DNA of 64,000 bases, from positions 1 to 64,000 of the forward strand of contig MKUE01000005.1 in the NCBI GenBank assembly GCA_001897675.1, given 5' to 3'. The translations under genes were made by a program, and so were the position numbers. Shown here piece by piece: positions 1 to 64,000 of the stretch. This stretch comes from Thiobacillus sp. 65-1059. Lineage in GTDB: Bacteria; Pseudomonadota; Gammaproteobacteria; Burkholderiales; Thiobacillaceae. Each line of letters begins with the position of its first letter. Position 1 is the first letter of the stretch. The notes beneath the pieces were generated by a model. That model saw only the letters and a program-made list of their open reading frames with translations, made no database searches and was not told where the DNA came from.

Positions 1-2
1 TG

Positions 3-200
3 CGGGGACCCTCCGCCCAGGACCGCGTGCTGGCCCTCGATACCCTGTACATCAACGGCATGCTCACGATATTGATGCTGGGAATAGGGATCGGCTCTGC
101 CGTCTATTTCGACATTGCCCTGCTGATCGCCCTGTTCGGCTTCGTCGCTTCGACCGCGATGGCCAAATTCCTGCTGCGCGGCGAGGTGATCGAGCCATGA
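3..200 (+). CDS. mrpF: Mrp/Pha-type cation:proton antiporter subunit F, 3' part
   Basis: The reading frame is open from the left edge and ends at TGA 198-200, so the start lies outside the window. The visible 65 residues begin with the family motif GPSAQDRVLALDTL and continue with two hydrophobic segments, which fits the small membrane subunit F (MnhF/MrpF/PhaF) of multisubunit Na+/H+ or K+/H+ antiporters in the inner membrane. The stop overlaps the ATG of the next gene (ATGA), so the two are translationally coupled. Subunit family is clear; which cation is moved cannot be told from this fragment. Confidence 0.85.
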   Translation, partial: RGPSAQDRVLALDTLYINGMLTILMLGIGIGSAVYFDIALLIALFGFVASTAMAKFLLRGEVIEP

Positions 201-508
201 TGGCCATCGACATTTCGCCATGGTTTGCCCTGCCGGCGGCACTGCTGCTGATCTGCGGCGGCCTGCTGACCCTGGTCGGCTCCCTCGGCCTGCTCCGCCT
301 CGATACGTTCTACGCCCGCATCCACGCCCCGACCATGGGCAACACGCTGGGCGCCGGCTGCGTATTGCTGGCTTCGATCCTGGTGTCTTCCGCACTGGCC
401 CAACGGCCGGTGATCCACGAAGTCCTCATTACCGTATTCATCCTCCTGACATCGCCGGTCACCGCAATGCTGCTGATGCGCGCAGCCGTCTTCCGCGGCC
501 GCGACTGA
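197..508 (+). CDS. mrpG: Mrp/Pha-type cation:proton antiporter subunit G
   Basis: 103 residues, the usual size for MnhG/MrpG/PhaG. Three hydrophobic segments (about residues 9-30, 45-65, 72-95) surround the family-typical stretch RLDTFYARIHAPT. It is the last small membrane subunit of the antiporter complex and typically the last gene of the operon, which fits the non-coding DNA that follows. The ATG overlaps the stop of mrpF. The system extrudes Na+ or K+ in exchange for protons and supports pH and salt homeostasis. Confidence 0.88.
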   Translation: MMAIDISPWFALPAALLLICGGLLTLVGSLGLLRLDTFYARIHAPTMGNTLGAGCVLLASILVSSALAQRPVIHEVLITVFILLTSPVTAMLLMRAAVFRGRD

Positions 509-697
509 GCTGCAGGCAGCCGTGCCGCAGGCCGGCCGCGGCCCGCGCAAAGACTGGCGCAGAAGCGGCACGCAACGGCTGGTTTAAACGAGTGGGGCGT
601 TCCCGGCCGAATTTCTTGCCGGCCGGCCAAGTTCAGGCTGCAGGAACAAACTGCAGGGATGAGGCGGACACGCCGAAAGCGCGCCGTGCAGAAACGA

Positions 698-717
698 CAA
701 AACGGGCAAAAGCCCGT
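698..717 (-). terminator. intrinsic terminator downstream of tRNA-Val
   Basis: Read on the minus strand this is a perfect 6-bp stem ACGGGC/GCCCGT with a TTTT loop followed by TTTG. It lies 17 bases past the CCA end of the tRNA-Val gene, the right place for its terminator. The U-run is short. Confidence 0.55.
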
Positions 718-734
718 CCTGTTTTACCTACCGT

Positions 735-811
735 TGGTAGGCGCGATTGGACTCGAACCAACGACCCCCACCATGTCAAGGTGGTGCTCTAACCAGCTGA
801 GCTACGCGCCT
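735..811 (-). tRNA. tRNA-Val (anticodon GAC)
   Basis: A 77-base cloverleaf on the minus strand: acceptor stem AGGCGCG/CGCGCCT, D arm with AGCTCAGCTGG, anticodon arm with loop TTGACAT (anticodon GAC, valine), T arm with GGTTCGAGTCC, discriminator A and an encoded CCA end. A promoter-like pair sits just upstream (see separate entry). Confidence 0.95.
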
Positions 812-823
812 AATGCGGGGCGA

Positions 824-853
824 ATCATAACCGAAACGTCACGCGCGTGTCGA
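824..853 (-). promoter_or_regulatory. sigma-70-type promoter of tRNA-Val
   Basis: On the minus strand, TCGACA (-35 like, 5 of 6 to consensus) and TATGAT (-10 like, 5 of 6) are separated by 18 bases. The -10 ends 12 bases before the first base of the tRNA, a usual distance for stable-RNA genes. Confidence 0.55.
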
Positions 854-871
854 GCCGGAACGGCTTTTTTT
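853..871 (+). terminator. hairpin plus T-run, plus strand
   Basis: AGCCG / CGGCT stem with GAA loop followed by seven T residues on the plus strand. It would stop plus-strand transcripts coming from the antiporter operon side. The nearest plus-strand gene ends 345 bases upstream, so its target is uncertain. Confidence 0.4.
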
Positions 872-1044
872 CGCGTTATTTTCGCGGCCTCGGCTCCGCA
901 ACATCTTGGCGTTGACGGGCCTGGTTGAAGGGAACCGCGAATCCGTGGCCAGCAAGGCTTGGTGCCCGCGATCCTCGACAGGATCAGCGCGCTCATTTAT
1001 CGAATGCTGACAGTCATGCGAAGCCGCCTTCCCCTGCCGGCATT

Positions 1045-1596
1045 TCACCCCAGGCTCCACCGCCGGATCACCTCGTACCGCGCACCCTCGGCTTCGGTGC
1101 GCGAGGCCACCAGCACGAACTCGCCTACAGGCCAGCCTACCGGCACACACGCCGGCGGTTCGCCGCCCGCCGTGTTGCGCAACAGGGTGACATGCGGCAC
1201 GTGCGGGCGGGCGTCGACGGCATAGCCGGCAGCCTGCAGCGCGGCATTCAGGGCACCGGCCAGTTCGACGTAGTGCGGCGGCGTCCGGTTCGCGCCCAGC
1301 CAGCCGATGCGGTTGTGCCGCCAGTAACCGGGGCGGTCGAGGACCAGTTCGAAGGCATCGGCCTGGACGGTATCGGCGCAGGCGGCCAGCTCGCCAAGCT
1401 GTCCGGCCGGCGTGCTGCCGAGAAACGCCAGGGTGAGATGCAGGGTGTCGGCGCGCATGCGCCGGCCACCCCAGTGCTGGTGCAGCCATTTGCCGGTGCG
1501 GTTGAGTGCGGCGCGGGTGGCGTCATCCGGCCACAGCGCGAAAAACAGCCGCAGCGTGGCGGGCTTGGCTGCTGCGGCAGGGCCGGGTTCAGTCAC
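1045..1596 (-). CDS. thpR: RNA 2',3'-cyclic phosphodiesterase (2H family)
   Basis: 183 residues with the two signature His-x-Thr motifs of the 2H phosphoesterase superfamily: HLTLAFLG near residue 53 and HVTLLR near residue 135. Such enzymes (ThpR, formerly LigT) open 2',3'-cyclic phosphates on RNA ends. Length matches the family (about 175-190). The start overlaps the end of ispF by 8 bases, making it the last gene of the ftsK-ispD-ispF-thpR run. Its physiological RNA substrate is not known from the sequence. Confidence 0.88.
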
Positions 1597-2071
1597 GCCC
1601 GATCAGGCACACCGCCTCGGCTGCGATGCCCTCGCCGCGCCCGGTGAAACCGAGTTTTTCGGTGGTGGTGGCCTTGACGTTGACACGGTCGATGGCGATG
1701 CCGAGATCGTCGGCGATGTGCGCCGTCATCCGCGCGATATGCGGCGCCATTTTCGGCGCCTGGGCGATGACGGTGGCGTCGACGTTGCCGACGCGCCAGC
1801 CGCGCTCGCGCAATTGTTCGGCGACGCGGCGCAGCAGGATGCGGCTGTCGATACCGGCAAACGCGGCGTCGCTATCCGGGAAATGGCGGCCGATGTCGCC
1901 CAGCCCGGCCGCCCCCAGCAGCGCATCGCTGATCGCGTGCAGCAGCACATCGGCGTCGGAATGGCCGGCCAGGCCCAGTTCGTAGGGAATGTCGACGCCG
2001 CCGACGATAAGTTTGCGGTTGGCGACGAAGGCGTGCACGTCGAAGCCGTGCCCCACTCGGATCTCATTCAT
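1589..2071 (-). CDS. ispF: 2-C-methyl-D-erythritol 2,4-cyclodiphosphate synthase
   Basis: 160 residues, standard IspF length. The metal ligands are present in DVHAF (Asp11, His13) and LAGHSDADV (His about 44), and the family stretch [11 protein letters not shown] is intact. It forms the cyclic diphosphate in the MEP pathway of isoprenoid synthesis, as a cytoplasmic trimer. It overlaps ispD by 8 bases; the ispD-ispF pairing is common in proteobacteria and supports both assignments. Confidence 0.97.
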
Positions 2072-2761
2072 GCAGCTTCCTCAGAATCAGGCCTGCCAGC
2101 TCCAGGTCCTGCGGATACGTGACCTTGAGGTTGCGGCTGTCGGATTCGACCAGCCGCGGCTGCAGGCCGAGTTGCTCAATGGCCGAAGCCTCGTCGGTCA
2201 TGTCGCTGCCGGCCGCACGCAGCGCTTGGACCAGCGTGCCATGGCGGAACATCTGCGGGGTCTGCGCCTGCCACAGGCCGGCGCGCGGCACCGTGGCCTC
2301 GGCCCGCGTGCCGGAAGCCGGCTCGGCAGCGGCGCGCTTGAGGGTGTCGGCCACCGGCACCGCGAGCAGGCCGCCCACCGGGTCGGCAGCGGCCTCGTCC
2401 AGCAGCTTCGCCAGCATCTCGTCCGGCAAACAGGGACGCGCGGCATCGTGCACCAGCACCCAGTCGTCGGCGGCACAGACCCGGGAGATGGCGTCGAGAC
2501 CGTTCAGCACCGTTTCGGCACGGGTCGCGCCGCCGCAGCGCAGCACTTCGATGCGCTCTTCCCAGCCCTGCCACGCGTAGTTGTTCCAGCGCTTGTCGGT
2601 CGGCGAGAGCACCACAAAAATCCTGGCGATGCGCGGCTCGCGCGCCAGCACCATCATTGCGTGCGCGATCATCGGCAGCGAATTGAGGTCCAGGTACTGC
2701 TTTTCGATGGCCCCGCCCATGCGCGAACCCGAGCCGGCGGCGGGAATCAGCGCGTAGAAGC

Positions 2762-2765
<4 letters not shown>
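2064..2765 (-). CDS. ispD: 2-C-methyl-D-erythritol 4-phosphate cytidylyltransferase
   Basis: 233 residues starting [17 protein letters not shown], the glycine-rich nucleotide-binding start of IspD. The family motif VHDAARPC is at about residues 104-111. It couples MEP with CTP in the MEP pathway. The frame stays open upstream for a long way inside ftsK, but this ATG is chosen because it begins the conserved domain exactly and overlaps the ftsK stop (ATGA). It is followed directly by ispF. Confidence 0.96.
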
Positions 2766-5038
<2,273 letters not shown>

Positions 5039-5133
5039 GGAAACGGTTGAGCAGGAACTTATCGGGTGGGAAGGCTTCCGATTATACCGGGCGTGCGGCA
5101 TGGAAATGCCGTCGCCATATTTGGTTAGAATAG

Positions 5134-6123
<990 letters not shown>

Positions 6124-6131
6124 GCTGAGCC

Positions 6132-6794
6132 ATGAAGCGCGGCCGCGTCACGGCGCTGCCACCCGCCTCGCTTGAGGCGCTGGCGCGCGTGCGCCGCGCG
6201 TTGCGCGAGCAGGCCGCCGCTCCGGGCGCGCGCCAGCAGGCGCCGCACAAGCCCCGGCCGCCGGCAGACGGCACCGTGCTGTTTCGCCGCGCTGTCGCCG
6301 ACGCCGTGCCGCTGCCTCCGTCCAATCGCGCTGACATACCGCGCCCGCGCCCCAAGCCCGTCGCCCATCAAAGACGGGCCGACGAGCGGCAAGTCCTGAT
6401 CGACGCCCTGTCCGACCCATGGGACTGGGAGGACGCGCTCGTCACCGGCGACGAACTGCTGTTCGTGCGCCCCGGCGTGCCCGCCGCCGCGCTGAGAAAA
6501 TTGCGCCGCGGCGGCTGGGTCATCAAGGGCGAACTCGACCTGCACGGCCACACCGGCGACGAGGCGCGCCTCGCGCTGGCCGCCTTCCTCAACCGCTGCA
6601 TGCGCGAAGACCGGCGCTGCGTGCGCATCATCCACGGCAAGGGCCACGGCTCGAAAAACCGCCTGCCGGTGCTGAAGAACAAGGTGCGCCACTGGCTGAC
6701 GCAGCGCGAGGACGTGCTCGCGTTCTGCCAGGCGCGCACCGTCGACGGCGGCGCCGGCGCCGTTGTCGTGCTGCTCAAATCCTCGCCACGTTAA
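6132..6794 (+). CDS. Smr-domain protein
   Basis: 220 residues. The C-terminal half (about 130-215) is a Smr domain: ELDLHGHTGDEARLAL holds the typical DLHG motif and RIIHGKGHGS the second conserved block. Smr domains bind or nick nucleic acid; recent family work ties some to rescue of collided ribosomes. The first 120 residues are Arg/Pro-rich and low in predicted structure. It starts 8 bases after trxB and ends 16 bases before bcp, so the three are probably co-transcribed. Confidence 0.85.
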   Translation: MKRGRVTALPPASLEALARVRRALREQAAAPGARQQAPHKPRPPADGTVLFRRAVADAVPLPPSNRADIPRPRPKPVAHQRRADERQVLIDALSDPWDWEDALVTGDELLFVRPGVPAAALRKLRRGGWVIKGELDLHGHTGDEARLALAAFLNRCMREDRRCVRIIHGKGHGSKNRLPVLKNKVRHWLTQREDVLAFCQARTVDGGAGAVVVLLKSSPR

Positions 6795-6810
6795 AGAAGA
6801 AAGGCCCGCC

Positions 6811-7266
6811 ATGAGCGAACCCGTCATCACCGACTTCGAACTGCCGTCCACCGGCGGCACGACCTTCAAGCTGTCCGAGCATCGCGGCAGGAATGTCGTC
6901 GTGTATTTCTACCCCAAGGACAACACCTCCGGCTGCACCCTCGAAGGCCAGGAGTTCCGCGACCTGCACGCCGACTTCGGCAAGGCCGGCACCCTCGTCG
7001 TCGGCGTCTCGCGCGACAGCCTCAAATCGCACGAAGGCTTCAAGGCCGCGCACGGCTTCCCGTTCGAACTGCTCGCCGACACCGATGAAAAAGTCTGCGA
7101 ACTGTTCGGCGTGATGAAGATGAAGAACATGTATGGCAAGCAGGTGCGCGGAGTCGAGCGCAGCACCTTCGTGTTCGACAAGGACGGCAGGCTGGTAAAG
7201 AGCTGGCGCGGGCTGAAAGCACCGGGGCATGCGGCGGAGGTGCTGGGGTTTGTGCAGGGGCTATAA
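6811..7266 (+). CDS. bcp: thioredoxin-dependent peroxiredoxin, Bcp/PrxQ type
   Basis: 151 residues. The peroxidatic cysteine is in FYPKDNTSGCTLEGQ (about residue 42). This is the PrxQ/Bcp arrangement; the position five residues on, a Cys in many two-Cys members, is Gln here. It reduces hydrogen and organic peroxides with thioredoxin. The ATG at 6811 is chosen because a purine-rich AAGAAGAAAGG stretch precedes it and the conserved domain starts there; an upstream ATG lies inside the Smr gene. Confidence 0.93.
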   Translation: MSEPVITDFELPSTGGTTFKLSEHRGRNVVVYFYPKDNTSGCTLEGQEFRDLHADFGKAGTLVVGVSRDSLKSHEGFKAAHGFPFELLADTDEKVCELFGVMKMKNMYGKQVRGVERSTFVFDKDGRLVKSWRGLKAPGHAAEVLGFVQGL

Positions 7267-7274
7267 GAAGCGCC

Positions 7275-7299
7275 GTTCGCCCTGAGCTTGTCGAAGGGC
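7275..7299. repeat. dispersed palindromic repeat (GCCCTGAGCTTGTCGAAGGGC type)
   Basis: The core GCCCTGAGCTTGTCGAAGGGC is an imperfect palindrome that I recognise as a widely dispersed extragenic element of proteobacteria. It starts just after the bcp stop and may act as an mRNA 3' structure. Confidence 0.6.
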
Positions 7300-7327
7300 C
7301 TGTTCGCTGTAGTGGGGTGTTCGCTTA

Positions 7328-7431
7328 ACCACTGACCGTTGGCCGGGGGTTGCCCGGCAGCTAGTCACTTTTCTTGGCGAGACAAGAAAAGTAACTTGCC
7401 GCCGGGCAACCCCCGGCCAACGGCCAGTGGT
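7328..7431. repeat. long inverted repeat, 2 x 49 bp
   Basis: Arms 7328-7376 and 7383-7431 are complementary at 45 of 49 positions and are separated by only 6 bases. The arms contain GTTGGCCGGGGGTTGCCCGG and CTTTTCTTG. No open frame of note lies inside. It could form a very stable cruciform or RNA hairpin, or be a non-autonomous mobile element of the MITE/REP class. Confidence 0.85.
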
Positions 7432-7474
7432 CCCGCAAAGCCAGTAACTACTCAGTGGTGCTTCGTGCCTAAAC

Positions 7475-9448
<1,974 letters not shown>

Positions 9449-9569
9449 ATCGAGATCGACTTCGGCGCGCAGTGTAACACCCGGAACAGGCTGCATCGGC
9501 TGCATTCGCCTCAAGTTTGCGCGTATTGCTGCCGTTAGTCTCACCGGTGCCGTCTACCCAATCCTGCTT

Positions 9570-10424
9570 ATGCGCATATTCCTGCTCTGCCTGACACTAG
9601 CGCTGGCCCCGGTCTCGGCCCACGCTGCGATCGTCCGATTGGAGATGCGCCCCGGGATTGATGCCAGCGCCGAATATCTTGCGGGGCTGCGCAACAAGCC
9701 CGCGGTACTGCTGCTGCACGGTTTTTTGCAGACGCGCGAGTTTCCCACCGTCGCCACGCTGGCGCGCGGCCTGCAGGATGCAGGCTATCCCGTATTGACC
9801 CCCACGCTCAGCCTCGGCATTCCCAACCGGGCGCAAAGCCTGGCCTGCGAAGCGGTGCACCGCCACAGCCTGGACGAGGATGTCGCCGAAATTGCGCGCT
9901 GGGTGGACTGGCTGAAATCGCATGGCCACCGCTCCATCGTTTTGATCGGCCACAGTTTCGGCAGCATGCAGTTGCTGGCCTATCTGGCAGCCGGGCCGAG
10001 TGCGGCGGTAAAAGGCTATGTCGGCGCCTCGCTGATCGAAGTCCAGATCGGCACGACCCCGCGTGCAGCGCTGATCGCCCAGCTGGAAAGCCGCGTGCAG
10101 CGCAGGCAGCGCGACCTGGTCACCCAGCATGTGTCTTATTGCAGAAAATACCGTTCGACGCCGGAAGCCCTGTTGTCGTACGTGCGCTGGGATCAGGCGC
10201 GCACGCTGGCGGCATTGAGGCAATCCCCGGTCAACGTGAAACTCGTCATGGGGGATGCCGACGACATGCTCGGACATGGCTGGCTCAAGGCACTGCAGCA
10301 CCTACAAACGCCCATGGCGATCGTGAAGGGCGCCAACCATTTCATGGATGGCGAACATGAGTTCGATCTGCTGGAGCACACCCTCAAATCGATGGAACCC
10401 GCACAGCCGCCCCTGCCTCGATGA
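9570..10424 (+). CDS. exported alpha/beta-hydrolase
   Basis: 284 residues with a signal peptide (cleavage about after SAHA, residue 18). The oxyanion region is LLLHGFLQ, the nucleophile elbow GHSFGS (Ser about 130), and a late NHFMDGE supplies the probable catalytic His. A periplasmic esterase or lipase-like role is likely; the substrate cannot be told. ATG at 9570 is chosen because it gives the signal peptide. It overlaps the next gene by ATGA, so the hydrolase and the c-di-GMP protein are co-translated. Confidence 0.8.
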   Translation: MRIFLLCLTLALAPVSAHAAIVRLEMRPGIDASAEYLAGLRNKPAVLLLHGFLQTREFPTVATLARGLQDAGYPVLTPTLSLGIPNRAQSLACEAVHRHSLDEDVAEIARWVDWLKSHGHRSIVLIGHSFGSMQLLAYLAAGPSAAVKGYVGASLIEVQIGTTPRAALIAQLESRVQRRQRDLVTQHVSYCRKYRSTPEALLSYVRWDQARTLAALRQSPVNVKLVMGDADDMLGHGWLKALQHLQTPMAIVKGANHFMDGEHEFDLLEHTLKSMEPAQPPLPR

Positions 10425-12721
10425 AATGGTCTGAATCCATCTCCATCAAGCAGATCGCGCTCGCTTTCGTCACCGGGCTGCTGGTGCTGGTGAGCCTGAT
10501 CGGCGGCTTTGCCGCCTACCAGACGCGCGCCGTCACGCGCAGCCTGGAACAGCACAACTGGGAAGCCGCGCAGTCCGAGCTTGCCAGCGGCGTCGAGCGC
10601 TTGTTGGCGCAGACAGGGGATCTTGCGAACAATCTGGCGCATTGGGATGAAACCCGGCAACAGCTGGTGACGCCCGAGTATTACACCTACTGGCGAGACC
10701 AGCGGGTATACGAAAGCGGCGTGCTGAACAGCCGTTTTGCCCGGGCGGCGCTGTATACCCGCGCCGGCACGCTGCTTGCCCCCAGTCCGGAAAAGAGCGG
10801 CCTGCCGTCGAAGCTGCCCGTCGGTTTGCCGCTGCAGCAGAACGCCAGCTGGCTGAGCAACCAGGCAGGCAGCATTGCCCTCTATCACGCATTCCCGGTA
10901 TACAGCGACGAGCGTCGGCAAGCCCTGCTCGGCCACGGCCTGATCCGGATCGATTTCATGCCGGCATTGCTGCGGCAGGCAAAATTCCAGTTCACGGATA
11001 CGCCGAGCGTCAAACTGGCACTCGAGCCGGGCGAAACGCTGGCCGCATCGCAGCTGTTTTCGCGCCTGAGTTTCAGCGCCCGCCCCGATCCCGATCAACT
11101 CAGGTTCCAGACGATTCTGTCGCGCACCCTGCTCGCGCTGTTTGTACTGCTGGTAAGCGCTGCACTGCTGGGTTTCGTGGCATACAACCGTCTGTTGATA
11201 CGCCCGCTGGGGCGCCTGACACAGGACATCGACGCCATGCAGCACGGCCGTTTCAACCACAATCCGGCGCGCTCGCAGCCGATGCGCATCAGCGAACTCG
11301 AAAACATCCGCCGTTCGCTGCACGACTACCAGCTGCAATTGCGCGAGCTGCATGGCTCGCTGGAGCACCAGAACCGCGAATTTCACTCGCAGGCACGGCA
11401 GGATGCGCTCACCGGCTGCCACAACCGGCGCGCCTACGAAGAAGACTGGGAGGATTTCCGCCGGCAACTGCAAGCCGCGCCGCAGGGCGTGGCTTTCCTG
11501 TTGTTCGATTGCGACCGCTTCAAGACCATCAACGACACCTACGGTCACGCCAAGGGCGACCGCGTACTCACCATCGTCGCCGATGCGCTGGTGATGGCGC
11601 TGCGCGCCAACGATCGCCTGTATCGCCTCGGCGGCGACGAATTCGCCACCTTTCTGTCGCACACCACGCCCGCCCATGCCAAGCAGATCGCCCAGCGCTG
11701 CCAGAGCCTGCTCGAAGCCTCGGTCTTCAGCGATCTGGGAATCAGCGAACCGGTCGGGATCAGCATCGGCATCGCTTTCTGCGCGGCCGACCAGCTGGCG
11801 CACCTCGACGAACTGCCCAAACAGGCCGACATCGCCATGTATACCGCCAAGCAGCCGGGGCGCAACCGCATCGCACTGTACGGCGAAGACACCGAGCGTG
11901 CCGCGCAGGCGCTGGTGGCAAGCCGCGAGACCAGCGCGCTGTTCCAGGCGCTGGCCACGCCCGGCATGGTCGAGCTGCATTACCAACCCATCCATGGCCT
12001 GCCCGGGCGCAAGGTGGCGTATTACGAGGCGCTGGCGCGCATCCGCTACAACGGCGAGCTCATCATGCCGGGCGCATTCCTGCCGGTGGTCAGCAGCCGC
12101 CGCCTGGAAACCGAATTCGATCTGGCGGTGCTGCACCAGGTCGACGCCGATCTCTCGTCGCAGCAAATTCCGCCGGGAAGCGGCGTCTCGATCAACCTGT
12201 CGGCACAAAGCATTTCACGTCCCGAAATCGTGTCGCACCTGCTGGAACTGTCGCGCCACGGCACACGCCATCCCCTGATGCTGGAAATCACGGAAACCTC
12301 GCTGATCACCCAGATGATCGAAGTTCGCACCTATCTCGATTTGCTGCACACCGTCAATTACCGCATCGCCATGGACGACTTCGGCACCGGTTATTCGCCG
12401 CTGCGCTATCTGGTGGATTTGCCGGTGGATGTAGTCAAGTTCGACATTTCGCTGGTGAACAAGCTGGGACAGGACAACCGCGCCGGCCAGGTGGTGGCCG
12501 ATTTCGCCCGCATGATGAAGGACGCCGGCTATGCGCTGGTGGCCGAGGGCGTGGAGACCGAAACCGTGCTGCAGAAAGTCGAAAGCCTGGGCTTTGCCCA
12601 TGTGCAGGGCTATTTGCTGGGGCGTCCGGCCCCCCTGTCGCAGCTGGCCGTCCAGCCCGGCGCCGCCGGCCTGGACGCGCCGCCTGCTCCGCTTGACGAT
12701 GACGGCTCAGTGTTTGCCTGA
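10421..12721 (+). CDS. membrane GGDEF-EAL protein (c-di-GMP cyclase/phosphodiesterase)
   Basis: 766 residues. A TM segment (about 10-30), a periplasmic sensor region of CHASE4 kind (about 35-225), a second TM (about 230-252), HAMP, GGDEF and EAL. The cyclase motif GGDEF starts at residue 404 and is intact, with an inhibitory site RxxD (RAND) five residues before it. EAL at residue 536 and DDFGTGYS, EGVETE and QGYLLGRP are all present, so both activities are possible. It would set local c-di-GMP in response to a periplasmic signal. It overlaps the hydrolase start-to-stop and converges on ubiB with a 15-base overlap. Confidence 0.92.
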   Translation: MKWSESISIKQIALAFVTGLLVLVSLIGGFAAYQTRAVTRSLEQHNWEAAQSELASGVERLLAQTGDLANNLAHWDETRQQLVTPEYYTYWRDQRVYESGVLNSRFARAALYTRAGTLLAPSPEKSGLPSKLPVGLPLQQNASWLSNQAGSIALYHAFPVYSDERRQALLGHGLIRIDFMPALLRQAKFQFTDTPSVKLALEPGETLAASQLFSRLSFSARPDPDQLRFQTILSRTLLALFVLLVSAALLGFVAYNRLLIRPLGRLTQDIDAMQHGRFNHNPARSQPMRISELENIRRSLHDYQLQLRELHGSLEHQNREFHSQARQDALTGCHNRRAYEEDWEDFRRQLQAAPQGVAFLLFDCDRFKTINDTYGHAKGDRVLTIVADALVMALRANDRLYRLGGDEFATFLSHTTPAHAKQIAQRCQSLLEASVFSDLGISEPVGISIGIAFCAADQLAHLDELPKQADIAMYTAKQPGRNRIALYGEDTERAAQALVASRETSALFQALATPGMVELHYQPIHGLPGRKVAYYEALARIRYNGELIMPGAFLPVVSSRRLETEFDLAVLHQVDADLSSQQIPPGSGVSINLSAQSISRPEIVSHLLELSRHGTRHPLMLEITETSLITQMIEVRTYLDLLHTVNYRIAMDDFGTGYSPLRYLVDLPVDVVKFDISLVNKLGQDNRAGQVVADFARMMKDAGYALVAEGVETETVLQKVESLGFAHVQGYLLGRPAPLSQLAVQPGAAGLDAPPAPLDDDGSVFA

Positions 12722-14386
12722 ACGCCAGATGGAAAAGATGATCCACAGGCTGTTGAAAAACGCGATCAGGAACCCCAGCAATCCGAAAAACGGCAGGCCG
12801 AACAGCTGAGGGCCGCCTTCCACCGTCATGATGATGCTGGAGCCGACCACCAGCGAGGCGGTCAGAATGCCCATGGTCAGCCGGTTGCTGGCGCGGTCCA
12901 GCTGGTGGCCGAACTGGTCCAGCCGTTTCAGGTCGAGATCGACCTTCACCCGTCCGCGCCTCATGTCACGCAGCAGGTGGCGCAGGTCGCGCGGCAAGTC
13001 GGCCAGCACGTCCAGCGTTTCGCGCATGCTTTTGCGCCCGCGCGCCAGCAGCGCCTGCGGGGTATAGCGCCGCTGAATGACGCGTTCCACGAACGGCGTC
13101 ACGTGGTCGATCATGTGGAACTCCGGGTCGAGCTGCTGCCCCAGCCCTTCCAGCGTGATCAAGGTCTTGAATAGCAGGGTCAGATCGGCCGGCAGCGCCA
13201 GGTTGTTGTCGCGCATCAGCGCCGTGATGTCGTTCAGCAACGCACCGATCTTGACATCCTTGAGCTGCAGGTCGTCGTAGCTTTGCAGCAGTTCCGCGAC
13301 GTCGTAGGCCAGGCGGTCCTCATCCAGCACCGACTCGCCGCTCCAGTCCAGCAGTATCTGCAGCAGGCCCTGCACGTCCTTGCGCGTCAGCGCATGCAGC
13401 AGGTCGACAATCTGGTTGCGGCGGGAATTGGTCAGTATCCCCACCATGCCGAAATCGATCATGCCGATGCGGTTATCCGGCAGGAACAGCACATTGCCCG
13501 GATGGGGGTCGGCATGAAAATAGCCGTGTTCCAGCACCATGCGCAGCACCGTATCGGCGCCACGCGCCGCCAGCAGCCCGGGGTCGAGCCCGCGCGCACG
13601 CAGCTTGTCGGGCGCCACGCCCGCCATGCCGACGATTTCTTCCTGCACGTTGACGCGGTCGCTGGTGAATTCCCAATACACCCGGGGGATCTTCACCAGC
13701 GGATCATCGGCAAAGTGGCGTGCGAACTGGTCGATGTTGCGCGCCTCCTTGGCCAGATCGAGTTCGCGGTTCAGCGAGCGGCGGAACTGCGACACCATAT
13801 GCACCGGATCGTAGCGCCGGAAATCCGGCACTTCGCTGTCCAGCAGCCTGGCGGCATGTTCGAGGATGCGCAGATCGGCCCGGATCACCGCCTCGATGCC
13901 GGGGCGGCGGATTTTGACGACGACCGGCGTGCCGTCCTTGTGCGTGGCGCGGTGCACCTGCGCGATGGACGCGGCCGCCAGCGGCAGCGGATCGAATCCG
14001 GCAAACACGTCGGCGGGCTCGCCCTTGAGCGCTGCGACCAGATCGGCATGCAGAATTTCATAGGGCACCGCAGGCACCTGGCTATGCAGTTTCTCGAATT
14101 CGGCGATCCAGTGCGGCGGAAACATGTCCACTCGGGTCGCCAGCAACTGCCCGAGTTTGACGAAGGTGGGGCCGAGCTCTTCCAGCGCGCGGCGGATGCG
14201 CACGGGCGCATCGAGCTGGCTGATTTCGCTGGTGCTGTGCCAGTGCAGCACCCGTCCGGCGCGTTCCAGGACGCCGCTGATACCCAGCAGGCGCACCAGA
14301 TCGCCCCAGCCATAGCGAATCATCACCGAGGCGATTTCATGCAATCGCGGCAGGTCGCGCACGACCGAAATGGTTTCCCAGAGCAT
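12707..14386 (-). CDS. ubiB: UbiB/AarF-type atypical kinase
   Basis: About 559 residues. The family motifs are clear: FVKLGQLLATR (KxGQ, about residues 75-85), VVVKIRRPGI with the ATP lysine, and HADPHPGNVLFLP followed by IDFGMVG. Two C-terminal TM segments close the protein. UbiB is needed for ubiquinone synthesis, probably by extracting membrane intermediates with ATP. The start at 14386 (MLWETIS) is preferred; 14 more codons upstream run into a repeat. Its 3' end overlaps that of the GGDEF-EAL gene. Confidence 0.92.
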   Translation of the reverse strand: MLWETISVVRDLPRLHEIASVMIRYGWGDLVRLLGISGVLERAGRVLHWHSTSEISQLDAPVRIRRALEELGPTFVKLGQLLATRVDMFPPHWIAEFEKLHSQVPAVPYEILHADLVAALKGEPADVFAGFDPLPLAAASIAQVHRATHKDGTPVVVKIRRPGIEAVIRADLRILEHAARLLDSEVPDFRRYDPVHMVSQFRRSLNRELDLAKEARNIDQFARHFADDPLVKIPRVYWEFTSDRVNVQEEIVGMAGVAPDKLRARGLDPGLLAARGADTVLRMVLEHGYFHADPHPGNVLFLPDNRIGMIDFGMVGILTNSRRNQIVDLLHALTRKDVQGLLQILLDWSGESVLDEDRLAYDVAELLQSYDDLQLKDVKIGALLNDITALMRDNNLALPADLTLLFKTLITLEGLGQQLDPEFHMIDHVTPFVERVIQRRYTPQALLARGRKSMRETLDVLADLPRDLRHLLRDMRRGRVKVDLDLKRLDQFGHQLDRASNRLTMGILTASLVVGSSIIMTVEGGPQLFGLPFFGLLGFLIAFFNSLWIIFSIWRSGKH

Positions 14387-14417
14387 CGTTGGTTGTCGGA
14401 ATCGGCAATGCCGAGAG

Positions 14418-14449
14418 TGTACCCGCAAGGGGCACGCCGGATTCGTAAG
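14418..14449. repeat. 32-bp direct repeat, copy 1
   Basis: Starts TGTACCCGCAAGGGGCACGC and is 30 of 32 identical to the copy at 14474-14505. Lies in the 167-base gap before ubiB. Confidence 0.8.
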
Positions 14450-14473
14450 CCGCTAAAGCGACAACGACTCCGC

Positions 14474-14505
14474 TGTACCCGCAAGGGGCACGCCGGAATC
14501 GCAAG
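14474..14505. repeat. 32-bp direct repeat, copy 2
   Basis: Second copy, starting 56 bases after the first, with two substitutions. The core CCCGCAAGGGG is itself a small imperfect hairpin. Function unknown; it sits where the promoter of ubiB is expected. Confidence 0.8.
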
Positions 14506-14553
14506 CTGCAAACGGCGCAGTGGGCGCGCTTCCCGCCACCGGGGTAGCGGGCC

Positions 14554-15243
14554 TCAGGAACGCAGGCGCTCGCTCTGCCGTTTGAGCGACTCCGACAGTG
14601 CAGCCAGGATGCCGCTCGCCACCTGCGACAGGCGCGCGGTGGCGGCGCTGGCCGACTCGCTCAGCCCGGCGCGCCCCGCTGCGCCGCTGGCCTTCATTCC
14701 GCCGGCCAGTTGCTCCAGCGCCTCGCGCACCTGCGTGCCGGTACGGGTGCCGCTGTGTTTCAGGTGGTCGCTCAGGGTTTCGAGCTCTTCCTTCAGCTTG
14801 CCGCCGGACTGGCTGGCGGTCTGCTTCAGGGTGTCGACAATCTGCGCTTCCAGATCGCGGAGCTGTTCCAGGCTGGCTTTCAGTTCATTGTCCTTGAAGG
14901 CCTTCCCCTGTTCGGCGGCTTCCTGCAGGGCATAGGAGGCAGCCTGCGCAGCGCTGCCGACGGCGTCGTCCAGGCCGGATACGGCCTGCTTGAGGCCGTC
15001 TTTCATTTCACCGCCGCGCGCAGTCAGGCCGCTGCCCACTCCGGAGGCAATCGCGGCGACGACCTCGCGCAACTCGCTGAGCGCCATGCGGCGTTCATGC
15101 AGGACGCGCGCGGTCAATTCGCGCACGCGTTCGCGCAGGTCGGGCGTGGACACGGCTGCCGCCGCCTCGTCGTGCAATTGCACCAGTTGCGTGTTGTCGG
15201 GGATACTGCTCCGGTCGGGAACGGGGGGTTGCGCGTCGTTCAT
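14554..15243 (-). CDS. uncharacterised helical, phasin-like protein
   Basis: 229 residues, rich in Ala, Glu, Leu, Ser and Lys, with no signal peptide or TM. Heptad-like patterns run from about 25 to the end, suggesting long amphipathic helices, as in phasins or apolipoprotein-like proteins. I do not recognise a catalytic motif. It lies alone between ubiB and the divergent NlpC gene. A granule-coating or membrane-surface role is only a guess from composition. Confidence 0.65.
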   Translation of the reverse strand: MNDAQPPVPDRSSIPDNTQLVQLHDEAAAAVSTPDLRERVRELTARVLHERRMALSELREVVAAIASGVGSGLTARGGEMKDGLKQAVSGLDDAVGSAAQAASYALQEAAEQGKAFKDNELKASLEQLRDLEAQIVDTLKQTASQSGGKLKEELETLSDHLKHSGTRTGTQVREALEQLAGGMKASGAAGRAGLSESASAATARLSQVASGILAALSESLKRQSERLRS

Positions 15244-15318
15244 GGTGCTGTCCTCGGGTCAAGATTCGCTACGCATGGTCGTAATTCTCGTTTCAACTAT
15301 AGAGCAGATTGTCATTCG

Positions 15319-15792
15319 ATGAAGCCTGTACTGCTGTCCCTGCTGGCCTTGCTGCTGACGTCTCACGCGTTCGCGGCGCCGCAAGACGATGTCCACATGT
15401 ATGCCGTCAGCCTGGTGGGCAGCCCCTACCGATTGGGCGGCAGCGCGCCCGACAGCGGACTCGATTGCAGCGGTTTCGTCGGCCACGTATTCAGGCAGAC
15501 GACCGGCATCCAGCTCCCGCGCGACAGCCGAGCGATCAGCGAAGCGACCCAGCCGCTCGCGCCGGCCGAACTCCAGCCCGGCGATCTGGTCTTCTTCAAT
15601 ACCCTCAACCGCGCGTTCTCCCATGTCGGCATTTATCTGGGCGAAGACCGTTTCGTGCACGCCGCGAGCAGCCGCACCGGGGCGGTCACGGTCTCCAGTC
15701 TCGGCGACCGTTACTGGCGCGAACGCTTCGACGGCGCCCGCCGTGTCGTCGCGGCCGGCGACATTCCGCCCGCGATTGCCGCGCTGCAATAA
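15319..15792 (+). CDS. exported NlpC/P60 cell-wall peptidase
   Basis: 157 residues with a signal peptide (to about SHAFA, residue 19). The catalytic Cys is in LDCSGFV (about residue 51), the catalytic His in FSHVGIYLG (about 102), and FVHAASS follows. This is a single-domain C40 peptidase of the Spr/MepS kind, cutting peptidoglycan stem peptides in the periplasm. It has no SH3 domain and no lipobox. The next gene follows after about 28 bases. Confidence 0.9.
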   Translation: MKPVLLSLLALLLTSHAFAAPQDDVHMYAVSLVGSPYRLGGSAPDSGLDCSGFVGHVFRQTTGIQLPRDSRAISEATQPLAPAELQPGDLVFFNTLNRAFSHVGIYLGEDRFVHAASSRTGAVTVSSLGDRYWRERFDGARRVVAAGDIPPAIAALQ

Positions 15793-15820
15793 GCGCGGCC
15801 CGGGTGCGCTGCGGCACGGC

Positions 15821-16438
15821 GTGCTGGCAGCGGCCTTGCTGATGCATTTTGCGCATGCGGCAACCGATCTCAGCCTGGAAAGCGCGGATGCCGTCAACGA
15901 GGGGCAGCTGCACTTCCTCGAAACGCCGCCTGCCAAACCCCTCCACCATCACCAGAACCGCATCCGCATCGATGCCGACAGCCTGGCCAGCGGCTGGGTC
16001 GGGCTGTATCAATGTCACGACCGGCTGGACGCCGTACCGCTGCTGCAGATCACCTTCCGCGAGGGCTATGTGCGCGATCTCAAAATCGACCTCGCCAGCG
16101 GCATCGGGCACGCCCGGGTCGAAGGCGCCAGCGTGCAGCTGCGCAATGTCGAACCCGGTGCGCGGCTATGCCTGTCTGCGCAAACCCGCGCCCTGCGCAA
16201 CACCGGAAACGGCTATTTCAGCCTGTTCAACGGACCCTACATGCGCAAATTCCTCGACGGCTATTACCCCATGCGGGTGACGCTCGAGGTCGACTATCCC
16301 GCCGAGTCGCTCCAGCTGATCGACGTCAGCCCGGCACCGCAACCCGGACTGAGTTTCGACGAACGTCCCGGCAACATCCGGCTGGAAACCCTGTTCGAAG
16401 GCGAGCTGCGCCTCCTGCTCCAGTTCGAGCGTCGCTGA
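15821..16438 (+). CDS. uncharacterised exported protein
   Basis: About 205 residues from GTG 15821, which gives a short signal peptide ending in HFAHA; ATG 15842 is the only ATG alternative and would remove most of it, so the start is uncertain. The mature part has [10 protein letters not shown], a YQCHDRLD segment and a C-terminal half rich in beta-strand pattern ([10 protein letters not shown]). No family recognised. It follows the NlpC/P60 gene on the same strand and may be its partner in the envelope. Confidence 0.65.
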
Positions 16439-16468
16439 TCGACGCCGGAATTATTATGCTTTCCATGT

Positions 16469-16487
16469 ATTGATAACCGTTCTCATT
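16469..16487. promoter_or_regulatory. Fur box upstream of fbpA
   Basis: Read on the minus strand, AATGAGAACGGTTATCAAT matches 14 of the 18 defined positions of the 19-bp Fur consensus AATGATAATNATTATCATT. It overlaps the -35 and spacer of the promoter below, the classical place for iron-dependent repression. Confidence 0.75.
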
Positions 16488-16498
16488 TTAAGTACGAT
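16470..16498 (+). promoter_or_regulatory. sigma-70-type promoter of fbpA
   Basis: TTGATA (16470-16475), 17-base spacer, TACGAT (16493-16498). The fbpA ATG is 34 bases downstream. The Fur box covers the -35. Confidence 0.6.
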
Positions 16499-16532
16499 TG
16501 CAAACATCGCCCCAACCGAGAAAGAATCCGTG

Positions 16533-17546
16533 ATGAAACCGACCCTGACCCGACTGCTTGCCGCCCTGGCATTCAGCGCCGCCGCCCTGCCTGCGCTGGC
16601 CGAGGAAGTCGTGGTGTATTCCGCGCGCAACGAGCAACTCATCAAGCCCTTGTTCGACGCCTATACCCGCGAAACCGGCGTACAGGTCAAGTTCATCACC
16701 GACAAGGAAGGGCCGCTGATGGCGCGCCTGAAAGCCGAGGGCAAGAACACTCCGGCCGACATGCTGCTGACCGTCGACGCCGGCAATCTGTGGCAGGCAT
16801 CCGAAGAGGGCCTGCTGCGTCCGATCCGCTCGCAAACCCTGCAAGCCAACGTGCCGGCCCATCTGCGCGACCCTGACAACGAGTGGTTCGGCCTGTCGGT
16901 GCGCGCCCGCACCATCGTGTACAACACGGGCAAGGTGAAACCGGCCGAGCTGTCGACCTACGAAGACCTGGCCAGCCCGAAATGGAAAGGCCGCCTCTGT
17001 CTGCGCACCTCGAAAAAGGTCTACAACCAGAGCCTGGTGGCGATGATGATCACCGAATACGGCGAAGGCAAAACCGAGGACATGGTGCACGGCTGGGTCG
17101 GCAACCTCGCGACCGCACCCTTCCCCGACGACACCAAGGCGATGGAAGCGGTGGCCGCCGGCCAGTGCGACGTCACGCTGGTCAACACCTATTACTTCGG
17201 CCGCCTGATGGAGAAGAGCCCCAACCTGCCGCTGGCGATTTTCTGGCCCAACCAGAACCTGAAAAACAAGGCGGCCGGGGTGCACGTCAACATCTCCGGC
17301 GCCGGGGTCACACGCCATGCCAAGAACCCGGCCGGCGCGCAGCAACTGATCGAATGGCTGTCGTCCGACAAGGCGCAAAACCTGTTCGCCGACGTCAATC
17401 TGGAATACCCGGTCAACCCGAAAGTGTCGCCCGACAAGACGGTCGCAGCCTGGGGCGGCTTCAAGCAGAACCTGATCAACGTAAAAGAGGCTGGCAGCCT
17501 GCAGACCAAGGCCGTAAAATTGATGGATCGCGCCGGCTACAAATAA
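16533..17546 (+). CDS. fbpA: ferric iron ABC transporter, periplasmic binding protein
   Basis: 337 residues with a signal peptide (to about ALPALA, residue 22) and the family start [19 protein letters not shown]. Tyr residues near the C-terminal half (NTYYFGRL) match the paired tyrosines that bind Fe3+ in FbpA/HitA proteins. It captures ferric iron in the periplasm for FbpBC. ATG at 16533 is chosen for the signal peptide. Upstream is a Fur box; downstream a terminator separates it from the permease, which would give more binding protein than permease. Confidence 0.93.
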
Positions 17547-17555
17547 GCATCCATC

Positions 17556-19232
17556 TTGTCTGACACTGTTGCAGTTCCGGCAAAAGCGCCCTCCGCGGGC
17601 GTTTTTGTTTTGCCTGACGCCCGCCCCCGCATCGGCGGCTGGATGCTGTTCGCCCTGGCGGTGGCCGCGCTGGTGCTGGTGCCGGTGGCGGTCACCTTCT
17701 CGTCGTTCGCCCGGGTCGAGGGCGACATCCTCGCCCACCTGACCGAATTCGTGTTGCCCGAACTGGTGGGCAACACGCTGTGGCTGGTGCTCGGGGTGGC
17801 GGTCGGCGTCGGCGTGCTGGGCGTGTCGCTGGCCTGGCTCACGGCGATGTGCGAATTCCCCGGCCGCCGCCTGTTCGACTGGGCGCTGCTGCTGCCGCTG
17901 GCGCTGCCCGCCTACGTCACCGCCTTCGTCGCGATCGGCCTCCTGGACTTCACCGGCCCCTTGCAGAGCTGGCTGCGCGAAAGCTGGGGCCTCACCGGCC
18001 TGCCCGAGATCCGCTCGCGCGGCGGCGTCATCCTGGTGATGTCGCTGGCGCTCTATCCCTATGTTTACCTGATTGCGAAAAACGCCTTCGCCACCCAGGG
18101 CGCGATCGCGCTGGAAGCGGCGCAGTCGCTCGGGCTGTCCCGCACCCAGGGCTTCTTCCGGGTGGCGCTGCCGATGGCGCGGCCGTGGATCGCCGCCGGG
18201 ATGATGCTGGCGCTGATGGAAACCCTGGCCGATTTCGGCACCATGGCGATCTTCAACTACGACACCTTCACCACCGCCATCTACAAGGCCTGGTACAGCC
18301 TGTTCTCGCTGCCGGCAGCGGCGCAGCTGGCCTCGATCCTGATCCTGTTCGTGCTGGTCGCGGTGGTGTTCGAGCAGCGCTCGCGCACCCGGATGCGCTA
18401 CGGCGCGGTCGGCCGCGGCGCCGCTTCGCGACGCATCAAGCTGTCGCCCGCGCTGGCCGGGCTGGCCCTGCTGTATGCCGGTGCGGTGCTGGCGGCGGCT
18501 TTCCTCATTCCGATCACGCAACTGGCGCTGTGGACGCGCGACGTCGTCGCCGCCGATCTCGACGCCCGCTACTGGGCTTTTGCCTGGCATTCGGTGCTGC
18601 TGGCCGGCATGGGCGCGCTGATGGTGGTGGCCGTGGCGTTGCTGCTCGCCTATGCCGGACGCCAGCGCCCGGGCTCGGCGATGATGTGGACGCAGCGCCT
18701 CGCCACCCTCGGTTATGCCTTTCCCGGCGCGGTGCTGGCGGTGGGCCTGTTCATTCCGGTGGCGGCGCTGGACAACTGGCTGATCGACGCCGGCCACGCC
18801 TGGTTCGGTTTCGACGGCAACGAAATCCTCAAAGGCACGCTCCTGGTGATGCTGCTGGCCTACCTGGTGCGCTTTCTCGCAGTAGGCTTCGGCCCCATCG
18901 ACAGCGGCCTGCACCGGATCAGCCGCAACATCGACGAAGCGGCGAAAAACCTCGGCACCGGCGCGGCCGGCCTGTTGACGCGGGTGCATCTGCCGATGCT
19001 GCGCGCCAGCCTGTTGACCGCCGCCACGCTCACCTTCGTCGACATCATGAAGGAAATGCCGATCACCCTGATGACCCGCCCGTTCGGCTGGGACACGCTG
19101 GCGGTGCGGGTGTTCGAGATGACCTCGGAAGGCGAATGGGAGCGTGCCGCGCTGCCTTCGCTCGCCATTGTCATTGCCGGTATCATCCCCATCATTCTCA
19201 TGACCTGGCGCGGAGCGCACTCCCATGGCTGA
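17556..19232 (+). CDS. fbpB: ferric iron ABC transporter permease
   Basis: 558 residues from TTG 17556, with about 12 TM segments in two halves, each with an EAA-type loop (EAAQSLGLSRTQGF near residue 188 and EAAKNLGTGAAG near residue 465). This is the fused FbpB type that moves Fe3+ across the inner membrane. The start is uncertain: a terminator hairpin at 17584-17610 covers codons 10-18 of this form. TTG 17610 (giving LPDARPRIGGWM) just after the hairpin, or ATG 17643, are alternatives. It overlaps fbpC by 8 bases. Confidence 0.9.
   Translation: MSDTVAVPAKAPSAGVFVLPDARPRIGGWMLFALAVAALVLVPVAVTFSSFARVEGDILAHLTEFVLPELVGNTLWLVLGVAVGVGVLGVSLAWLTAMCEFPGRRLFDWALLLPLALPAYVTAFVAIGLLDFTGPLQSWLRESWGLTGLPEIRSRGGVILVMSLALYPYVYLIAKNAFATQGAIALEAAQSLGLSRTQGFFRVALPMARPWIAAGMMLALMETLADFGTMAIFNYDTFTTAIYKAWYSLFSLPAAAQLASILILFVLVAVVFEQRSRTRMRYGAVGRGAASRRIKLSPALAGLALLYAGAVLAAAFLIPITQLALWTRDVVAADLDARYWAFAWHSVLLAGMGALMVVAVALLLAYAGRQRPGSAMMWTQRLATLGYAFPGAVLAVGLFIPVAALDNWLIDAGHAWFGFDGNEILKGTLLVMLLAYLVRFLAVGFGPIDSGLHRISRNIDEAAKNLGTGAAGLLTRVHLPMLRASLLTAATLTFVDIMKEMPITLMTRPFGWDTLAVRVFEMTSEGEWERAALPSLAIVIAGIIPIILMTWRGAHSHG
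17584..17610 (+). terminator. intrinsic terminator between fbpA and fbpB
   Basis: AAGCGCCC / GGGCGTTT stem of 8 pairs (one G-T) with loop TCCGC, followed by TTTTTGTTT. It lies 38 bases after the fbpA stop. It probably attenuates transcription into fbpBC. Confidence 0.75.
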
Positions 19233-20292
19233 ATTGATCCTCGATTCGGTTTCGCAGTCGTACGCCAAACGACAAATCATCGCCGATCTCAGCTTCAGCC
19301 TGCCGGAAGGCGCGATTGGCTGCCTGCTGGGCCCGTCGGGCTGCGGCAAGACCACGGCGCTGCGCTGCATCTCCGGCTTCGAGCCGATCCAGAGCGGCGA
19401 AATCCGTATCGGCGGCGAAGTCGTCAGCCGTCCCGGCTGGATGCTGGCCGCCGAAAAACGCCGCATCGGCATGGTGTTCCAGGACTACGCGCTGTTCCCG
19501 CACCTCACCGTGGCGGGCAACGTCGGCTTCGGCCTGCGCAATGAATCCAAGGCCGCACGCCAGGCGCGCATCGACGAACTGCTCGTGTTGGTCGGACTGA
19601 CGGCCCACGCCGATCAGTATCCCCACCAATTATCCGGCGGCCAGCAGCAGCGCGTCGCGCTGGCGCGCGCGCTGGCGCCGCGGCCGCGCCTGATCCTGAT
19701 GGACGAGCCGTTCTCCAACCTCGACGTGGAACTGCGCGAACGCCTGTCGATCGAGATACGCGACATCCTCAAGCGCGAGGCCACCACCGCGCTCATCGTC
19801 ACCCACGACCAGCACGAAGCGTTTGCGCTGGCCGACTGGGTCGGCGTGATGCACCAGGGCCGCATCCAGCAATGGGATACGCCCTACAACCTGTATCACG
19901 AGCCAGGCAACCGCTTCGTCGCCGATTTCGTCGGCCAGGGTGCGCTGGTGCCGGGAGAGGTGATCAACGACCATCAGGTGGAAATCGAGCTCGGCGTGCT
20001 GGAAGGACACATCCCGGTCGAGTGCGACGCCAGCGGCTGCGACGAATGCGTGCGCAACTGCCACGTCGACGTGCTGCTGCGGCCGGACGACATCATCCAC
20101 GACGACGACAGCCTGCTGCTGGCCGAGGTCGAAAACAAGGCCTTCCGCGGTGCCGACTTCCTCTATACGCTGAAACTGCCGAGCGGCCAGCACGCACTGT
20201 CGCTGGTGCCCTCGCATCACAACCACGCCATTGGCGAAAAGATCGGCATCAAGCTGGCGGTCGACCACGTCGTGGCGTTCCGGCGCGAATAA
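19225..20292 (+). CDS. fbpC: ferric iron ABC transporter ATPase
   Basis: 355 residues. Walker [10 protein letters not shown] (about 36-44), Q-loop [10 protein letters not shown], signature LSGGQQQR, Walker [13 protein letters not shown] and the H-loop THDQ are all intact. The C-terminal regulatory domain carries an unusual cysteine set, Cys267, Cys272, Cys275 and Cys279 (C-x4-C-x2-C-x3-C), which looks like a metal or iron-sulfur site. It powers FbpB. A hybrid histidine kinase begins 10 bases later, so it is probably in the same transcript. Confidence 0.94.
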
Positions 20293-20302
20293 CCGCCCAC
20301 CC

Positions 20303-22825
20303 ATGCTGCCCTCTCCGCTGCGCGGCTTGATGTTCAATGTGGGGCTTGGCTTCACCTCCGCCCTGTTGCTGATGCTGGCGGTGATCGGGCTGGGGGTCAC
20401 CCAGATGGAGCATCTGAACGCCGAACTGGCCAATGTGGTTTCGGTCAACAACGTCAAGACCCGGCTGGCCTCGCGGATGCGCGACTCCATTCGCGACCGG
20501 CAGATGCTGATGCACAACATCGTGATCTCCAACGATCCCTGGGAGAAGGACGCGCTCTTCATGCTGTTCCAGGAATACGGCGAACGCTACGCCAAGGACC
20601 GCGGCCAGCTGGGCACCATGCTCAGCACGCCGGACGAGAAGCTGCTGATGGATGAACTCGACGTCCTCACGTCCTTCAACCAGCCGATCATGTTCAACGT
20701 GGTCCAGGCGGCCCTCGACGAAAACAATTACGCCGCCCTCAAGCAGTTGCAGGAGGAGGCCATTCCCCTGCAAAACGAGCTGATGGAGTCGCTCAACAAC
20801 ATGACCAGCCTGCAGCGCGAGGCCAACGAAGCGGCGCTCGGCAAAACCTTCACCGCCTACCAGGCCACCCGCAACCTGATGCTGGTGCTGGGCATCAGCG
20901 CAACCCTGCTGGCGATCCTGGTTGCGGTGCTGGTCAGCCGCCGCATGCTGACGCAGACGCGCCAGCTCGAAACCGAAAAGCAAAAATACCAGACCCTGTT
21001 CGAAAGCAACTCCGACGCCGTCGTCATTCTCGACGACCAAGGCTTCACCGACTGCAACCCCGCCACACTATCGCTGTTCGGCATGGACTCGGTTGCCACC
21101 TTCCTCGGCAGCTCCATTTCCCAGCTTGGCACCCCGCTCCAGGCCCATGGCATGAGCGCCCACGATCACGCCATGCAGGCGATCCGCCAGGCACGCAGCC
21201 AGGGCCATGCGGTGATGGACTGGCAGGGGCGGCGCCAGGACGGCTCGGTGTTCTCGGCCGAGATCGCCATGCACGCAATGCAACTGGAAGGCAGGCCGGT
21301 GATCCAGGCGATCATGCGCGACGTGTCCGAACGCCGCGCCGCCGAGGCCGCCAAGGAAGCGGCGCGCGAAGCCGCCCTGCAAATGGCGCATGCCAAATCG
21401 GGGTTCATCGCCAACGTCAGCCATGAAATCCGCACCCCCATGCACGGCATTCTGGGGATGAGCGGATTGCTGCTGAAAACCCCGCTCGACGGTCAACAGC
21501 GCGAATACGTGGCAACCCTGAAAAGCTCGGCGGAAGGTCTGCTTACCATCATCAACGACATCCTCGATTTTTCCAAAATCGAGGCCGGCAAACTGGCCAT
21601 CGAACAGGTCGCCTTCTCGCCCGCAGCGCTGGCGCAGGGGGTGGCCACGCTGTTTCAGGCGCGCGCACTGGAAAAGAACCTGCACCTGAGGCTGACCCTG
21701 CCCGATGCGCCGCCCGCCGCCCTGCTGGGCGACCCGACGCGCATCCGCCAGATCCTGCTCAACCTGGTCGACAACGCCATCAAGTTCACGCACCAGGGCG
21801 AAGTCGAGTTGCGCTCGGCCTTCGAGACGGTGGAAGGTGCGGTCAATTGCCTGTTCAGCGTCCAGGACAGCGGCATCGGCATGAGCGCCGAAACGCAGGC
21901 GCGCCTGTTCCAGGCCTTTTCACAAGCCGACTCGTCGACCACGCGGCGTTACGGCGGCACCGGCCTGGGGCTTGCTGTCAGCAGCCAGCTCGCTGAATTG
22001 ATGGGCGGTCAGCTCACGGTCGAGAGCGAACCCGGCGCGGGCAGCCGCTTCACCTTGGCGCTGCGCCTGCCGGCAACGACGCTGCCGCTGGTTGAGCTGC
22101 CGGCGCAGCAGGCCGCCATCCAGCTGCAGGGGCGTATTCTGGTCGTGGAAGACCATCCGGTGAACCAGAAAATGCTGGCGCACCAGCTGCGCGAAATGGG
22201 CCTGCAACATGCCGTTGCCGCCAGCGGAGCGCAGGCGCTGGAGATGCTGGAGAAGGAGACGTTCGATCTGGTGCTGATGGACTGGCAAATGCCGGAAATG
22301 GACGGCCTGGACGCCACCCGGCAGATCCGCCGGCTGCCGACCGACGTCCGCCATATTCCCGTCGTCGCGCTGACCGCCAATGCCAACGCCGATTTTCGCG
22401 AAGTCTGCCTCACCGCCGGAGCGAACGATTATCTGAGCAAGCCCTATACCGAGGCTGCGCTGGCGGCATTGCTGAAGCAGTGGCTGCCGCAAGCCGGGCC
22501 TGCCGCCCCCCGCGTTCCGCTGCTCGACCTGCCCGCCCTGCATGCGCGCTACCCCGGCAATCCGGGGCTGGTGAACGATCTGGCCGCGGTCTTCGCCAGC
22601 ACCACCGAAGCCAGCCTGGCGGCGCTGAAGCGCGCGATCGGGCAAGGCCATGCCGAATCGTGCCGCAGGGAAGCCCATGCCCTGAAAGGCGCCGCAGCCA
22701 GCGTGATGGCCACGGCCATCCAGCAGGGTGCCGCGCGTATCGAGAGCAGCGTGCAAAAGGGCGATTTCGCCGGCGCCGCCGCCGAACTGGCGACGCTGGA
22801 AAACACCTTTCGCAGGCATGCCTGA
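20303..22825 (+). CDS. hybrid sensor histidine kinase (PAS-HisKA-HATPase-REC-HPt)
   Basis: 840 residues. TM about 10-32, a periplasmic helical sensor (about 33-190), TM about 192-213, PAS about 228-345, HisKA with the phospho-acceptor His374 in [11 protein letters not shown], HATPase with DNAIKFTH and GTGLGLAVS, a receiver with Asp660 in [11 protein letters not shown], and a C-terminal HPt with His792 in HALKGAA. All phosphorelay residues are present, but no partner regulator with an output domain is nearby. ATG 20303 is 10 bases after fbpC. Signal unknown; iron is a fair guess from position only. Confidence 0.92.
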
Positions 22826-22897
22826 TGCCTGAGCGCGCATTGACGCACGCGCCGCAGCGTGCGTAGGATGGAAAAATTACAGCCCAGGAGACACGCC

Positions 22898-23617
22898 ATG
22901 ATGCGCATCCTTTCATTCGTACTCGCCTGGCTTTGCAGCCTGCCGGCGCTCGCTGCCGAGCCGCCCGCCGTCCCCGTCGGTCGCGATCCGCAGGGCGCGC
23001 CAGCGCAAGGCTGGATCGGCGTCGAGCCCACGCCCTACGGCCCGATGCTGATCCAGCAGGCGTCACCCCCGCCCTATCGGGACTACCAGATGAATCGTAT
23101 TTTGACGCCCGAGGAAAAGCAGCGCTGGCGGCAAATGGTGATGCCCATGATGGCCAACATGGCGCAGATGGATCCGCGCGAAGCGATGAACTATTTCGCC
23201 GTCAAATACAAGGCCAAACCGGGCGTATCGTTCGATGAAGTGGTCGAATCGATGATGCTGCGCGCCAACCAGGTGAACCTGAAGTTCGTCGGCAGCAATT
23301 TGATGTGGAAGGATTTTCAGACCGTCCTGGGAGACGACAACGCGCCACGCGTCGAAGTGTTCAGCTTCTGCGACATCGCGATTGGCCGCGAATTGCTGAA
23401 GATCATTCCGGAAATGGTGGTTTTTCTTCCCTGCCGCATCGCAGTGATGGAAGACGCCGACAAGAACATCTGGGTGATGATGCTGGACTGGGATGTGACC
23501 GCGCTGCAGCTGGTAGGCAACCAGAAGGGCATCCCCGCGGAACTGCGCAAAGATGCCATCGAAATCCGCGAAAAGATGGAAAACGTGATGCGCGCCGGCG
23601 CCAACGGCGAACTTTGA
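22898..23617 (+). CDS. exported DUF302-domain protein
   Basis: 239 residues with a signal peptide (ends about LPALA). From about residue 110 to 215 it resembles DUF302: NLKFVGSNLMWKDF, then VFSFCDIAIGRELL and LPCRIAVMED, with two conserved-looking cysteines. A proline-rich segment and a Met-rich helix (MVMPMMANMAQM) precede it. Start chosen because AGGAG lies 7 bases before ATG 22898. Function of DUF302 proteins is poorly known; several lie near sulfur or metal redox genes. Confidence 0.72.
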   Translation: MMRILSFVLAWLCSLPALAAEPPAVPVGRDPQGAPAQGWIGVEPTPYGPMLIQQASPPPYRDYQMNRILTPEEKQRWRQMVMPMMANMAQMDPREAMNYFAVKYKAKPGVSFDEVVESMMLRANQVNLKFVGSNLMWKDFQTVLGDDNAPRVEVFSFCDIAIGRELLKIIPEMVVFLPCRIAVMEDADKNIWVMMLDWDVTALQLVGNQKGIPAELRKDAIEIREKMENVMRAGANGEL

Positions 23618-23634
23618 GTTTCTCAACGCCCTGA

Positions 23635-24669
23635 ATGTCACTGCCCCGCCATCCGTTCGCCTCCACAGCCTCGCTGGAACAAGGTTTTGCCGACGGACTG
23701 GCTGCGCTGCTGGAAAAGCATTCCGGGCTGGGCGTCTACATCCTCGTGCTGGCCAATGCCGCCTACGACGCCCGCCTGTGGGCGCTGCTCGCGCCCGCCC
23801 TGTCGGCGCGCCATGCCGAACATGCCGCCGCCCTCACGGCGGCGCTCCGGCACGGCCGGAAACTGAGCGAGCCGGACGACGACGTGCTGGTCTTTCTCAA
23901 GCTGCACGCCATCGGCTTTGCCCGCCTGGGAACCATGGAAAACCGCCGTACAGGGCCTTGGGAGGTGATGTTCAACCCGCTACGCGCCCTGCGCCCGCCG
24001 CGCATCAGCGGGATGGAATTCGACAGCCTGCAGCGCCCTTTCGATGCGGCGGGCTTCCATTTCAACAAACCGTTTCTTGCCAAGGAAATCTTCTGGGAGG
24101 GCAAACTGGCCGGCAGGCCGGCCCGCATCCTCTACAACAAGTTTCCCTTTGCCCGCCTGCACGGCCTGCTGGCGCCCGAACCGCTGCGCCAGGCGCCGCA
24201 GTTCCTCGCGCCGGAACTGCACGGCTGGGCTTGGGATGTCTGCGCGCAATCCGGCGTGCCCGGCCTGTGCCTCGGCTACAACAGCTACGGCGCCGGCGCC
24301 TCGGTCAACCATCTGCATTTCCAGAGTTTCGTGCAGGCGCAGCCGCTGCCGCTGCAGCATGCGTGCTTTACCCACAACGGCGGCGACAAGCCCTACCCGC
24401 TGCCCTGCCGGCGCTTCACCGACCCCACCGACGCCTGGCGCGAACTCGACCGGCTGCACCGGCAGAACACGCCCTACAACCTCGTCTACAGCCAGGCATG
24501 CCTGCATCTCGTCGCCCGCGTGCCGCAGGACAGCGAAAAACTGAGCGTCCAGTCGGCCGGCTACGGCTGGAGCGAAATGGCCGGTGCCGTCACGCTGTTC
24601 AGCCGGGAGGCGTTTGAAGGCTTGAGCGAGGCGGGGTTTGAAGCGGAACTGGCGGCTTTTGCGCCCTGA
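23635..24669 (+). CDS. HIT-like nucleotidyltransferase/phosphorylase family protein
   Basis: 344 residues. The motif VNHLHFQSF (H-x-H-x-Q, about residues 224-232) is the active-site signature of the GalT / Ap4A-phosphorylase branch of the HIT superfamily. No signal peptide. Such enzymes transfer or phosphorolyse nucleotidyl groups through the middle His. Substrate unknown; GDP-sugar or Ap4A phosphorylase are possible. It starts 18 bases after the DUF302 gene and converges on the phosphodiesterase gene. Confidence 0.7.
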   Translation: MSLPRHPFASTASLEQGFADGLAALLEKHSGLGVYILVLANAAYDARLWALLAPALSARHAEHAAALTAALRHGRKLSEPDDDVLVFLKLHAIGFARLGTMENRRTGPWEVMFNPLRALRPPRISGMEFDSLQRPFDAAGFHFNKPFLAKEIFWEGKLAGRPARILYNKFPFARLHGLLAPEPLRQAPQFLAPELHGWAWDVCAQSGVPGLCLGYNSYGAGASVNHLHFQSFVQAQPLPLQHACFTHNGGDKPYPLPCRRFTDPTDAWRELDRLHRQNTPYNLVYSQACLHLVARVPQDSEKLSVQSAGYGWSEMAGAVTLFSREAFEGLSEAGFEAELAAFAP

Positions 24670-24685
24670 GCCGGGTCGCCGGAGT

Positions 24686-25450
24686 CTACAGCTCGATCAC
24701 CTGCCCCTGCCGCAAGGCCTGCACGCCCCAGTCCGGCGCCGCGGCGCGCAGTTCGTCCATGATCGCCGCCTCGTTGCCGGGTTTGAGGTGGGTGATCCAG
24801 ACGTCCGGCCGCCCCTGCAACGCCTGCAATTCCGCCGCCAGCGAATCCGGCCAGTGATGCTTCGATACCCGGGCAATGCCGGCCAGCGCGTTCTCGAACG
24901 AGGTTTCGATGATGAGGTGGTGCAGGTCGGGAATCGCGTTGAGGGCGGCGACGAAGGCCTCGCTGTGCGTGGTGTCGCCGCTGAACGCCAGGCTGCCCGC
25001 CGCCGTCGCCAGATGGAGGCCGCACGCCGGCACCACGTGATTCGCCGGCAGCGGCCTGAAAGTGCGTCCCTTCAGGGTAAGCGCCGCGCCGAAATCCAGC
25101 GGAGAAAAGCGCAGCCACGGCGCCTCCACACGCGGAATTTCCCGGAAATCCGGCCACAGACGCCAGTTGAACAGGTGGTCGGACAACACGTCCAGCACCG
25201 CAGGCAGCGCATGCACCGTCACCGGCGTGCCGCGCAGGTCGCCGACGCTGTCGAGCAGGAGCGGCAGGCCCAGCACATGATCGAGGTGGGCATGGGTGAG
25301 GAACACATGGTCGATCTTCAGCAACTGTTCGAAGTCGAGCGTGGTGAGGCCGCTGCCGGCGTCGATCAGTACGTCGTCGTCAACCAGCAGGCTGGTGGTG
25401 TGGCGCCCGCTGCCGATGCCGCCGCTGCAGCCCAATACGGTGAGTTTCAT
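24686..25450 (-). CDS. class II-type 3',5'-cyclic-nucleotide phosphodiesterase (metallo-beta-lactamase fold)
   Basis: 254 residues. THAHLDHVLGLPLLLDS carries the metal-binding HxHxDH and the sequence context of class II cyclic-nucleotide phosphodiesterases; FSGDTTHSE and THLKPGNE supply further metal ligands. No signal peptide is seen. It starts only 17 bases after a CHASE2 adenylate cyclase gene on the same strand, so it most likely degrades the cAMP made by that cyclase. A general MBL hydrolase remains possible. Confidence 0.78.
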   Translation of the reverse strand: MKLTVLGCSGGIGSGRHTTSLLVDDDVLIDAGSGLTTLDFEQLLKIDHVFLTHAHLDHVLGLPLLLDSVGDLRGTPVTVHALPAVLDVLSDHLFNWRLWPDFREIPRVEAPWLRFSPLDFGAALTLKGRTFRPLPANHVVPACGLHLATAAGSLAFSGDTTHSEAFVAALNAIPDLHHLIIETSFENALAGIARVSKHHWPDSLAAELQALQGRPDVWITHLKPGNEAAIMDELRAAAPDWGVQALRQGQVIEL

Positions 25451-25467
25451 CGCTGTTTTGACCGTGG

Positions 25468-27684
25468 CTATTTGCTTGTGTAGACGAACACGCCGTCCCA
25501 GTCGGCCGGGGGCGGCTGCGTGCGGAAATGCGCAATGCGCTCAAGGTAGACATCGTACAGCGCGCGCGGCGCGCGGGCGTTGAGCGCGACGAGCGCTGCC
25601 TCGGCGGCAGCCCAGTCCTGCGCCTGGTAGCGCGCGAATGCGGCCTCGAAATCGGCGGCATCGCGGCGCACCGATTCGGCAAGCTCGGCGTCGAGTCCCA
25701 GCGGTTCGTAGATTGCCACCGGGTTTTCCTTGCCCTTGACGCGCACGTCGTCGACCTTCATGAAGGCGTGCGCCGGATCGGCGTCGACCGTGGACTGGGT
25801 GGCCAGGATGCCGACGCCGTATTGCTTGGTGATGCCTTCGAGGCGCGAGCCGAGGTTCACCGCGTCGCCCATCACCGTGTAGGCCATGCGGAACTCGGAG
25901 CCCATGTTGCCGACGCTCATGCGCCCGCTGTTGACGCCGACGCCGATCCTGACTTCCGGCCAGCCGCGCGCGGCGAACTCGCGATTGAGCTGCGGCAGCG
26001 CGGCCTGCATGTCGAGCGCGGTCTGCACCGCGCGGCAGGCGTGGTCGCTCAAATCGACCGGCGCGTTCCAGAACGCCATGATGGCGTCGCCGATGTACTT
26101 GTCGATGGTGCCGCGCTGCTGCTGCACGATGCGCGTCATGGTCGACAGGTAGGCGTTGAGCACTTCGGCGAGTTCGGCCGGCGGCAGCTTTTCGGAGAAG
26201 TTAGTGAAGCCGCGGATGTCGGAGAACAGCACCGTCATCTCGCGCGACTGTCCTTCCATCGTGTAGTGCGCGGGGTTCCGGCTCATTTCGGCCGCCAGTT
26301 CGGGCGGCACGTACTGGCCGAACAGCTTGGTGATCTGGCGCTTGCTGCGGGTGGCGGCAAAAAAACCGTAGGCAGTGTTGAGCGCATACAGGCCGAACAG
26401 CGTCAGCATCGGCGCCGCCATCGGCACCACCATGAAGCGCGACCACGCTGCGCCATAGGCGGCCAGCAACAATGCCAGCAGCGCAATGCTGGCAGCCAGC
26501 CCGATGGCCGGCCCGAACCGCAGCAGCACCGCCGTCAGCAAGGCGCCCAGCAGCAGCACGGCGACCAGCCGCGCGTCGTCCGCCCACGGCGGCGTGGCGC
26601 GGGTGGTGCCGTCGAGCATGCCGGCGATCAGGTGGGCATGGATCTCGACCCCTGGGAAGGCGTTGGAAAACGGCGTCACGCGCAGGTCGGCCAGTCCCGG
26701 CGCGGTCGAGCCCAGCAGCACGATGCGGTTTTCCAGCTGCTCCAGCGGCGCCTTGCCTTCCAGCACCCGGGCCGCCGAAATGTAGGGGAAAGGCGCGCCG
26801 GAACGGTACGGCACATGCACGCTGCCGTCCGCGCTGAGCGGGACGCGAAGGCCGCCCACTTCCACCCACGGCGCAGCATACTGCCGCCCCAGCAAGGTCT
26901 GCCGGTCGACGCCGGCCTGGAGCGGATCGCCGCCGAACGCCACCCGCAGGGTGGCGGCCGACAACGCCAGGTAGTAGCCCGCGCCATAGCGGCTGACCAG
27001 ATTCATCTGGCGCGCCGTGCCATCCGCGTCGGCCCGCATGTTGAAAAATCCCGCGCCCTGGGCCGCGTTCTGGAAAACCGCCAGGTTCGCGCCGTAGCCC
27101 GTGGGCGCCGGCATGCCCGGCTGCAGCGGCGCGAACGCCGCGGCTGGCAGGGACGGCGGCGGCAACGCGCCGGTTTTGTCGTTACCGTAGCCCTGCGGAA
27201 TGAAGTAATAGCCCAGCGACAGCGGGCGTTCGGCGAGCATCTGCGCAAAGCGGGCGTCGTAATCGAGGCGCGGCGCGAGCCGTTCGAGCGCGGCCCTGAA
27301 GTCGCGGCTACCCGCCAGATCGCGCTGCGCCAGCTGTTGGAGGGTAGCGAGCCCCGAACTGGTGTCCGGCTCGGCAAACACCACGTCGAAGCCGACCGCC
27401 GCCACGCCATAGCGGTCGAACAGCTGACCCACCAGCGCGCTCATGGTGTCGCGGCTCCACGGCCAGCGGCCGAGGCTTTTCAGGCTGGCCTCGTCGATGT
27501 CGAGGATGGCGATGCGGTCGTCCGCCCCGCTTGGCGCGGTGCGCTTCAGCCAGGCGTCATACAGCCAGGCCTCGGCGCGCTGCATCGGCGCGATGTGGAT
27601 CAGCCCCGCGACATGCGCGGCCATCAGCAGGACAAACAGCGCAGACAGCCCGGCCTGCGCCAGCCTGGACAAACCGCGCTTCAC
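25468..27684 (-). CDS. CHASE2-domain class III adenylate cyclase
   Basis: 738 residues. One N-terminal TM, a periplasmic CHASE2 sensor (about 30-340), three TM segments (about 350-435), then the cyclase domain. Both metal aspartates are present (VLFSDIRGF and GDAIMAFW), as are the transition-state residues in VNLGSRLEG. The purine-selecting pair looks like Lys (DKYIGD) and Thr (YTVMGD), which points to ATP. It makes cAMP in response to a periplasmic signal. It overlaps the M48 peptidase gene by 4 bases and is followed by a likely cAMP phosphodiesterase. Confidence 0.92.
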   Translation of the reverse strand: MKRGLSRLAQAGLSALFVLLMAAHVAGLIHIAPMQRAEAWLYDAWLKRTAPSGADDRIAILDIDEASLKSLGRWPWSRDTMSALVGQLFDRYGVAAVGFDVVFAEPDTSSGLATLQQLAQRDLAGSRDFRAALERLAPRLDYDARFAQMLAERPLSLGYYFIPQGYGNDKTGALPPPSLPAAAFAPLQPGMPAPTGYGANLAVFQNAAQGAGFFNMRADADGTARQMNLVSRYGAGYYLALSAATLRVAFGGDPLQAGVDRQTLLGRQYAAPWVEVGGLRVPLSADGSVHVPYRSGAPFPYISAARVLEGKAPLEQLENRIVLLGSTAPGLADLRVTPFSNAFPGVEIHAHLIAGMLDGTTRATPPWADDARLVAVLLLGALLTAVLLRFGPAIGLAASIALLALLLAAYGAAWSRFMVVPMAAPMLTLFGLYALNTAYGFFAATRSKRQITKLFGQYVPPELAAEMSRNPAHYTMEGQSREMTVLFSDIRGFTNFSEKLPPAELAEVLNAYLSTMTRIVQQQRGTIDKYIGDAIMAFWNAPVDLSDHACRAVQTALDMQAALPQLNREFAARGWPEVRIGVGVNSGRMSVGNMGSEFRMAYTVMGDAVNLGSRLEGITKQYGVGILATQSTVDADPAHAFMKVDDVRVKGKENPVAIYEPLGLDAELAESVRRDAADFEAAFARYQAQDWAAAEAALVALNARAPRALYDVYLERIAHFRTQPPPADWDGVFVYTSK

Positions 27685-28634
27685 CGAATGCGGTAGAAAC
27701 GGTCGGCCAGTTCCTTGCCGCGAACGGCATCGAAACGCCCATCCACGGCTTCACCCAGCGCAGCGAGCCGATCGGCCGGATGCGGATGGGTTTTGTAGAG
27801 CAGGCTGGTGCGGTTGTCCTTGGCGGGCAGCCCCGCCATGTCCTGCAGCACTTCAGGCAGGCCCCACGGGGTATAGCCCGCGCGTGCGGCATACACGACA
27901 CCGATGCGATCGGCCTCGAATTCGGCATTCTTGTCGAGCCCGCGCGCCATGATTTCGGCGCCGTTGCCGATCAGGTTCTGCACCGCCTGATCGCTGTCCT
28001 TCGCCTTGCTGCTGGCAACCTGCCCCAGCGCGCCGATGAGGCTGGATTGTTTCAGCACCTTGAGATGATGCTTCTGGCTGACATGGGCGATTTCATGCCC
28101 CAGCACGCCGGCCAGTTCGGCCTCGTTGTTGAGACGCCGGTACAGGCCCTTGGTCACGAACACGTAGCCGCCGGGCGCGGCGAAGGCGTTGATGTCTTCG
28201 GTATCGAGCACGCCGAAGTGCCAGCCAATATCCTTGCGCCCGCTCTGCAGCGCCACCCAGTTGCCCACCAGGTTGACGTAGCGTTGCAGTTTGTCGTCGC
28301 GCACCAGCGGCACCGCGCCCAGCAGGTTGCCCGAAATCTGCTTGCCGATGCGCGTTTCCTCTTCGGGGGTGTAGTCGCCGAACAAGGCAAACCCCAACTG
28401 CCGGGCATCGATTTTCTGTTTGGCCGGAGGCGGGGAGGCGGCGGCGCCTTGCGCCGTCGCGGGCGCCTGGCTGGGCGTCTGCGCCGGCTGCTGTGCGGGC
28501 GCCGGCTGGCTTTGCTTGTCCTTGTTCAACTCCTGCTTGACGCGCTCCTCCAGCAATTTCCCCAGATCGAGCCCGGCGGACACCCCGCTGAAAGAAGCCA
28601 GCGACAACGCCAATACCATCAGCTTGATTTTCAT
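27681..28634 (-). CDS. exported M48-family metallopeptidase
   Basis: About 317 residues with a signal peptide (MKIKLMVLALSLASF). A Gln/Pro/Ala-rich linker (about 40-75) precedes the peptidase domain with the zinc motif HEIAH and the third ligand in EFEADRIG. M48 enzymes of the BepA/LoiP kind act in outer-membrane protein quality control. The ATG at 28634 overlaps the SH3 gene stop (ATGA) and is preferred over one 15 bases upstream. Same transcript as the SH3 protein and the cyclase. Confidence 0.9.
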   Translation of the reverse strand: MKIKLMVLALSLASFSGVSAGLDLGKLLEERVKQELNKDKQSQPAPAQQPAQTPSQAPATAQGAAASPPPAKQKIDARQLGFALFGDYTPEEETRIGKQISGNLLGAVPLVRDDKLQRYVNLVGNWVALQSGRKDIGWHFGVLDTEDINAFAAPGGYVFVTKGLYRRLNNEAELAGVLGHEIAHVSQKHHLKVLKQSSLIGALGQVASSKAKDSDQAVQNLIGNGAEIMARGLDKNAEFEADRIGVVYAARAGYTPWGLPEVLQDMAGLPAKDNRTSLLYKTHPHPADRLAALGEAVDGRFDAVRGKELADRFYRIR

Positions 28635-29164
28635 CAGTTGTTCTCCCACGGCGACGACGCCTGCTGCGGTTTGGGCCCGGGCAAGCCCGGCACATTGACC
28701 GCCGCCAGGCCGGACTGGCCGGCAAAACTTCTGGCCTGCGCGGTCGTCACCGCCCAGCCATCCAGCCGCGCCAGTTCGTCGCCATTGAACCTAGCCTGCT
28801 TCAACTCTTCGTCATTCAGGCCGCGCAAACCGGCCACCGCGACCACGCGGCTGGGGTCCGACCTGGTGGTGGCGGCGCCCACCACGTCGCCCAGCCCCGC
28901 GCCGCCGATCCCGCCTGCCCCGGCGCGCACCGACAGCAGGCGGATCCAGCCGGTGGTTTTGCCCGAGCTCACGCGCAGCCAGCCGCCCTGCTTGGCGAGG
29001 ATGTCGACGCTGGCACCCTTGGCCGCGCTTCCCGCCACCCTGGCTGTTGCACTGGGTTCGCTGTAGAGCTTGTCGTTGCGCAGGACCGTGCCGGGCGCAG
29101 CCCAGGCGGCGGCTGCGGCAATGCACAGCGCCAGCGCGGCCGACGGAATCAAGAATTTTTTCAT
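28634..29164 (-). CDS. exported SH3-domain protein
   Basis: 176 residues. A signal peptide (to about AWA) is followed by a bacterial SH3 domain (about 23-80: VLRNDKLYSEPSATARV through GWLRVSSGKTTGWIR). The rest has a Gly-rich stretch and a helical segment (VAGLRGLNDEELKQARF). Bacterial SH3 domains bind peptidoglycan. It heads the operon with the M48 peptidase (ATGA overlap), suggesting a joint envelope role. Confidence 0.82.
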   Translation of the reverse strand: MKKFLIPSAALALCIAAAAAWAAPGTVLRNDKLYSEPSATARVAGSAAKGASVDILAKQGGWLRVSSGKTTGWIRLLSVRAGAGGIGGAGLGDVVGAATTRSDPSRVVAVAGLRGLNDEELKQARFNGDELARLDGWAVTTAQARSFAGQSGLAAVNVPGLPGPKPQQASSPWENN

Positions 29165-29247
29165 CGTGCGTCCTCTCCGTATGAAGCAAAACTGTATGGC
29201 CTGGCACCCGATGGCGCAAGCGCCTGCGATGACGTTATGATGCCGCG

Positions 29248-30042
29248 ATGAATTTCCTTGCGGCTTCCATCGAATCGCTCGGCGCCAAGGTCGCCGGCTG
29301 GTTCAGCGTCGGCTACGGCATGTTCGCCTTTCTGGCCCAGGCCGGTTCGCTGCTGCTGGAACGCGCCACCTGGAACCGTGCCACCTTCGACGTGGTGGTG
29401 AAGCAGGTCTACTTTACCGCGGTGCAGATTCTGCATGTTTTCCTCGGCTACGCGCTGGTCATTTCGTGGCTCATCATCTCCATCATCCTGTCCACCGCGC
29501 GCGACTTCGGCCTCACCGAATTCGCCAGCGAAATGACCATTCGCGTGCTGGTGCTGGAACTGCTGCCCTTCCTCACCGCACTCTTTATTGCCTTGCGTTC
29601 AGGCAGCGCCATCAACACGGAAGTCGCGCTGATGCAGGTCAATAACGAATTGGATGCGCTGGCGCATTGCAAGGTTCCGCCGATGCAGTTCGAGTTCCTG
29701 CCGCGGCTGATCGGCGGCGTCATCTCGGTCGTCACCCTGGCAAGCCTCGCCGGCCTGCTCGCGCTGCTGATGGGCTACCTCGCGATTTACGGCATGAACA
29801 CGGCGGGCTTTGCGCCTTTCACCCAGACCATCGCCAAGATTTTCGACTTCAAGATCATGGCCGGACTGCTCGCCAAGTGTGCGCTGTTCGGGCTGGCCGT
29901 CACCCTGATCCCGGTCACCGCCGGCCTGGAAACGCCGAAAAAGCTCTTCATGGTTCCGGTCTCCGTGTTGCGCGGCATGATGCGGGTGTTCTTCGCGATC
30001 GTGGCGATCGAGGTGGTGTCATTAGCGCTCAAATACGTCTGA
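29248..30042 (+). CDS. mlaE: MlaE-type lipid ABC permease
   Basis: 264 residues with about five TM segments and the MlaE-family central region (VLELLPFLTALFIALRSGSA, then EVALMQVNNELDALA). MlaE forms the membrane part of the MlaFEDB phospholipid transporter that keeps outer-membrane lipid asymmetry. It is the first gene of an operon with a shortened ATPase-like gene, an MCE (MlaD) gene and a lipoprotein gene. Usual Mla order puts the ATPase first, so this is a variant arrangement. Confidence 0.85.
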   Translation: MNFLAASIESLGAKVAGWFSVGYGMFAFLAQAGSLLLERATWNRATFDVVVKQVYFTAVQILHVFLGYALVISWLIISIILSTARDFGLTEFASEMTIRVLVLELLPFLTALFIALRSGSAINTEVALMQVNNELDALAHCKVPPMQFEFLPRLIGGVISVVTLASLAGLLALLMGYLAIYGMNTAGFAPFTQTIAKIFDFKIMAGLLAKCALFGLAVTLIPVTAGLETPKKLFMVPVSVLRGMMRVFFAIVAIEVVSLALKYV

Positions 30043-30491
30043 TCCCGTTTGCCGACCGTGCCGCACTGCTGGCAGCGGCCGCCGCCCTGCCCGACGACGT
30101 GGCGCGCGTTGCGCCCGACCTGCCGCTGCGTGCCAACCTGTCCGCGCTCGACAACATCGCGCTGATCCCGCTTTATCAGCGCCATTACAGCGCAGCGGAA
30201 TCGAACCGCCAGGCCGAGCAATTGCTGGCGCAGCTCGGCCATGCCGACATCGCGCCGCTGCGCGATCCCGACATGACGCCGGCGCAGCGCTTCATCGCCA
30301 AGCTGGCGCGCGCGCTCATCCTCGGGCGTCCCCGCCTGGTCATCGACCGCCCCGGCGCCATGCTTTACGATGTGCCCTACCCGGACTTCATCCGGCAACT
30401 GGCGGCGCAGCAGGAGATGGCCGGCACCTGGGAAATTTACGACTTCAGCTGGAACCAGGCTCTATACAACCAGGCACTTCATCCGGAATGA
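30039..30491 (+). CDS. degenerate MlaF-like ABC ATPase without Walker A
   Basis: About 150 residues if translation starts at CTG 30039, which overlaps the mlaE stop (CTGA); GTG 30099 is the alternative and no in-frame ATG is available. The sequence aligns by eye with the second half of an MlaF-type ATPase: NLSALDNIALIPLYQ, then LLAQLG, then LARALILGRPRLVIDRPG. The Walker A half is absent, the LSGG signature reads MTPAQRF, and the Walker B glutamate is Arg (IDRPG). The frame is intact and its TGA overlaps the ATG of mlaD, so it seems to be translated. It is either a decaying gene or a non-catalytic partner. Confidence 0.6.
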   Translation: MIPFADRAALLAAAAALPDDVARVAPDLPLRANLSALDNIALIPLYQRHYSAAESNRQAEQLLAQLGHADIAPLRDPDMTPAQRFIAKLARALILGRPRLVIDRPGAMLYDVPYPDFIRQLAAQQEMAGTWEIYDFSWNQALYNQALHPE

Positions 30492-31435
30492 ACAAACTGC
30501 ATTTCAAAGTGGGATTGTTTGCGGCGGCCTCGCTGCTGCTGGCGGGCGCCTTCGTCGTTTATCTGCTGCATGCGCGCGGGTTTTTCGAAGACACCTTCCA
30601 CCTGCAACTGGCGGCGTCGAGCGCCGACGGCGTCGCGCCCGGCGTGCCCATCGTGTTTTCCGGCATCGAAATCGGCCGCGTCACCGCGCTGGGGCTGAAC
30701 GACGACGGCGGCATCGTCATCCATGCCGAATTCCTCGGGCGCAACGCCAAATGGCTGAAGCAGGACAGCACCTTCACCCTGGACAAGCCCCTCGTCGGCG
30801 GCGCCAGGATCCGCGTCGACTCGCCCGACCTCGGCGCGCCCGCCCTGCCCGACCATTCCACCATGCTGCTGCTCACTTCCGACATCAGCAAGGAGATTCC
30901 GCTGCTGGTCGAACGGGTCAAGGCGATTCTGGCCAACGTCGAGCATCTCACCCGCAAGGATGGCGAAATCAACGCCACGCTGGCCAACGTGAAAACCGTG
31001 ACCGGACGCATGACCGGCGAATACGGCGTGCTCGAAGGCGTGCTCGGCAGTCCCGAGAAAGCCCGCGCCGTCACCGATTCGCTCGACAAGACCCGCGCCC
31101 TCATCGGCAAGCTCGACAGCCTGGCCCTGAAGGTGGACGGCATGGCCGGCAAGACCGATCAATGGCTGTTTGCGCCCGACGGCGTGGCCGAACACACGCG
31201 CGAATCGCTGGCCCAGGTGCGGCTGATGCTGAACGATGCGCAATCCAGCCTGAAGCAAGCCGACGCCCTGATGACGAACGCGGTGGCGATTTCCGCCAAC
31301 CTCAAGGACGGCACGCAGGATATCGCCAGGCTGCGCGCGGAGATCGACGATGCGGTGCGCAAGGCCAACGCGCTGGTCAACGAGATCAACAGGAAATGGC
31401 CGTTCGCGCGCGATCCCGAGGTGAAACTGCCATGA
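30488..31435 (+). CDS. mlaD: MCE-domain lipid transport protein (MlaD-like)
   Basis: 315 residues: N-terminal TM anchor (about 7-28), an MCE domain (about 35-115, with GVPIVFSGIEIGRVTALGL), and a long helical C-terminal part (about 130-300) that could form a needle or tunnel, as in PqiB/YebT-type proteins. It would carry lipids through the periplasm. Its ATG overlaps the degenerate ATPase stop and its TGA overlaps the lipoprotein ATG, so all four genes are translationally coupled. Confidence 0.88.
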   Translation: MNKLHFKVGLFAAASLLLAGAFVVYLLHARGFFEDTFHLQLAASSADGVAPGVPIVFSGIEIGRVTALGLNDDGGIVIHAEFLGRNAKWLKQDSTFTLDKPLVGGARIRVDSPDLGAPALPDHSTMLLLTSDISKEIPLLVERVKAILANVEHLTRKDGEINATLANVKTVTGRMTGEYGVLEGVLGSPEKARAVTDSLDKTRALIGKLDSLALKVDGMAGKTDQWLFAPDGVAEHTRESLAQVRLMLNDAQSSLKQADALMTNAVAISANLKDGTQDIARLRAEIDDAVRKANALVNEINRKWPFARDPEVKLP

Positions 31436-32106
31436 AGACCCTGCTTGCGCTCGCCGGCCTGCTCGCGCTCGCCGCCTGCGGCAGCGGCGGCCCGCCGCCG
31501 CCCGACTGGAAAACCGATGCAGCCGACCTGATCGGACGCTATCAGAAGCATGCGCTGAGGGGCGAAAACAGCCTGGCCGAACGCTATTTCCAGCAGGCCG
31601 TCGCCGCCACCGGCGGCGCCGGCCGCGTCGCCGAGACGGCGCGCCTGTGGCTGGTGCGCTGCGCCACCCGCCGCGCCATGCTGATCGACGATGCCTGCAC
31701 CGAGTATGCCGAACTGGCGCCGCTCGAACCCAACGCCGCCGATCAGGTTTACTACCATTTCGTCACCCTGCGCTGGGAAGCCGTCGCAACGGCCCAGCTG
31801 CCCAGCCAGCACCGCGACCTGGTGAGCGCGGCGGCCGGCAAGCGGCACGAGGTACTCGGCAGAATCGAGGATCCGCTGGCGCGTCTGCTCGATGCCAGCC
31901 TGCTGGTGATGCGCCGGGAAGCCGATGCCGCCACGCTGGTGCTGGCCACGGAAACCGCTTCCGCCCAGGGCTGGCGGCAGCCCCTGCTGACCTACCTGAA
32001 ACTGCAGGAAAAACAGGCCGCGGCCCGGGGCGACACCGCTGAGCAGGCCCGGCTTGCCCGACGCATCCAGCTGGTCGAGCAGAGCCTCGCGCCCGGCGAC
32101 AAATAA
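31432..32106 (+). CDS. lipoprotein of the Mla-type operon
   Basis: 224 residues with a lipobox LLALAACGSG (Cys about 16). The mature protein is helical with TPR-like pairs (LIGRYQKHALRGENSLAERYFQQA). It does not look like the usual PqiC-type auxiliary lipoprotein and I do not recognise a family. The ATGA overlap with mlaD says it works with the MCE protein, probably at the outer membrane. Confidence 0.75.
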   Translation: MKTLLALAGLLALAACGSGGPPPPDWKTDAADLIGRYQKHALRGENSLAERYFQQAVAATGGAGRVAETARLWLVRCATRRAMLIDDACTEYAELAPLEPNAADQVYYHFVTLRWEAVATAQLPSQHRDLVSAAAGKRHEVLGRIEDPLARLLDASLLVMRREADAATLVLATETASAQGWRQPLLTYLKLQEKQAAARGDTAEQARLARRIQLVEQSLAPGDK

Positions 32107-32335
32107 AACCCGCCTTCAAACGCGGACCATCGTTGCATTCCTCGACCGCATTCTTGCGCCGCATCGGGCGCCGGCCCGGACGACGCCGGCTTTGCGCGGC
32201 AACCCGGCGGGCATGCCTGCCGGGCCGCATTGACAAGCCTGCACGGCATGATTAACGTGCAGCCTCGGAGAATTTCTTCTTCGTACATACAAATAAGTTG
32301 TAACCCAACATTCAATCAATAAAGGAGGAGGTACC

Positions 32336-32845
32336 ATGAAATACACGTCAATCGCACTGGCCGCCCTGGCAGTATTCGCCACCGCTGCGCACGCTGCGCC
32401 CGCCATGATGTCTGCCGAGTGGACCGCGCAGGCTTGCGACGCCTGGAACAAGGACGCTGCCCTGACCGGTGGCCTGGGCGACAAGTGGATCAAGAACGAC
32501 AGGGAGCGCGGCTACAAGATCATTCACCTGTACCGCACCGACTGCGGCGAGGCAACCCAGACGGAACTGAAGATCGTCCACAAGGACGGCAAAGCCATGT
32601 GCGTCTACGGCGGCGCGGTGCAGAACGCCAAGATGGATCACGCGGTCGACTACACCATGCACGCCACCACCGAGCGCTGGAATGAAATGGGTGCGGGCGA
32701 ATACGGCCCGATGAAGGCAATGATGTTCGGCCGCCTCAAGTTCACCGGCCCGAAAATGGAAGCCATGAGCGTGATGGGGCCGTTCGAGGCCTTCCTGCGG
32801 CTGCCGGGAAAAATCCCCGGCGACCAGGCCTGCCCTGCCCACTAA
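32336..32845 (+). CDS. exported SCP2-like protein
   Basis: 169 residues, signal peptide cleaved about after AAHA. The mature part resembles sterol-carrier (SCP2) folds: WIKNDRERGYKIIHLYR, ELKIVHKDGKAMC and the closing GRLKFTGPKMEAMSVMGPFE. Three or four cysteines may form disulfides. A very strong ribosome site AAGGAGGAGG lies just before the ATG, and a strong terminator follows, so it is a highly translated single-gene unit. A lipid or hydrophobic ligand is inferred from the fold only. Confidence 0.7.
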   Translation: MKYTSIALAALAVFATAAHAAPAMMSAEWTAQACDAWNKDAALTGGLGDKWIKNDRERGYKIIHLYRTDCGEATQTELKIVHKDGKAMCVYGGAVQNAKMDHAVDYTMHATTERWNEMGAGEYGPMKAMMFGRLKFTGPKMEAMSVMGPFEAFLRLPGKIPGDQACPAH

Positions 32846-32860
32846 GCTTGCCGCAATCGT

Positions 32861-32890
32861 AAAAAAGCCGGGAAGACTCCCGGCTTTTTT
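32861..32890. terminator. bidirectional intrinsic terminator
   Basis: Stem GCCGGGA / TCCCGGC with loop AGAC, flanked by six A on the left and six T on the right. It lies between the convergent SCP2-like and marR genes and can serve both. Confidence 0.9.
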
Positions 32891-32961
32891 ACGTCGCTAC
32901 ATCAGGGGATGTTGCCAGGCAAACGACCGGAAACCGGTTCGGCAGATCCTTCACCGCTCGC

Positions 32962-33477
32962 TCAAGTTGAGGAGGCTCCATTCACCAGCTTGGTGAGTAG
33001 CGAGGCCAGTCGGCGGGCTTCGGCATCCGTCAGCGACCGGCGCATCCAGTCGCCTATAACCGCATGCAGTTCCGACATCACCTTCTCCAGAACGGGCATC
33101 GCCTGAGCGGTGAGCGCAACGGGTTTGACGCGGCGGTCGGCATCCTGCATCGAGCGGCTGACCAGGCCTCGCGCTTCCAGTTGCCGCAACACTTTGGTCA
33201 GTCCGCCGGAGGTGATCAACACCGCGCGCTGAATATCCGACGGCGTCAGCGCATGGGGCGGCGGGGTACGGCGCAGACTGGCCAGCACATCGAACTCAGC
33301 CGGACTCAAGCCAGTGGCGGCCATGATCCGGGTCGCGCGGGAATGTTGCGCCGTGTAGGCCTGCGTAAGGGCGAGCATCAAAGGCAGCACCTGCGCATCG
33401 TAGGATTCGGGCCAATGCTGGCGATGCATATCGAGAGGATTGGCGATTCTTTCGGCCATGTCGGGGCGCTTGCTCAT
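32962..33477 (-). CDS. MarR-family transcriptional regulator
   Basis: 171 residues. The winged helix runs about 55-130: GLSPAEFDVLASLRR, then SGGLTKVLRQLEARGLVSR and the wing DADRRVKPVALT. It is divergent from an RND efflux operon with a 195-base gap holding an inverted repeat, so it most likely represses that operon and itself and is released by the pump's substrates. Confidence 0.9.
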   Translation of the reverse strand: MSKRPDMAERIANPLDMHRQHWPESYDAQVLPLMLALTQAYTAQHSRATRIMAATGLSPAEFDVLASLRRTPPPHALTPSDIQRAVLITSGGLTKVLRQLEARGLVSRSMQDADRRVKPVALTAQAMPVLEKVMSELHAVIGDWMRRSLTDAEARRLASLLTKLVNGASST

Positions 33478-33495
33478 GGAGCGATTACGCTGCTA

Positions 33496-33517
33496 ATTAT
33501 CTTGCTAGATAGATAAT
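33496..33517. promoter_or_regulatory. candidate MarR operator
   Basis: Inverted repeat ATTATCT-8-AGATAAT lies 18 bases upstream of the marR start, in an AT-rich patch of an otherwise GC-rich region. Size and symmetry fit a MarR dimer site. Confidence 0.6.
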
Positions 33518-33671
33518 AATGCAATATGCTTCATAGGTTGAAGCTGCCATCAATGCCAGGACCCGGACAGGTACGCCGATTCGCCGCCCTGTTTCAAGCC
33601 CGGCAGCACGAATGAACGAATACGCTCTATCCTTTATCCTAAATATCCAACGTCCACCAAGGCCAAGATTG

Positions 33672-34880
33672 ATGATAACCCGTCCCGAGCCCGCCCTCAG
33701 TCCTCTCCAGCAAGGATTATCCCTGTCCAGACCGACCAGCCTCGTGCTGCTGGGTGCCCTGTTGCTTGCGGCCTGCGGCGGCAAGACGGAACCTGGCGCC
33801 GCCCCCGGTGCCGTAGCGCCCGCGGTGACGGTAGTGACGGTGCAGCCCGAACCGGTGCCGGTGACAGCCGAACTGCCTGGGCGCACCTCGCCTTATCTGG
33901 TGGCCGAATTGCGGCCGCAGGTGAGCGGCATCGTCAAGCAGCGCCTGTTCAAGGAGGGCAGCGATGTCAAGGCGGGCCAGGTGCTGTACCGCATCGATCC
34001 GGCAACGTATCAGGCGACCTACGACAGCGCCCGTGCCAATCTGGCGCGGGCCGAGGCGAATCTGGAGGTGGCGCGGCTGAAAGCCGGGCGCTACGCCGAA
34101 CTGGTGAAGATCGAGGCGGTGAGCGCCCAGGCCAACGACGACGCGCAGGCCGCGCAGAAACAGGCGCAAGCCGAAGTCGGCGCGGCGAAGGCGGCGCTCG
34201 ACAAGGCGCGCGTCGATCTCGATTTCACCCGCGTCACTTCGCCCATCGCCGGCCGCATCGGGCGCTCGGCGGTGACCGCGGGCGCGCTGGTCACCGCGAA
34301 CCAGGCCGCGGCGCTCGCCACCGTGCAGCAACTCGATCCTATCTATGTCGATCTGACCCAATCCAGCGCCGAGCTGCTGGGCCTGAAACGCAACCTCGAT
34401 TCCGGCAGGCTGCAGCGCTCGGGGGGCGACACGGTGCCGGTGCAACTGGTGCTGGAAGACGGCAGCCTCTACGGCGCCGCAGGCAGGCTGGCGTTCTCCG
34501 AAGTGACGGTCGACGAAGGCACCGGCAGCGTGACGCTGCGCGCGGTGTTCCCCAACCCCAAGGGAGAACTGCTGCCCGGCATGTATGTGCGCGCGCGGCT
34601 GACGCAGGGCGTGAACCGCGATGCCGTGCTGGTGCCGCACGCGGCGGTCAGCCGCACGCCGCGCGGCGAGGCGCAGGTGATGGTGGTGAACGGCGAGGCC
34701 AAGGTCGAGGCGCGCAGCGTCAAGGCGGAGCAATCGATCGGCGACAAATGGGTGGTGACCGGCGGCCTGGCTGCCGGCGACCGCGTCATCGTCGAAGGCT
34801 TGCAAAAGGTGAAACCGGGCGCACCGGTGCAGGCACAGGAAGCCGCCGCCGCTGCGGCGCCCGCGGCGGCGGCGAAGTGA
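33672..34880 (+). CDS. RND efflux periplasmic adaptor (MexA/AcrA type)
   Basis: About 402 residues. Lipobox LLLAACGG gives a lipid-anchored periplasmic adaptor. The barrel-sandwich hybrid (LRPQVSGIVKQRLFKEGSDVKAGQVLYRID), helical hairpin, beta-barrel and membrane-proximal parts follow in order. It links the inner-membrane pump to the outer-membrane channel. ATG 33672 is preferred over 33612 because it leaves a short N-region before the signal peptide. First gene of a classic three-gene efflux operon. Confidence 0.92.
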   Translation: MITRPEPALSPLQQGLSLSRPTSLVLLGALLLAACGGKTEPGAAPGAVAPAVTVVTVQPEPVPVTAELPGRTSPYLVAELRPQVSGIVKQRLFKEGSDVKAGQVLYRIDPATYQATYDSARANLARAEANLEVARLKAGRYAELVKIEAVSAQANDDAQAAQKQAQAEVGAAKAALDKARVDLDFTRVTSPIAGRIGRSAVTAGALVTANQAAALATVQQLDPIYVDLTQSSAELLGLKRNLDSGRLQRSGGDTVPVQLVLEDGSLYGAAGRLAFSEVTVDEGTGSVTLRAVFPNPKGELLPGMYVRARLTQGVNRDAVLVPHAAVSRTPRGEAQVMVVNGEAKVEARSVKAEQSIGDKWVVTGGLAAGDRVIVEGLQKVKPGAPVQAQEAAAAAAPAAAAK

Positions 34881-34891
34881 GGTAACGGACC

Positions 34892-37800
34892 ATGGCCCGC
34901 TTTTTCATCGACCGGCCCATCTTCGCGTGGGTCATCGCCATCGTCATCATGCTCGCCGGCGGGCTGTCCATCCTGACGCTGCCGGTATCGCAGTACCCGG
35001 CCATCGCGCCGCCCACCGTCGCCATCAACGCCTTCTATCCCGGCGCCTCGGCGAAGACGGTGGAAGACTCCGTTACCCAGATCATCGAGCAGAAGATGAC
35101 CGGGCTGGACAACCTGCTCTACATGAGCTCGTCGTCCGACTCCTATGGCCGCGCCACGACCACGCTGACCTTCGACGCCGGCACCGACCCCGACATCGCC
35201 CAGGTGCAGGTGCAGAACAAGCTGCAGATCGGTCTGCCGCTGCTGCCGCTGGCGGTGCAGCAGCAGGGCGTGCAGGTGGCGAAATCGACGCGCAACTTCC
35301 TCATGGTGCTCGGCTTCGTCGCCAAGGACGGCAGCCTGAGTCGGGAGGATCTCGCCGACTTCCTCACCGCCACGGTGCAGGATCCGCTGTCGCGGGTGAC
35401 CGGCGTCGGCGAGGTGCAGGTGTTCGGCGCCCAGTACGCCATGCGCATCTGGCTCGACCCGGCCAAGCTGACCAACTTCAAGCTCACCCCGGCCGACGTG
35501 CAGGCCGCGCTGCGGGCGCAGAACGCCCAGGTCTCGGCCGGCCAGCTCGGCGGCACGCCGGCGGTCAAGGGCCAGGGCTTCACGGCCTCGGTCACGGCGC
35601 AGAGCCGGCTGCAGACGGTGGAGCAGTTCGAGCAGATTCTGCTGCGCAGTTCGGCGCAGGGAGGCGAAGTGCGCCTCAAGGACGTCGCCCGCGTCCAGAT
35701 CGGCGCCGAGAACTACGGCATCGTCGGCCGCTACAACGGCCAGCCCGCCTCCGGCATCGGCATCAAGCTCGCCGCCGGCGCCAACGCGCTCGAAACGGCG
35801 GATGCGGTGCGCGCCAAGGTCGAGCAGATGAAGCCCTACTTCCCCGCCGGCATCGAGGTCGTGGTGCCCTACGACACCACGCCCTTCGTCAAACTCTCCA
35901 TCATGGGCGTGGTGCAGACGCTGGCCGAAGCGATCCTGCTGGTGTTCCTGGTGATGTATCTGTTCCTGCAGAACTTCCGCGCCACCGTCATTCCGACCAT
36001 CGCCGTGCCGGTGGTGCTGCTCGGCACCTTCGGCGTGATGGCGGCGTTCGGCTTCACGATCAACACCCTGACCATGTTCGGCCTGGTGCTGGCCATCGGC
36101 CTGCTGGTCGACGACGCCATCGTGGTGGTCGAGAACGTCGAGCGCGTGATGAGCGAGGAAGGCCTGTCGCCGAAGGAGGCGACCAAGAAATCGATGGGGC
36201 AGATCACCGGCGCGCTGGTCGGCATCGGCCTGGTGCTGTCGGCCGTGTTCATTCCGATGGCCTTCTTCGGCGGTTCCACCGGCGTCATCTACCGCCAGTT
36301 CTCGATCACCATCGCGGCGGCGATGGGGCTGTCGGTCCTGGTGGCGATCGTGTTCACGCCGGCGCTGTGCGCAACGATGCTGAAGCCGATCGAAAAGGGC
36401 CACGGACACGGCGAGGGGGGCTGGTTCGCCGGCTTCTTCCATTGGTTCAACCGCGCGTTCGCCCGCAACACCGCGCGCTACGAATCGGCGGTCGGCAAGA
36501 TCCTGCAGCGCAGCATCCGTTTCCTGGCGATCTACGCCGCGATCATCGGCGTGCTGGCGCTGTTGTTCATGCGCATGCCGACTTCCTTCCTGCCGGAGGA
36601 AGACCAGGGCGTGATGTTCACCCAGATCATGCTGCCGGCCGGTGCGACCCAGGAGCGCACCGTCGAGGTGCTGAAGAAAGTCGAGCATCATTTCCTCGTC
36701 AACGAGAAAGACAGCGTAAGGTCGATCTTCACCGCGGCCGGCTTCAGCTTCGGCGGCAGCGGCCAGAACATGGGCCTCGGCTTCGTCGGCATGAAGGATT
36801 GGGACGAACGCCGTGAGCCGGGGCAGGACGTGAAATCGGTCGCCGGCCGCGCGATGGCTGCGTTCTCGCAGATCCGCGAGGCGATGGTGTTCGCCTTCGT
36901 GCCGCCGGCGGTGATCGAACTCGGCACCGCCAGTGGATTCAACGTCCAGCTGCAGGATCGCGCCGGCCTCGGCCACGACGCGCTGATCGCGGCGCGCAAC
37001 CAGTTCCTCGGCATGGCGGCGCAGGACAAGCGCCTGGTGGGCGTGCGTCCGAACGGCCAGGACGACGTCGCCGAATACCAGCTCGACATCGACCATGCCA
37101 AGGCGGGCGCGCTCGGCGTGGCGGTGGCGGACATCAACGACACCCTCGCCACCGCCTGGGGCGGCACCTACGTCAACGACTTCATCGACCGCGGCCGCAT
37201 CAAGAAGGTGTATCTGCAGGCCGACGCCGAGGCGCGCATGAAGCCGGAGGACCTGGCCAAATGGTACGTGCGCAACAAGCAGGGCGACATGGTGCCGCTG
37301 TCGGCGTTCACGACCGCGCACTGGACCTACGGCTCGCCGCGGCTGGAGCGCTACAACGGCCAGCCGTCGGTCGAGCTGCAGGGCCAGGCCGCGCCCGGCC
37401 TGTCGTCGGGCGAGGCGATGGCGGTCGTCGAGGAACTCATCGCCAAGCTGCCGCCCGGCATCGGCTACGAATGGACCGGCACCTCGTTCGAGGAGCGCCG
37501 CAGCGGCTCGCAGGCCCCGGCGCTGTATGCGCTGTCGCTGCTGGTGGTGTTCCTGTGCCTGGCGGCGCTCTATGAAAGCTGGTCGGTGCCGTTCGCGGTG
37601 ATGCTGGTGGTGCCGCTCGGCGTGCTCGGCGCGCTGCTCGCCGCGACCGGGCGCGGCCTGTCGAACGACGTTTATTTCCAGGTCGGTCTGCTGGCCACCA
37701 TCGGCCTGTCGTCGAAGAACGCCATCCTGATCGTGGAATTCGCCAAGGCGCAGATGGAACAGGAAGGCAAGGATCTCATCGCAGCAACGCTGGAGGCGGT

Positions 37801-38056
37801 ACGCATGCGGCTGCGCCCGATCCTGATGACCTCGCTCGCCTTCGGCCTCGGCGTGCTGCCGCTGGCGATCGCCAGCGGCGCCGGCTCGGGCAGCCAGAAC
37901 GCGATCGGCACCGGGGTGCTCGGCGGCACCATCGCCGGCACCCTGCTCGGCCTCTTCTTCATCCCGCTGTTCTACGTGGTGATCAAGCGGATATTCAAGG
38001 ACAAGCCGCAGGCGGCGGGCACCGCCCCCGCTGCCGCCCCGCCGGAGGCCGAATGA
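34892..38056 (+). CDS. RND multidrug efflux pump (HAE1 family, AcrB/MexB type)
   Basis: 1054 residues, full HAE1 length, starting [17 protein letters not shown]. The proton-relay aspartates are in [16 protein letters not shown] (TM4). Twelve TM segments and two large periplasmic loops follow the AcrB pattern. It exports hydrophobic compounds by proton antiport. It starts 11 bases after the adaptor and its TGA overlaps the ATG of the channel gene. Confidence 0.96.
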
Positions 38057-39456
38057 TGTTCCCGTTACGCACCCTGACCGTCGCCCTCGCCGCCGTCCTG
38101 GCGAGCGCCTGCAGCCTGATCCCGGATTACCAGCGGCCCGCGGCGCCGGTGCCGGCAAGCTTTCCTGGCGCCGCGCAGGCTGCGGCGGCAACGCCGACGG
38201 CCGACGCCATCGCCTGGCGCGACTACTTCGCCGATGCCCGCCTGCGCGAGGTGATCGCGCTGGCGCTCGCCAACAACCGCGATCTGCGGACCGCCGCGCT
38301 CAACATCGAAAAGGCGCGCGCGCAATACCGCATCCAGCGCGCCGACCTGTTCCCCGCGATCGGCGCCAGCGGCAGCCAGAACGCGCAGCGCCTGCCGGGC
38401 GATCTGACCTCCAGCGGCGAGGCCGACGTCACCCGCCAGTACAGCGCCACGGTGGGTTTCTCCGCCTACGAACTGGATTTCTTCGGCCGTATCCGCAGTC
38501 TCAATGCGCAGGCGCTGGAGCTTTACCTTGGCACCGAGGAAGCGCGCCGCAGTGCGCAGATCAGCCTGGTGGCGGAAGTCGCCAGTGCCTGGCTGATCCT
38601 CGCAGCCGACCGCGAGCGCCAGGCGCTGGCGCGCAGCACCTACGAAACGCGGCAGAAATCCTACGATCTGACCCGCCGCAGCTTCGAGGCCGGCGCGGTC
38701 TCGGCGCTCGATCTGCACCAGTCGCAGACGCTGCTGGAAAGCGCCCGTGCCGACGTTGCGCGTTACCGTACCCTCGTCGCGCAGGACGAGAACGCGCTCG
38801 CACTCGTCGCCGGCGCCCCGGTGCCCGCCGAACTGCTGCCTGCCACGCTCACCGACAGCGTCAGCGCGGTCGCCGAATTGCCGGCCGGCGTACCTTCCGA
38901 CGTGCTCGCCCGCCGTCCCGACATCCTGCAGGCCGAACGCGCGCTGCGTGCGGCCAATGCCAGCATCGGCGCCGCGCGCGCAGCCTTCTTTCCACGCATC
39001 ACGCTGACCGCCGCGGGCGGCAGCGCAAGCAACACGCTGGACGAACTGTTCGGCAGCGGTTCCGGCACCTGGAGCTTCGTGCCGCAGATCCGCATCCCGA
39101 TTTTCGAGGCCGGCCGGCTGCAGGCGAACCTGGACGTTTCCACGGTGCAGCGCGACATCAACGTGGCGCAGTACGAGAAGGCCATCCAGAGCGCGTTCCG
39201 CGAAGTGGCCGATGCCCTCGCCGAACGCGCCACCCTCGCCGAGCAGCTCGACGCGCGGCGGCGCCTGGTCGAGGCCACCGCAGCCGGCTTTCGCCTGTCG
39301 GAAGCACGCTACAAGGGCGGCGTCGACAGCTACCTCGGACTGCTCGACGCGCAGCGTGCACTCTACGGCGCCGAACTGGACCTGATCGGCGTGCGCCTAT
39401 CCGAGGCCGTGAATCGCGTGGCGCTGTACAAGGCACTGGGCGGCGGCTGGCAGTAA
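38053..39456 (+). CDS. outer-membrane efflux channel (OprM/NodT family)
   Basis: 467 residues. Signal peptide with lipobox-like ASACS (Cys about 20), then two outer-membrane factor repeats with long helices ([33 protein letters not shown] at the end). It forms the trimeric channel through which the RND pump exports. ATGA overlap with the pump gene. Completes the adaptor-pump-channel set. Confidence 0.94.
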
Positions 39457-39548
39457 GTTCCGCCCGCGCCTGCGTCGTCGTACCCTGCGCATGCGCGCCG
39501 TCGCGAATGCGGCCGCAACCCTCCGTCCTGTGCCGAAAGGAGTTCGAC

Positions 39549-40361
39549 ATGAAACGACTGCCCAGCTACTTCCTGTCCCACGGCGGCGGCCCGTGGCCGT
39601 ACCTCACGGGTGAGTTCCGCGCGCACTATCGCCTGCTCGAAGCGTCGCTGCAGGCGCTGGCGCGGGAACTCGGCGCCAAGCCGCGCGCGGTCCTGATGGT
39701 GTCGGGCCACTGGGAGGCGAGCGAATTCACCGTGATGGCGAACCCGCGCCCGCCCATGGTCTACGACTATTACGGATTTCCGGAGCACACCTACCATGTC
39801 CGCTACGACGCGCCCGGCTCGCCCGAACTGGCCGACCACGTGAAGAGCCTGCTCGAAACGGCGGGGCTCGGAGCCCGGCTCGATGCGGACCGCGGCTTCG
39901 ATCACGGCTGCTTCACCCCGATGGCCGTGATGTATCCGGAAGCCGACGTCCCCGTCGTGCAGCTATCGCTGAAGGCCGGCTACGACCCGCAAACCCATCT
40001 TGCGGCGGGCCGGGCGCTCGCGCCCCTGCGCGACGAAGGCATATTGATCGTCGGCAGCGGTCTGAGCTATCACAATCTGCGGGAGTTCGGCGAGCAGGCC
40101 AAGACAGCATCGGAGGCATTCGATGAATGGCTGCAGGAGACCCTCCTGCGCACGCCGCCCGGCCAGCGTTCACAACGCCTGCTGCAATGGGACCATGCAC
40201 CGTCGGCCCGGCGCGCCCATCCGCAGGCAGACCATCTGATCCCCTTGATGGTGGCAGTCGGCGCCGCCGAGGACGAAGCGGCCGCCTGCATTTACCACGA
40301 GCAGGGCTTCTTCGGCGGCGTGACGGCATCAAGCTTCCGCTTCGGCCCTGCGGGGGAATGA
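39549..40361 (+). CDS. ygiD: DODA-type extradiol dioxygenase (YgiD-like)
   Basis: 270 residues. The metal-binding histidines of the LigB-like family are visible in FLSHGGGPW, VSGHWEAS and DHGCFTPM. These enzymes cleave catechol-type rings; the E. coli relative YgiD opens L-DOPA. ATG 39549 is chosen because GAAAGGAG precedes it. Physiological substrate unknown. Confidence 0.9.
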   Translation: MKRLPSYFLSHGGGPWPYLTGEFRAHYRLLEASLQALARELGAKPRAVLMVSGHWEASEFTVMANPRPPMVYDYYGFPEHTYHVRYDAPGSPELADHVKSLLETAGLGARLDADRGFDHGCFTPMAVMYPEADVPVVQLSLKAGYDPQTHLAAGRALAPLRDEGILIVGSGLSYHNLREFGEQAKTASEAFDEWLQETLLRTPPGQRSQRLLQWDHAPSARRAHPQADHLIPLMVAVGAAEDEAAACIYHEQGFFGGVTASSFRFGPAGE

Positions 40362-40416
40362 CGGCGCGTCAGCCGATACCCGCTACTGCTCGAAGATACC
40401 CGCGCAATCAAGCACC

Positions 40417-40436
40417 TCCGGCCCGGCCGGGCCGGA
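40417..40436. repeat. perfect 20-bp GC palindrome
   Basis: TCCGGCCCGGCCGGGCCGGA is its own reverse complement. It lies between two convergent genes and has no T-run; it may still form a transcript-end hairpin for both. Confidence 0.6.
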
Positions 40437-40472
40437 AATCCCGGGCGATCCCTCTCTCCTCGCCCCGTCGCC

Positions 40473-40958
40473 TCAATGCATCGTGCCCTGGGCCGCGTCG
40501 AGCGGCCGGCCATTACGGATTTCCTCCGGCGTGGCATCGCGGATGTCCATCACATTCACCAGGCAGGTCACGCTCTGCCCGGCCAGCGAGGGATTGCCGT
40601 CCAGCCTGAGCTTGCCGTCCTCGATCGAGGTGACGTAAAAGGCCTTGGTCTCGCCCGACTCGTTTTCAAACAGGACCTCGGCGCCAACCCGGCGGAACTG
40701 CGGCGGCACATTATCGAGCTCCTCGACAAACACCAGGCTCTCGTCGCGCAACCCGTACCCCTCTTCGGGCGCCAGCGTGATCTCGACCCGGTCGCCCACC
40801 TTGCGGCCCGCTACCGCCGATTCGATCGCCGGCAAAATGCCGCTGTTGGCGCCGTGCACAAAGCCGACCGGAATGTCGTGCTGCTCGACGACCATGCCGC
40901 GCGCATCGAGTATTGAGTAGGTGATATATACAAGTTTGTTGCGTGTCACGGTAACCAT
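40473..40958 (-). CDS. FKBP-type peptidyl-prolyl isomerase, SlyD-like
   Basis: 161 residues. FKBP domain split by an insert-in-flap domain as in SlyD: GFVHGANSGILPAIESAVAG and EEGYGLRDESL, then DGNPSLAGQ where SlyD usually has DGNHPLAG. The metal-binding histidine-rich tail of SlyD is absent. A cytoplasmic folding catalyst/chaperone is expected. Divergent from pgi. Confidence 0.88.
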   Translation of the reverse strand: MVTVTRNKLVYITYSILDARGMVVEQHDIPVGFVHGANSGILPAIESAVAGRKVGDRVEITLAPEEGYGLRDESLVFVEELDNVPPQFRRVGAEVLFENESGETKAFYVTSIEDGKLRLDGNPSLAGQSVTCLVNVMDIRDATPEEIRNGRPLDAAQGTMH

Positions 40959-41067
40959 GCTGTCCCATCCCGAACCGTCAAAGAAAGCGCCGCGCCACGG
41001 CCTGACTGGCGCCTACGCCGCCTGCTGCTTATGATACCTTCGAAGCCTGCTCCGCACACCGCCCGCC

Positions 41068-42720
41068 ATGAAGCCACTCAAACACCTGCCCGCCTGGAAA
41101 ACGCTGGAACAGCACTTCAAGGACATGCGCGCATTCGACATGCGCAGCGCATTCCGCGAAGACGCCCATCGCTTCGAGCACCTGTCGCTGCGCTGCGGCA
41201 ACCTGCTGCTCGACTACTCGAAGAACCGCGTCACGCCGGACACCATGCGGCACCTGATGCAACTGGCGCGCGAATCCGATCTGGAGGGCATGCGCAATGC
41301 CATGTTCAGCGGCGAGCGCATCAACTTCACCGAGCGGCGTGCGGTGCTGCACACCGCTCTGCGTGCGCCGGTGCGCCCGCCGCTGGTGGTGGAGGGCATG
41401 GACGTCGAGCGCGAAGTCGCAGCCGTGCTCAAGCGCATGCAGCGCTTCGTCGAATCGATCCACAACGGCAGCTGGCGCGGCCATACCGGCAAGCCGATCC
41501 GCGACGTGGTGAACATCGGTATCGGCGGATCGGACCTGGGGCCGGCGATGGTGTGTGCGGCGCTCGACCATTACGCGCTGGAAAGCGTGCGGGTGCATTT
41601 CGTCTCCAACCTCGACCCGGCGCATCTGGCCGGCACGCTCAGGCAGCTCGATCCCGAGACCACGCTGTTCATCGTCGCCTCGAAAACCTTCACCACCCTG
41701 GAAACCCTGGCCAACGCCAACTCGGCCAAGGCCTGGCTGCTGGCTGCGCTGCGCGCCCCCGCCGCGGTGGCGCGGCATTTCGTGGCGCTGTCGACCAACG
41801 CGCAGGCAGTCGAGGCCTTCGGCATCGACCCCGACAACATGTTCATCTTCTGGGACTGGGTGGGGGGGCGCTACTCGCTGTGGTCGGCAATCGGCCTGTC
41901 GATCGCGCTGCAGATCGGCTGGGGCAATTTCCAGGCGCTCCTGGCCGGCGCGCATGCGATGGACATCCATTTCAAGGAAGCCCCGCTGGAAGCCAACATG
42001 CCGGTCATCCTCGGCATGCTCGGCATCTGGTACGCCAACTTCTGGGGCACCGACACCTACGGCGTGTTCCCCTACGACCAGCGCCTGCGCCTGCTGGTGC
42101 CCTTCCTGCAGCAGCTCGACATGGAGTCGAACGGCAAGAACGTCAACCGCGGCAACAAGCTGGTCAACTACAACACCGGGCCGATCCTGTGGGGCGCGCC
42201 CGGCACCAACGGCCAGCACGCCTTCTTCGAGCTGGTGCACCAGGGCACGCGTCTGATCCCCACCGATTTCCTGGTGGCAGCGGTCAACCCCACGCCGCTG
42301 GCCGACCAGCACGAATGGCTCCTGGCCAACTGCCTGGCGCAGACCGAGGCCCTGTTGAAGGGCAAGTCGCGCGCGGTGATCGAAGCCGAGCTGATCGCCC
42401 AGGGCATGAGCCGCGAAACCGCCAAGGCGCTGGCGCCGCACAAGGTCTTCCCGGGCAACCGCCCGAGCAACACCCTGCTCTATCAGAAACTCGACCCGCA
42501 CACGCTGGGCATGCTGCTCGCGCTCTACGAACACAAGGTGTTCGTGCAGGGCGTGATCTGGCAGATCAACAGCTTCGACCAGTGGGGCGTCGAACTCGGC
42601 AAGCAGCTGGCGCCGCCGATCCGCGCCGCGCTGAGTTCGGTGCGTGCGATCGGCGAACACGACGGCTCCACCCTCGGCTTGATCACCGACATCCGCCGGC
42701 GCCGCGGCCTCAGCACTTAG
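41068..42720 (+). CDS. pgi: glucose-6-phosphate isomerase
   Basis: 550 residues, the usual length. Signature blocks are intact: NIGIGGSDLGPAMV, SKTFTTLET, WVGGRYSLWSAIG, the active-site GTNGQHAFFELVHQG and the closing FDQWGVELGKQ. It interconverts glucose-6-P and fructose-6-P for glycolysis, gluconeogenesis and sugar polymers. Single gene, flanked by divergent and convergent neighbours. Confidence 0.98.
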   Translation: MKPLKHLPAWKTLEQHFKDMRAFDMRSAFREDAHRFEHLSLRCGNLLLDYSKNRVTPDTMRHLMQLARESDLEGMRNAMFSGERINFTERRAVLHTALRAPVRPPLVVEGMDVEREVAAVLKRMQRFVESIHNGSWRGHTGKPIRDVVNIGIGGSDLGPAMVCAALDHYALESVRVHFVSNLDPAHLAGTLRQLDPETTLFIVASKTFTTLETLANANSAKAWLLAALRAPAAVARHFVALSTNAQAVEAFGIDPDNMFIFWDWVGGRYSLWSAIGLSIALQIGWGNFQALLAGAHAMDIHFKEAPLEANMPVILGMLGIWYANFWGTDTYGVFPYDQRLRLLVPFLQQLDMESNGKNVNRGNKLVNYNTGPILWGAPGTNGQHAFFELVHQGTRLIPTDFLVAAVNPTPLADQHEWLLANCLAQTEALLKGKSRAVIEAELIAQGMSRETAKALAPHKVFPGNRPSNTLLYQKLDPHTLGMLLALYEHKVFVQGVIWQINSFDQWGVELGKQLAPPIRAALSSVRAIGEHDGSTLGLITDIRRRRGLST

Positions 42721-42730
42721 CGCATGATTT

Positions 42731-44182
42731 CTACTGCATCAGGCTCTTGACCCGCACGCGGTAGCTGAGCGTCGCGCTGCCCTCGGCGGGCACCCGCACC
42801 CGCCATTCGGCAGTGCCGGCCGCCACCCTGGTATGCGGCTGCGATTCGGAGAGCATCGTCCAGTCGCCCGGTATCGGCTCGCGCACTGTGACGCTTACCG
42901 CTTCCGGCTTGGCATTCTTCAGTACGATTTCATACGCCGACTCGAACACGTAGCCGGTGCGGCCGTTGCCGGCCAGCTTCTGGAAGGCGGTCTGTTTCTT
43001 GTCCGCCGTCAGGTCGAAGGCATTGCCGAGATTGAGGCGCACCGTTTCGTTCTTTGGCGTGTGATCGATGCGATCCTCGCCGACAAACTGCGCGTTGCCC
43101 TGGCTGTCCTTCTTGTAAACCCGGACGACTCCCCTGGGCAGCGGCACGCCCAGACCTTCACCCTTGTTGTCGAATTCGACGAACACGCCCACCTTGATTT
43201 TATGCCCCAGCTCGCCATGCTGACCCGAGTAGTAGTAAGCCGCGCCTTCGAGCAGGAACGTCTTCTTCAGCGGCACCCGGCCGGCCGACAGCAGCGCCAC
43301 CTGCTTGGTCTGGTTTTCCGCCAGCGTGGTGGGGCGTTGCAGCGTGTAGAGGTGGTATTCGAACAGGGATTCCTGCTGCAGCTCGGCCACGTCGGCCGCT
43401 TTCGCCGCCATCGCCATCGTCGCGCGCGGCACCGCCTGGGCGTCGCGCACCCGGTTGAGGTCGCCCGCCACCAATTGCAGCTTGGCATTGGGATAGGCTG
43501 CGCCGCTCTGGTTGGTCAGTGTCACCCAGCCGTTGAGATCCAGCCGGTCGTCAGCGGCATTCAGCTCGGCGACATAATCGGCCCGCCACGACAGCCCGCC
43601 GGTCAGATAGGACAATTCCAGATCCTGTGCGCCCGCCGACGGGTTGATCAGCGAGATGACGAGCGTGGGCTTGTCGCGCAAGCTGTCGGGCACGCCCGCA
43701 AACGCCAGCCGCCCCGGCACACCGGTTTCGATGCGATCGGCGAACTTGAGCACCACGCCGCCGTTGGTCGCCAGCACCTGCGCCGTTTCGCGGGTTTCCG
43801 CGCCGCTGGCGGGGTGGGTGCGAATGACGCCGACCTCGCGTCCGACGTATTTTTCGAGCAGCTTTTGTGGCGTCAACAGGTCGAAATCGAAGTTCTGTTC
43901 CAGCAGGCGGAATCCGGCGGGGCTCGACACATTGCGCAGCTGCGCCGTCTCCGGGTGCATCTGCGCCGCGACTTCGCGCCATGCCAGCCGGTTGAAGTCG
44001 CGCGCGAGCCCGACCCGCCGCGCATCCCTCACCAAAGCCAGATTGTCGTTGTAGATGGTGACCGCGACGCCTTGCTGGTCGGCTGCCGTGCTGCCGGTCT
44101 CGTCGCGCGGCGCGCCCCAGCCGGGTTGAGAGGCAAAGAGCAGGCCGCCCAGCAGCGCATTCAGCAGTTCCTTCTTCGTCAT
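42731..44182 (-). CDS. exported DUF4139-domain protein
   Basis: 483 residues with a signal peptide (to about PGWGA). The bulk is DUF4139, with YLTGGLSWRADYVAEL and WVTLTNQSGAAYPNAKLQLVAG as typical blocks and a beta-rich C-terminal end. The ATG at 44182 is chosen because AAGGAGA lies just upstream; a longer frame to 44215 is possible. Function of the family is unknown; members are often exported surface or mucoidy-related proteins. Confidence 0.85.
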   Translation of the reverse strand: MTKKELLNALLGGLLFASQPGWGAPRDETGSTAADQQGVAVTIYNDNLALVRDARRVGLARDFNRLAWREVAAQMHPETAQLRNVSSPAGFRLLEQNFDFDLLTPQKLLEKYVGREVGVIRTHPASGAETRETAQVLATNGGVVLKFADRIETGVPGRLAFAGVPDSLRDKPTLVISLINPSAGAQDLELSYLTGGLSWRADYVAELNAADDRLDLNGWVTLTNQSGAAYPNAKLQLVAGDLNRVRDAQAVPRATMAMAAKAADVAELQQESLFEYHLYTLQRPTTLAENQTKQVALLSAGRVPLKKTFLLEGAAYYYSGQHGELGHKIKVGVFVEFDNKGEGLGVPLPRGVVRVYKKDSQGNAQFVGEDRIDHTPKNETVRLNLGNAFDLTADKKQTAFQKLAGNGRTGYVFESAYEIVLKNAKPEAVSVTVREPIPGDWTMLSESQPHTRVAAGTAEWRVRVPAEGSATLSYRVRVKSLMQ

Positions 44183-44283
44183 GTCGTCTCCTTCGCGTTT
44201 TGCGGCAACGGGCATGATGCCCGATGCACGCGAAAAATGGTTCGCGGCGCTAGAATGGCCGAACCCATTTTGCAGTGACTGTC

Positions 44284-45576
44284 ATGAGCGCAGACGACCT
44301 CCATCCATCCCGCATAGTCGGCGGCGGCATCAATACCCGCGAATCCGATCAGCCCGTGGTGGTGACGCAGATGCTGGGCATCGCCAGCAGCAACCCGGTT
44401 CGCGAGGAAGTCCTGCGGGAGCGTTTCCTGTCGTTCGATCCGCTGTTCGACGCCGCCTCCAGCCTGGTCGCCCACCAGCTGGTGCTGCGCGGACGCACCG
44501 CTGCCGCCGATGCGCCAGCCGAGCTTCGGCAGATGGACGAGGACATGTTGCTGACTGGCCTGTATTCCCTGACGCAGGACGGCCTGACGGGTGAGCTGCC
44601 CTTGCTGGTGCGGATCAGCGCCGGCGTGCTGTTCAGCGACATCCCGCAGCAACTCGATCACCGCCAGCTGATCTGGTGCGTAAGCCTTGATAACGAACAG
44701 CATCTGGCGCGCGCCCTCGCGCTGCAGGACGCCGGGCTGACGTTCTGCCCTGCCTTCGACAGCAACCACGCGGTGATGCAGGATAGCGTCTCCGCCTGGC
44801 GCTATCTGGCCTGCCGCGCCGACGACATTCCACCCGCGGTGTCTGCGCGCCTGATCGTGGAGGGGGTACGGCACGCCCATACCCAGGCACGCTGGCCTGC
44901 CAACGCCTGGTTCAAAGGCAGCCTGTTTTCGGGCGACACCCAGCCGGCCGCCAATACCCGCGAGCAGGCCGTGCAGTTCGACTTGCTGGCGATCGCGCTG
45001 CGCCAGTCGCTCGACACACTGATCCAGTTTTTCCGGCTGAACCCGGACATGGCGCCACGCCTGCTCGCCATCGCCAACTCGCCGATCGGCGGCCTGAGCC
45101 GACCCGCCGAATCGGCCGCCCACGCCCTGGTCATGCTGGGCCCCCAGCGCGCCGCGCGCGTGGCGATACTGCTGGCCCTGGCCGGCACCCATCCCACCGA
45201 GGCCACGCGCCACTATGCCGTGACCGCGCTCACGCGCGCGCTCTTCATGGGCAAGGTCACGCGTCTGGGCGCGCCGGCCGAGAGCGCCGCCGCCGCATTC
45301 GAGATCGGCCTGCTGTCGGCCGCCCCCCATGCGCTGTCGCTACCGCTGGAGGCGCTGATCCGCAAGCTGGGGCTGCCGGCGGCCAGTGCGCTGGCCTTGA
45401 GCGTGCATCCCTCCCCCGAAGGCGCGATGCTGCAACTGGCGCACGCCTGCGAAAACAACGATGCCGGGGTACTGGCCCGCTATGCGCAGCAGCTGGATAT
45501 CCCGCTGCACCAGATTTCGGTGGCCTACCTGGATGCCCTGATCGCAGCCTCGGCGCTCGACGCAGCATTGCATTGA
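44284..45576 (+). CDS. YuxH-like protein: degenerate EAL plus HDOD domain
   Basis: About 430 residues. The N-terminal half (about 40-195) resembles an EAL fold that has lost its catalytic motif (AHQLVLRG in place of E-x-L), and the C-terminal half (about 225-410) is an HDOD domain (LLAIANSPIGGLSR, then HALVMLGPQRAARVAILL). Such proteins are signalling adaptors without phosphodiesterase activity. ATG 44284 is preferred to GTG 44275. Divergent from the DUF4139 gene. Confidence 0.8.
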   Translation: MSADDLHPSRIVGGGINTRESDQPVVVTQMLGIASSNPVREEVLRERFLSFDPLFDAASSLVAHQLVLRGRTAAADAPAELRQMDEDMLLTGLYSLTQDGLTGELPLLVRISAGVLFSDIPQQLDHRQLIWCVSLDNEQHLARALALQDAGLTFCPAFDSNHAVMQDSVSAWRYLACRADDIPPAVSARLIVEGVRHAHTQARWPANAWFKGSLFSGDTQPAANTREQAVQFDLLAIALRQSLDTLIQFFRLNPDMAPRLLAIANSPIGGLSRPAESAAHALVMLGPQRAARVAILLALAGTHPTEATRHYAVTALTRALFMGKVTRLGAPAESAAAAFEIGLLSAAPHALSLPLEALIRKLGLPAASALALSVHPSPEGAMLQLAHACENNDAGVLARYAQQLDIPLHQISVAYLDALIAASALDAALH

Positions 45577-45616
45577 AGCAGCGTAAAATGGCGGTTTTTG
45601 TCCGCGCGCCCGTGCC

Positions 45617-46393
45617 ATGCATCCCACCCTGGTTTTCGACATTGAAACGATCCCCGACCTCGCCGGATTCGCCGCGGTCAACGGCATAGCCGAAACAGCG
45701 CTCCCGCACGCGGAACTCGCCGAAATGGCGCTGTTGAACCGCCGCCAGAAAACCGGCAGCGACTTCATGCCGCATCACCTGCACCTCATCGTCGCCATCT
45801 CCTGCGTGCTCAGGAGCGGCGACCAACTGAAGGTATGGTCGCTCGGCGAACCAGGCAGCAGCGAGGCCGAACTGATCCAGCGCTTCTACGACGGCATCGA
45901 GCGCTATACCCCGCAGCTGGTGTCGTGGAACGGCGGCGGCTTCGACCTGCCGGTGCTGCATTACCGCAGCCTGATCCATGGCGTGACGGCGGCGCGCTAC
46001 TGGGACTGGGGCGACGACGACAAGGATTTCAAGTGGAATAACTATCTGGGCCGCTACCACACCCGCCATCTGGATTTGATGGACGTGTTGGCGATGTACC
46101 AGCCGCGCGCCAATGCGCCGCTCGACCAGATGGCCAAGCTGTGCGGCTTTCCCGGCAAGCTGGGGATGGACGGCTCGAAAGTGCTGGACGCCTTCCAGCA
46201 GGGGGAAATCGACGCCATCCGCAATTACTGCGAAACCGACGTGATGAACACCTGGCTGGTCTATCTACGCTTCCAGAAAATACGCGGCACGCTCTCCGAG
46301 TCGGCCTACGCCGCCGAGATCGAACTTGCACGCAGCACAGTGCAGGCCCACCCTGCCCCGCACTGGCAGGAGTTCCTGGCGGCCTGGGCATGA
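45617..46393 (+). CDS. predicted 3'-5' exonuclease (PolB-like DEDD fold)
   Basis: 258 residues. Exo I motif FDIETIPD is at the start, Exo [19 protein letters not shown] (about 98-114), and Exo III follows around [17 protein letters not shown]. This matches stand-alone exonucleases related to the proofreading domain of family B polymerases. The TGA overlaps the rlmD ATG, so the two are coupled. Confidence 0.88.
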
Positions 46394-47688
46394 ACCCCAT
46401 CGTCGACATCCTCTCCCTCGACCACGAGGGTCATGGCGTGGCGCGCATCGACGGCAAGGTCACTTTCGTCGACGGCGCCCTGGCGGGCGAACGCGCGGAA
46501 ATCGCGGTCTACCGCAAGCATGCCAAATACAATTCGGCCAACGCGGTCGCCATCCTCGACGCCAGCGCCCAGCGCACCGAGCCGCGCTGCCGCTATTTCG
46601 GCCGCTGCGGCGGCTGCTCGATGCAGCATCTGGAAGCCAGCGCCCAGGTCGCCGCCAAGCAGCGCGTGCTGGAAGAAAGCCTCGCCCGCATCGGCAAGGT
46701 CCGCCCCGACGTCATCCTGCCCGCCCTGCACGGCCCCAGCTGGGGCTATCGCCACCGCGCGCGGCTATCGTCGCGCCGGGTCGACAAGAAAGGCGGCGTG
46801 CTGGTCGGCTTCCACGAAAAACGCTCCAGCTTCATTGCCGACATAGCGAGCTGCGAGATCCTCACGCCCGATGTCTCGGCGCTAATCCAGCCGCTGCGCG
46901 AGCTGATCGTGCAGTTGTCGAACGCCGACCGCACCCCGCAGATCGAGGTCGCCGTCGGCGAACACGTCACCGTGCTGGTGTTCCGCCTGCTTGAGCCATG
47001 GAGCGACGAGGACGCCGCAAAAGTGCGCAGCTTCGCCGAACGCCACCGCGTGCAGGTGTGGGAGCAGAAAAAAGGCCCCGACACCGCGCGCCCATTCTGG
47101 CCGGAAATTGCGCCCGAACTCAGCTACAGCCTGCCGGAGTTCGGCCTCGTCATGCCTTTCAGGCCGACCGAATTCACCCAGGTCAACACCGCCATCAACC
47201 GCGCCCTGGTCGGCCGCGCGCTGCGCCTGCTGCAGCCCCGGGCCGGCGAGCGCATCGCGGACCTGTTCTGCGGCCTGGGCAATTTCACCCTGCCGATCGC
47301 CAGCAGCGGCGCCGAGGTGCTCGGCATCGAAGGCAGTGCCGAACTGGTTGCCCGCGCGCGCGAAAACGCCCTGCGCAACCGCCTGCCCAACGCCCGCTTC
47401 GCGGTCGACAACCTGTTCGAGATGACCCCGGAAAAATTCGCCGCCCTCGGGCATTTCGACAAACTGCTGATCGACCCGCCGCGTTCCGGTGCCATCGAGG
47501 TCGTCAAATCCCTGCCCGACAGCGGCGGGCCGCAGCGCATCGTCTACGTCTCGTGCGATCCCGCCACGCTGGCGCGCGACGCCGAGGTGCTGGTGCACGT
47601 CAAGGGCTACCGGCTCGAAGCGGCAGGCATCGCCAACATGTTCCCGCACACGGCGCATGTGGAGTCGATTGCGCTTTTCCAGCGCTAA
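46390..47688 (+). CDS. rlmD: 23S rRNA (uracil-5)-methyltransferase, RlmD type
   Basis: 432 residues: N-terminal TRAM domain (about 1-60), then cysteines of an iron-sulfur cluster in [15 protein letters not shown], then the SAM-binding [15 protein letters not shown] and the catalytic [12 protein letters not shown]. RlmD methylates U1939 of 23S rRNA. ATG 46390 is chosen for the ATGA overlap with the exonuclease and because the TRAM domain begins there. Confidence 0.93.
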
Positions 47689-47726
47689 TCCATTAAACTC
47701 ACGCGCTTAACTCATTATCGAAAACC

Positions 47727-48956
47727 ATGGCACTCATCGTACAAAAATACGGCGGCAGCTCGGTCGCCAATGTCGAACGCATCCGCGCAGTGGCCGAACG
47801 CGTGGCCAAATTCAAGATGCTCGGGCATCAGGTGGTGGTGGTGCTCTCGGCCATGTCGGGCGAGACCAACCGGCTGATTGCGCTGGCCAAACAGATCCAG
47901 TCCACCCCCGACCCGCGCGAACTGGACGTGATGGTGTCCACCGGCGAGCAGGTCACCATCGCCCTGCTGGCGATGGCGCTGAAAGACCTGGGCCTGAAAG
48001 CGAAAAGCTACACCGGTGCGCAGGTGCGCATCCTCACCGACAACGCCTTCACCAAGGCGCGCATCCTGTCGATCGACGAATCCAGGATGCGCGCCGATCT
48101 GGACTCCGGCCATGTGGTCGTGGTCGCCGGCTTCCAGGGAGTCGACGAACAGGGCAACATCACCACGCTGGGGCGCGGCGGTTCCGACACCACCGGCGTG
48201 GCGCTGGCAGCCGCGCTCAAGGCTGACGAATGCCAGATCTACACCGATGTCGATGGCGTCTACACCACCGATCCGCGCATCGTGCCCGAGGCACGCCGGC
48301 TTAAAAGCATCACCTTCGAGGAAATGCTCGAAATGGCGAGCCTGGGTTCCAAGGTGCTGCAAATCCGCTCGGTCGAATTCGCCGGCAAGTACAAAGTAAA
48401 ACTCCGCGTGCTGTCCAGCTTTCAGGACGAAGGCGACGGCACGCTCATCACCTTCGAGGAAAACAACCCCATGGAACAGGCCATCATTTCAGGCATCGCA
48501 TTCAACCGCGACGAAGCCAAGATCACCGTGGTCGGCGTGCCCGACCACCCCGGTATCGCCTACCAGATTCTCGGCCCGGTGGCCGATGCCAACATCGACG
48601 TCGACATGATCGTGCAGAACGTGGGGCACACCCAGACCACCGACTTCACCTTCACCGTGCACCGCAACGACTTCGCCAAGGCGATGGATATCGTCAAGGT
48701 AACCGCCGCCGGCATTGGCGCGCGCGAGGTCACCGGCGACGACAAAATCGCCAAAATCTCCATCGTCGGCGTCGGCATGCGCTCGCACGTCGGCATCGCC
48801 CGCAAGATGTTCGAGACCCTGTCGGTCGAAAACATCAACCTGCAGATGATCTCCACGTCCGAGATCAAAATCTCGGTCGTGGTCGAGGACAAATACATGG
48901 AACTCGCCGTGCGCGCGCTGCATCAGGCGTTCGAGCTGGATAAAGCCACGGCCTGA
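47727..48956 (+). CDS. lysC: aspartate kinase
   Basis: 409 residues. Starts ALIVQKYGGSSVAN, with the kinase motif TLGRGGSDTTGVALAAAL, TDVDGVYTTDPRIV and two C-terminal ACT domains (from about residue 265) that bind lysine/threonine for feedback control. It makes aspartyl phosphate for lysine, threonine and methionine. Two tRNA genes follow. Confidence 0.97.
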   Translation: MALIVQKYGGSSVANVERIRAVAERVAKFKMLGHQVVVVLSAMSGETNRLIALAKQIQSTPDPRELDVMVSTGEQVTIALLAMALKDLGLKAKSYTGAQVRILTDNAFTKARILSIDESRMRADLDSGHVVVVAGFQGVDEQGNITTLGRGGSDTTGVALAAALKADECQIYTDVDGVYTTDPRIVPEARRLKSITFEEMLEMASLGSKVLQIRSVEFAGKYKVKLRVLSSFQDEGDGTLITFEENNPMEQAIISGIAFNRDEAKITVVGVPDHPGIAYQILGPVADANIDVDMIVQNVGHTQTTDFTFTVHRNDFAKAMDIVKVTAAGIGAREVTGDDKIAKISIVGVGMRSHVGIARKMFETLSVENINLQMISTSEIKISVVVEDKYMELAVRALHQAFELDKATA

Positions 48957-48999
48957 GGTGGCGTTCGTCCGCGCATTCCGCTACAATGCGCGGCGGTTC

Positions 49000-49093
49000 G
49001 GAGACGTGGCCGAGTGGTTGAAGGTACTCCCCTGCTAAGGGAGCATGCGGGCTTAAACCTGCATCGAGGGTTCGAATCCCTCCGTCTCCGCCA
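49000..49093 (+). tRNA. tRNA-Ser (anticodon GCT)
   Basis: A 94-base tRNA with a long variable arm: acceptor GGAGACG/CGTCTCC, anticodon loop CTGCTAA (GCT), T arm GGTTCGAATCC, discriminator G and encoded CCA. A TACAAT -10 element at 48982-48987 lies 12 bases upstream. Confidence 0.96.
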
Positions 49094-49111
49094 AATTATG
49101 AGTTGTTGTAC

Positions 49112-49140
49112 CTGCCATCGACGCAAAAAATGCGTATAAT
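49112..49140 (+). promoter_or_regulatory. promoter of tRNA-Arg
   Basis: CTGCCA (-35 like, 4 of 6), 17-base spacer, perfect TATAAT at 49135-49140, 14 bases before the tRNA start. Confidence 0.65.
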
Positions 49141-49154
49141 GCGCAACCTTCAAA

Positions 49155-49231
49155 GCGCCCGTAGCTCAGCTGGATAGAGTACTTGGCTACGAACCAAGGG
49201 GTCAGGAGTTCGAATCTCTTCGGGCGCGCCA
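49155..49231 (+). tRNA. tRNA-Arg (anticodon ACG)
   Basis: A 77-base tRNA: acceptor GCGCCCG/CGGGCGC, D arm AGCTCAGCTGG, anticodon stem CTTGG/CCAAG with loop CTACGAA (ACG, read as ICG), T arm AGTTCGAATCT, discriminator G, encoded CCA. Confidence 0.96.
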
Positions 49232-49240
49232 AAATACCAG

Positions 49241-49273
49241 AAAGGCCGGTTCCATCAAGGGGCCGGCCTTTTT
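49241..49273 (+). terminator. intrinsic terminator after tRNA-Arg
   Basis: AAAGGCCGG / CCGGCCTTT stem of 9 pairs with a 13-base loop, followed by further T. Begins 10 bases after the tRNA. Confidence 0.85.
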
Positions 49274-49676
49274 GCATTGCGGCCGCGGGGAGTGGCTCCG
49301 ACGCCAAACGCCTGATATCGAAAACGCAAACCGCCCCACCAGAACCGGCCCAGGCGTGTTTGCGGAACGCCCGCACAGCAAACGGTTGCGGCACGCCCGG
49401 CACCGCAGTTCATCTCCTGGCGCACCCATTCAAAAGACCCGCAGCGTTGCGGGTCTTGTTCGTTTGCACGGCCTAAATCTTCATTAACCTCCGGCACGGC
49501 AACGCTTGCGCCACGCGCAGCACGGCTGCTCACCGTCCCTGTGCGCGCCCCGATCATCGGCCGGCAATCCGCTTCCGCCGGATCGCCCGATCCGCCCCTT
49601 GCTCCATGGAAGCGCCTTTCGCACCTTGGCAGCGCGAAATCACGCAGGCAGACGCGATAGCGGTTAACGGCCATGC

Positions 49677-49714
49677 GTTAACAATAAACGCACACTTAAC
49701 TGTTTATTGTTAAC
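49677..49714. promoter_or_regulatory. perfect 13-bp inverted repeat, likely sigma-54 activator site
   Basis: GTTAACAATAAAC (49677-49689) and GTTTATTGTTAAC (49702-49714) are exact reverse complements separated by 12 bases. The right arm ends 62 bases before the -24 element, a usual position for an enhancer. A diverged version lies upstream of the sigma-54 activator gene (59293-59323), which points to that protein as the binder. Confidence 0.7.
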
Positions 49715-49776
49715 AAAAAACATCTCGCCCATCGCACAAAAAACACAATCTCATTAAAAATCAAAAACATAAAAAC

Positions 49777-49793
49777 TGGCACGACTATCGCTT
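49777..49793 (+). promoter_or_regulatory. sigma-54 (-24/-12) promoter of ncgABC-nirK
   Basis: TGGCACGACTATCGCTT: the -24 box TGGCACG is perfect and the GG and GC are exactly 10 bases apart; the -12 box reads TCGCT against TTGCW. Transcription would start near 49803, about 60 bases before the chosen ncgA start. Confidence 0.8.
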
Positions 49794-49863
49794 ACCAGGG
49801 TGCGTGTGAACTGATCGATTCAATGTCATGAAAAACACTCGACCGCTTGAGAAGGAAACGCCG

Positions 49864-50919
49864 ATGCCACAAAACTCCACCGCATTCACCGCTGCATCCC
49901 ATCTGAAGAACATGGCTTTCGCCCTTGCCGTACTGGCGGCGCCCACTGCGAGCTGGGCGGAAAAACGGACGTTCGACATGACGATCGAAGACACCAGAAT
50001 CATGCTGGTGGACAAGCAGGCGTTCCACACCTTCGCCTTCAATGGCCAGGTTCCCGGACCGCTGGTCCACGTCAAGGAAGGCGACGAGGTCACGGTCAAC
50101 GTCAACAACCTCACCACCCTGCCGCACACGATCCATTGGCATGGCTTGCTGCAACGCGGCACCTGGCAGCAGGACGGGGTGCCGGACGTCACGCAGATGG
50201 CGATCAAGCCCGGCGACAGCTTCACTTATAAATTCGTGGCCGAGCCTTCCGGCACCATGTGGTACCACTGCCACGTCAACGTCAACGAGCACGTGTCGAT
50301 GCGCGGCATGTGGGGCCCCTTCATCGTGGTCCCGAAAAACCCCAATCCGATCGAGAAGAAAGTCACCAAGGATTTCATCATGATGCTGTCGGGCTGGGAC
50401 ACCAAATGGGCGTCCAAGCCGGGCGAAGGCGGGGTGCCGGGGGACGTGTTCAACTACTTCACCATCAACGGCAAGGCCTTTCCCGATTCCCAGCCGCTGC
50501 GCGTGAGCCGGGGCGACGTGATCCGCATCCGCCTGATCGGCGCCGGCGAACTGACCCACGCCATCCATATCCACGGCCATGTCTTCAAGGTGGCGTTCAA
50601 GGACGGCCACGCACTGCCCTATCCCTACGATGCCGACACCATCATGGTCGGTCCTGGCGAGCGCTACGACCTCATCCTCACCATGGACAACCCCGGACGC
50701 TGGGCGATTCACGACCACGTGGATGTCCATACCGTCAATGGCAGCAAGCCGATGGGCGGCGTGATGACGGTCATCGAATACAACGAAATCAACCACAACG
50801 ACCCGCTCTACGCCTGGAAAGGCAAGCAGTTCGTCCCCGATTTCTACTATGAGGAATCGCTGAAAAAGCCCTACGGCATGCACGACGCAGCCGTGTTCAA
50901 GGGACAGGCCATTCAATAA
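49864..50919 (+). CDS. ncgA: two-domain multicopper oxidase (NcgA-like)
   Basis: 351 residues with a signal peptide (ends about TASWA). Copper motifs: HWHG, YHCHVNVNEHVSMRGM (type 1 ligands Cys136, His and Met in domain 1), THAIHIHGH, and HDHVDVH near 283-289. Domain 2 has Asp284 where a type 1 Cys would sit, so the blue copper is only in domain 1 (type C two-domain oxidase). Its place before two cytochromes and nirK matches ncgA of the Nitrosomonas europaea nirK operon. ATG 49864 is chosen because AGAAGGA precedes it; ATG 49828 has no ribosome site. Confidence 0.85.
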   Translation: MPQNSTAFTAASHLKNMAFALAVLAAPTASWAEKRTFDMTIEDTRIMLVDKQAFHTFAFNGQVPGPLVHVKEGDEVTVNVNNLTTLPHTIHWHGLLQRGTWQQDGVPDVTQMAIKPGDSFTYKFVAEPSGTMWYHCHVNVNEHVSMRGMWGPFIVVPKNPNPIEKKVTKDFIMMLSGWDTKWASKPGEGGVPGDVFNYFTINGKAFPDSQPLRVSRGDVIRIRLIGAGELTHAIHIHGHVFKVAFKDGHALPYPYDADTIMVGPGERYDLILTMDNPGRWAIHDHVDVHTVNGSKPMGGVMTVIEYNEINHNDPLYAWKGKQFVPDFYYEESLKKPYGMHDAAVFKGQAIQ

Positions 50920-50931
50920 GCGAAAGGATCA

Positions 50932-51627
50932 ATGATGAATCGACACCTCCTGGCCGCATTGGGGTTGGGGCTTATCGCCGGCCCGGCACTTGCCGCCGAC
51001 GGCATCGGCGCCGGCCTCCTGAAGTCGCAATGCATCGGCTGCCATGCCATCGCAAAACCGGAAAACACCAGTCTCGACCGCCTGTGGGAACGGAAGGGGC
51101 CGGACCTTTATTACGCGGGCAGCAAGTTCAACAAGCCCTGGCTGGAAAAATGGCTGCAGAACCCGGTGCGCATCCGCCCGGCCGGCGAGCTTTACGCCCG
51201 CCATGTGAAAGGCGGCACCAAGGAAGACGTGGTGGACGAGTCGGGCATGGCGCCTCATCCCAAGCTGCCCAAGGCGGATGCCGAAGCGGTTGCCGAAGCG
51301 CTCATGGCGCTTGTCGCCCCGGCCGAACTGGTGAGCAAGGGGGCATTCAAGGGCGAAAAAGTCAGCATGGCGATGGGGGGCATGTTCTTTGGCAAGCTGC
51401 GTGGCTGCGGTGCGTGCCATATGGCCAAACCCGGCTTTGGTGGCGCGTCCGGCGCCGAGCTCTATACCGCCGGCGAGCGTCTGCAGGGGGATTACATCTA
51501 CAGCTACATCAAGAACCCGCAGCAGTTCGATCCGCGCATCTGGATGCCCACGCTCAATCTTGCCGAGCCCGATCTGCAGCGGCTGACGGGCTACATCCTT
51601 CAACTCGGCGCAACGGAGGCCAAATGA
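50932..51627 (+). CDS. ncgB: diheme cytochrome c (NcgB-like)
   Basis: 231 residues, signal peptide to about PALAA. Two heme sites, CIGCH (about residue 34) and CGACH (about 159), each start a cytochrome c domain; distal Met candidates follow (ESGMAPHP and WMPTLNL). A periplasmic electron carrier, probably feeding NirK or the oxidase. It is 12 bases after ncgA and its TGA overlaps the next ATG. Confidence 0.85.
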   Translation: MMNRHLLAALGLGLIAGPALAADGIGAGLLKSQCIGCHAIAKPENTSLDRLWERKGPDLYYAGSKFNKPWLEKWLQNPVRIRPAGELYARHVKGGTKEDVVDESGMAPHPKLPKADAEAVAEALMALVAPAELVSKGAFKGEKVSMAMGGMFFGKLRGCGACHMAKPGFGGASGAELYTAGERLQGDYIYSYIKNPQQFDPRIWMPTLNLAEPDLQRLTGYILQLGATEAK

Positions 51628-52022
51628 TGACGAATAGCAGGCAACTCGCTTCCACGTTTTCCCTGGCGGGGCTCGCCCTGGCTTCCTGTTTCATGCTGCC
51701 GGCCAATGCCGCTGCCGCGGACGAGCAGTACGCCAAGGCTGCGCGCAATTACGACACCTATTGCGCCCAGTGCCACGGCATCAACCGCAACGGCCGCGGC
51801 ATCAACAGCCGCGACATGTCGGTCCAGCCGCGCGACCACACCGACGCCAAGGGCATGGGCGACATTCCGGAAAACGAAATCCTCAAGGTCATCAAGGAAG
51901 GCGGCCTGGCGGTGAACAAGTCGGTGCTCATGCCCGCCTGGGGCAATGTGATGAGCGACACGGAAATCAGGGAAATGGCGGCGTATCTGCGCCATGTGTG
52001 CAACTGCGGTTCAGGTAAATAA
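51624..52022 (+). CDS. ncgC: monoheme cytochrome c (NcgC-like)
   Basis: 132 residues with signal peptide (to about ANAAA). One heme site CAQCH (about 47-51) and a distal Met in VLMPAWGNVMSD. The late CNCGSG is not a heme motif. Likely a small electron donor to NirK. ATGA overlap with ncgB; nirK follows 17 bases later. Confidence 0.87.
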   Translation: MMTNSRQLASTFSLAGLALASCFMLPANAAAADEQYAKAARNYDTYCAQCHGINRNGRGINSRDMSVQPRDHTDAKGMGDIPENEILKVIKEGGLAVNKSVLMPAWGNVMSDTEIREMAAYLRHVCNCGSGK

Positions 52023-52039
52023 ACAAGGAGTTCGATCAC

Positions 52040-52975
52040 ATGAAACAAAGAAAACTGATGGGCCTGGCCCTGGCTGGATTGACGGCATTGTCATTGCTGG
52101 CATTCCAGGCCCAGGCCAAAACGGTGAAGGTCACGCTGCATGCGACGGAGGTGGACTTGCCGATCGACAACAAGGGCACGATGTACAAAACCTGGACCTT
52201 CGACGGCAAGGTGCCCGGCCCGGTGGTGCGCGTCACCGAGGGCGACACGGTGGAATTCACGCTGATCAATGACAAGAGCAGCAAAAACTCCCACTCGATG
52301 GACTTTCACGCGGCCAGGGTGGATGTGGTCAAGGATTTCGGCTCCATCAAGCCGGGCGAATCCAAGACCTTCACCTATACGGCGGACTACCCGGGCGTGT
52401 TCTTCTACCATTGCGGTTCCGATCCGATGATCCAGCACATCGCGCGCGGCATGTTCGGCGCGATCATCGTCGATCCCAAGGATCCGAAAGCCATGCCCAA
52501 GGCCGACCGCGAGTACGTGATCGTCCAGTCCGAGCTCTACGCCAACCCGGACGCCAAGGAAGACATGATGGCGAACAAGTGGAGCAACGTCATGTTCAAC
52601 GGCGGCATCTTCAAATACGATCCGGTGCATGACCCGGCCGCGACCCGCTGGCTGCAGGCCAAGCCCGGCGAGCGCGTGCGCATTTACTTCGTGAACGCTG
52701 GCCCCAACGAGTTCTCTTCCTTCCACCCCATCGCCGGCATCTGGGACAGGGTCTACGCGAGCGGCAATCCGAAAAACGTCCAGCACGGCCTGCAAAGCTT
52801 CACCGTCGGCCCGGGCGACGCCGCCACCTTCGATCTGATTTCGCCGGTGGAGGGCGCCAACGCGATCGTCACGCATTCGCTGAAAGGCGCGCTGACCGGC
52901 GCGATCGCGGTGCTGATGTACAGCGATGACGCCGATCCGAAAATGGGCCGCGGCGAGCAGATCCTCGTGCGATAA
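52040..52975 (+). CDS. nirK: copper-containing nitrite reductase
   Basis: 311 residues, signal peptide to about AQA. Type 1 copper ligands are in YHCGSDPMIQHIARGMFG (Cys125), type 2 ligands and the catalytic Asp in NSHSMDFHAA, and the catalytic His in FHPIAGIWDR. It reduces nitrite to nitric oxide in the periplasm as a trimer. The sequence is of the short two-cupredoxin kind found in ammonia oxidisers. ribosome site AAGGAG upstream. Last gene of the sigma-54 operon; a hairpin follows. Confidence 0.94.
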   Translation: MKQRKLMGLALAGLTALSLLAFQAQAKTVKVTLHATEVDLPIDNKGTMYKTWTFDGKVPGPVVRVTEGDTVEFTLINDKSSKNSHSMDFHAARVDVVKDFGSIKPGESKTFTYTADYPGVFFYHCGSDPMIQHIARGMFGAIIVDPKDPKAMPKADREYVIVQSELYANPDAKEDMMANKWSNVMFNGGIFKYDPVHDPAATRWLQAKPGERVRIYFVNAGPNEFSSFHPIAGIWDRVYASGNPKNVQHGLQSFTVGPGDAATFDLISPVEGANAIVTHSLKGALTGAIAVLMYSDDADPKMGRGEQILVR

Positions 52976-52987
52976 GCCGGGTCCAGC

Positions 52988-53010
52988 GGAGGAAGCAAGC
53001 CGCTTCCTCC
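52988..53010 (+). terminator. hairpin after nirK
   Basis: Perfect 9-bp stem GGAGGAAGC / GCTTCCTCC with loop AAGCC, 13 bases after the nirK stop. No T-run, so it may be an mRNA-stabilising hairpin or weak terminator, leaving read-through into the cus genes possible. Confidence 0.5.
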
Positions 53011-53094
53011 TGCCCCGCCGTCTTCAGGCCATGCGGCCTTCCCAACCTTGGCCGGACCGTGCAGCCGCACGGCCGGCCTGGCAGGAACCAAGAA

Positions 53095-53388
53095 ATGAAT
53101 TGCAAACTTATATACAAGATGCTCACGGGCATTTTGGCGCTCTGCTTGTTGCATGCCGGGGGCATCGGCCTTGCATCCGCTGCGCAACCCGCTGCCGCGC
53201 ATGCAGCGGACGGCAGCGCCGCCGGCAGGACCGGCGTTGCCGCCAACGGCCGGCTGGACCCGCTGTCGCCAACCAACGCCGGGAAGGGCTGGACCTGCCC
53301 GATGCACCCCGAGGTGCACAAGCACGAGCCGGGCAAATGTCCGATATGCAAAATGAATCTGGTGAAGGCGAAAAGCCAGAACAGCTAG
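53095..53388 (+). CDS. small exported heavy-metal-binding-domain protein
   Basis: 97 residues with a signal peptide (to about GLASA). An Ala/Gly-rich linker is followed by the metal-binding motif WTCPMHPEVHKHEPGKCPIC, i.e. CPMH plus CPxCxM, the same domain found at the N-terminus of the CusB protein encoded 0.1 kb downstream. It may hand Cu(I) to the efflux pump, in the role CusF has elsewhere, though it is not a CusF homologue. Confidence 0.8.
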   Translation: MNCKLIYKMLTGILALCLLHAGGIGLASAAQPAAAHAADGSAAGRTGVAANGRLDPLSPTNAGKGWTCPMHPEVHKHEPGKCPICKMNLVKAKSQNS

Positions 53389-53490
53389 CGTGATGAACAA
53401 ACCCGGTTCGAGCGGGGCCGCCCGGGCGACGGCAGGCCACCGCTTCACCCACGCCATCCGGCTGCCGCCGCACTCCGCAGGGCGCGACGC

Positions 53491-54807
53491 ATGACAAGGC
53501 CATTCGCCAGGCTGCGCCGTTTCGGCCTGCTGCTGGTCATGGCTGCCGGCGCGGCCGCCAGCGGCTATTACGCCGGACAACGGCCGCACCATGACGCCGT
53601 CCGCACGCTGCCGTCCGCCCATGCGGAGGGCGGCCTCGACCGCCTGGACGAGGGGGTGCCCGCGAAGAAGCTTTGGGTATGCCCGATGCACTCGCACATA
53701 CTCCAGGACCACGCGGGCTCCTGTCCCGTTTGCGGCATGGATCTGGTCGAGTCCGGCGGCACGCAGGGGCACGACAGCGGCGGCGTTCAGGTGGATGCGG
53801 CCTCGTTGCAGCGGCTGGGCGTCAGGCTGGCGAGCGTGGAGCCCCAGGAACTCAGCCGCGAGGTGCAAACCTACGGCAACGTGGCGATCGACGAATCGTC
53901 GATCCGCAACGTCAGCCCCAAGGTCGATGGCTGGATCCGCAAGCTGCACGTCACTGCCGTGGGGCAACCCGTTCGCGCCGGGCAAGTCCTGTACGAGATC
54001 TATTCGCCGGAGCTGGTGCAGCGCCAGCGCGAATACATCGAACTGCTGCAGCGGCGCGATCAACTGTTGCAGCGCATGACCGAACTGTCCGGGCAGAACG
54101 CCCAGGTGGCGGCCAGCCTGGCGCGGGAGCGGATTCGCAGCCGCGAACGGTTCGGCCACGCCGACGTCGGCGCAGACATCCTCGACAGGATCGAAAAAAC
54201 CCACCGCACCGTGGATGTGGTGGCCGTGCGCGCGTCCGCCTCCGGTTTCGTCACCCAGATCGGCGCGCGCGAGGGCAGCTATGTCGGCCCGGCGACCAAT
54301 CTGCTTTCGCTCGCGGATACCGCCTCGGTCTGGATCGACATCGTGCTGTATCCCGATCAGCTGGCCTGGGTCAGGGAAGGCGACGAAGCGACGGTCAGGC
54401 TGCCGCACTCCGACGAGCCCTTGCTCAAGGGCCGCCTGAAATTCGCCGGCCCGACGCTGGACAATGCAAGCCGCACCGTGCGGGCGCGGCTTGTCGCAGA
54501 CAACGCGCGGCAACGGCTGCGGCCCGGCTCCTTCGTCGATGTCGTCGTCGCCGCCCGCCCGCACCAGGCGCTGGCGCTGCCGCGCTCCGCGGTGATGCGA
54601 ACCGGCAAGGGCAACATGGTCATGCTCGCCCGCGGCAACGGGCACTTCCTCCCGTTTCCCGTCGAGACCGGCATTGAAAGCGGCGACCTGATCGAAATCA
54701 CGGAGGGGCTGCAGGAAGGCGCGCAGGTTGCCGTGAACGGCCAATTCCTGCTGGATGCCGCCGCGTCCCTGAGCGACGCGGCGCAGCGCATGCAGGGCGA
54801 CCGCTAG
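53491..54807 (+). CDS. cusB: copper/silver efflux adaptor CusB with metal-binding domain
   Basis: 438 residues. N-terminal membrane anchor (about 9-30), a heavy-metal-binding domain with CPMH at Cys64 and CPVCGM at Cys78/Cys81, then the adaptor body (barrel-sandwich about 125-280, with VSPKVDGWIRKLHV), beta-barrel and membrane-proximal domains. It joins the CusA pump to an outer-membrane channel and passes metal to it. It ends 2 bases before cusA. No cusC-type channel gene is present here. Confidence 0.9.
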   Translation: MTRPFARLRRFGLLLVMAAGAAASGYYAGQRPHHDAVRTLPSAHAEGGLDRLDEGVPAKKLWVCPMHSHILQDHAGSCPVCGMDLVESGGTQGHDSGGVQVDAASLQRLGVRLASVEPQELSREVQTYGNVAIDESSIRNVSPKVDGWIRKLHVTAVGQPVRAGQVLYEIYSPELVQRQREYIELLQRRDQLLQRMTELSGQNAQVAASLARERIRSRERFGHADVGADILDRIEKTHRTVDVVAVRASASGFVTQIGAREGSYVGPATNLLSLADTASVWIDIVLYPDQLAWVREGDEATVRLPHSDEPLLKGRLKFAGPTLDNASRTVRARLVADNARQRLRPGSFVDVVVAARPHQALALPRSAVMRTGKGNMVMLARGNGHFLPFPVETGIESGDLIEITEGLQEGAQVAVNGQFLLDAAASLSDAAQRMQGDR

Positions 54808-54809
54808 GC

Positions 54810-57800
54810 ATGGTACAGCGCCTGATCGAGTGGTCGCTGCGCAACCGCTTGCTGGTGCTGCTGGGCACCCTGCTGCTGGCGGGATGGGGGGGTTATTCCG
54901 CGCAGCACATGGCGCTCGACGCCATCCCCGACCTGTCCGACACGCAGGTCATCGTCAAGACCGGCTACGCCGGCCAATCGCCGCAGGCGGTGGAAGACCA
55001 GGTGACCTTCCCGCTTGCCTCGGCGCTGCTGTCGGTGCCCGGCTCCACCGCGGTGCGTGGTTTTTCCATGTTCGGCGAGTCCTACATCTACATCATTTTC
55101 AAGGAAGGCACCGACCCTTACTGGGCGCGTTCGCGGGTGCTGGAATACCTGAGCCAGGTGGCGTCGCGCCTGCCCCCGGGCGTTACCCCCACGCTCGGGC
55201 CGGACGCTTCCGGCGTCGGCTGGGTATTCGAATACGCGCTGGTCGACCGGCACCACCGCTACGACGCCGACCAGCTGCGCGCCACCCAGGACTTCTTCCT
55301 GAAATACGAATTGCAGAGCCTGCCCGGCGTGGCCGAAGTGGCCAGCGTGGGCGGCATGGCGCGCCAATTCCAGATCGAGGTGAATCCGAACCGGCTGGCG
55401 GCCTACGACCTCACGCTGGACAAGGTAGGCCAGGCCGTGCGCGACAGCAACCAGTCCGGCGGCGGTTCGATCGTGGAGATGGGACATGCCGAGTACATGG
55501 TCAGGGCGCGCGGCTACCTCAAGACGCTGGACGATTTCCGGCAGATTCCGCTGGGAACGGACGCCGAGGGAATCCCGGTCCGGCTGCAGGACGTGGCGCA
55601 TATCCAGACCGGGCCGGAAGTGCGGCGCGGCGTGGCCGACCTCGACGGCGAAGGCGAGGTCACCGGCGGCATCGTGGTCATGCGCTACGGCCACAATGCG
55701 CTGGAAACCGTGGAGCGCGTCAAGGCCCGCCTCAAGGAACTCCAGACGGGCCTGCCGCCCGGCATCGAACTGGTGGTCACGTACGACCGTTCCGGCCTGA
55801 TCAAGCGCGCCATCGACAACCTGCGCAGCAAGCTGGTGGAAGAATCGCTGGTCGTCGCCCTGGTCTGCCTGCTGTTCCTGTTCCACCTGCGCTCCTCCCT
55901 GGTGGCGGTGGTCACCCTGCCGGTCGGCATCCTGGCCGCGTTCATCCTCATGAAGCAACAGGGCGTCACCGCCGACATCATGTCGCTGGGCGGCATCGCG
56001 ATCGCCATCGGCGCCATGGTGGATGGCGCCATCGTGATGATCGAGAACATGCACAAGCATCTCGAGCGCGCCGGCCCCGGCTGCGACCATTGGGAAGTGG
56101 CGCGGGCGAGCGCGGTGGAAGTCGGCCCCGCGCTGTTCTTTTCCCTGCTGGTCATCACGGTTTCCTTTCTGCCGGTGCTCATGCTCGTCGGCCAGGAAGG
56201 CAAGCTGTTCGTTCCGCTCGCCTACACCAAGACCTATGCCATGGCGGCCAGCGCCGCCCTGGCGGTGACGCTGACGCCGGTATTGATGGGGTATTTCATC
56301 CGCGGCCGCATCACGGCGGAACACCGCAACCCGCTCAACCGCATCCTGCAGGCGCTTTACCGTCCGGCCCTGCTGGCCTCCCTCAAGCGGCCCAAGACTG
56401 TGCTGCTGCTGGCCGTGCTGCTGCTCGCCAGCGTGGCCTGGCCGGTTTCCCGCCTGGGCAGCGAGTTCATGCCGCCGCTGTATGAGGGCGACCTGCTGTA
56501 CATGCCCACCACGCTGCCCGGCGTGTCGGTCGACGAGGCGGCGCATATCCTGCAGATCACCGACCGCCTGATCCGCCAGATGCCCGAAGTGGAGCGCGTA
56601 TTCGGCAAGGCCGGGCGTGCCGACAGCGCCACCGACCCGGCGCCGCTGTCCATGCTGGAAACCACGATTCTGCTCAAGCCCAGAAGCGAGTGGCCGGCCG
56701 GCGAAACCGTGGAACAGCTGATCCAGAAGCTGGACCGGACGGTGCGGCTGCCGGGACTGACCAATTCCTGGGGCTATCCAATCCGCACCCGCATCGACAT
56801 GCTGTCCACCGGCATCCGCACCGCGGTCGGCATCAAAATCACCGGCCCCGACCTGAATGGCATTGCCGCGCTGGCGGAAACGCTCGAGCGGGTATTGAAG
56901 CAGGTTCCCGGAACGCGCACGGTATTCGGCGAGCGCGTGACCGGCGGGCGCTATCTGGACATCGATGTCGACCGCGCCCAGGCCGCGCGCCACGGCGTCA
57001 CGGTGGCCGACGTCCAGCGCCTGGTGCAGAGCGCCATCGGCGGAGAAAACATCAGCACCGTGGTGGACGGACGCGAGCGCTATTCCGTCAACCTGCGCTA
57101 TCCGCGTGCCCTGCGCGACTCCATGGAAGCCATGGCCGCCAGCCGGGTCACGACCCCGGCCGGCATCCAGGTACCGCTCGGAACCCTGGCGAAGCTGAGC
57201 ATCAGCGACGGGCCGGCCGAGATCAAGAGCGAGAACGGGCGGCTTGCCGGCTATGTCTACGTCGACATGGAGGGGCGCGATCTGGGAGGCTATGTCGCTG
57301 CCGCCAGGCGGGCCGTCGAAACGCAGGTCAGGCTGCAGCCGGGCTACGCCATCGCCTGGTCGGGGCAGTACGTGAACATGCAGCATGCCAGGGCGCGGCT
57401 GCAATGGGTCATCCCGTTTACCCTGCTGCTCGTTCTGCTGCTGCTTTACCTGCATTTCCGCCACCCCGGCAAGGTGCTGCTGGTGGCCATCTGCCTGCCC
57501 TTCTCGCTGGTGGGCGGTTTCTGGCTCACCTACTGGCTGGGCTACAACCTGTCTGTCGCAGTGGGGGTCGGGTTCATCGCGCTGGCCGGGGTGGCGGCGG
57601 AATTCGGCGTGGTCATGCTGCTGTATCTCGACAACGCCATCAAGGAATCGCGGCAGGCCGGGCGCCTGACCGACCACGCCGCGCTGCGGCAGGCGATCGT
57701 TCAGGGGGCGTTGCTGCGCGTGCGGCCCAAGATGATGACGGTGGCGGTGATCGTGGCCGGCCTGCTGCCCGTCATGTTCAGCGACGGCGCCGGCTCCGAT

Positions 57801-57914
57801 GTCATGAAGCGCATTGCGGCACCGCTGGTGGGCGGCATGCTGACCGCGCCGCTGCTATCGCTCTTCGTCATCCCCGCCCTGTACTGGTTGTGGCACCGGC
57901 GCCAGCCGGTTTAG
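54810..57914 (+). CDS. cusA: copper/silver RND efflux pump CusA
   Basis: 1034 residues, HME-RND family. The proton-relay region is GAMVDGAIVMIENMHKHLE (TM4). The three methionines that bind Cu(I)/Ag(I) in E. coli CusA (573, 623, 672) are present at 565 (LLYMPTTLPG), 615 (PLSMLETTI) and 664 (IDMLSTGI), with identical spacing, which favours monovalent copper/silver over zinc or cobalt. The 3' end overlaps the convergent regulator by 4 bases. Confidence 0.94.
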   Translation: MVQRLIEWSLRNRLLVLLGTLLLAGWGGYSAQHMALDAIPDLSDTQVIVKTGYAGQSPQAVEDQVTFPLASALLSVPGSTAVRGFSMFGESYIYIIFKEGTDPYWARSRVLEYLSQVASRLPPGVTPTLGPDASGVGWVFEYALVDRHHRYDADQLRATQDFFLKYELQSLPGVAEVASVGGMARQFQIEVNPNRLAAYDLTLDKVGQAVRDSNQSGGGSIVEMGHAEYMVRARGYLKTLDDFRQIPLGTDAEGIPVRLQDVAHIQTGPEVRRGVADLDGEGEVTGGIVVMRYGHNALETVERVKARLKELQTGLPPGIELVVTYDRSGLIKRAIDNLRSKLVEESLVVALVCLLFLFHLRSSLVAVVTLPVGILAAFILMKQQGVTADIMSLGGIAIAIGAMVDGAIVMIENMHKHLERAGPGCDHWEVARASAVEVGPALFFSLLVITVSFLPVLMLVGQEGKLFVPLAYTKTYAMAASAALAVTLTPVLMGYFIRGRITAEHRNPLNRILQALYRPALLASLKRPKTVLLLAVLLLASVAWPVSRLGSEFMPPLYEGDLLYMPTTLPGVSVDEAAHILQITDRLIRQMPEVERVFGKAGRADSATDPAPLSMLETTILLKPRSEWPAGETVEQLIQKLDRTVRLPGLTNSWGYPIRTRIDMLSTGIRTAVGIKITGPDLNGIAALAETLERVLKQVPGTRTVFGERVTGGRYLDIDVDRAQAARHGVTVADVQRLVQSAIGGENISTVVDGRERYSVNLRYPRALRDSMEAMAASRVTTPAGIQVPLGTLAKLSISDGPAEIKSENGRLAGYVYVDMEGRDLGGYVAAARRAVETQVRLQPGYAIAWSGQYVNMQHARARLQWVIPFTLLLVLLLLYLHFRHPGKVLLVAICLPFSLVGGFWLTYWLGYNLSVAVGVGFIALAGVAAEFGVVMLLYLDNAIKESRQAGRLTDHAALRQAIVQGALLRVRPKMMTVAVIVAGLLPVMFSDGAGSDVMKRIAAPLVGGMLTAPLLSLFVIPALYWLWHRRQPV

Positions 57915-59272
57915 ACGGTAATCTGCCTGAGCCGCTTCCATAAGGTGGTGCGCGACATTCCCAGCCGGCGTGCCGTCTCGGCCTTGTTCCCGCCGGTTTC
58001 GGCGAGCACCCGGGCAATGATTTCGGCTTCGTTTACAAGCTGCTGCTGCGGGCGGTAATAGGGCCGCGCCAGCAACGGCTCCGGCGCCGCAACGCCGGGC
58101 GCGGGCGGCGCAACATATTCGATCTCGGGCGGGAAATGCTGCGGCTGGATGACCGGGCCATCCGCGTGCACCAGCGCATATTCGAGCGCATTGAACAGCT
58201 GCCGGATATTCCCCGGCCAGTCGTAGGCTTCGAGGGCAAACAGTGCTTCATGGGCGAGCCGCATATTGTCCCGCTTGTAGCGCTTTGCCAGATCGCCAAG
58301 CAATTTGTTGGCGAGCATGGAAATGTCTTCCTTGCGCTCGCGCAGCGGCGGAACATGGAGAGGAAGCACGCGCAACCGGTAGTAGAGGTCTTCCCTGAAT
58401 CCGCCGCGCTCGACCATTGACGCCAGATTCCGGTGCGTCGCCGCGATGACGCGGACATTCACCGGGCGGGCGTGGTTCTCGCCCAATCGCACCACCTCTT
58501 TTTCCTGCAACACGCGCAGCAGCTTGACTTGCGTGCCCAGCGGAATTTCTCCGATCTCGTCCAGCAGCAGCGTCCCCCCCTCGGCAGCCTCGAAGCGGCC
58601 GATTTTTGCCACGGTCGCACCGGTGAAAGCGCCCTTGGCGTAACCGAACAATTCCGATTCGAGAAGACTTTCGGGAAGCGACGCGCAATGCACCGGGATG
58701 TAAGGCCCCTTGCAGCGGTCGGAATTGTCGTGCAGCGCCTTGGCGACCAGTTCCTTGCCGCTCCCGCTCTCGCCGGTCAGCAGCACGCTGGCTTTGCTCG
58801 GCGCCGCCCGCAGAATTTGCGAATAAAGCTTCTGCATCGCGGGGCCATGGCCGACCATGCTGCCCAGCTGCAGACGTTCCGTGACTTTCTGTTCCAGCTC
58901 CGCTTCGTGCGAGCGGTCTCGCAAAATGATCGCGCAGGACAGCGGCAGGTTTTCCGACGGCGGCAGCAATCTGGCCCACATCCGCAGGAATACGGAGGTG
59001 CTGTCCGGGCGCTGCAGCACAATATCCTGAATGACGTCGCCGGCCTTCCAGTCCTGGGTCAGCGCACATCTCCCCCGGTTTTCGCACGCCTCGGCGCATC
59101 CCGTCCCCTTGAAAATGCTGGGGCAGAGCAGATTGACCAGATTCTCGCCTTCACGCCCGACCATCTGTGTGGCCGCCCGGTTGGCCGCCAGCACTTTCCG
59201 GTTCTTGTCCAGAAACAGCACCCCCTCTTCCAGGCTATCCAGAAACAGATTGAGCATGGGAATCGTCATCAT
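57911..59272 (-). CDS. sigma-54-dependent activator with cysteine-containing PAS domain
   Basis: About 453 residues. PAS domain (about 5-120), AAA+ domain with Walker A GESGSGKE, the sigma-54 contact loop GAFTGA and Walker [13 protein letters not shown], and a C-terminal Fis helix-turn-helix ([20 protein letters not shown]). The PAS holds Cys50, Cys59, Cys63 and Cys69 (C-x8-C-x3-C-x5-C), a possible iron-sulfur or redox site. No receiver domain, so it senses directly. AAGGTGG lies 8 bases before ATG 59272; GTG 59281 is the alternative. Probable activator of the ncgABC-nirK operon. Confidence 0.9.
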
Positions 59273-59292
59273 GTCATCCACCTTCGTTCACA

Positions 59293-59323
59293 GTTAACGT
59301 AAAAGGTAACGTTTATTATGAAC
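59293..59323. promoter_or_regulatory. diverged copy of the ncg upstream inverted repeat
   Basis: GTTTATTATGAAC (59311-59323) matches GTTTATTGTTAAC at 11 of 13 positions; GTTAACGTAAAAG (59293-59305) matches the other arm at 9 of 13. The pair ends 20 bases upstream of the activator start, a position that would allow autoregulation. Confidence 0.5.
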
Positions 59324-59513
59324 AACGACAATGGTTTTTTGCTGGCGGCAGCCTCCGCCCTCGGGGGGGAAATCCCATGCCGCCCCCCCATGACGGCAAA
59401 CCCGTCGGGGGCGACATGACCCGCCGGCTCAGGTTTGATATCGGCAGCGATACCGGTTCGCCAAGTGCGGCGGCTCCGGTAAAATGCCGGGTTTTCCTGC
59501 CTGCACCCCCCTC

Positions 59514-61124
59514 ATGGAAACCACGTCCGCATCGCCCCTTGCGCGCGATGTCAAGAAGCGTCGCACCTTCGCCATCATTGCCCACCCCGACGCAGGTAAA
59601 ACCACGCTGACCGAAAAGCTGCTGCTGTTCGGCGGCGCGATCCAGATGGCCGGTACCGTGAAGGCGCGCAAAAGCGGCCGCTACGCCACCTCCGACTGGA
59701 TGGAGGTCGAGCGCGAGCGCGGCATTTCGGTGGCCAGTTCGGTGATGCAGTTCTCCCACGGCGACTGCGTGTTCAACCTGCTCGACACCCCCGGCCACAA
59801 GGATTTCTCCGAGGATACCTACCGCGTGCTGACCGCGGTGGACGCCGCCATCATGGTGGTCGACGCCGCCAAGGGCGTGGAGGAGCAGACCATCAAGCTC
59901 TTGGAAGTGTGCCGCCTGCGCGACACCCCCATCATCACCTTCATCAACAAGATGGACCGCGAGGTGCGCGAGCCGCTGGAGCTGCTGGACGAGATCGAGT
60001 CGATCCTGAAGATCCACTGTGCGCCGGTGACCTGGCCGATCGGCATGGGCAAGCGCTTCCAGGGCGTGTACCACCTGATCAACAACGAGATCCTGCGCTT
60101 CAGGGCCGGCGAGGAAAACGCCGACCAGCCCTTCGAATCGCTGCAGGGCCTGGGCGACGCGGCCCTGAAGGAGCGCTTCCCGCTGGAAGCCGACGCCCTG
60201 CTGTCGGAAATCGAACTGGTGCGCGGCGCCGGCGCCAGCTTCGACCTCGATGCCTTCCTCAAGGGCAGGCAGACGCCGGTGTTTTTCGGCTCCGGGGTCA
60301 ACAATTTCGGCGTGCGCGAAGTGCTGCGCGCGCTGGCCGACTGGGCGCCCTCGCCGCAGCCGCGCGAGGCGGTCGAGCGCACGGTCGACCCCGCCGAGCC
60401 CAAGTTCACCGGCTTCGTGTTCAAGATCCAGGCCAACATGGACCCGCAGCACCGCGACCGCATCGCCTTCTTCCGCGTCTGCTCCGGCCGCTACAGCCCC
60501 AACATGAAAGTGCGCCACCGCCGCACCGGCAAGGACATGAAGATCGCCAACGCAGTGGTGTTCATGGCCAACGAGCGCACCCGCATGGAAGACGCGGTGG
60601 CAGGCGACATCATCGGCATCCACAACCACGGCCAGCTGCACATCGGCGACACCCTCACCGAAGGCGAGGCCCTGCAGTACAAGGGCATTCCCTACTTCGC
60701 CCCCGAACTGTTCTCCAAGCCGCGCCTGCGCGACCCGCTGCGCGCCAAGCAGCTGAACAAGGGCCTGCTGGAACTCGGCGAGGAAGGCGCGGTGCAGGTG
60801 TTCGAACCGTTCGCCGACAACACCCTGCTGATCGGCGCGGTCGGCCAGCTGCAGTTCGAGGTCGTCGCCCATCGCCTGAAAACCGAATACGGCGTCGACG
60901 CCAGCTTCGAGAACGCCGGCATCTACACCGCACGCTGGGTCACCTGCCCCGACGCCCAGCATCTGGCCGAATTCACCAAGGCCAATTCGCTCAAGCTGGC
61001 GAAGGACGTCGACGGCAACCTGGTGTATCTGGCGGACACGCGGGTGAACCTGACGCTGGCGCAGGAACGCTGGCCCAAGGTCGCGTTCCACGACACGCGG
61101 GAGCATGGGCAGGTGATGGGCTAG
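59514..61124 (+). CDS. prfC: peptide chain release factor 3
   Basis: 536 residues. The GTPase motifs are intact: [15 protein letters not shown], the switch region [21 protein letters not shown] and NKMDRE. RF3 recycles RF1/RF2 after translation termination. ATG 59514 starts [10 protein letters not shown]; an in-frame ATG 30 bases earlier is less likely. Length matches the family (about 530). Confidence 0.97.
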
Positions 61125-61256
61125 TGCCGCGGCTCGGAAACAGGCGTCGTTTCATGTTGCGATATTTGCGGGTCGCGACACTCGACAGCCGTCGACCGCC
61201 AATCATGCGAACCCGCTCCAGCACGGATGGGTTAATGGACACCAACAAAGGACGTT

Positions 61257-61535
61257 ATGCAGGACAGCTATGAAATACTGGGCATCTCGCCCACTGCAAC
61301 GGCGGACGCAATCAAGGCCGCTTACCGTAAAAAGGCCGCGCAGTACCACCCGGACAAGAACCCGTCTGCGGATGCGCCGGTGCGCTTCAGGGAAATCCAG
61401 GAAGCCTATGAAGTGCTTTCCGACCCCGCGCGCCGCAAGGCCTACGACGAATACCGGCAGCGCAATCTGATCGAAGACCCTTTGGCTGTCGCCTGGGATA
61501 TTTCAGGCAAATACATCCAGGATGCCCTGCAGTGA
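61257..61535 (+). CDS. short J-domain protein
   Basis: 92 residues. J domain at about 4-68 with the HPD motif in YHPDKNPS; no zinc-finger or C-terminal client domain. It would recruit and stimulate an Hsp70 partner through HPD. AAAGGA lies just before the ATG. Its TGA overlaps a GTG start of the next gene (GTGA), so it is coupled to three uncharacterised genes that follow. Confidence 0.88.
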
Positions 61536-62071
61536 AAAAATCCCCTTATTTTTCCGAGCTCATCAAAAACTACATCGACGAGATCGATGATCTGGTGACG
61601 GACTCCGAAGGCAAGTCGGTGCTGCAGAAGCGCCTGAACGAGAAGCGCCGGGAGATCGATGCCATCCTGCCGATGATCGAATTCAGCCCGGAAATGGTCG
61701 CGGTTGCCTTCTACGGCGCGTTTGATTTCAACTCGGCTGAAATCATGCAGCAGGTGGTGCTGAGCGAACCCGGGGATAGCGCTTTCTTCGCCTGGTCCGA
61801 GCTGGAAAGCGAACTGACCGTGTCGAGCTGGGCCCGGCCCCTGATCGAATCGTCGCTGAAGGTGGACGGGGGCGACGCCTTCCTCGTCACCACGGCTGCG
61901 CTGGAATTCATGCGCGGCAGGGATTCGCTGTCTGCGCCGATGCGCGAGCCGGAGCCGGAAACCGATCAGGGGGACGGCGACGAAAACCGCGACGAGGAGG
62001 GAATGGATGACTTGAATGAAGCGGGCGCGGACTGGCTCGCCGAGCAGGGATTCGATCCGCTGGATCGCTAA
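61532..62071 (+). CDS. uncharacterised acidic protein
   Basis: 179 residues from GTG 61532 ([20 protein letters not shown]). Mostly helical by pattern, with a strongly acidic C-terminal third ([19 protein letters not shown]). No signal peptide, TM or known motif. Coupled to the J-domain gene by a 4-base overlap and followed 29 bases later by another unknown gene. Confidence 0.75.
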
Positions 62072-62100
62072 GCGCAACTATTCATCGAGAAGGACATGGC

Positions 62101-62850
62101 ATGCATCCGGTTGTTTTGAAATCCTCGCAGCTGATTTTTGCCGGCGATATCGCCGGCGCCGAGAACGCGCTCGCGACCATCGCCGACGAACAGGGCGATC
62201 ACGCGCTGGTGGAGATCCTCGACGAGTTGCCGCCCAAGGATCTGCTTGCGGTCATGCGCGAATTCGATTCGTCCAGGGAATCCGTGGTGAACATGCTGGT
62301 CACGCCCGAGCAGTTCGCCCGTTCGATCGTGCTGGAAAAGAAATACGGCGATCGCACCAGCGAAAGGCTGCGTGCCATGATGAATGCCGTCATCCACCGC
62401 GACGCCGACAGCGTCCACGAGTACCTCGAAGCCATGGCCGACATCGAGGGGGGCAGCGACACGCTGGCCGACTATTTTGCCGACCATTACGACGAAATCT
62501 TCAGCTTCGCCTCCAGCGGAAGTTTTGTGCCGCAGCTCGATCCCGATTCCGATGCCAAGACCCACAACACCTGGCTCATGGAAAAAATCGAGGAAATCGA
62601 CCATGGCCTGGCCTTCGGCAACTTCATCGAAGATACGCGGCCCGCGCTTTCCCGTTCGGAAATCGCCGATGGCGACTGGATGGAAACCGCATGGGTGCTT
62701 CGCTACGAAGTGCCCGATGCGTTCGAGGAAGTGATGATCATCCTGCGCGACCGTGCGCAAAAAACGCTGGAACAGCTTGACGTGGCGTCGACTCCCGGGG
62801 CACCGGGTTCCGAAGCGGCGGCGGGCGACGAAGAAGAGTCTGCTATTTAA
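62101..62850 (+). CDS. uncharacterised protein, MgtE-N-like helical region
   Basis: 249 residues. The part around VEILDELPPKDLLAVMREF recalls the helical repeats of MgtE N-terminal or DUF6178-like proteins, a weak resemblance judged by eye. The remainder is acidic with aromatic residues (FADHYDEIFSFASSG). No signal peptide or TM. GAGAAGGA precedes the ATG by 8 bases. Third gene of the J-domain group. Confidence 0.72.
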   Translation: MHPVVLKSSQLIFAGDIAGAENALATIADEQGDHALVEILDELPPKDLLAVMREFDSSRESVVNMLVTPEQFARSIVLEKKYGDRTSERLRAMMNAVIHRDADSVHEYLEAMADIEGGSDTLADYFADHYDEIFSFASSGSFVPQLDPDSDAKTHNTWLMEKIEEIDHGLAFGNFIEDTRPALSRSEIADGDWMETAWVLRYEVPDAFEEVMIILRDRAQKTLEQLDVASTPGAPGSEAAAGDEEESAI

Positions 62851-62861
62851 GGGCGCGATGC

Positions 62862-64000
62862 ATGGCCACCGCACTCACGACTTTCGACAACCGGCCGTTT
62901 TTCGACAAGGCCCTGCGTTACGGTGCCCAGCAGGGGATGCTCGCGCCTGCGCAGTTGCAAGGCATCCAGGAAGGCTTTTCGAAGGGCATCGTCCAGATCG
63001 CCAACTTTTTCGGCACCGCGCATTTGCGGCCGGAACTCGAACTCGCGCTGCACCGCATGGTGAACCTGATCAGCCTCTACCTGGAGGATCTGTCTGAGGG
63101 CGACCTGCAGATTGCTGCGGCCTCCCTGCGCGACAAGACCTTGCTGTCGCACTCCAAGGCCGGCTCGGACATGCTCAAGCGGCTCCATGCGATGCCGGAC
63201 AGCACGCTGATCGTCGGCCGCTCGGTTTCACCCGAGAACCAACGTGCCTATCTCGATACAAAGACGGCTGCGGCCACCCTCCCCCTTGCCGAATACCGGT
63301 CCGAGCTGGCCATGCGTCAAGCGCACCGGAACACCATCGATTTCGCGTTCTGGCTGGCCGGGAAAATGGGCGTTTCCCGCGACGACATCGATGAAGCCGA
63401 TTCTCTGATCCGCAGCGCCATGCTGGTGTTCTTTGTCGACCAGGCTGAGCTGACGCTGCCGACCCGCACCGCATTCGTCGGCTTGATCAAGGCCGCCAAA
63501 CCGGCGAAAGCCAGGTTGAATGACGCCCGGATGAAGGCCTTCCTCAAGGAGGCTCCCACGGAATTCCAGCAGCTTGCGCAACGCGCGATGGCTCGCTTCA
63601 TCGAAAAGGATTTGCCGCGGATTCGCTCCGCCTCCAGCACGGCCGATAAATTGCTGTATGGCGAGTCGAGCGAAACGTATTTCGTCCGCGAAAGCCTGGA
63701 CGAGGACGTCAGGGAATACGATCGCCTGGTTGCCAGGGAGTGGGATCGCGTGACGCGCGGCGAGTCGGACGACCCGGCGGTCGTGGCCACGGTGTGCTTC
63801 TTCGTTGCCACCGGGCTCCCCCCCAAAGCCGCCATGCTGCTGCGGGAAGCCAGAGAAATCATCCGCATTTTTCGAGCGGGCGGATTTGATTCCCGGGCCG
63901 TCGTCAAGTTCATCGACGACCATGCGCCTGAGGCGATCCGCGAAGACTTAAAGGCATCCTGGATGGACGATCTGCGACGCGAAGCCGAAGAACGGCTCGC
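62862..64000 (+). CDS. uncharacterised protein, 5' part
   Basis: The frame is open from ATG 62862 to the right edge, at least 379 residues (MATALTTFDNRPFFDKALRY onward). Mostly alpha-helical by pattern, charged, with no signal peptide; one hydrophobic patch (VVATVCFFVATGLPP) is too short for a sure TM. No family recognised. AAGGG precedes the ATG. It starts 11 bases after the third gene of the J-domain group and probably belongs to it. Confidence 0.78.
   Translation, partial: MATALTTFDNRPFFDKALRYGAQQGMLAPAQLQGIQEGFSKGIVQIANFFGTAHLRPELELALHRMVNLISLYLEDLSEGDLQIAAASLRDKTLLSHSKAGSDMLKRLHAMPDSTLIVGRSVSPENQRAYLDTKTAAATLPLAEYRSELAMRQAHRNTIDFAFWLAGKMGVSRDDIDEADSLIRSAMLVFFVDQAELTLPTRTAFVGLIKAAKPAKARLNDARMKAFLKEAPTEFQQLAQRAMARFIEKDLPRIRSASSTADKLLYGESSETYFVRESLDEDVREYDRLVAREWDRVTRGESDDPAVVATVCFFVATGLPPKAAMLLREAREIIRIFRAGGFDSRAVVKFIDDHAPEAIREDLKASWMDDLRREAEERL

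Follow-up and report, generated by a model that had tools for sequence, protein, structure and literature searches.

Based on the sequence comparisons presented here, the ncgABC-nirK operon of Thiobacillus sp. 65-1059, together with the HMBD and cusBA genes behind it, is very likely a sigma-54-dependent unit governed by a dedicated activator encoded next to it; this activator would act at a pair of operators upstream of ncgA, would regulate its own gene through a second pair, and would have replaced the divergent nsrR gene and NsrR box that accompany the operon in close relatives. Replacement of NsrR repression by a sigma-54 activator is the best reading of the comparative evidence; the sites, their conservation, the neighbouring activator gene, an rpoN gene and a reciprocal NsrR pattern can all be read directly from the DNA. 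The stretch analysed (64,000 nt, contig MKUE01000005.1) is called the window below, and its features are collected in Table 1. Sigma-54 control of ncgABC-nirK, with the inverted repeat as enhancer, had been proposed in a preliminary description of this DNA and is now supported by comparison with other genomes; the activator gene, which also lies inside the window, was absent from that description.

Table 1. Features of the ncg region in the window
Feature	Coordinates	Strand	Basis or remark
tRNA-Ser	49000-49093		5' of ncg promoter
tRNA-Arg	49155-49231		5' of ncg promoter
Terminator-like hairpin	49434-49457	+	1 found against 2.4 expected in shuffles
Operator pair, exact 13-12-13 bp inverted repeat	49677-49714		Putative upstream activator site of ncgA
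-24/-12 sigma-54-type element TGGCACGACTATCGCT	49777-49792	+	Correct GG-N10-GC spacing; score 21
ncgA, multicopper-oxidase-like protein	49864-50919	+	Pfam Cu-oxidase_3/_2
ncgB, c-type cytochrome	50932-51627	+	Pfam Cytochrom_C / Cytochrome_CBB3, weak
ncgC, c-type cytochrome	51624-52022	+	Pfam Cytochrome_CBB3
nirK, copper nitrite reductase, N. europaea type	52040-52975	+	PDB 4kns, 525.5 bits
Small heavy-metal-binding-domain protein	53095-53388	+	Pfam HMBD
cusB-like periplasmic adaptor	53491-54807	+	Pfam HlyD_D23, HMBD
cusA-like RND heavy-metal efflux pump	54810-57914	+	TIGR00914, 1222.8 bits, above cut-off
Sigma-54 activator gene	57911-59281	-	Pfam PAS models, Sigma54_activat (230.7 bits), HTH_8
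Operator pair at the activator's own gene, GTTCATAATAAAC-N12-GTTAACTGTGAAC	59286-59323	-	Pair pattern match

The first arm of the repeat upstream of ncgA, GTTAACAATAAAC, occupies 49677-49689 and its exact reverse complement 49702-49714, with a gap of 12 nt; a further 62 nt (49715-49776) separate the repeat from the -24/-12 element, whose position predicts a transcript start near 49803. Both the exact 13-bp repeat 62 bases upstream and the correctly spaced element in front of ncgABC-nirK had been described before, and their coordinates are confirmed. When the 200-bp AT-rich stretch was dinucleotide-shuffled 2000 times, an exact 13-bp repeat with a gap of at most 30 arose once; 1000 shuffles of the 700 bp around it gave none. 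Such repeats occur at three places in the whole window (32858, 48056 and 49677), as against a mean of 0.1 and a maximum of 2 in 20 shuffled windows; the one at 32858-32893, with arms of at least 13 bp and a short centre, is probably a hairpin terminator. An additional repeat, GTTAACAAAAAAC at 49709-49721, was rejected as a conserved site, its GTTAAC core reading GTGAAC in genome G478. Between the operator and the -24 position, an ATCAA-N4-ATA stretch (49760-49771; by eye also in G451 and G478) faintly resembles an IHF site. The -24/-12 element was scored by a matrix, with TGGCAYR-N4-TTGCW as the consensus. On both strands of the window, matches scoring at least 20 number 11 against 19.5 in shuffles, and those scoring at least 21 number 3 against 3.95, neither count being above chance; significance of the match by itself was therefore rejected, and it is the conservation of its position in relatives that raises the element above chance. 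The hairpin upstream might conceivably insulate the ncg promoter from the tRNA genes.

The genes behind this control region follow the order known from N. europaea (multicopper oxidase, cytochrome, cytochrome, NirK). ncgA probably starts at 49864, which is preceded by a Shine-Dalgarno-like AAGGA (by eye), and not at 49828, the start of a longer open reading frame. The nirK product scores 197.7 bits against TIGR02376, below the cut-off of 296.3; its structural match, PDB 4kns, is presumably the N. europaea enzyme. Judging from the gene spacing, the operon probably extends across the HMBD and cusBA genes, and the activator gene lies tail to tail with cusA at its far end.

The activator is a protein of 448-456 residues (the true start is uncertain, near 59257-59272) with a PAS domain, an AAA+ domain carrying GAFTGA and a Fis-type helix-turn-helix. 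It thus has the Sigma54_activat domain, the GAFTGA motif and the DNA-binding domain of a bacterial enhancer-binding protein of the NtrC family, and the window genome also encodes RpoN (464.6 bits, cut-off 277.35). Among named genomes, the nearest relatives of the activator gene are records of Thiobacillus. Its PAS domain contains four cysteines (Cys45, Cys54, Cys58 and Cys64). This C-x8-C-x3-C-x5-C pattern is found in all 60 activator records collected, duplicates included, and at all 54 distinct activator loci, and the four residues are invariant in an alignment of 42 PAS sequences. A structural model of the domain (pLDDT 81.8, pTM 0.74) has a PAS fold resembling LOV and heme-PAS domains generally; profile and fold searches match heme-PAS (DosP) and other sensor PAS domains and do not single out one cofactor. 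The C-terminal helix around SRTTLWKR is nearly invariant across the family, as would fit a single conserved operator. Among the 60 records, two of Ferrovaceae type (L152, L154) matched no GAFTGA-type motif; divergent -24/-12 elements and operators are present at both.

Members of the NtrC family activate transcription by DNA looping and ATP-driven opening of the promoter. Since GAFTGA and rpoN are both present, the same course is predicted here: the activator would bind the two 13-bp operators upstream of ncgA, loop to sigma-54 RNA polymerase at the -24/-12 element and, by hydrolysing ATP, open the polymerase for transcription from about 49803. The second operator pair, at which no -24/-12 element was recognised, is proposed as a putative autoregulation site through which the activator may control its own gene.

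The distribution of these elements among close relatives carries most of the argument. Of 117 Thiobacillaceae genomes searched, 12 contain ncgA, eight the activator PAS domain, and five both (G000, G478, G451, G449 and G482). In all five, a -24/-12 element lies at -85 to -87 from the ATG equivalent to 49864, with a score of 21 in four of them and a weak 18 in G482. The search for the same repeat upstream of ncgA in related genomes, which the preliminary description had suggested, found the pair in four of the five, 62-65 bp 5' of the -24/-12 element and at the equivalent place in G478, G451 and G449; no ncgA operator was recognised in G482. In G449, the pair (GTTCAGAGTGAAC, N11, GTTCATTGTGGTC) is retained, while the remaining upstream DNA has, by eye, diverged. 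None of the five activator genomes has an NsrR box above chance, by the consensus used, or an nsrR gene in the upstream flank searched (1.5 kb; 0.9 kb in G478, where the contig ends). An NsrR box at ncgA of the window was rejected, the best match (12 of 22 letters) being at chance level, and the only NsrR relative found in the window genome is one nsrR-like gene (C135), which lies on another contig.

The reverse holds for the seven ncgA genomes counted as lacking the activator, three of which are 83-89% complete. Each has a divergent nsrR gene and an NsrR box matching 18-19 of 22 letters (0 of 200 shuffles in each case); none has the operator or a -24/-12 element scoring at least 19, and score-18 matches occur at other positions in three. 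The earlier expectation that the wiring in the window would differ from NsrR control is borne out by these relatives. Of the eight ncgA loci examined in seven more distant genomes, seven have an NsrR-like box of 16-19 letters out of 22 (L072, with 14, is at chance level) and none the operator, L013 offering only 148 bp of upstream sequence; L033 has one score-19 -24/-12 match, at -342. In G347 and G488, two NsrR-like genes per genome were seen, one of the G347 pair being divergent from ncgA.

Within the window genome (2.9 Mb in 143 contigs), the 38-bp pair pattern has only two sites, those of Table 1. The single arm, with two mismatches allowed, is found at nine places, three of them at ncgA and one just 5' of the activator gene; the reversed-arm control is found at 12. 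When 399 genomes of the order were searched, pair matches appeared in 20. Those with no more than one mismatch are confined to the window genome (two sites), G243 and G062 (one each, directly 5' of the activator gene); the remaining 17 genomes have matches at the three-mismatch level, at which the reversed control also matches (about 44 genomes, by eye). Activator orthologues in this set were identified in G243 (84%), G062 (82%) and G079 (63%), the next by E-value being at 42%; the full-length search (1e-60) was unspecific, with sigma-54 activators of every kind in 376 of the 399 genomes, and since at most four candidates per genome were scored, orthologues may have been missed. The PAS part alone made a cleaner query. 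In a set of ten genomes, nine operator-pair sites occur in six, each directly 5' of ncgA or of the activator gene, and the reversed pattern gives one match each in three. The pair is present at the orthologous activator gene in G243, G062, G451, G478 and, at two mismatches, G488; the activator's own operator was not recognised in G449 and G482. These results make it highly improbable that the repeat is a hairpin or the site of an unrelated regulator of FNR/DNR or NsrR type that resembles the activator's site by chance: two other places in the window do have exact 13-bp inverted repeats, but the genome-wide pair search leads only to ncgA and the activator gene, the presence of the site tracks that of the activator, and the NsrR-box match does not rise above chance.

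The activator family elsewhere provides the operator consensus. Its 54 distinct loci comprise 49 from a scan of named genomes, the window and four regions from further genomes; six duplicates were dropped from the counts (L105, L106, L065, L108, L109 and L066, which repeat L112, L113, L114, L115, L116 and L133). The consensus unit is GTTCA-N3-TGAAC, 13 bp long, of which the window arms are degenerate copies. It lies roughly 40 to 95 bp before the activator start and is frequently present two or three times, with a period of about 13 or 25 bp. At least nine of its ten letters are matched within 110 bp at 34 of the 49 loci outside the ncg group (shuffles: mean 0.35, maximum 2) and at one of the five ncg loci. 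A divergent -24/-12 element scoring at least 19 lies within 220 bp of the activator gene at 44 of the 49 non-ncg loci, as against 1 of 49 on the same strand and a mean of 1.7 (maximum 6) in shuffles. None of the five ncg-type activator genes has one, as would be expected if the promoter function now resides at ncgA and the gene-side operator serves self-control. The gap between operator and -24, at the 39 loci with a recognised operator, is 62-66 in 19, 52-55 in 6, 76-78 in 7, 87-90 in 6 and 108 in one, and the 62-65 found at ncgA falls in the commonest class of the divergent promoters. The gaps of 76-78 and 87-90 are longer than this class by roughly the length of one operator unit or two, as might result from an inner unit degenerating until it was no longer recognised at the threshold.

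A less favourable reading would have the ncgA operators act mainly as repressor sites, or persist as relics, with ncgABC-nirK transcribed from a sigma-70 promoter that escaped recognition. The chance-level score of the -24/-12 match alone and the lack of a recognisable operator in G482 are compatible with it. However, a consensus scan from 49141 to 49972 found no sigma-70-like promoter, operator, element and spacing are kept in G449 in spite of its diverged surroundings (by eye), and most other activator loci have a like layout; we consider this reading quite improbable.

The genes beside the activator point to nitric oxide metabolism. Its neighbours are sNOR-type genes at 26 of the 54 loci (24 divergent, 2 downstream), cNOR genes at three and ncg-nirK at five; at the other 20, no reference target gene was recognised at the cut-offs used, apart from a few single matches, some of the contigs being short. 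The sNOR-type set consists of subunit II, subunit I, SenC and orf1, not all of which are present in each locus. It was called by 36-52% identity and gene order relative to G063, a Nitrosomonas-like genome, and the set norSY-senC-orf1 known from N. europaea (PMC4940428, PMC6967387, available text) also underlies the identification; the role of sNOR is described as unsettled in the available text of PMC6967387. In the cNOR clusters, NorB is confirmed (PDB 3o0r, 763 bits) next to a NorQ-type gene, and norD is suggested by a VWA domain and its place. In G488, a sixth genome from this genus, the activator gene is transcribed divergently from sNOR-type genes (L116), and ncgA had no match. The L064 product (7306-8487), presumably NnrS-like, its neighbours of 167 and 242 aa and those small secreted proteins that were examined gave no Pfam or NCBIfam match. 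At many loci (L125, L110, L111, L143, L153, L155, L140, L141, L160, L149, L145, L124 and L127-L129), the first gene directly 3' of the divergent -24/-12 element encodes a small, signal-peptide-like protein of about 80-235 aa in which a motif DPLxxSFxR ... DPLxxAV..AL recurs by eye; those of L153 and L140 have no Pfam or NCBIfam match, and this protein may be a conserved, undescribed partner of the activator regulon. In Aromatoleum (L118-L123, L126, L159), TTGAT-N4-ATCA-like boxes, which we take to be of FNR/DNR type, were seen by eye about 100-125 bp before the activator start, and the gene may be under anaerobic control there.

Because the recognised targets share NO metabolism, the signal may be nitric oxide, or nitrite, perceived through the four PAS cysteines and perhaps an Fe-S cluster. 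We tentatively put forward, as a possibility short of probable, that the family is an undescribed class of nitrogen-oxide sensors in which the four cysteines of the PAS domain bind an NO-reactive Fe-S cluster or metal. Such a class would be the sigma-54 equivalent of NsrR and separate from NorR with its GAF domain; it would control sNOR and cNOR across many Pseudomonadota and would have displaced NsrR at nirK in the Thiobacillus group. An unlikely alternative signal is copper, with the four cysteines binding Cu(I) and switching on a copper operon (multicopper oxidase, NirK, HMBD, cusBA). The conserved cysteines, the cusBA and HMBD genes in the operon, and the heme-copper-oxidase-like nature of the sNOR-type targets with their SCO1/SenC gene would all suit copper sensing. 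Yet a close cusA relative (at least 1627 bits) is confined to the five ncg loci among the 54, two further loci holding just a 24%-identical pump, and three activator loci are in cNOR (norCB) clusters, cNOR being an enzyme that contains no copper. It also counts against copper that an NsrR-type box precedes the operon in genomes lacking the activator, and that the NsrR of N. europaea is sensitive to nitrite (PMC6967387, available text).

The activator tree places the ncg-type proteins in one group (8 rows, 97/99) with an sNOR-linked protein from Thiobacillus and two cNOR-linked ones of Sulfuricella type; the activator therefore probably served NO-reductase genes before it was recruited to nirK. 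The five activator-carrying rows do not form one clade in the NcgA tree (three changes, two of them forced by starred branches), so that the swap was not a single clean event; the tree suggests repeated exchange or recombination, with replacement of NsrR by the activator as the presumed direction.

One bacterial family thus appears to hold one nirK operon under two opposite controls, NsrR repression and sigma-54 activation. A sigma-54 promoter is silent without its activator, and the swap would consequently make the operon strictly switched. Now that an operator of 13 bp and likely targets (sNOR, cNOR and nirK) can be assigned to the regulator family, which is also present in cultured Aromatoleum strains, direct tests of how NO- and N2O-forming steps are controlled come within reach. 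We regard the finding as sound at the level of sequence: the window encodes a likely activator, the site matches the conserved operator of that activator, and the wiring alternates with NsrR in close relatives.

Of known systems, the NorR regulon (norVW and norAB of E. coli and Ralstonia) is similar in having an NtrC-type activator adjoining NO-metabolism genes and tandem palindromic sites 5' of a -24/-12 promoter. Membership of NorR itself was rejected (NF003451, 326.9 bits against a curated cut-off of 476). Unlike NorR, the activator has a four-cysteine PAS domain (Pfam finds PAS models and no GAF in the window protein), its target in the window includes nirK, and its operator GTTCA-N3-TGAAC, that is GT-N9-AC, differs from the NorR operator GT-N7-AC (PMC1274295, available text). 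The same text describes a single NorR site before norR2 that has no sigma-54 promoter with it, and names NorR, DNR, NnrR, HcpR and NsrR as regulators of nitrogen-oxide genes; a PAS activator of the present kind is absent among the regulators in that text. Control of nirK that is NifA-mediated and RpoN-independent is mentioned for Bradyrhizobium (PMC3916325, available text), and among the open-licence PMC matches listed, no title or abstract start refers to sigma-54 control of nirK or to this PAS activator, which is no proof of absence. The operon order ncgABC-nirK is shared with N. europaea and sister Thiobacillus; unlike their NsrR control, the window has activator and operators instead of an adjacent nsrR or NsrR box. 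Homologous activators beside nor genes (Sulfuricella type) or sNOR-type genes (Aromatoleum, Sulfuritalea and others) belong to the same family, with 41-83% PAS identity outside the ncg group, and share the operator type and a similar operator-promoter distance. At those loci the sigma-54-type promoter is usually divergent from the activator gene, whereas the operon in the ncg loci of Thiobacillus points toward the activator gene, with an operator copy of its own at the far end. Sigma-54 activator control is thus of a known kind, and what appears to be new is its use at a nirK operon, with an uncharacterised sensor family.
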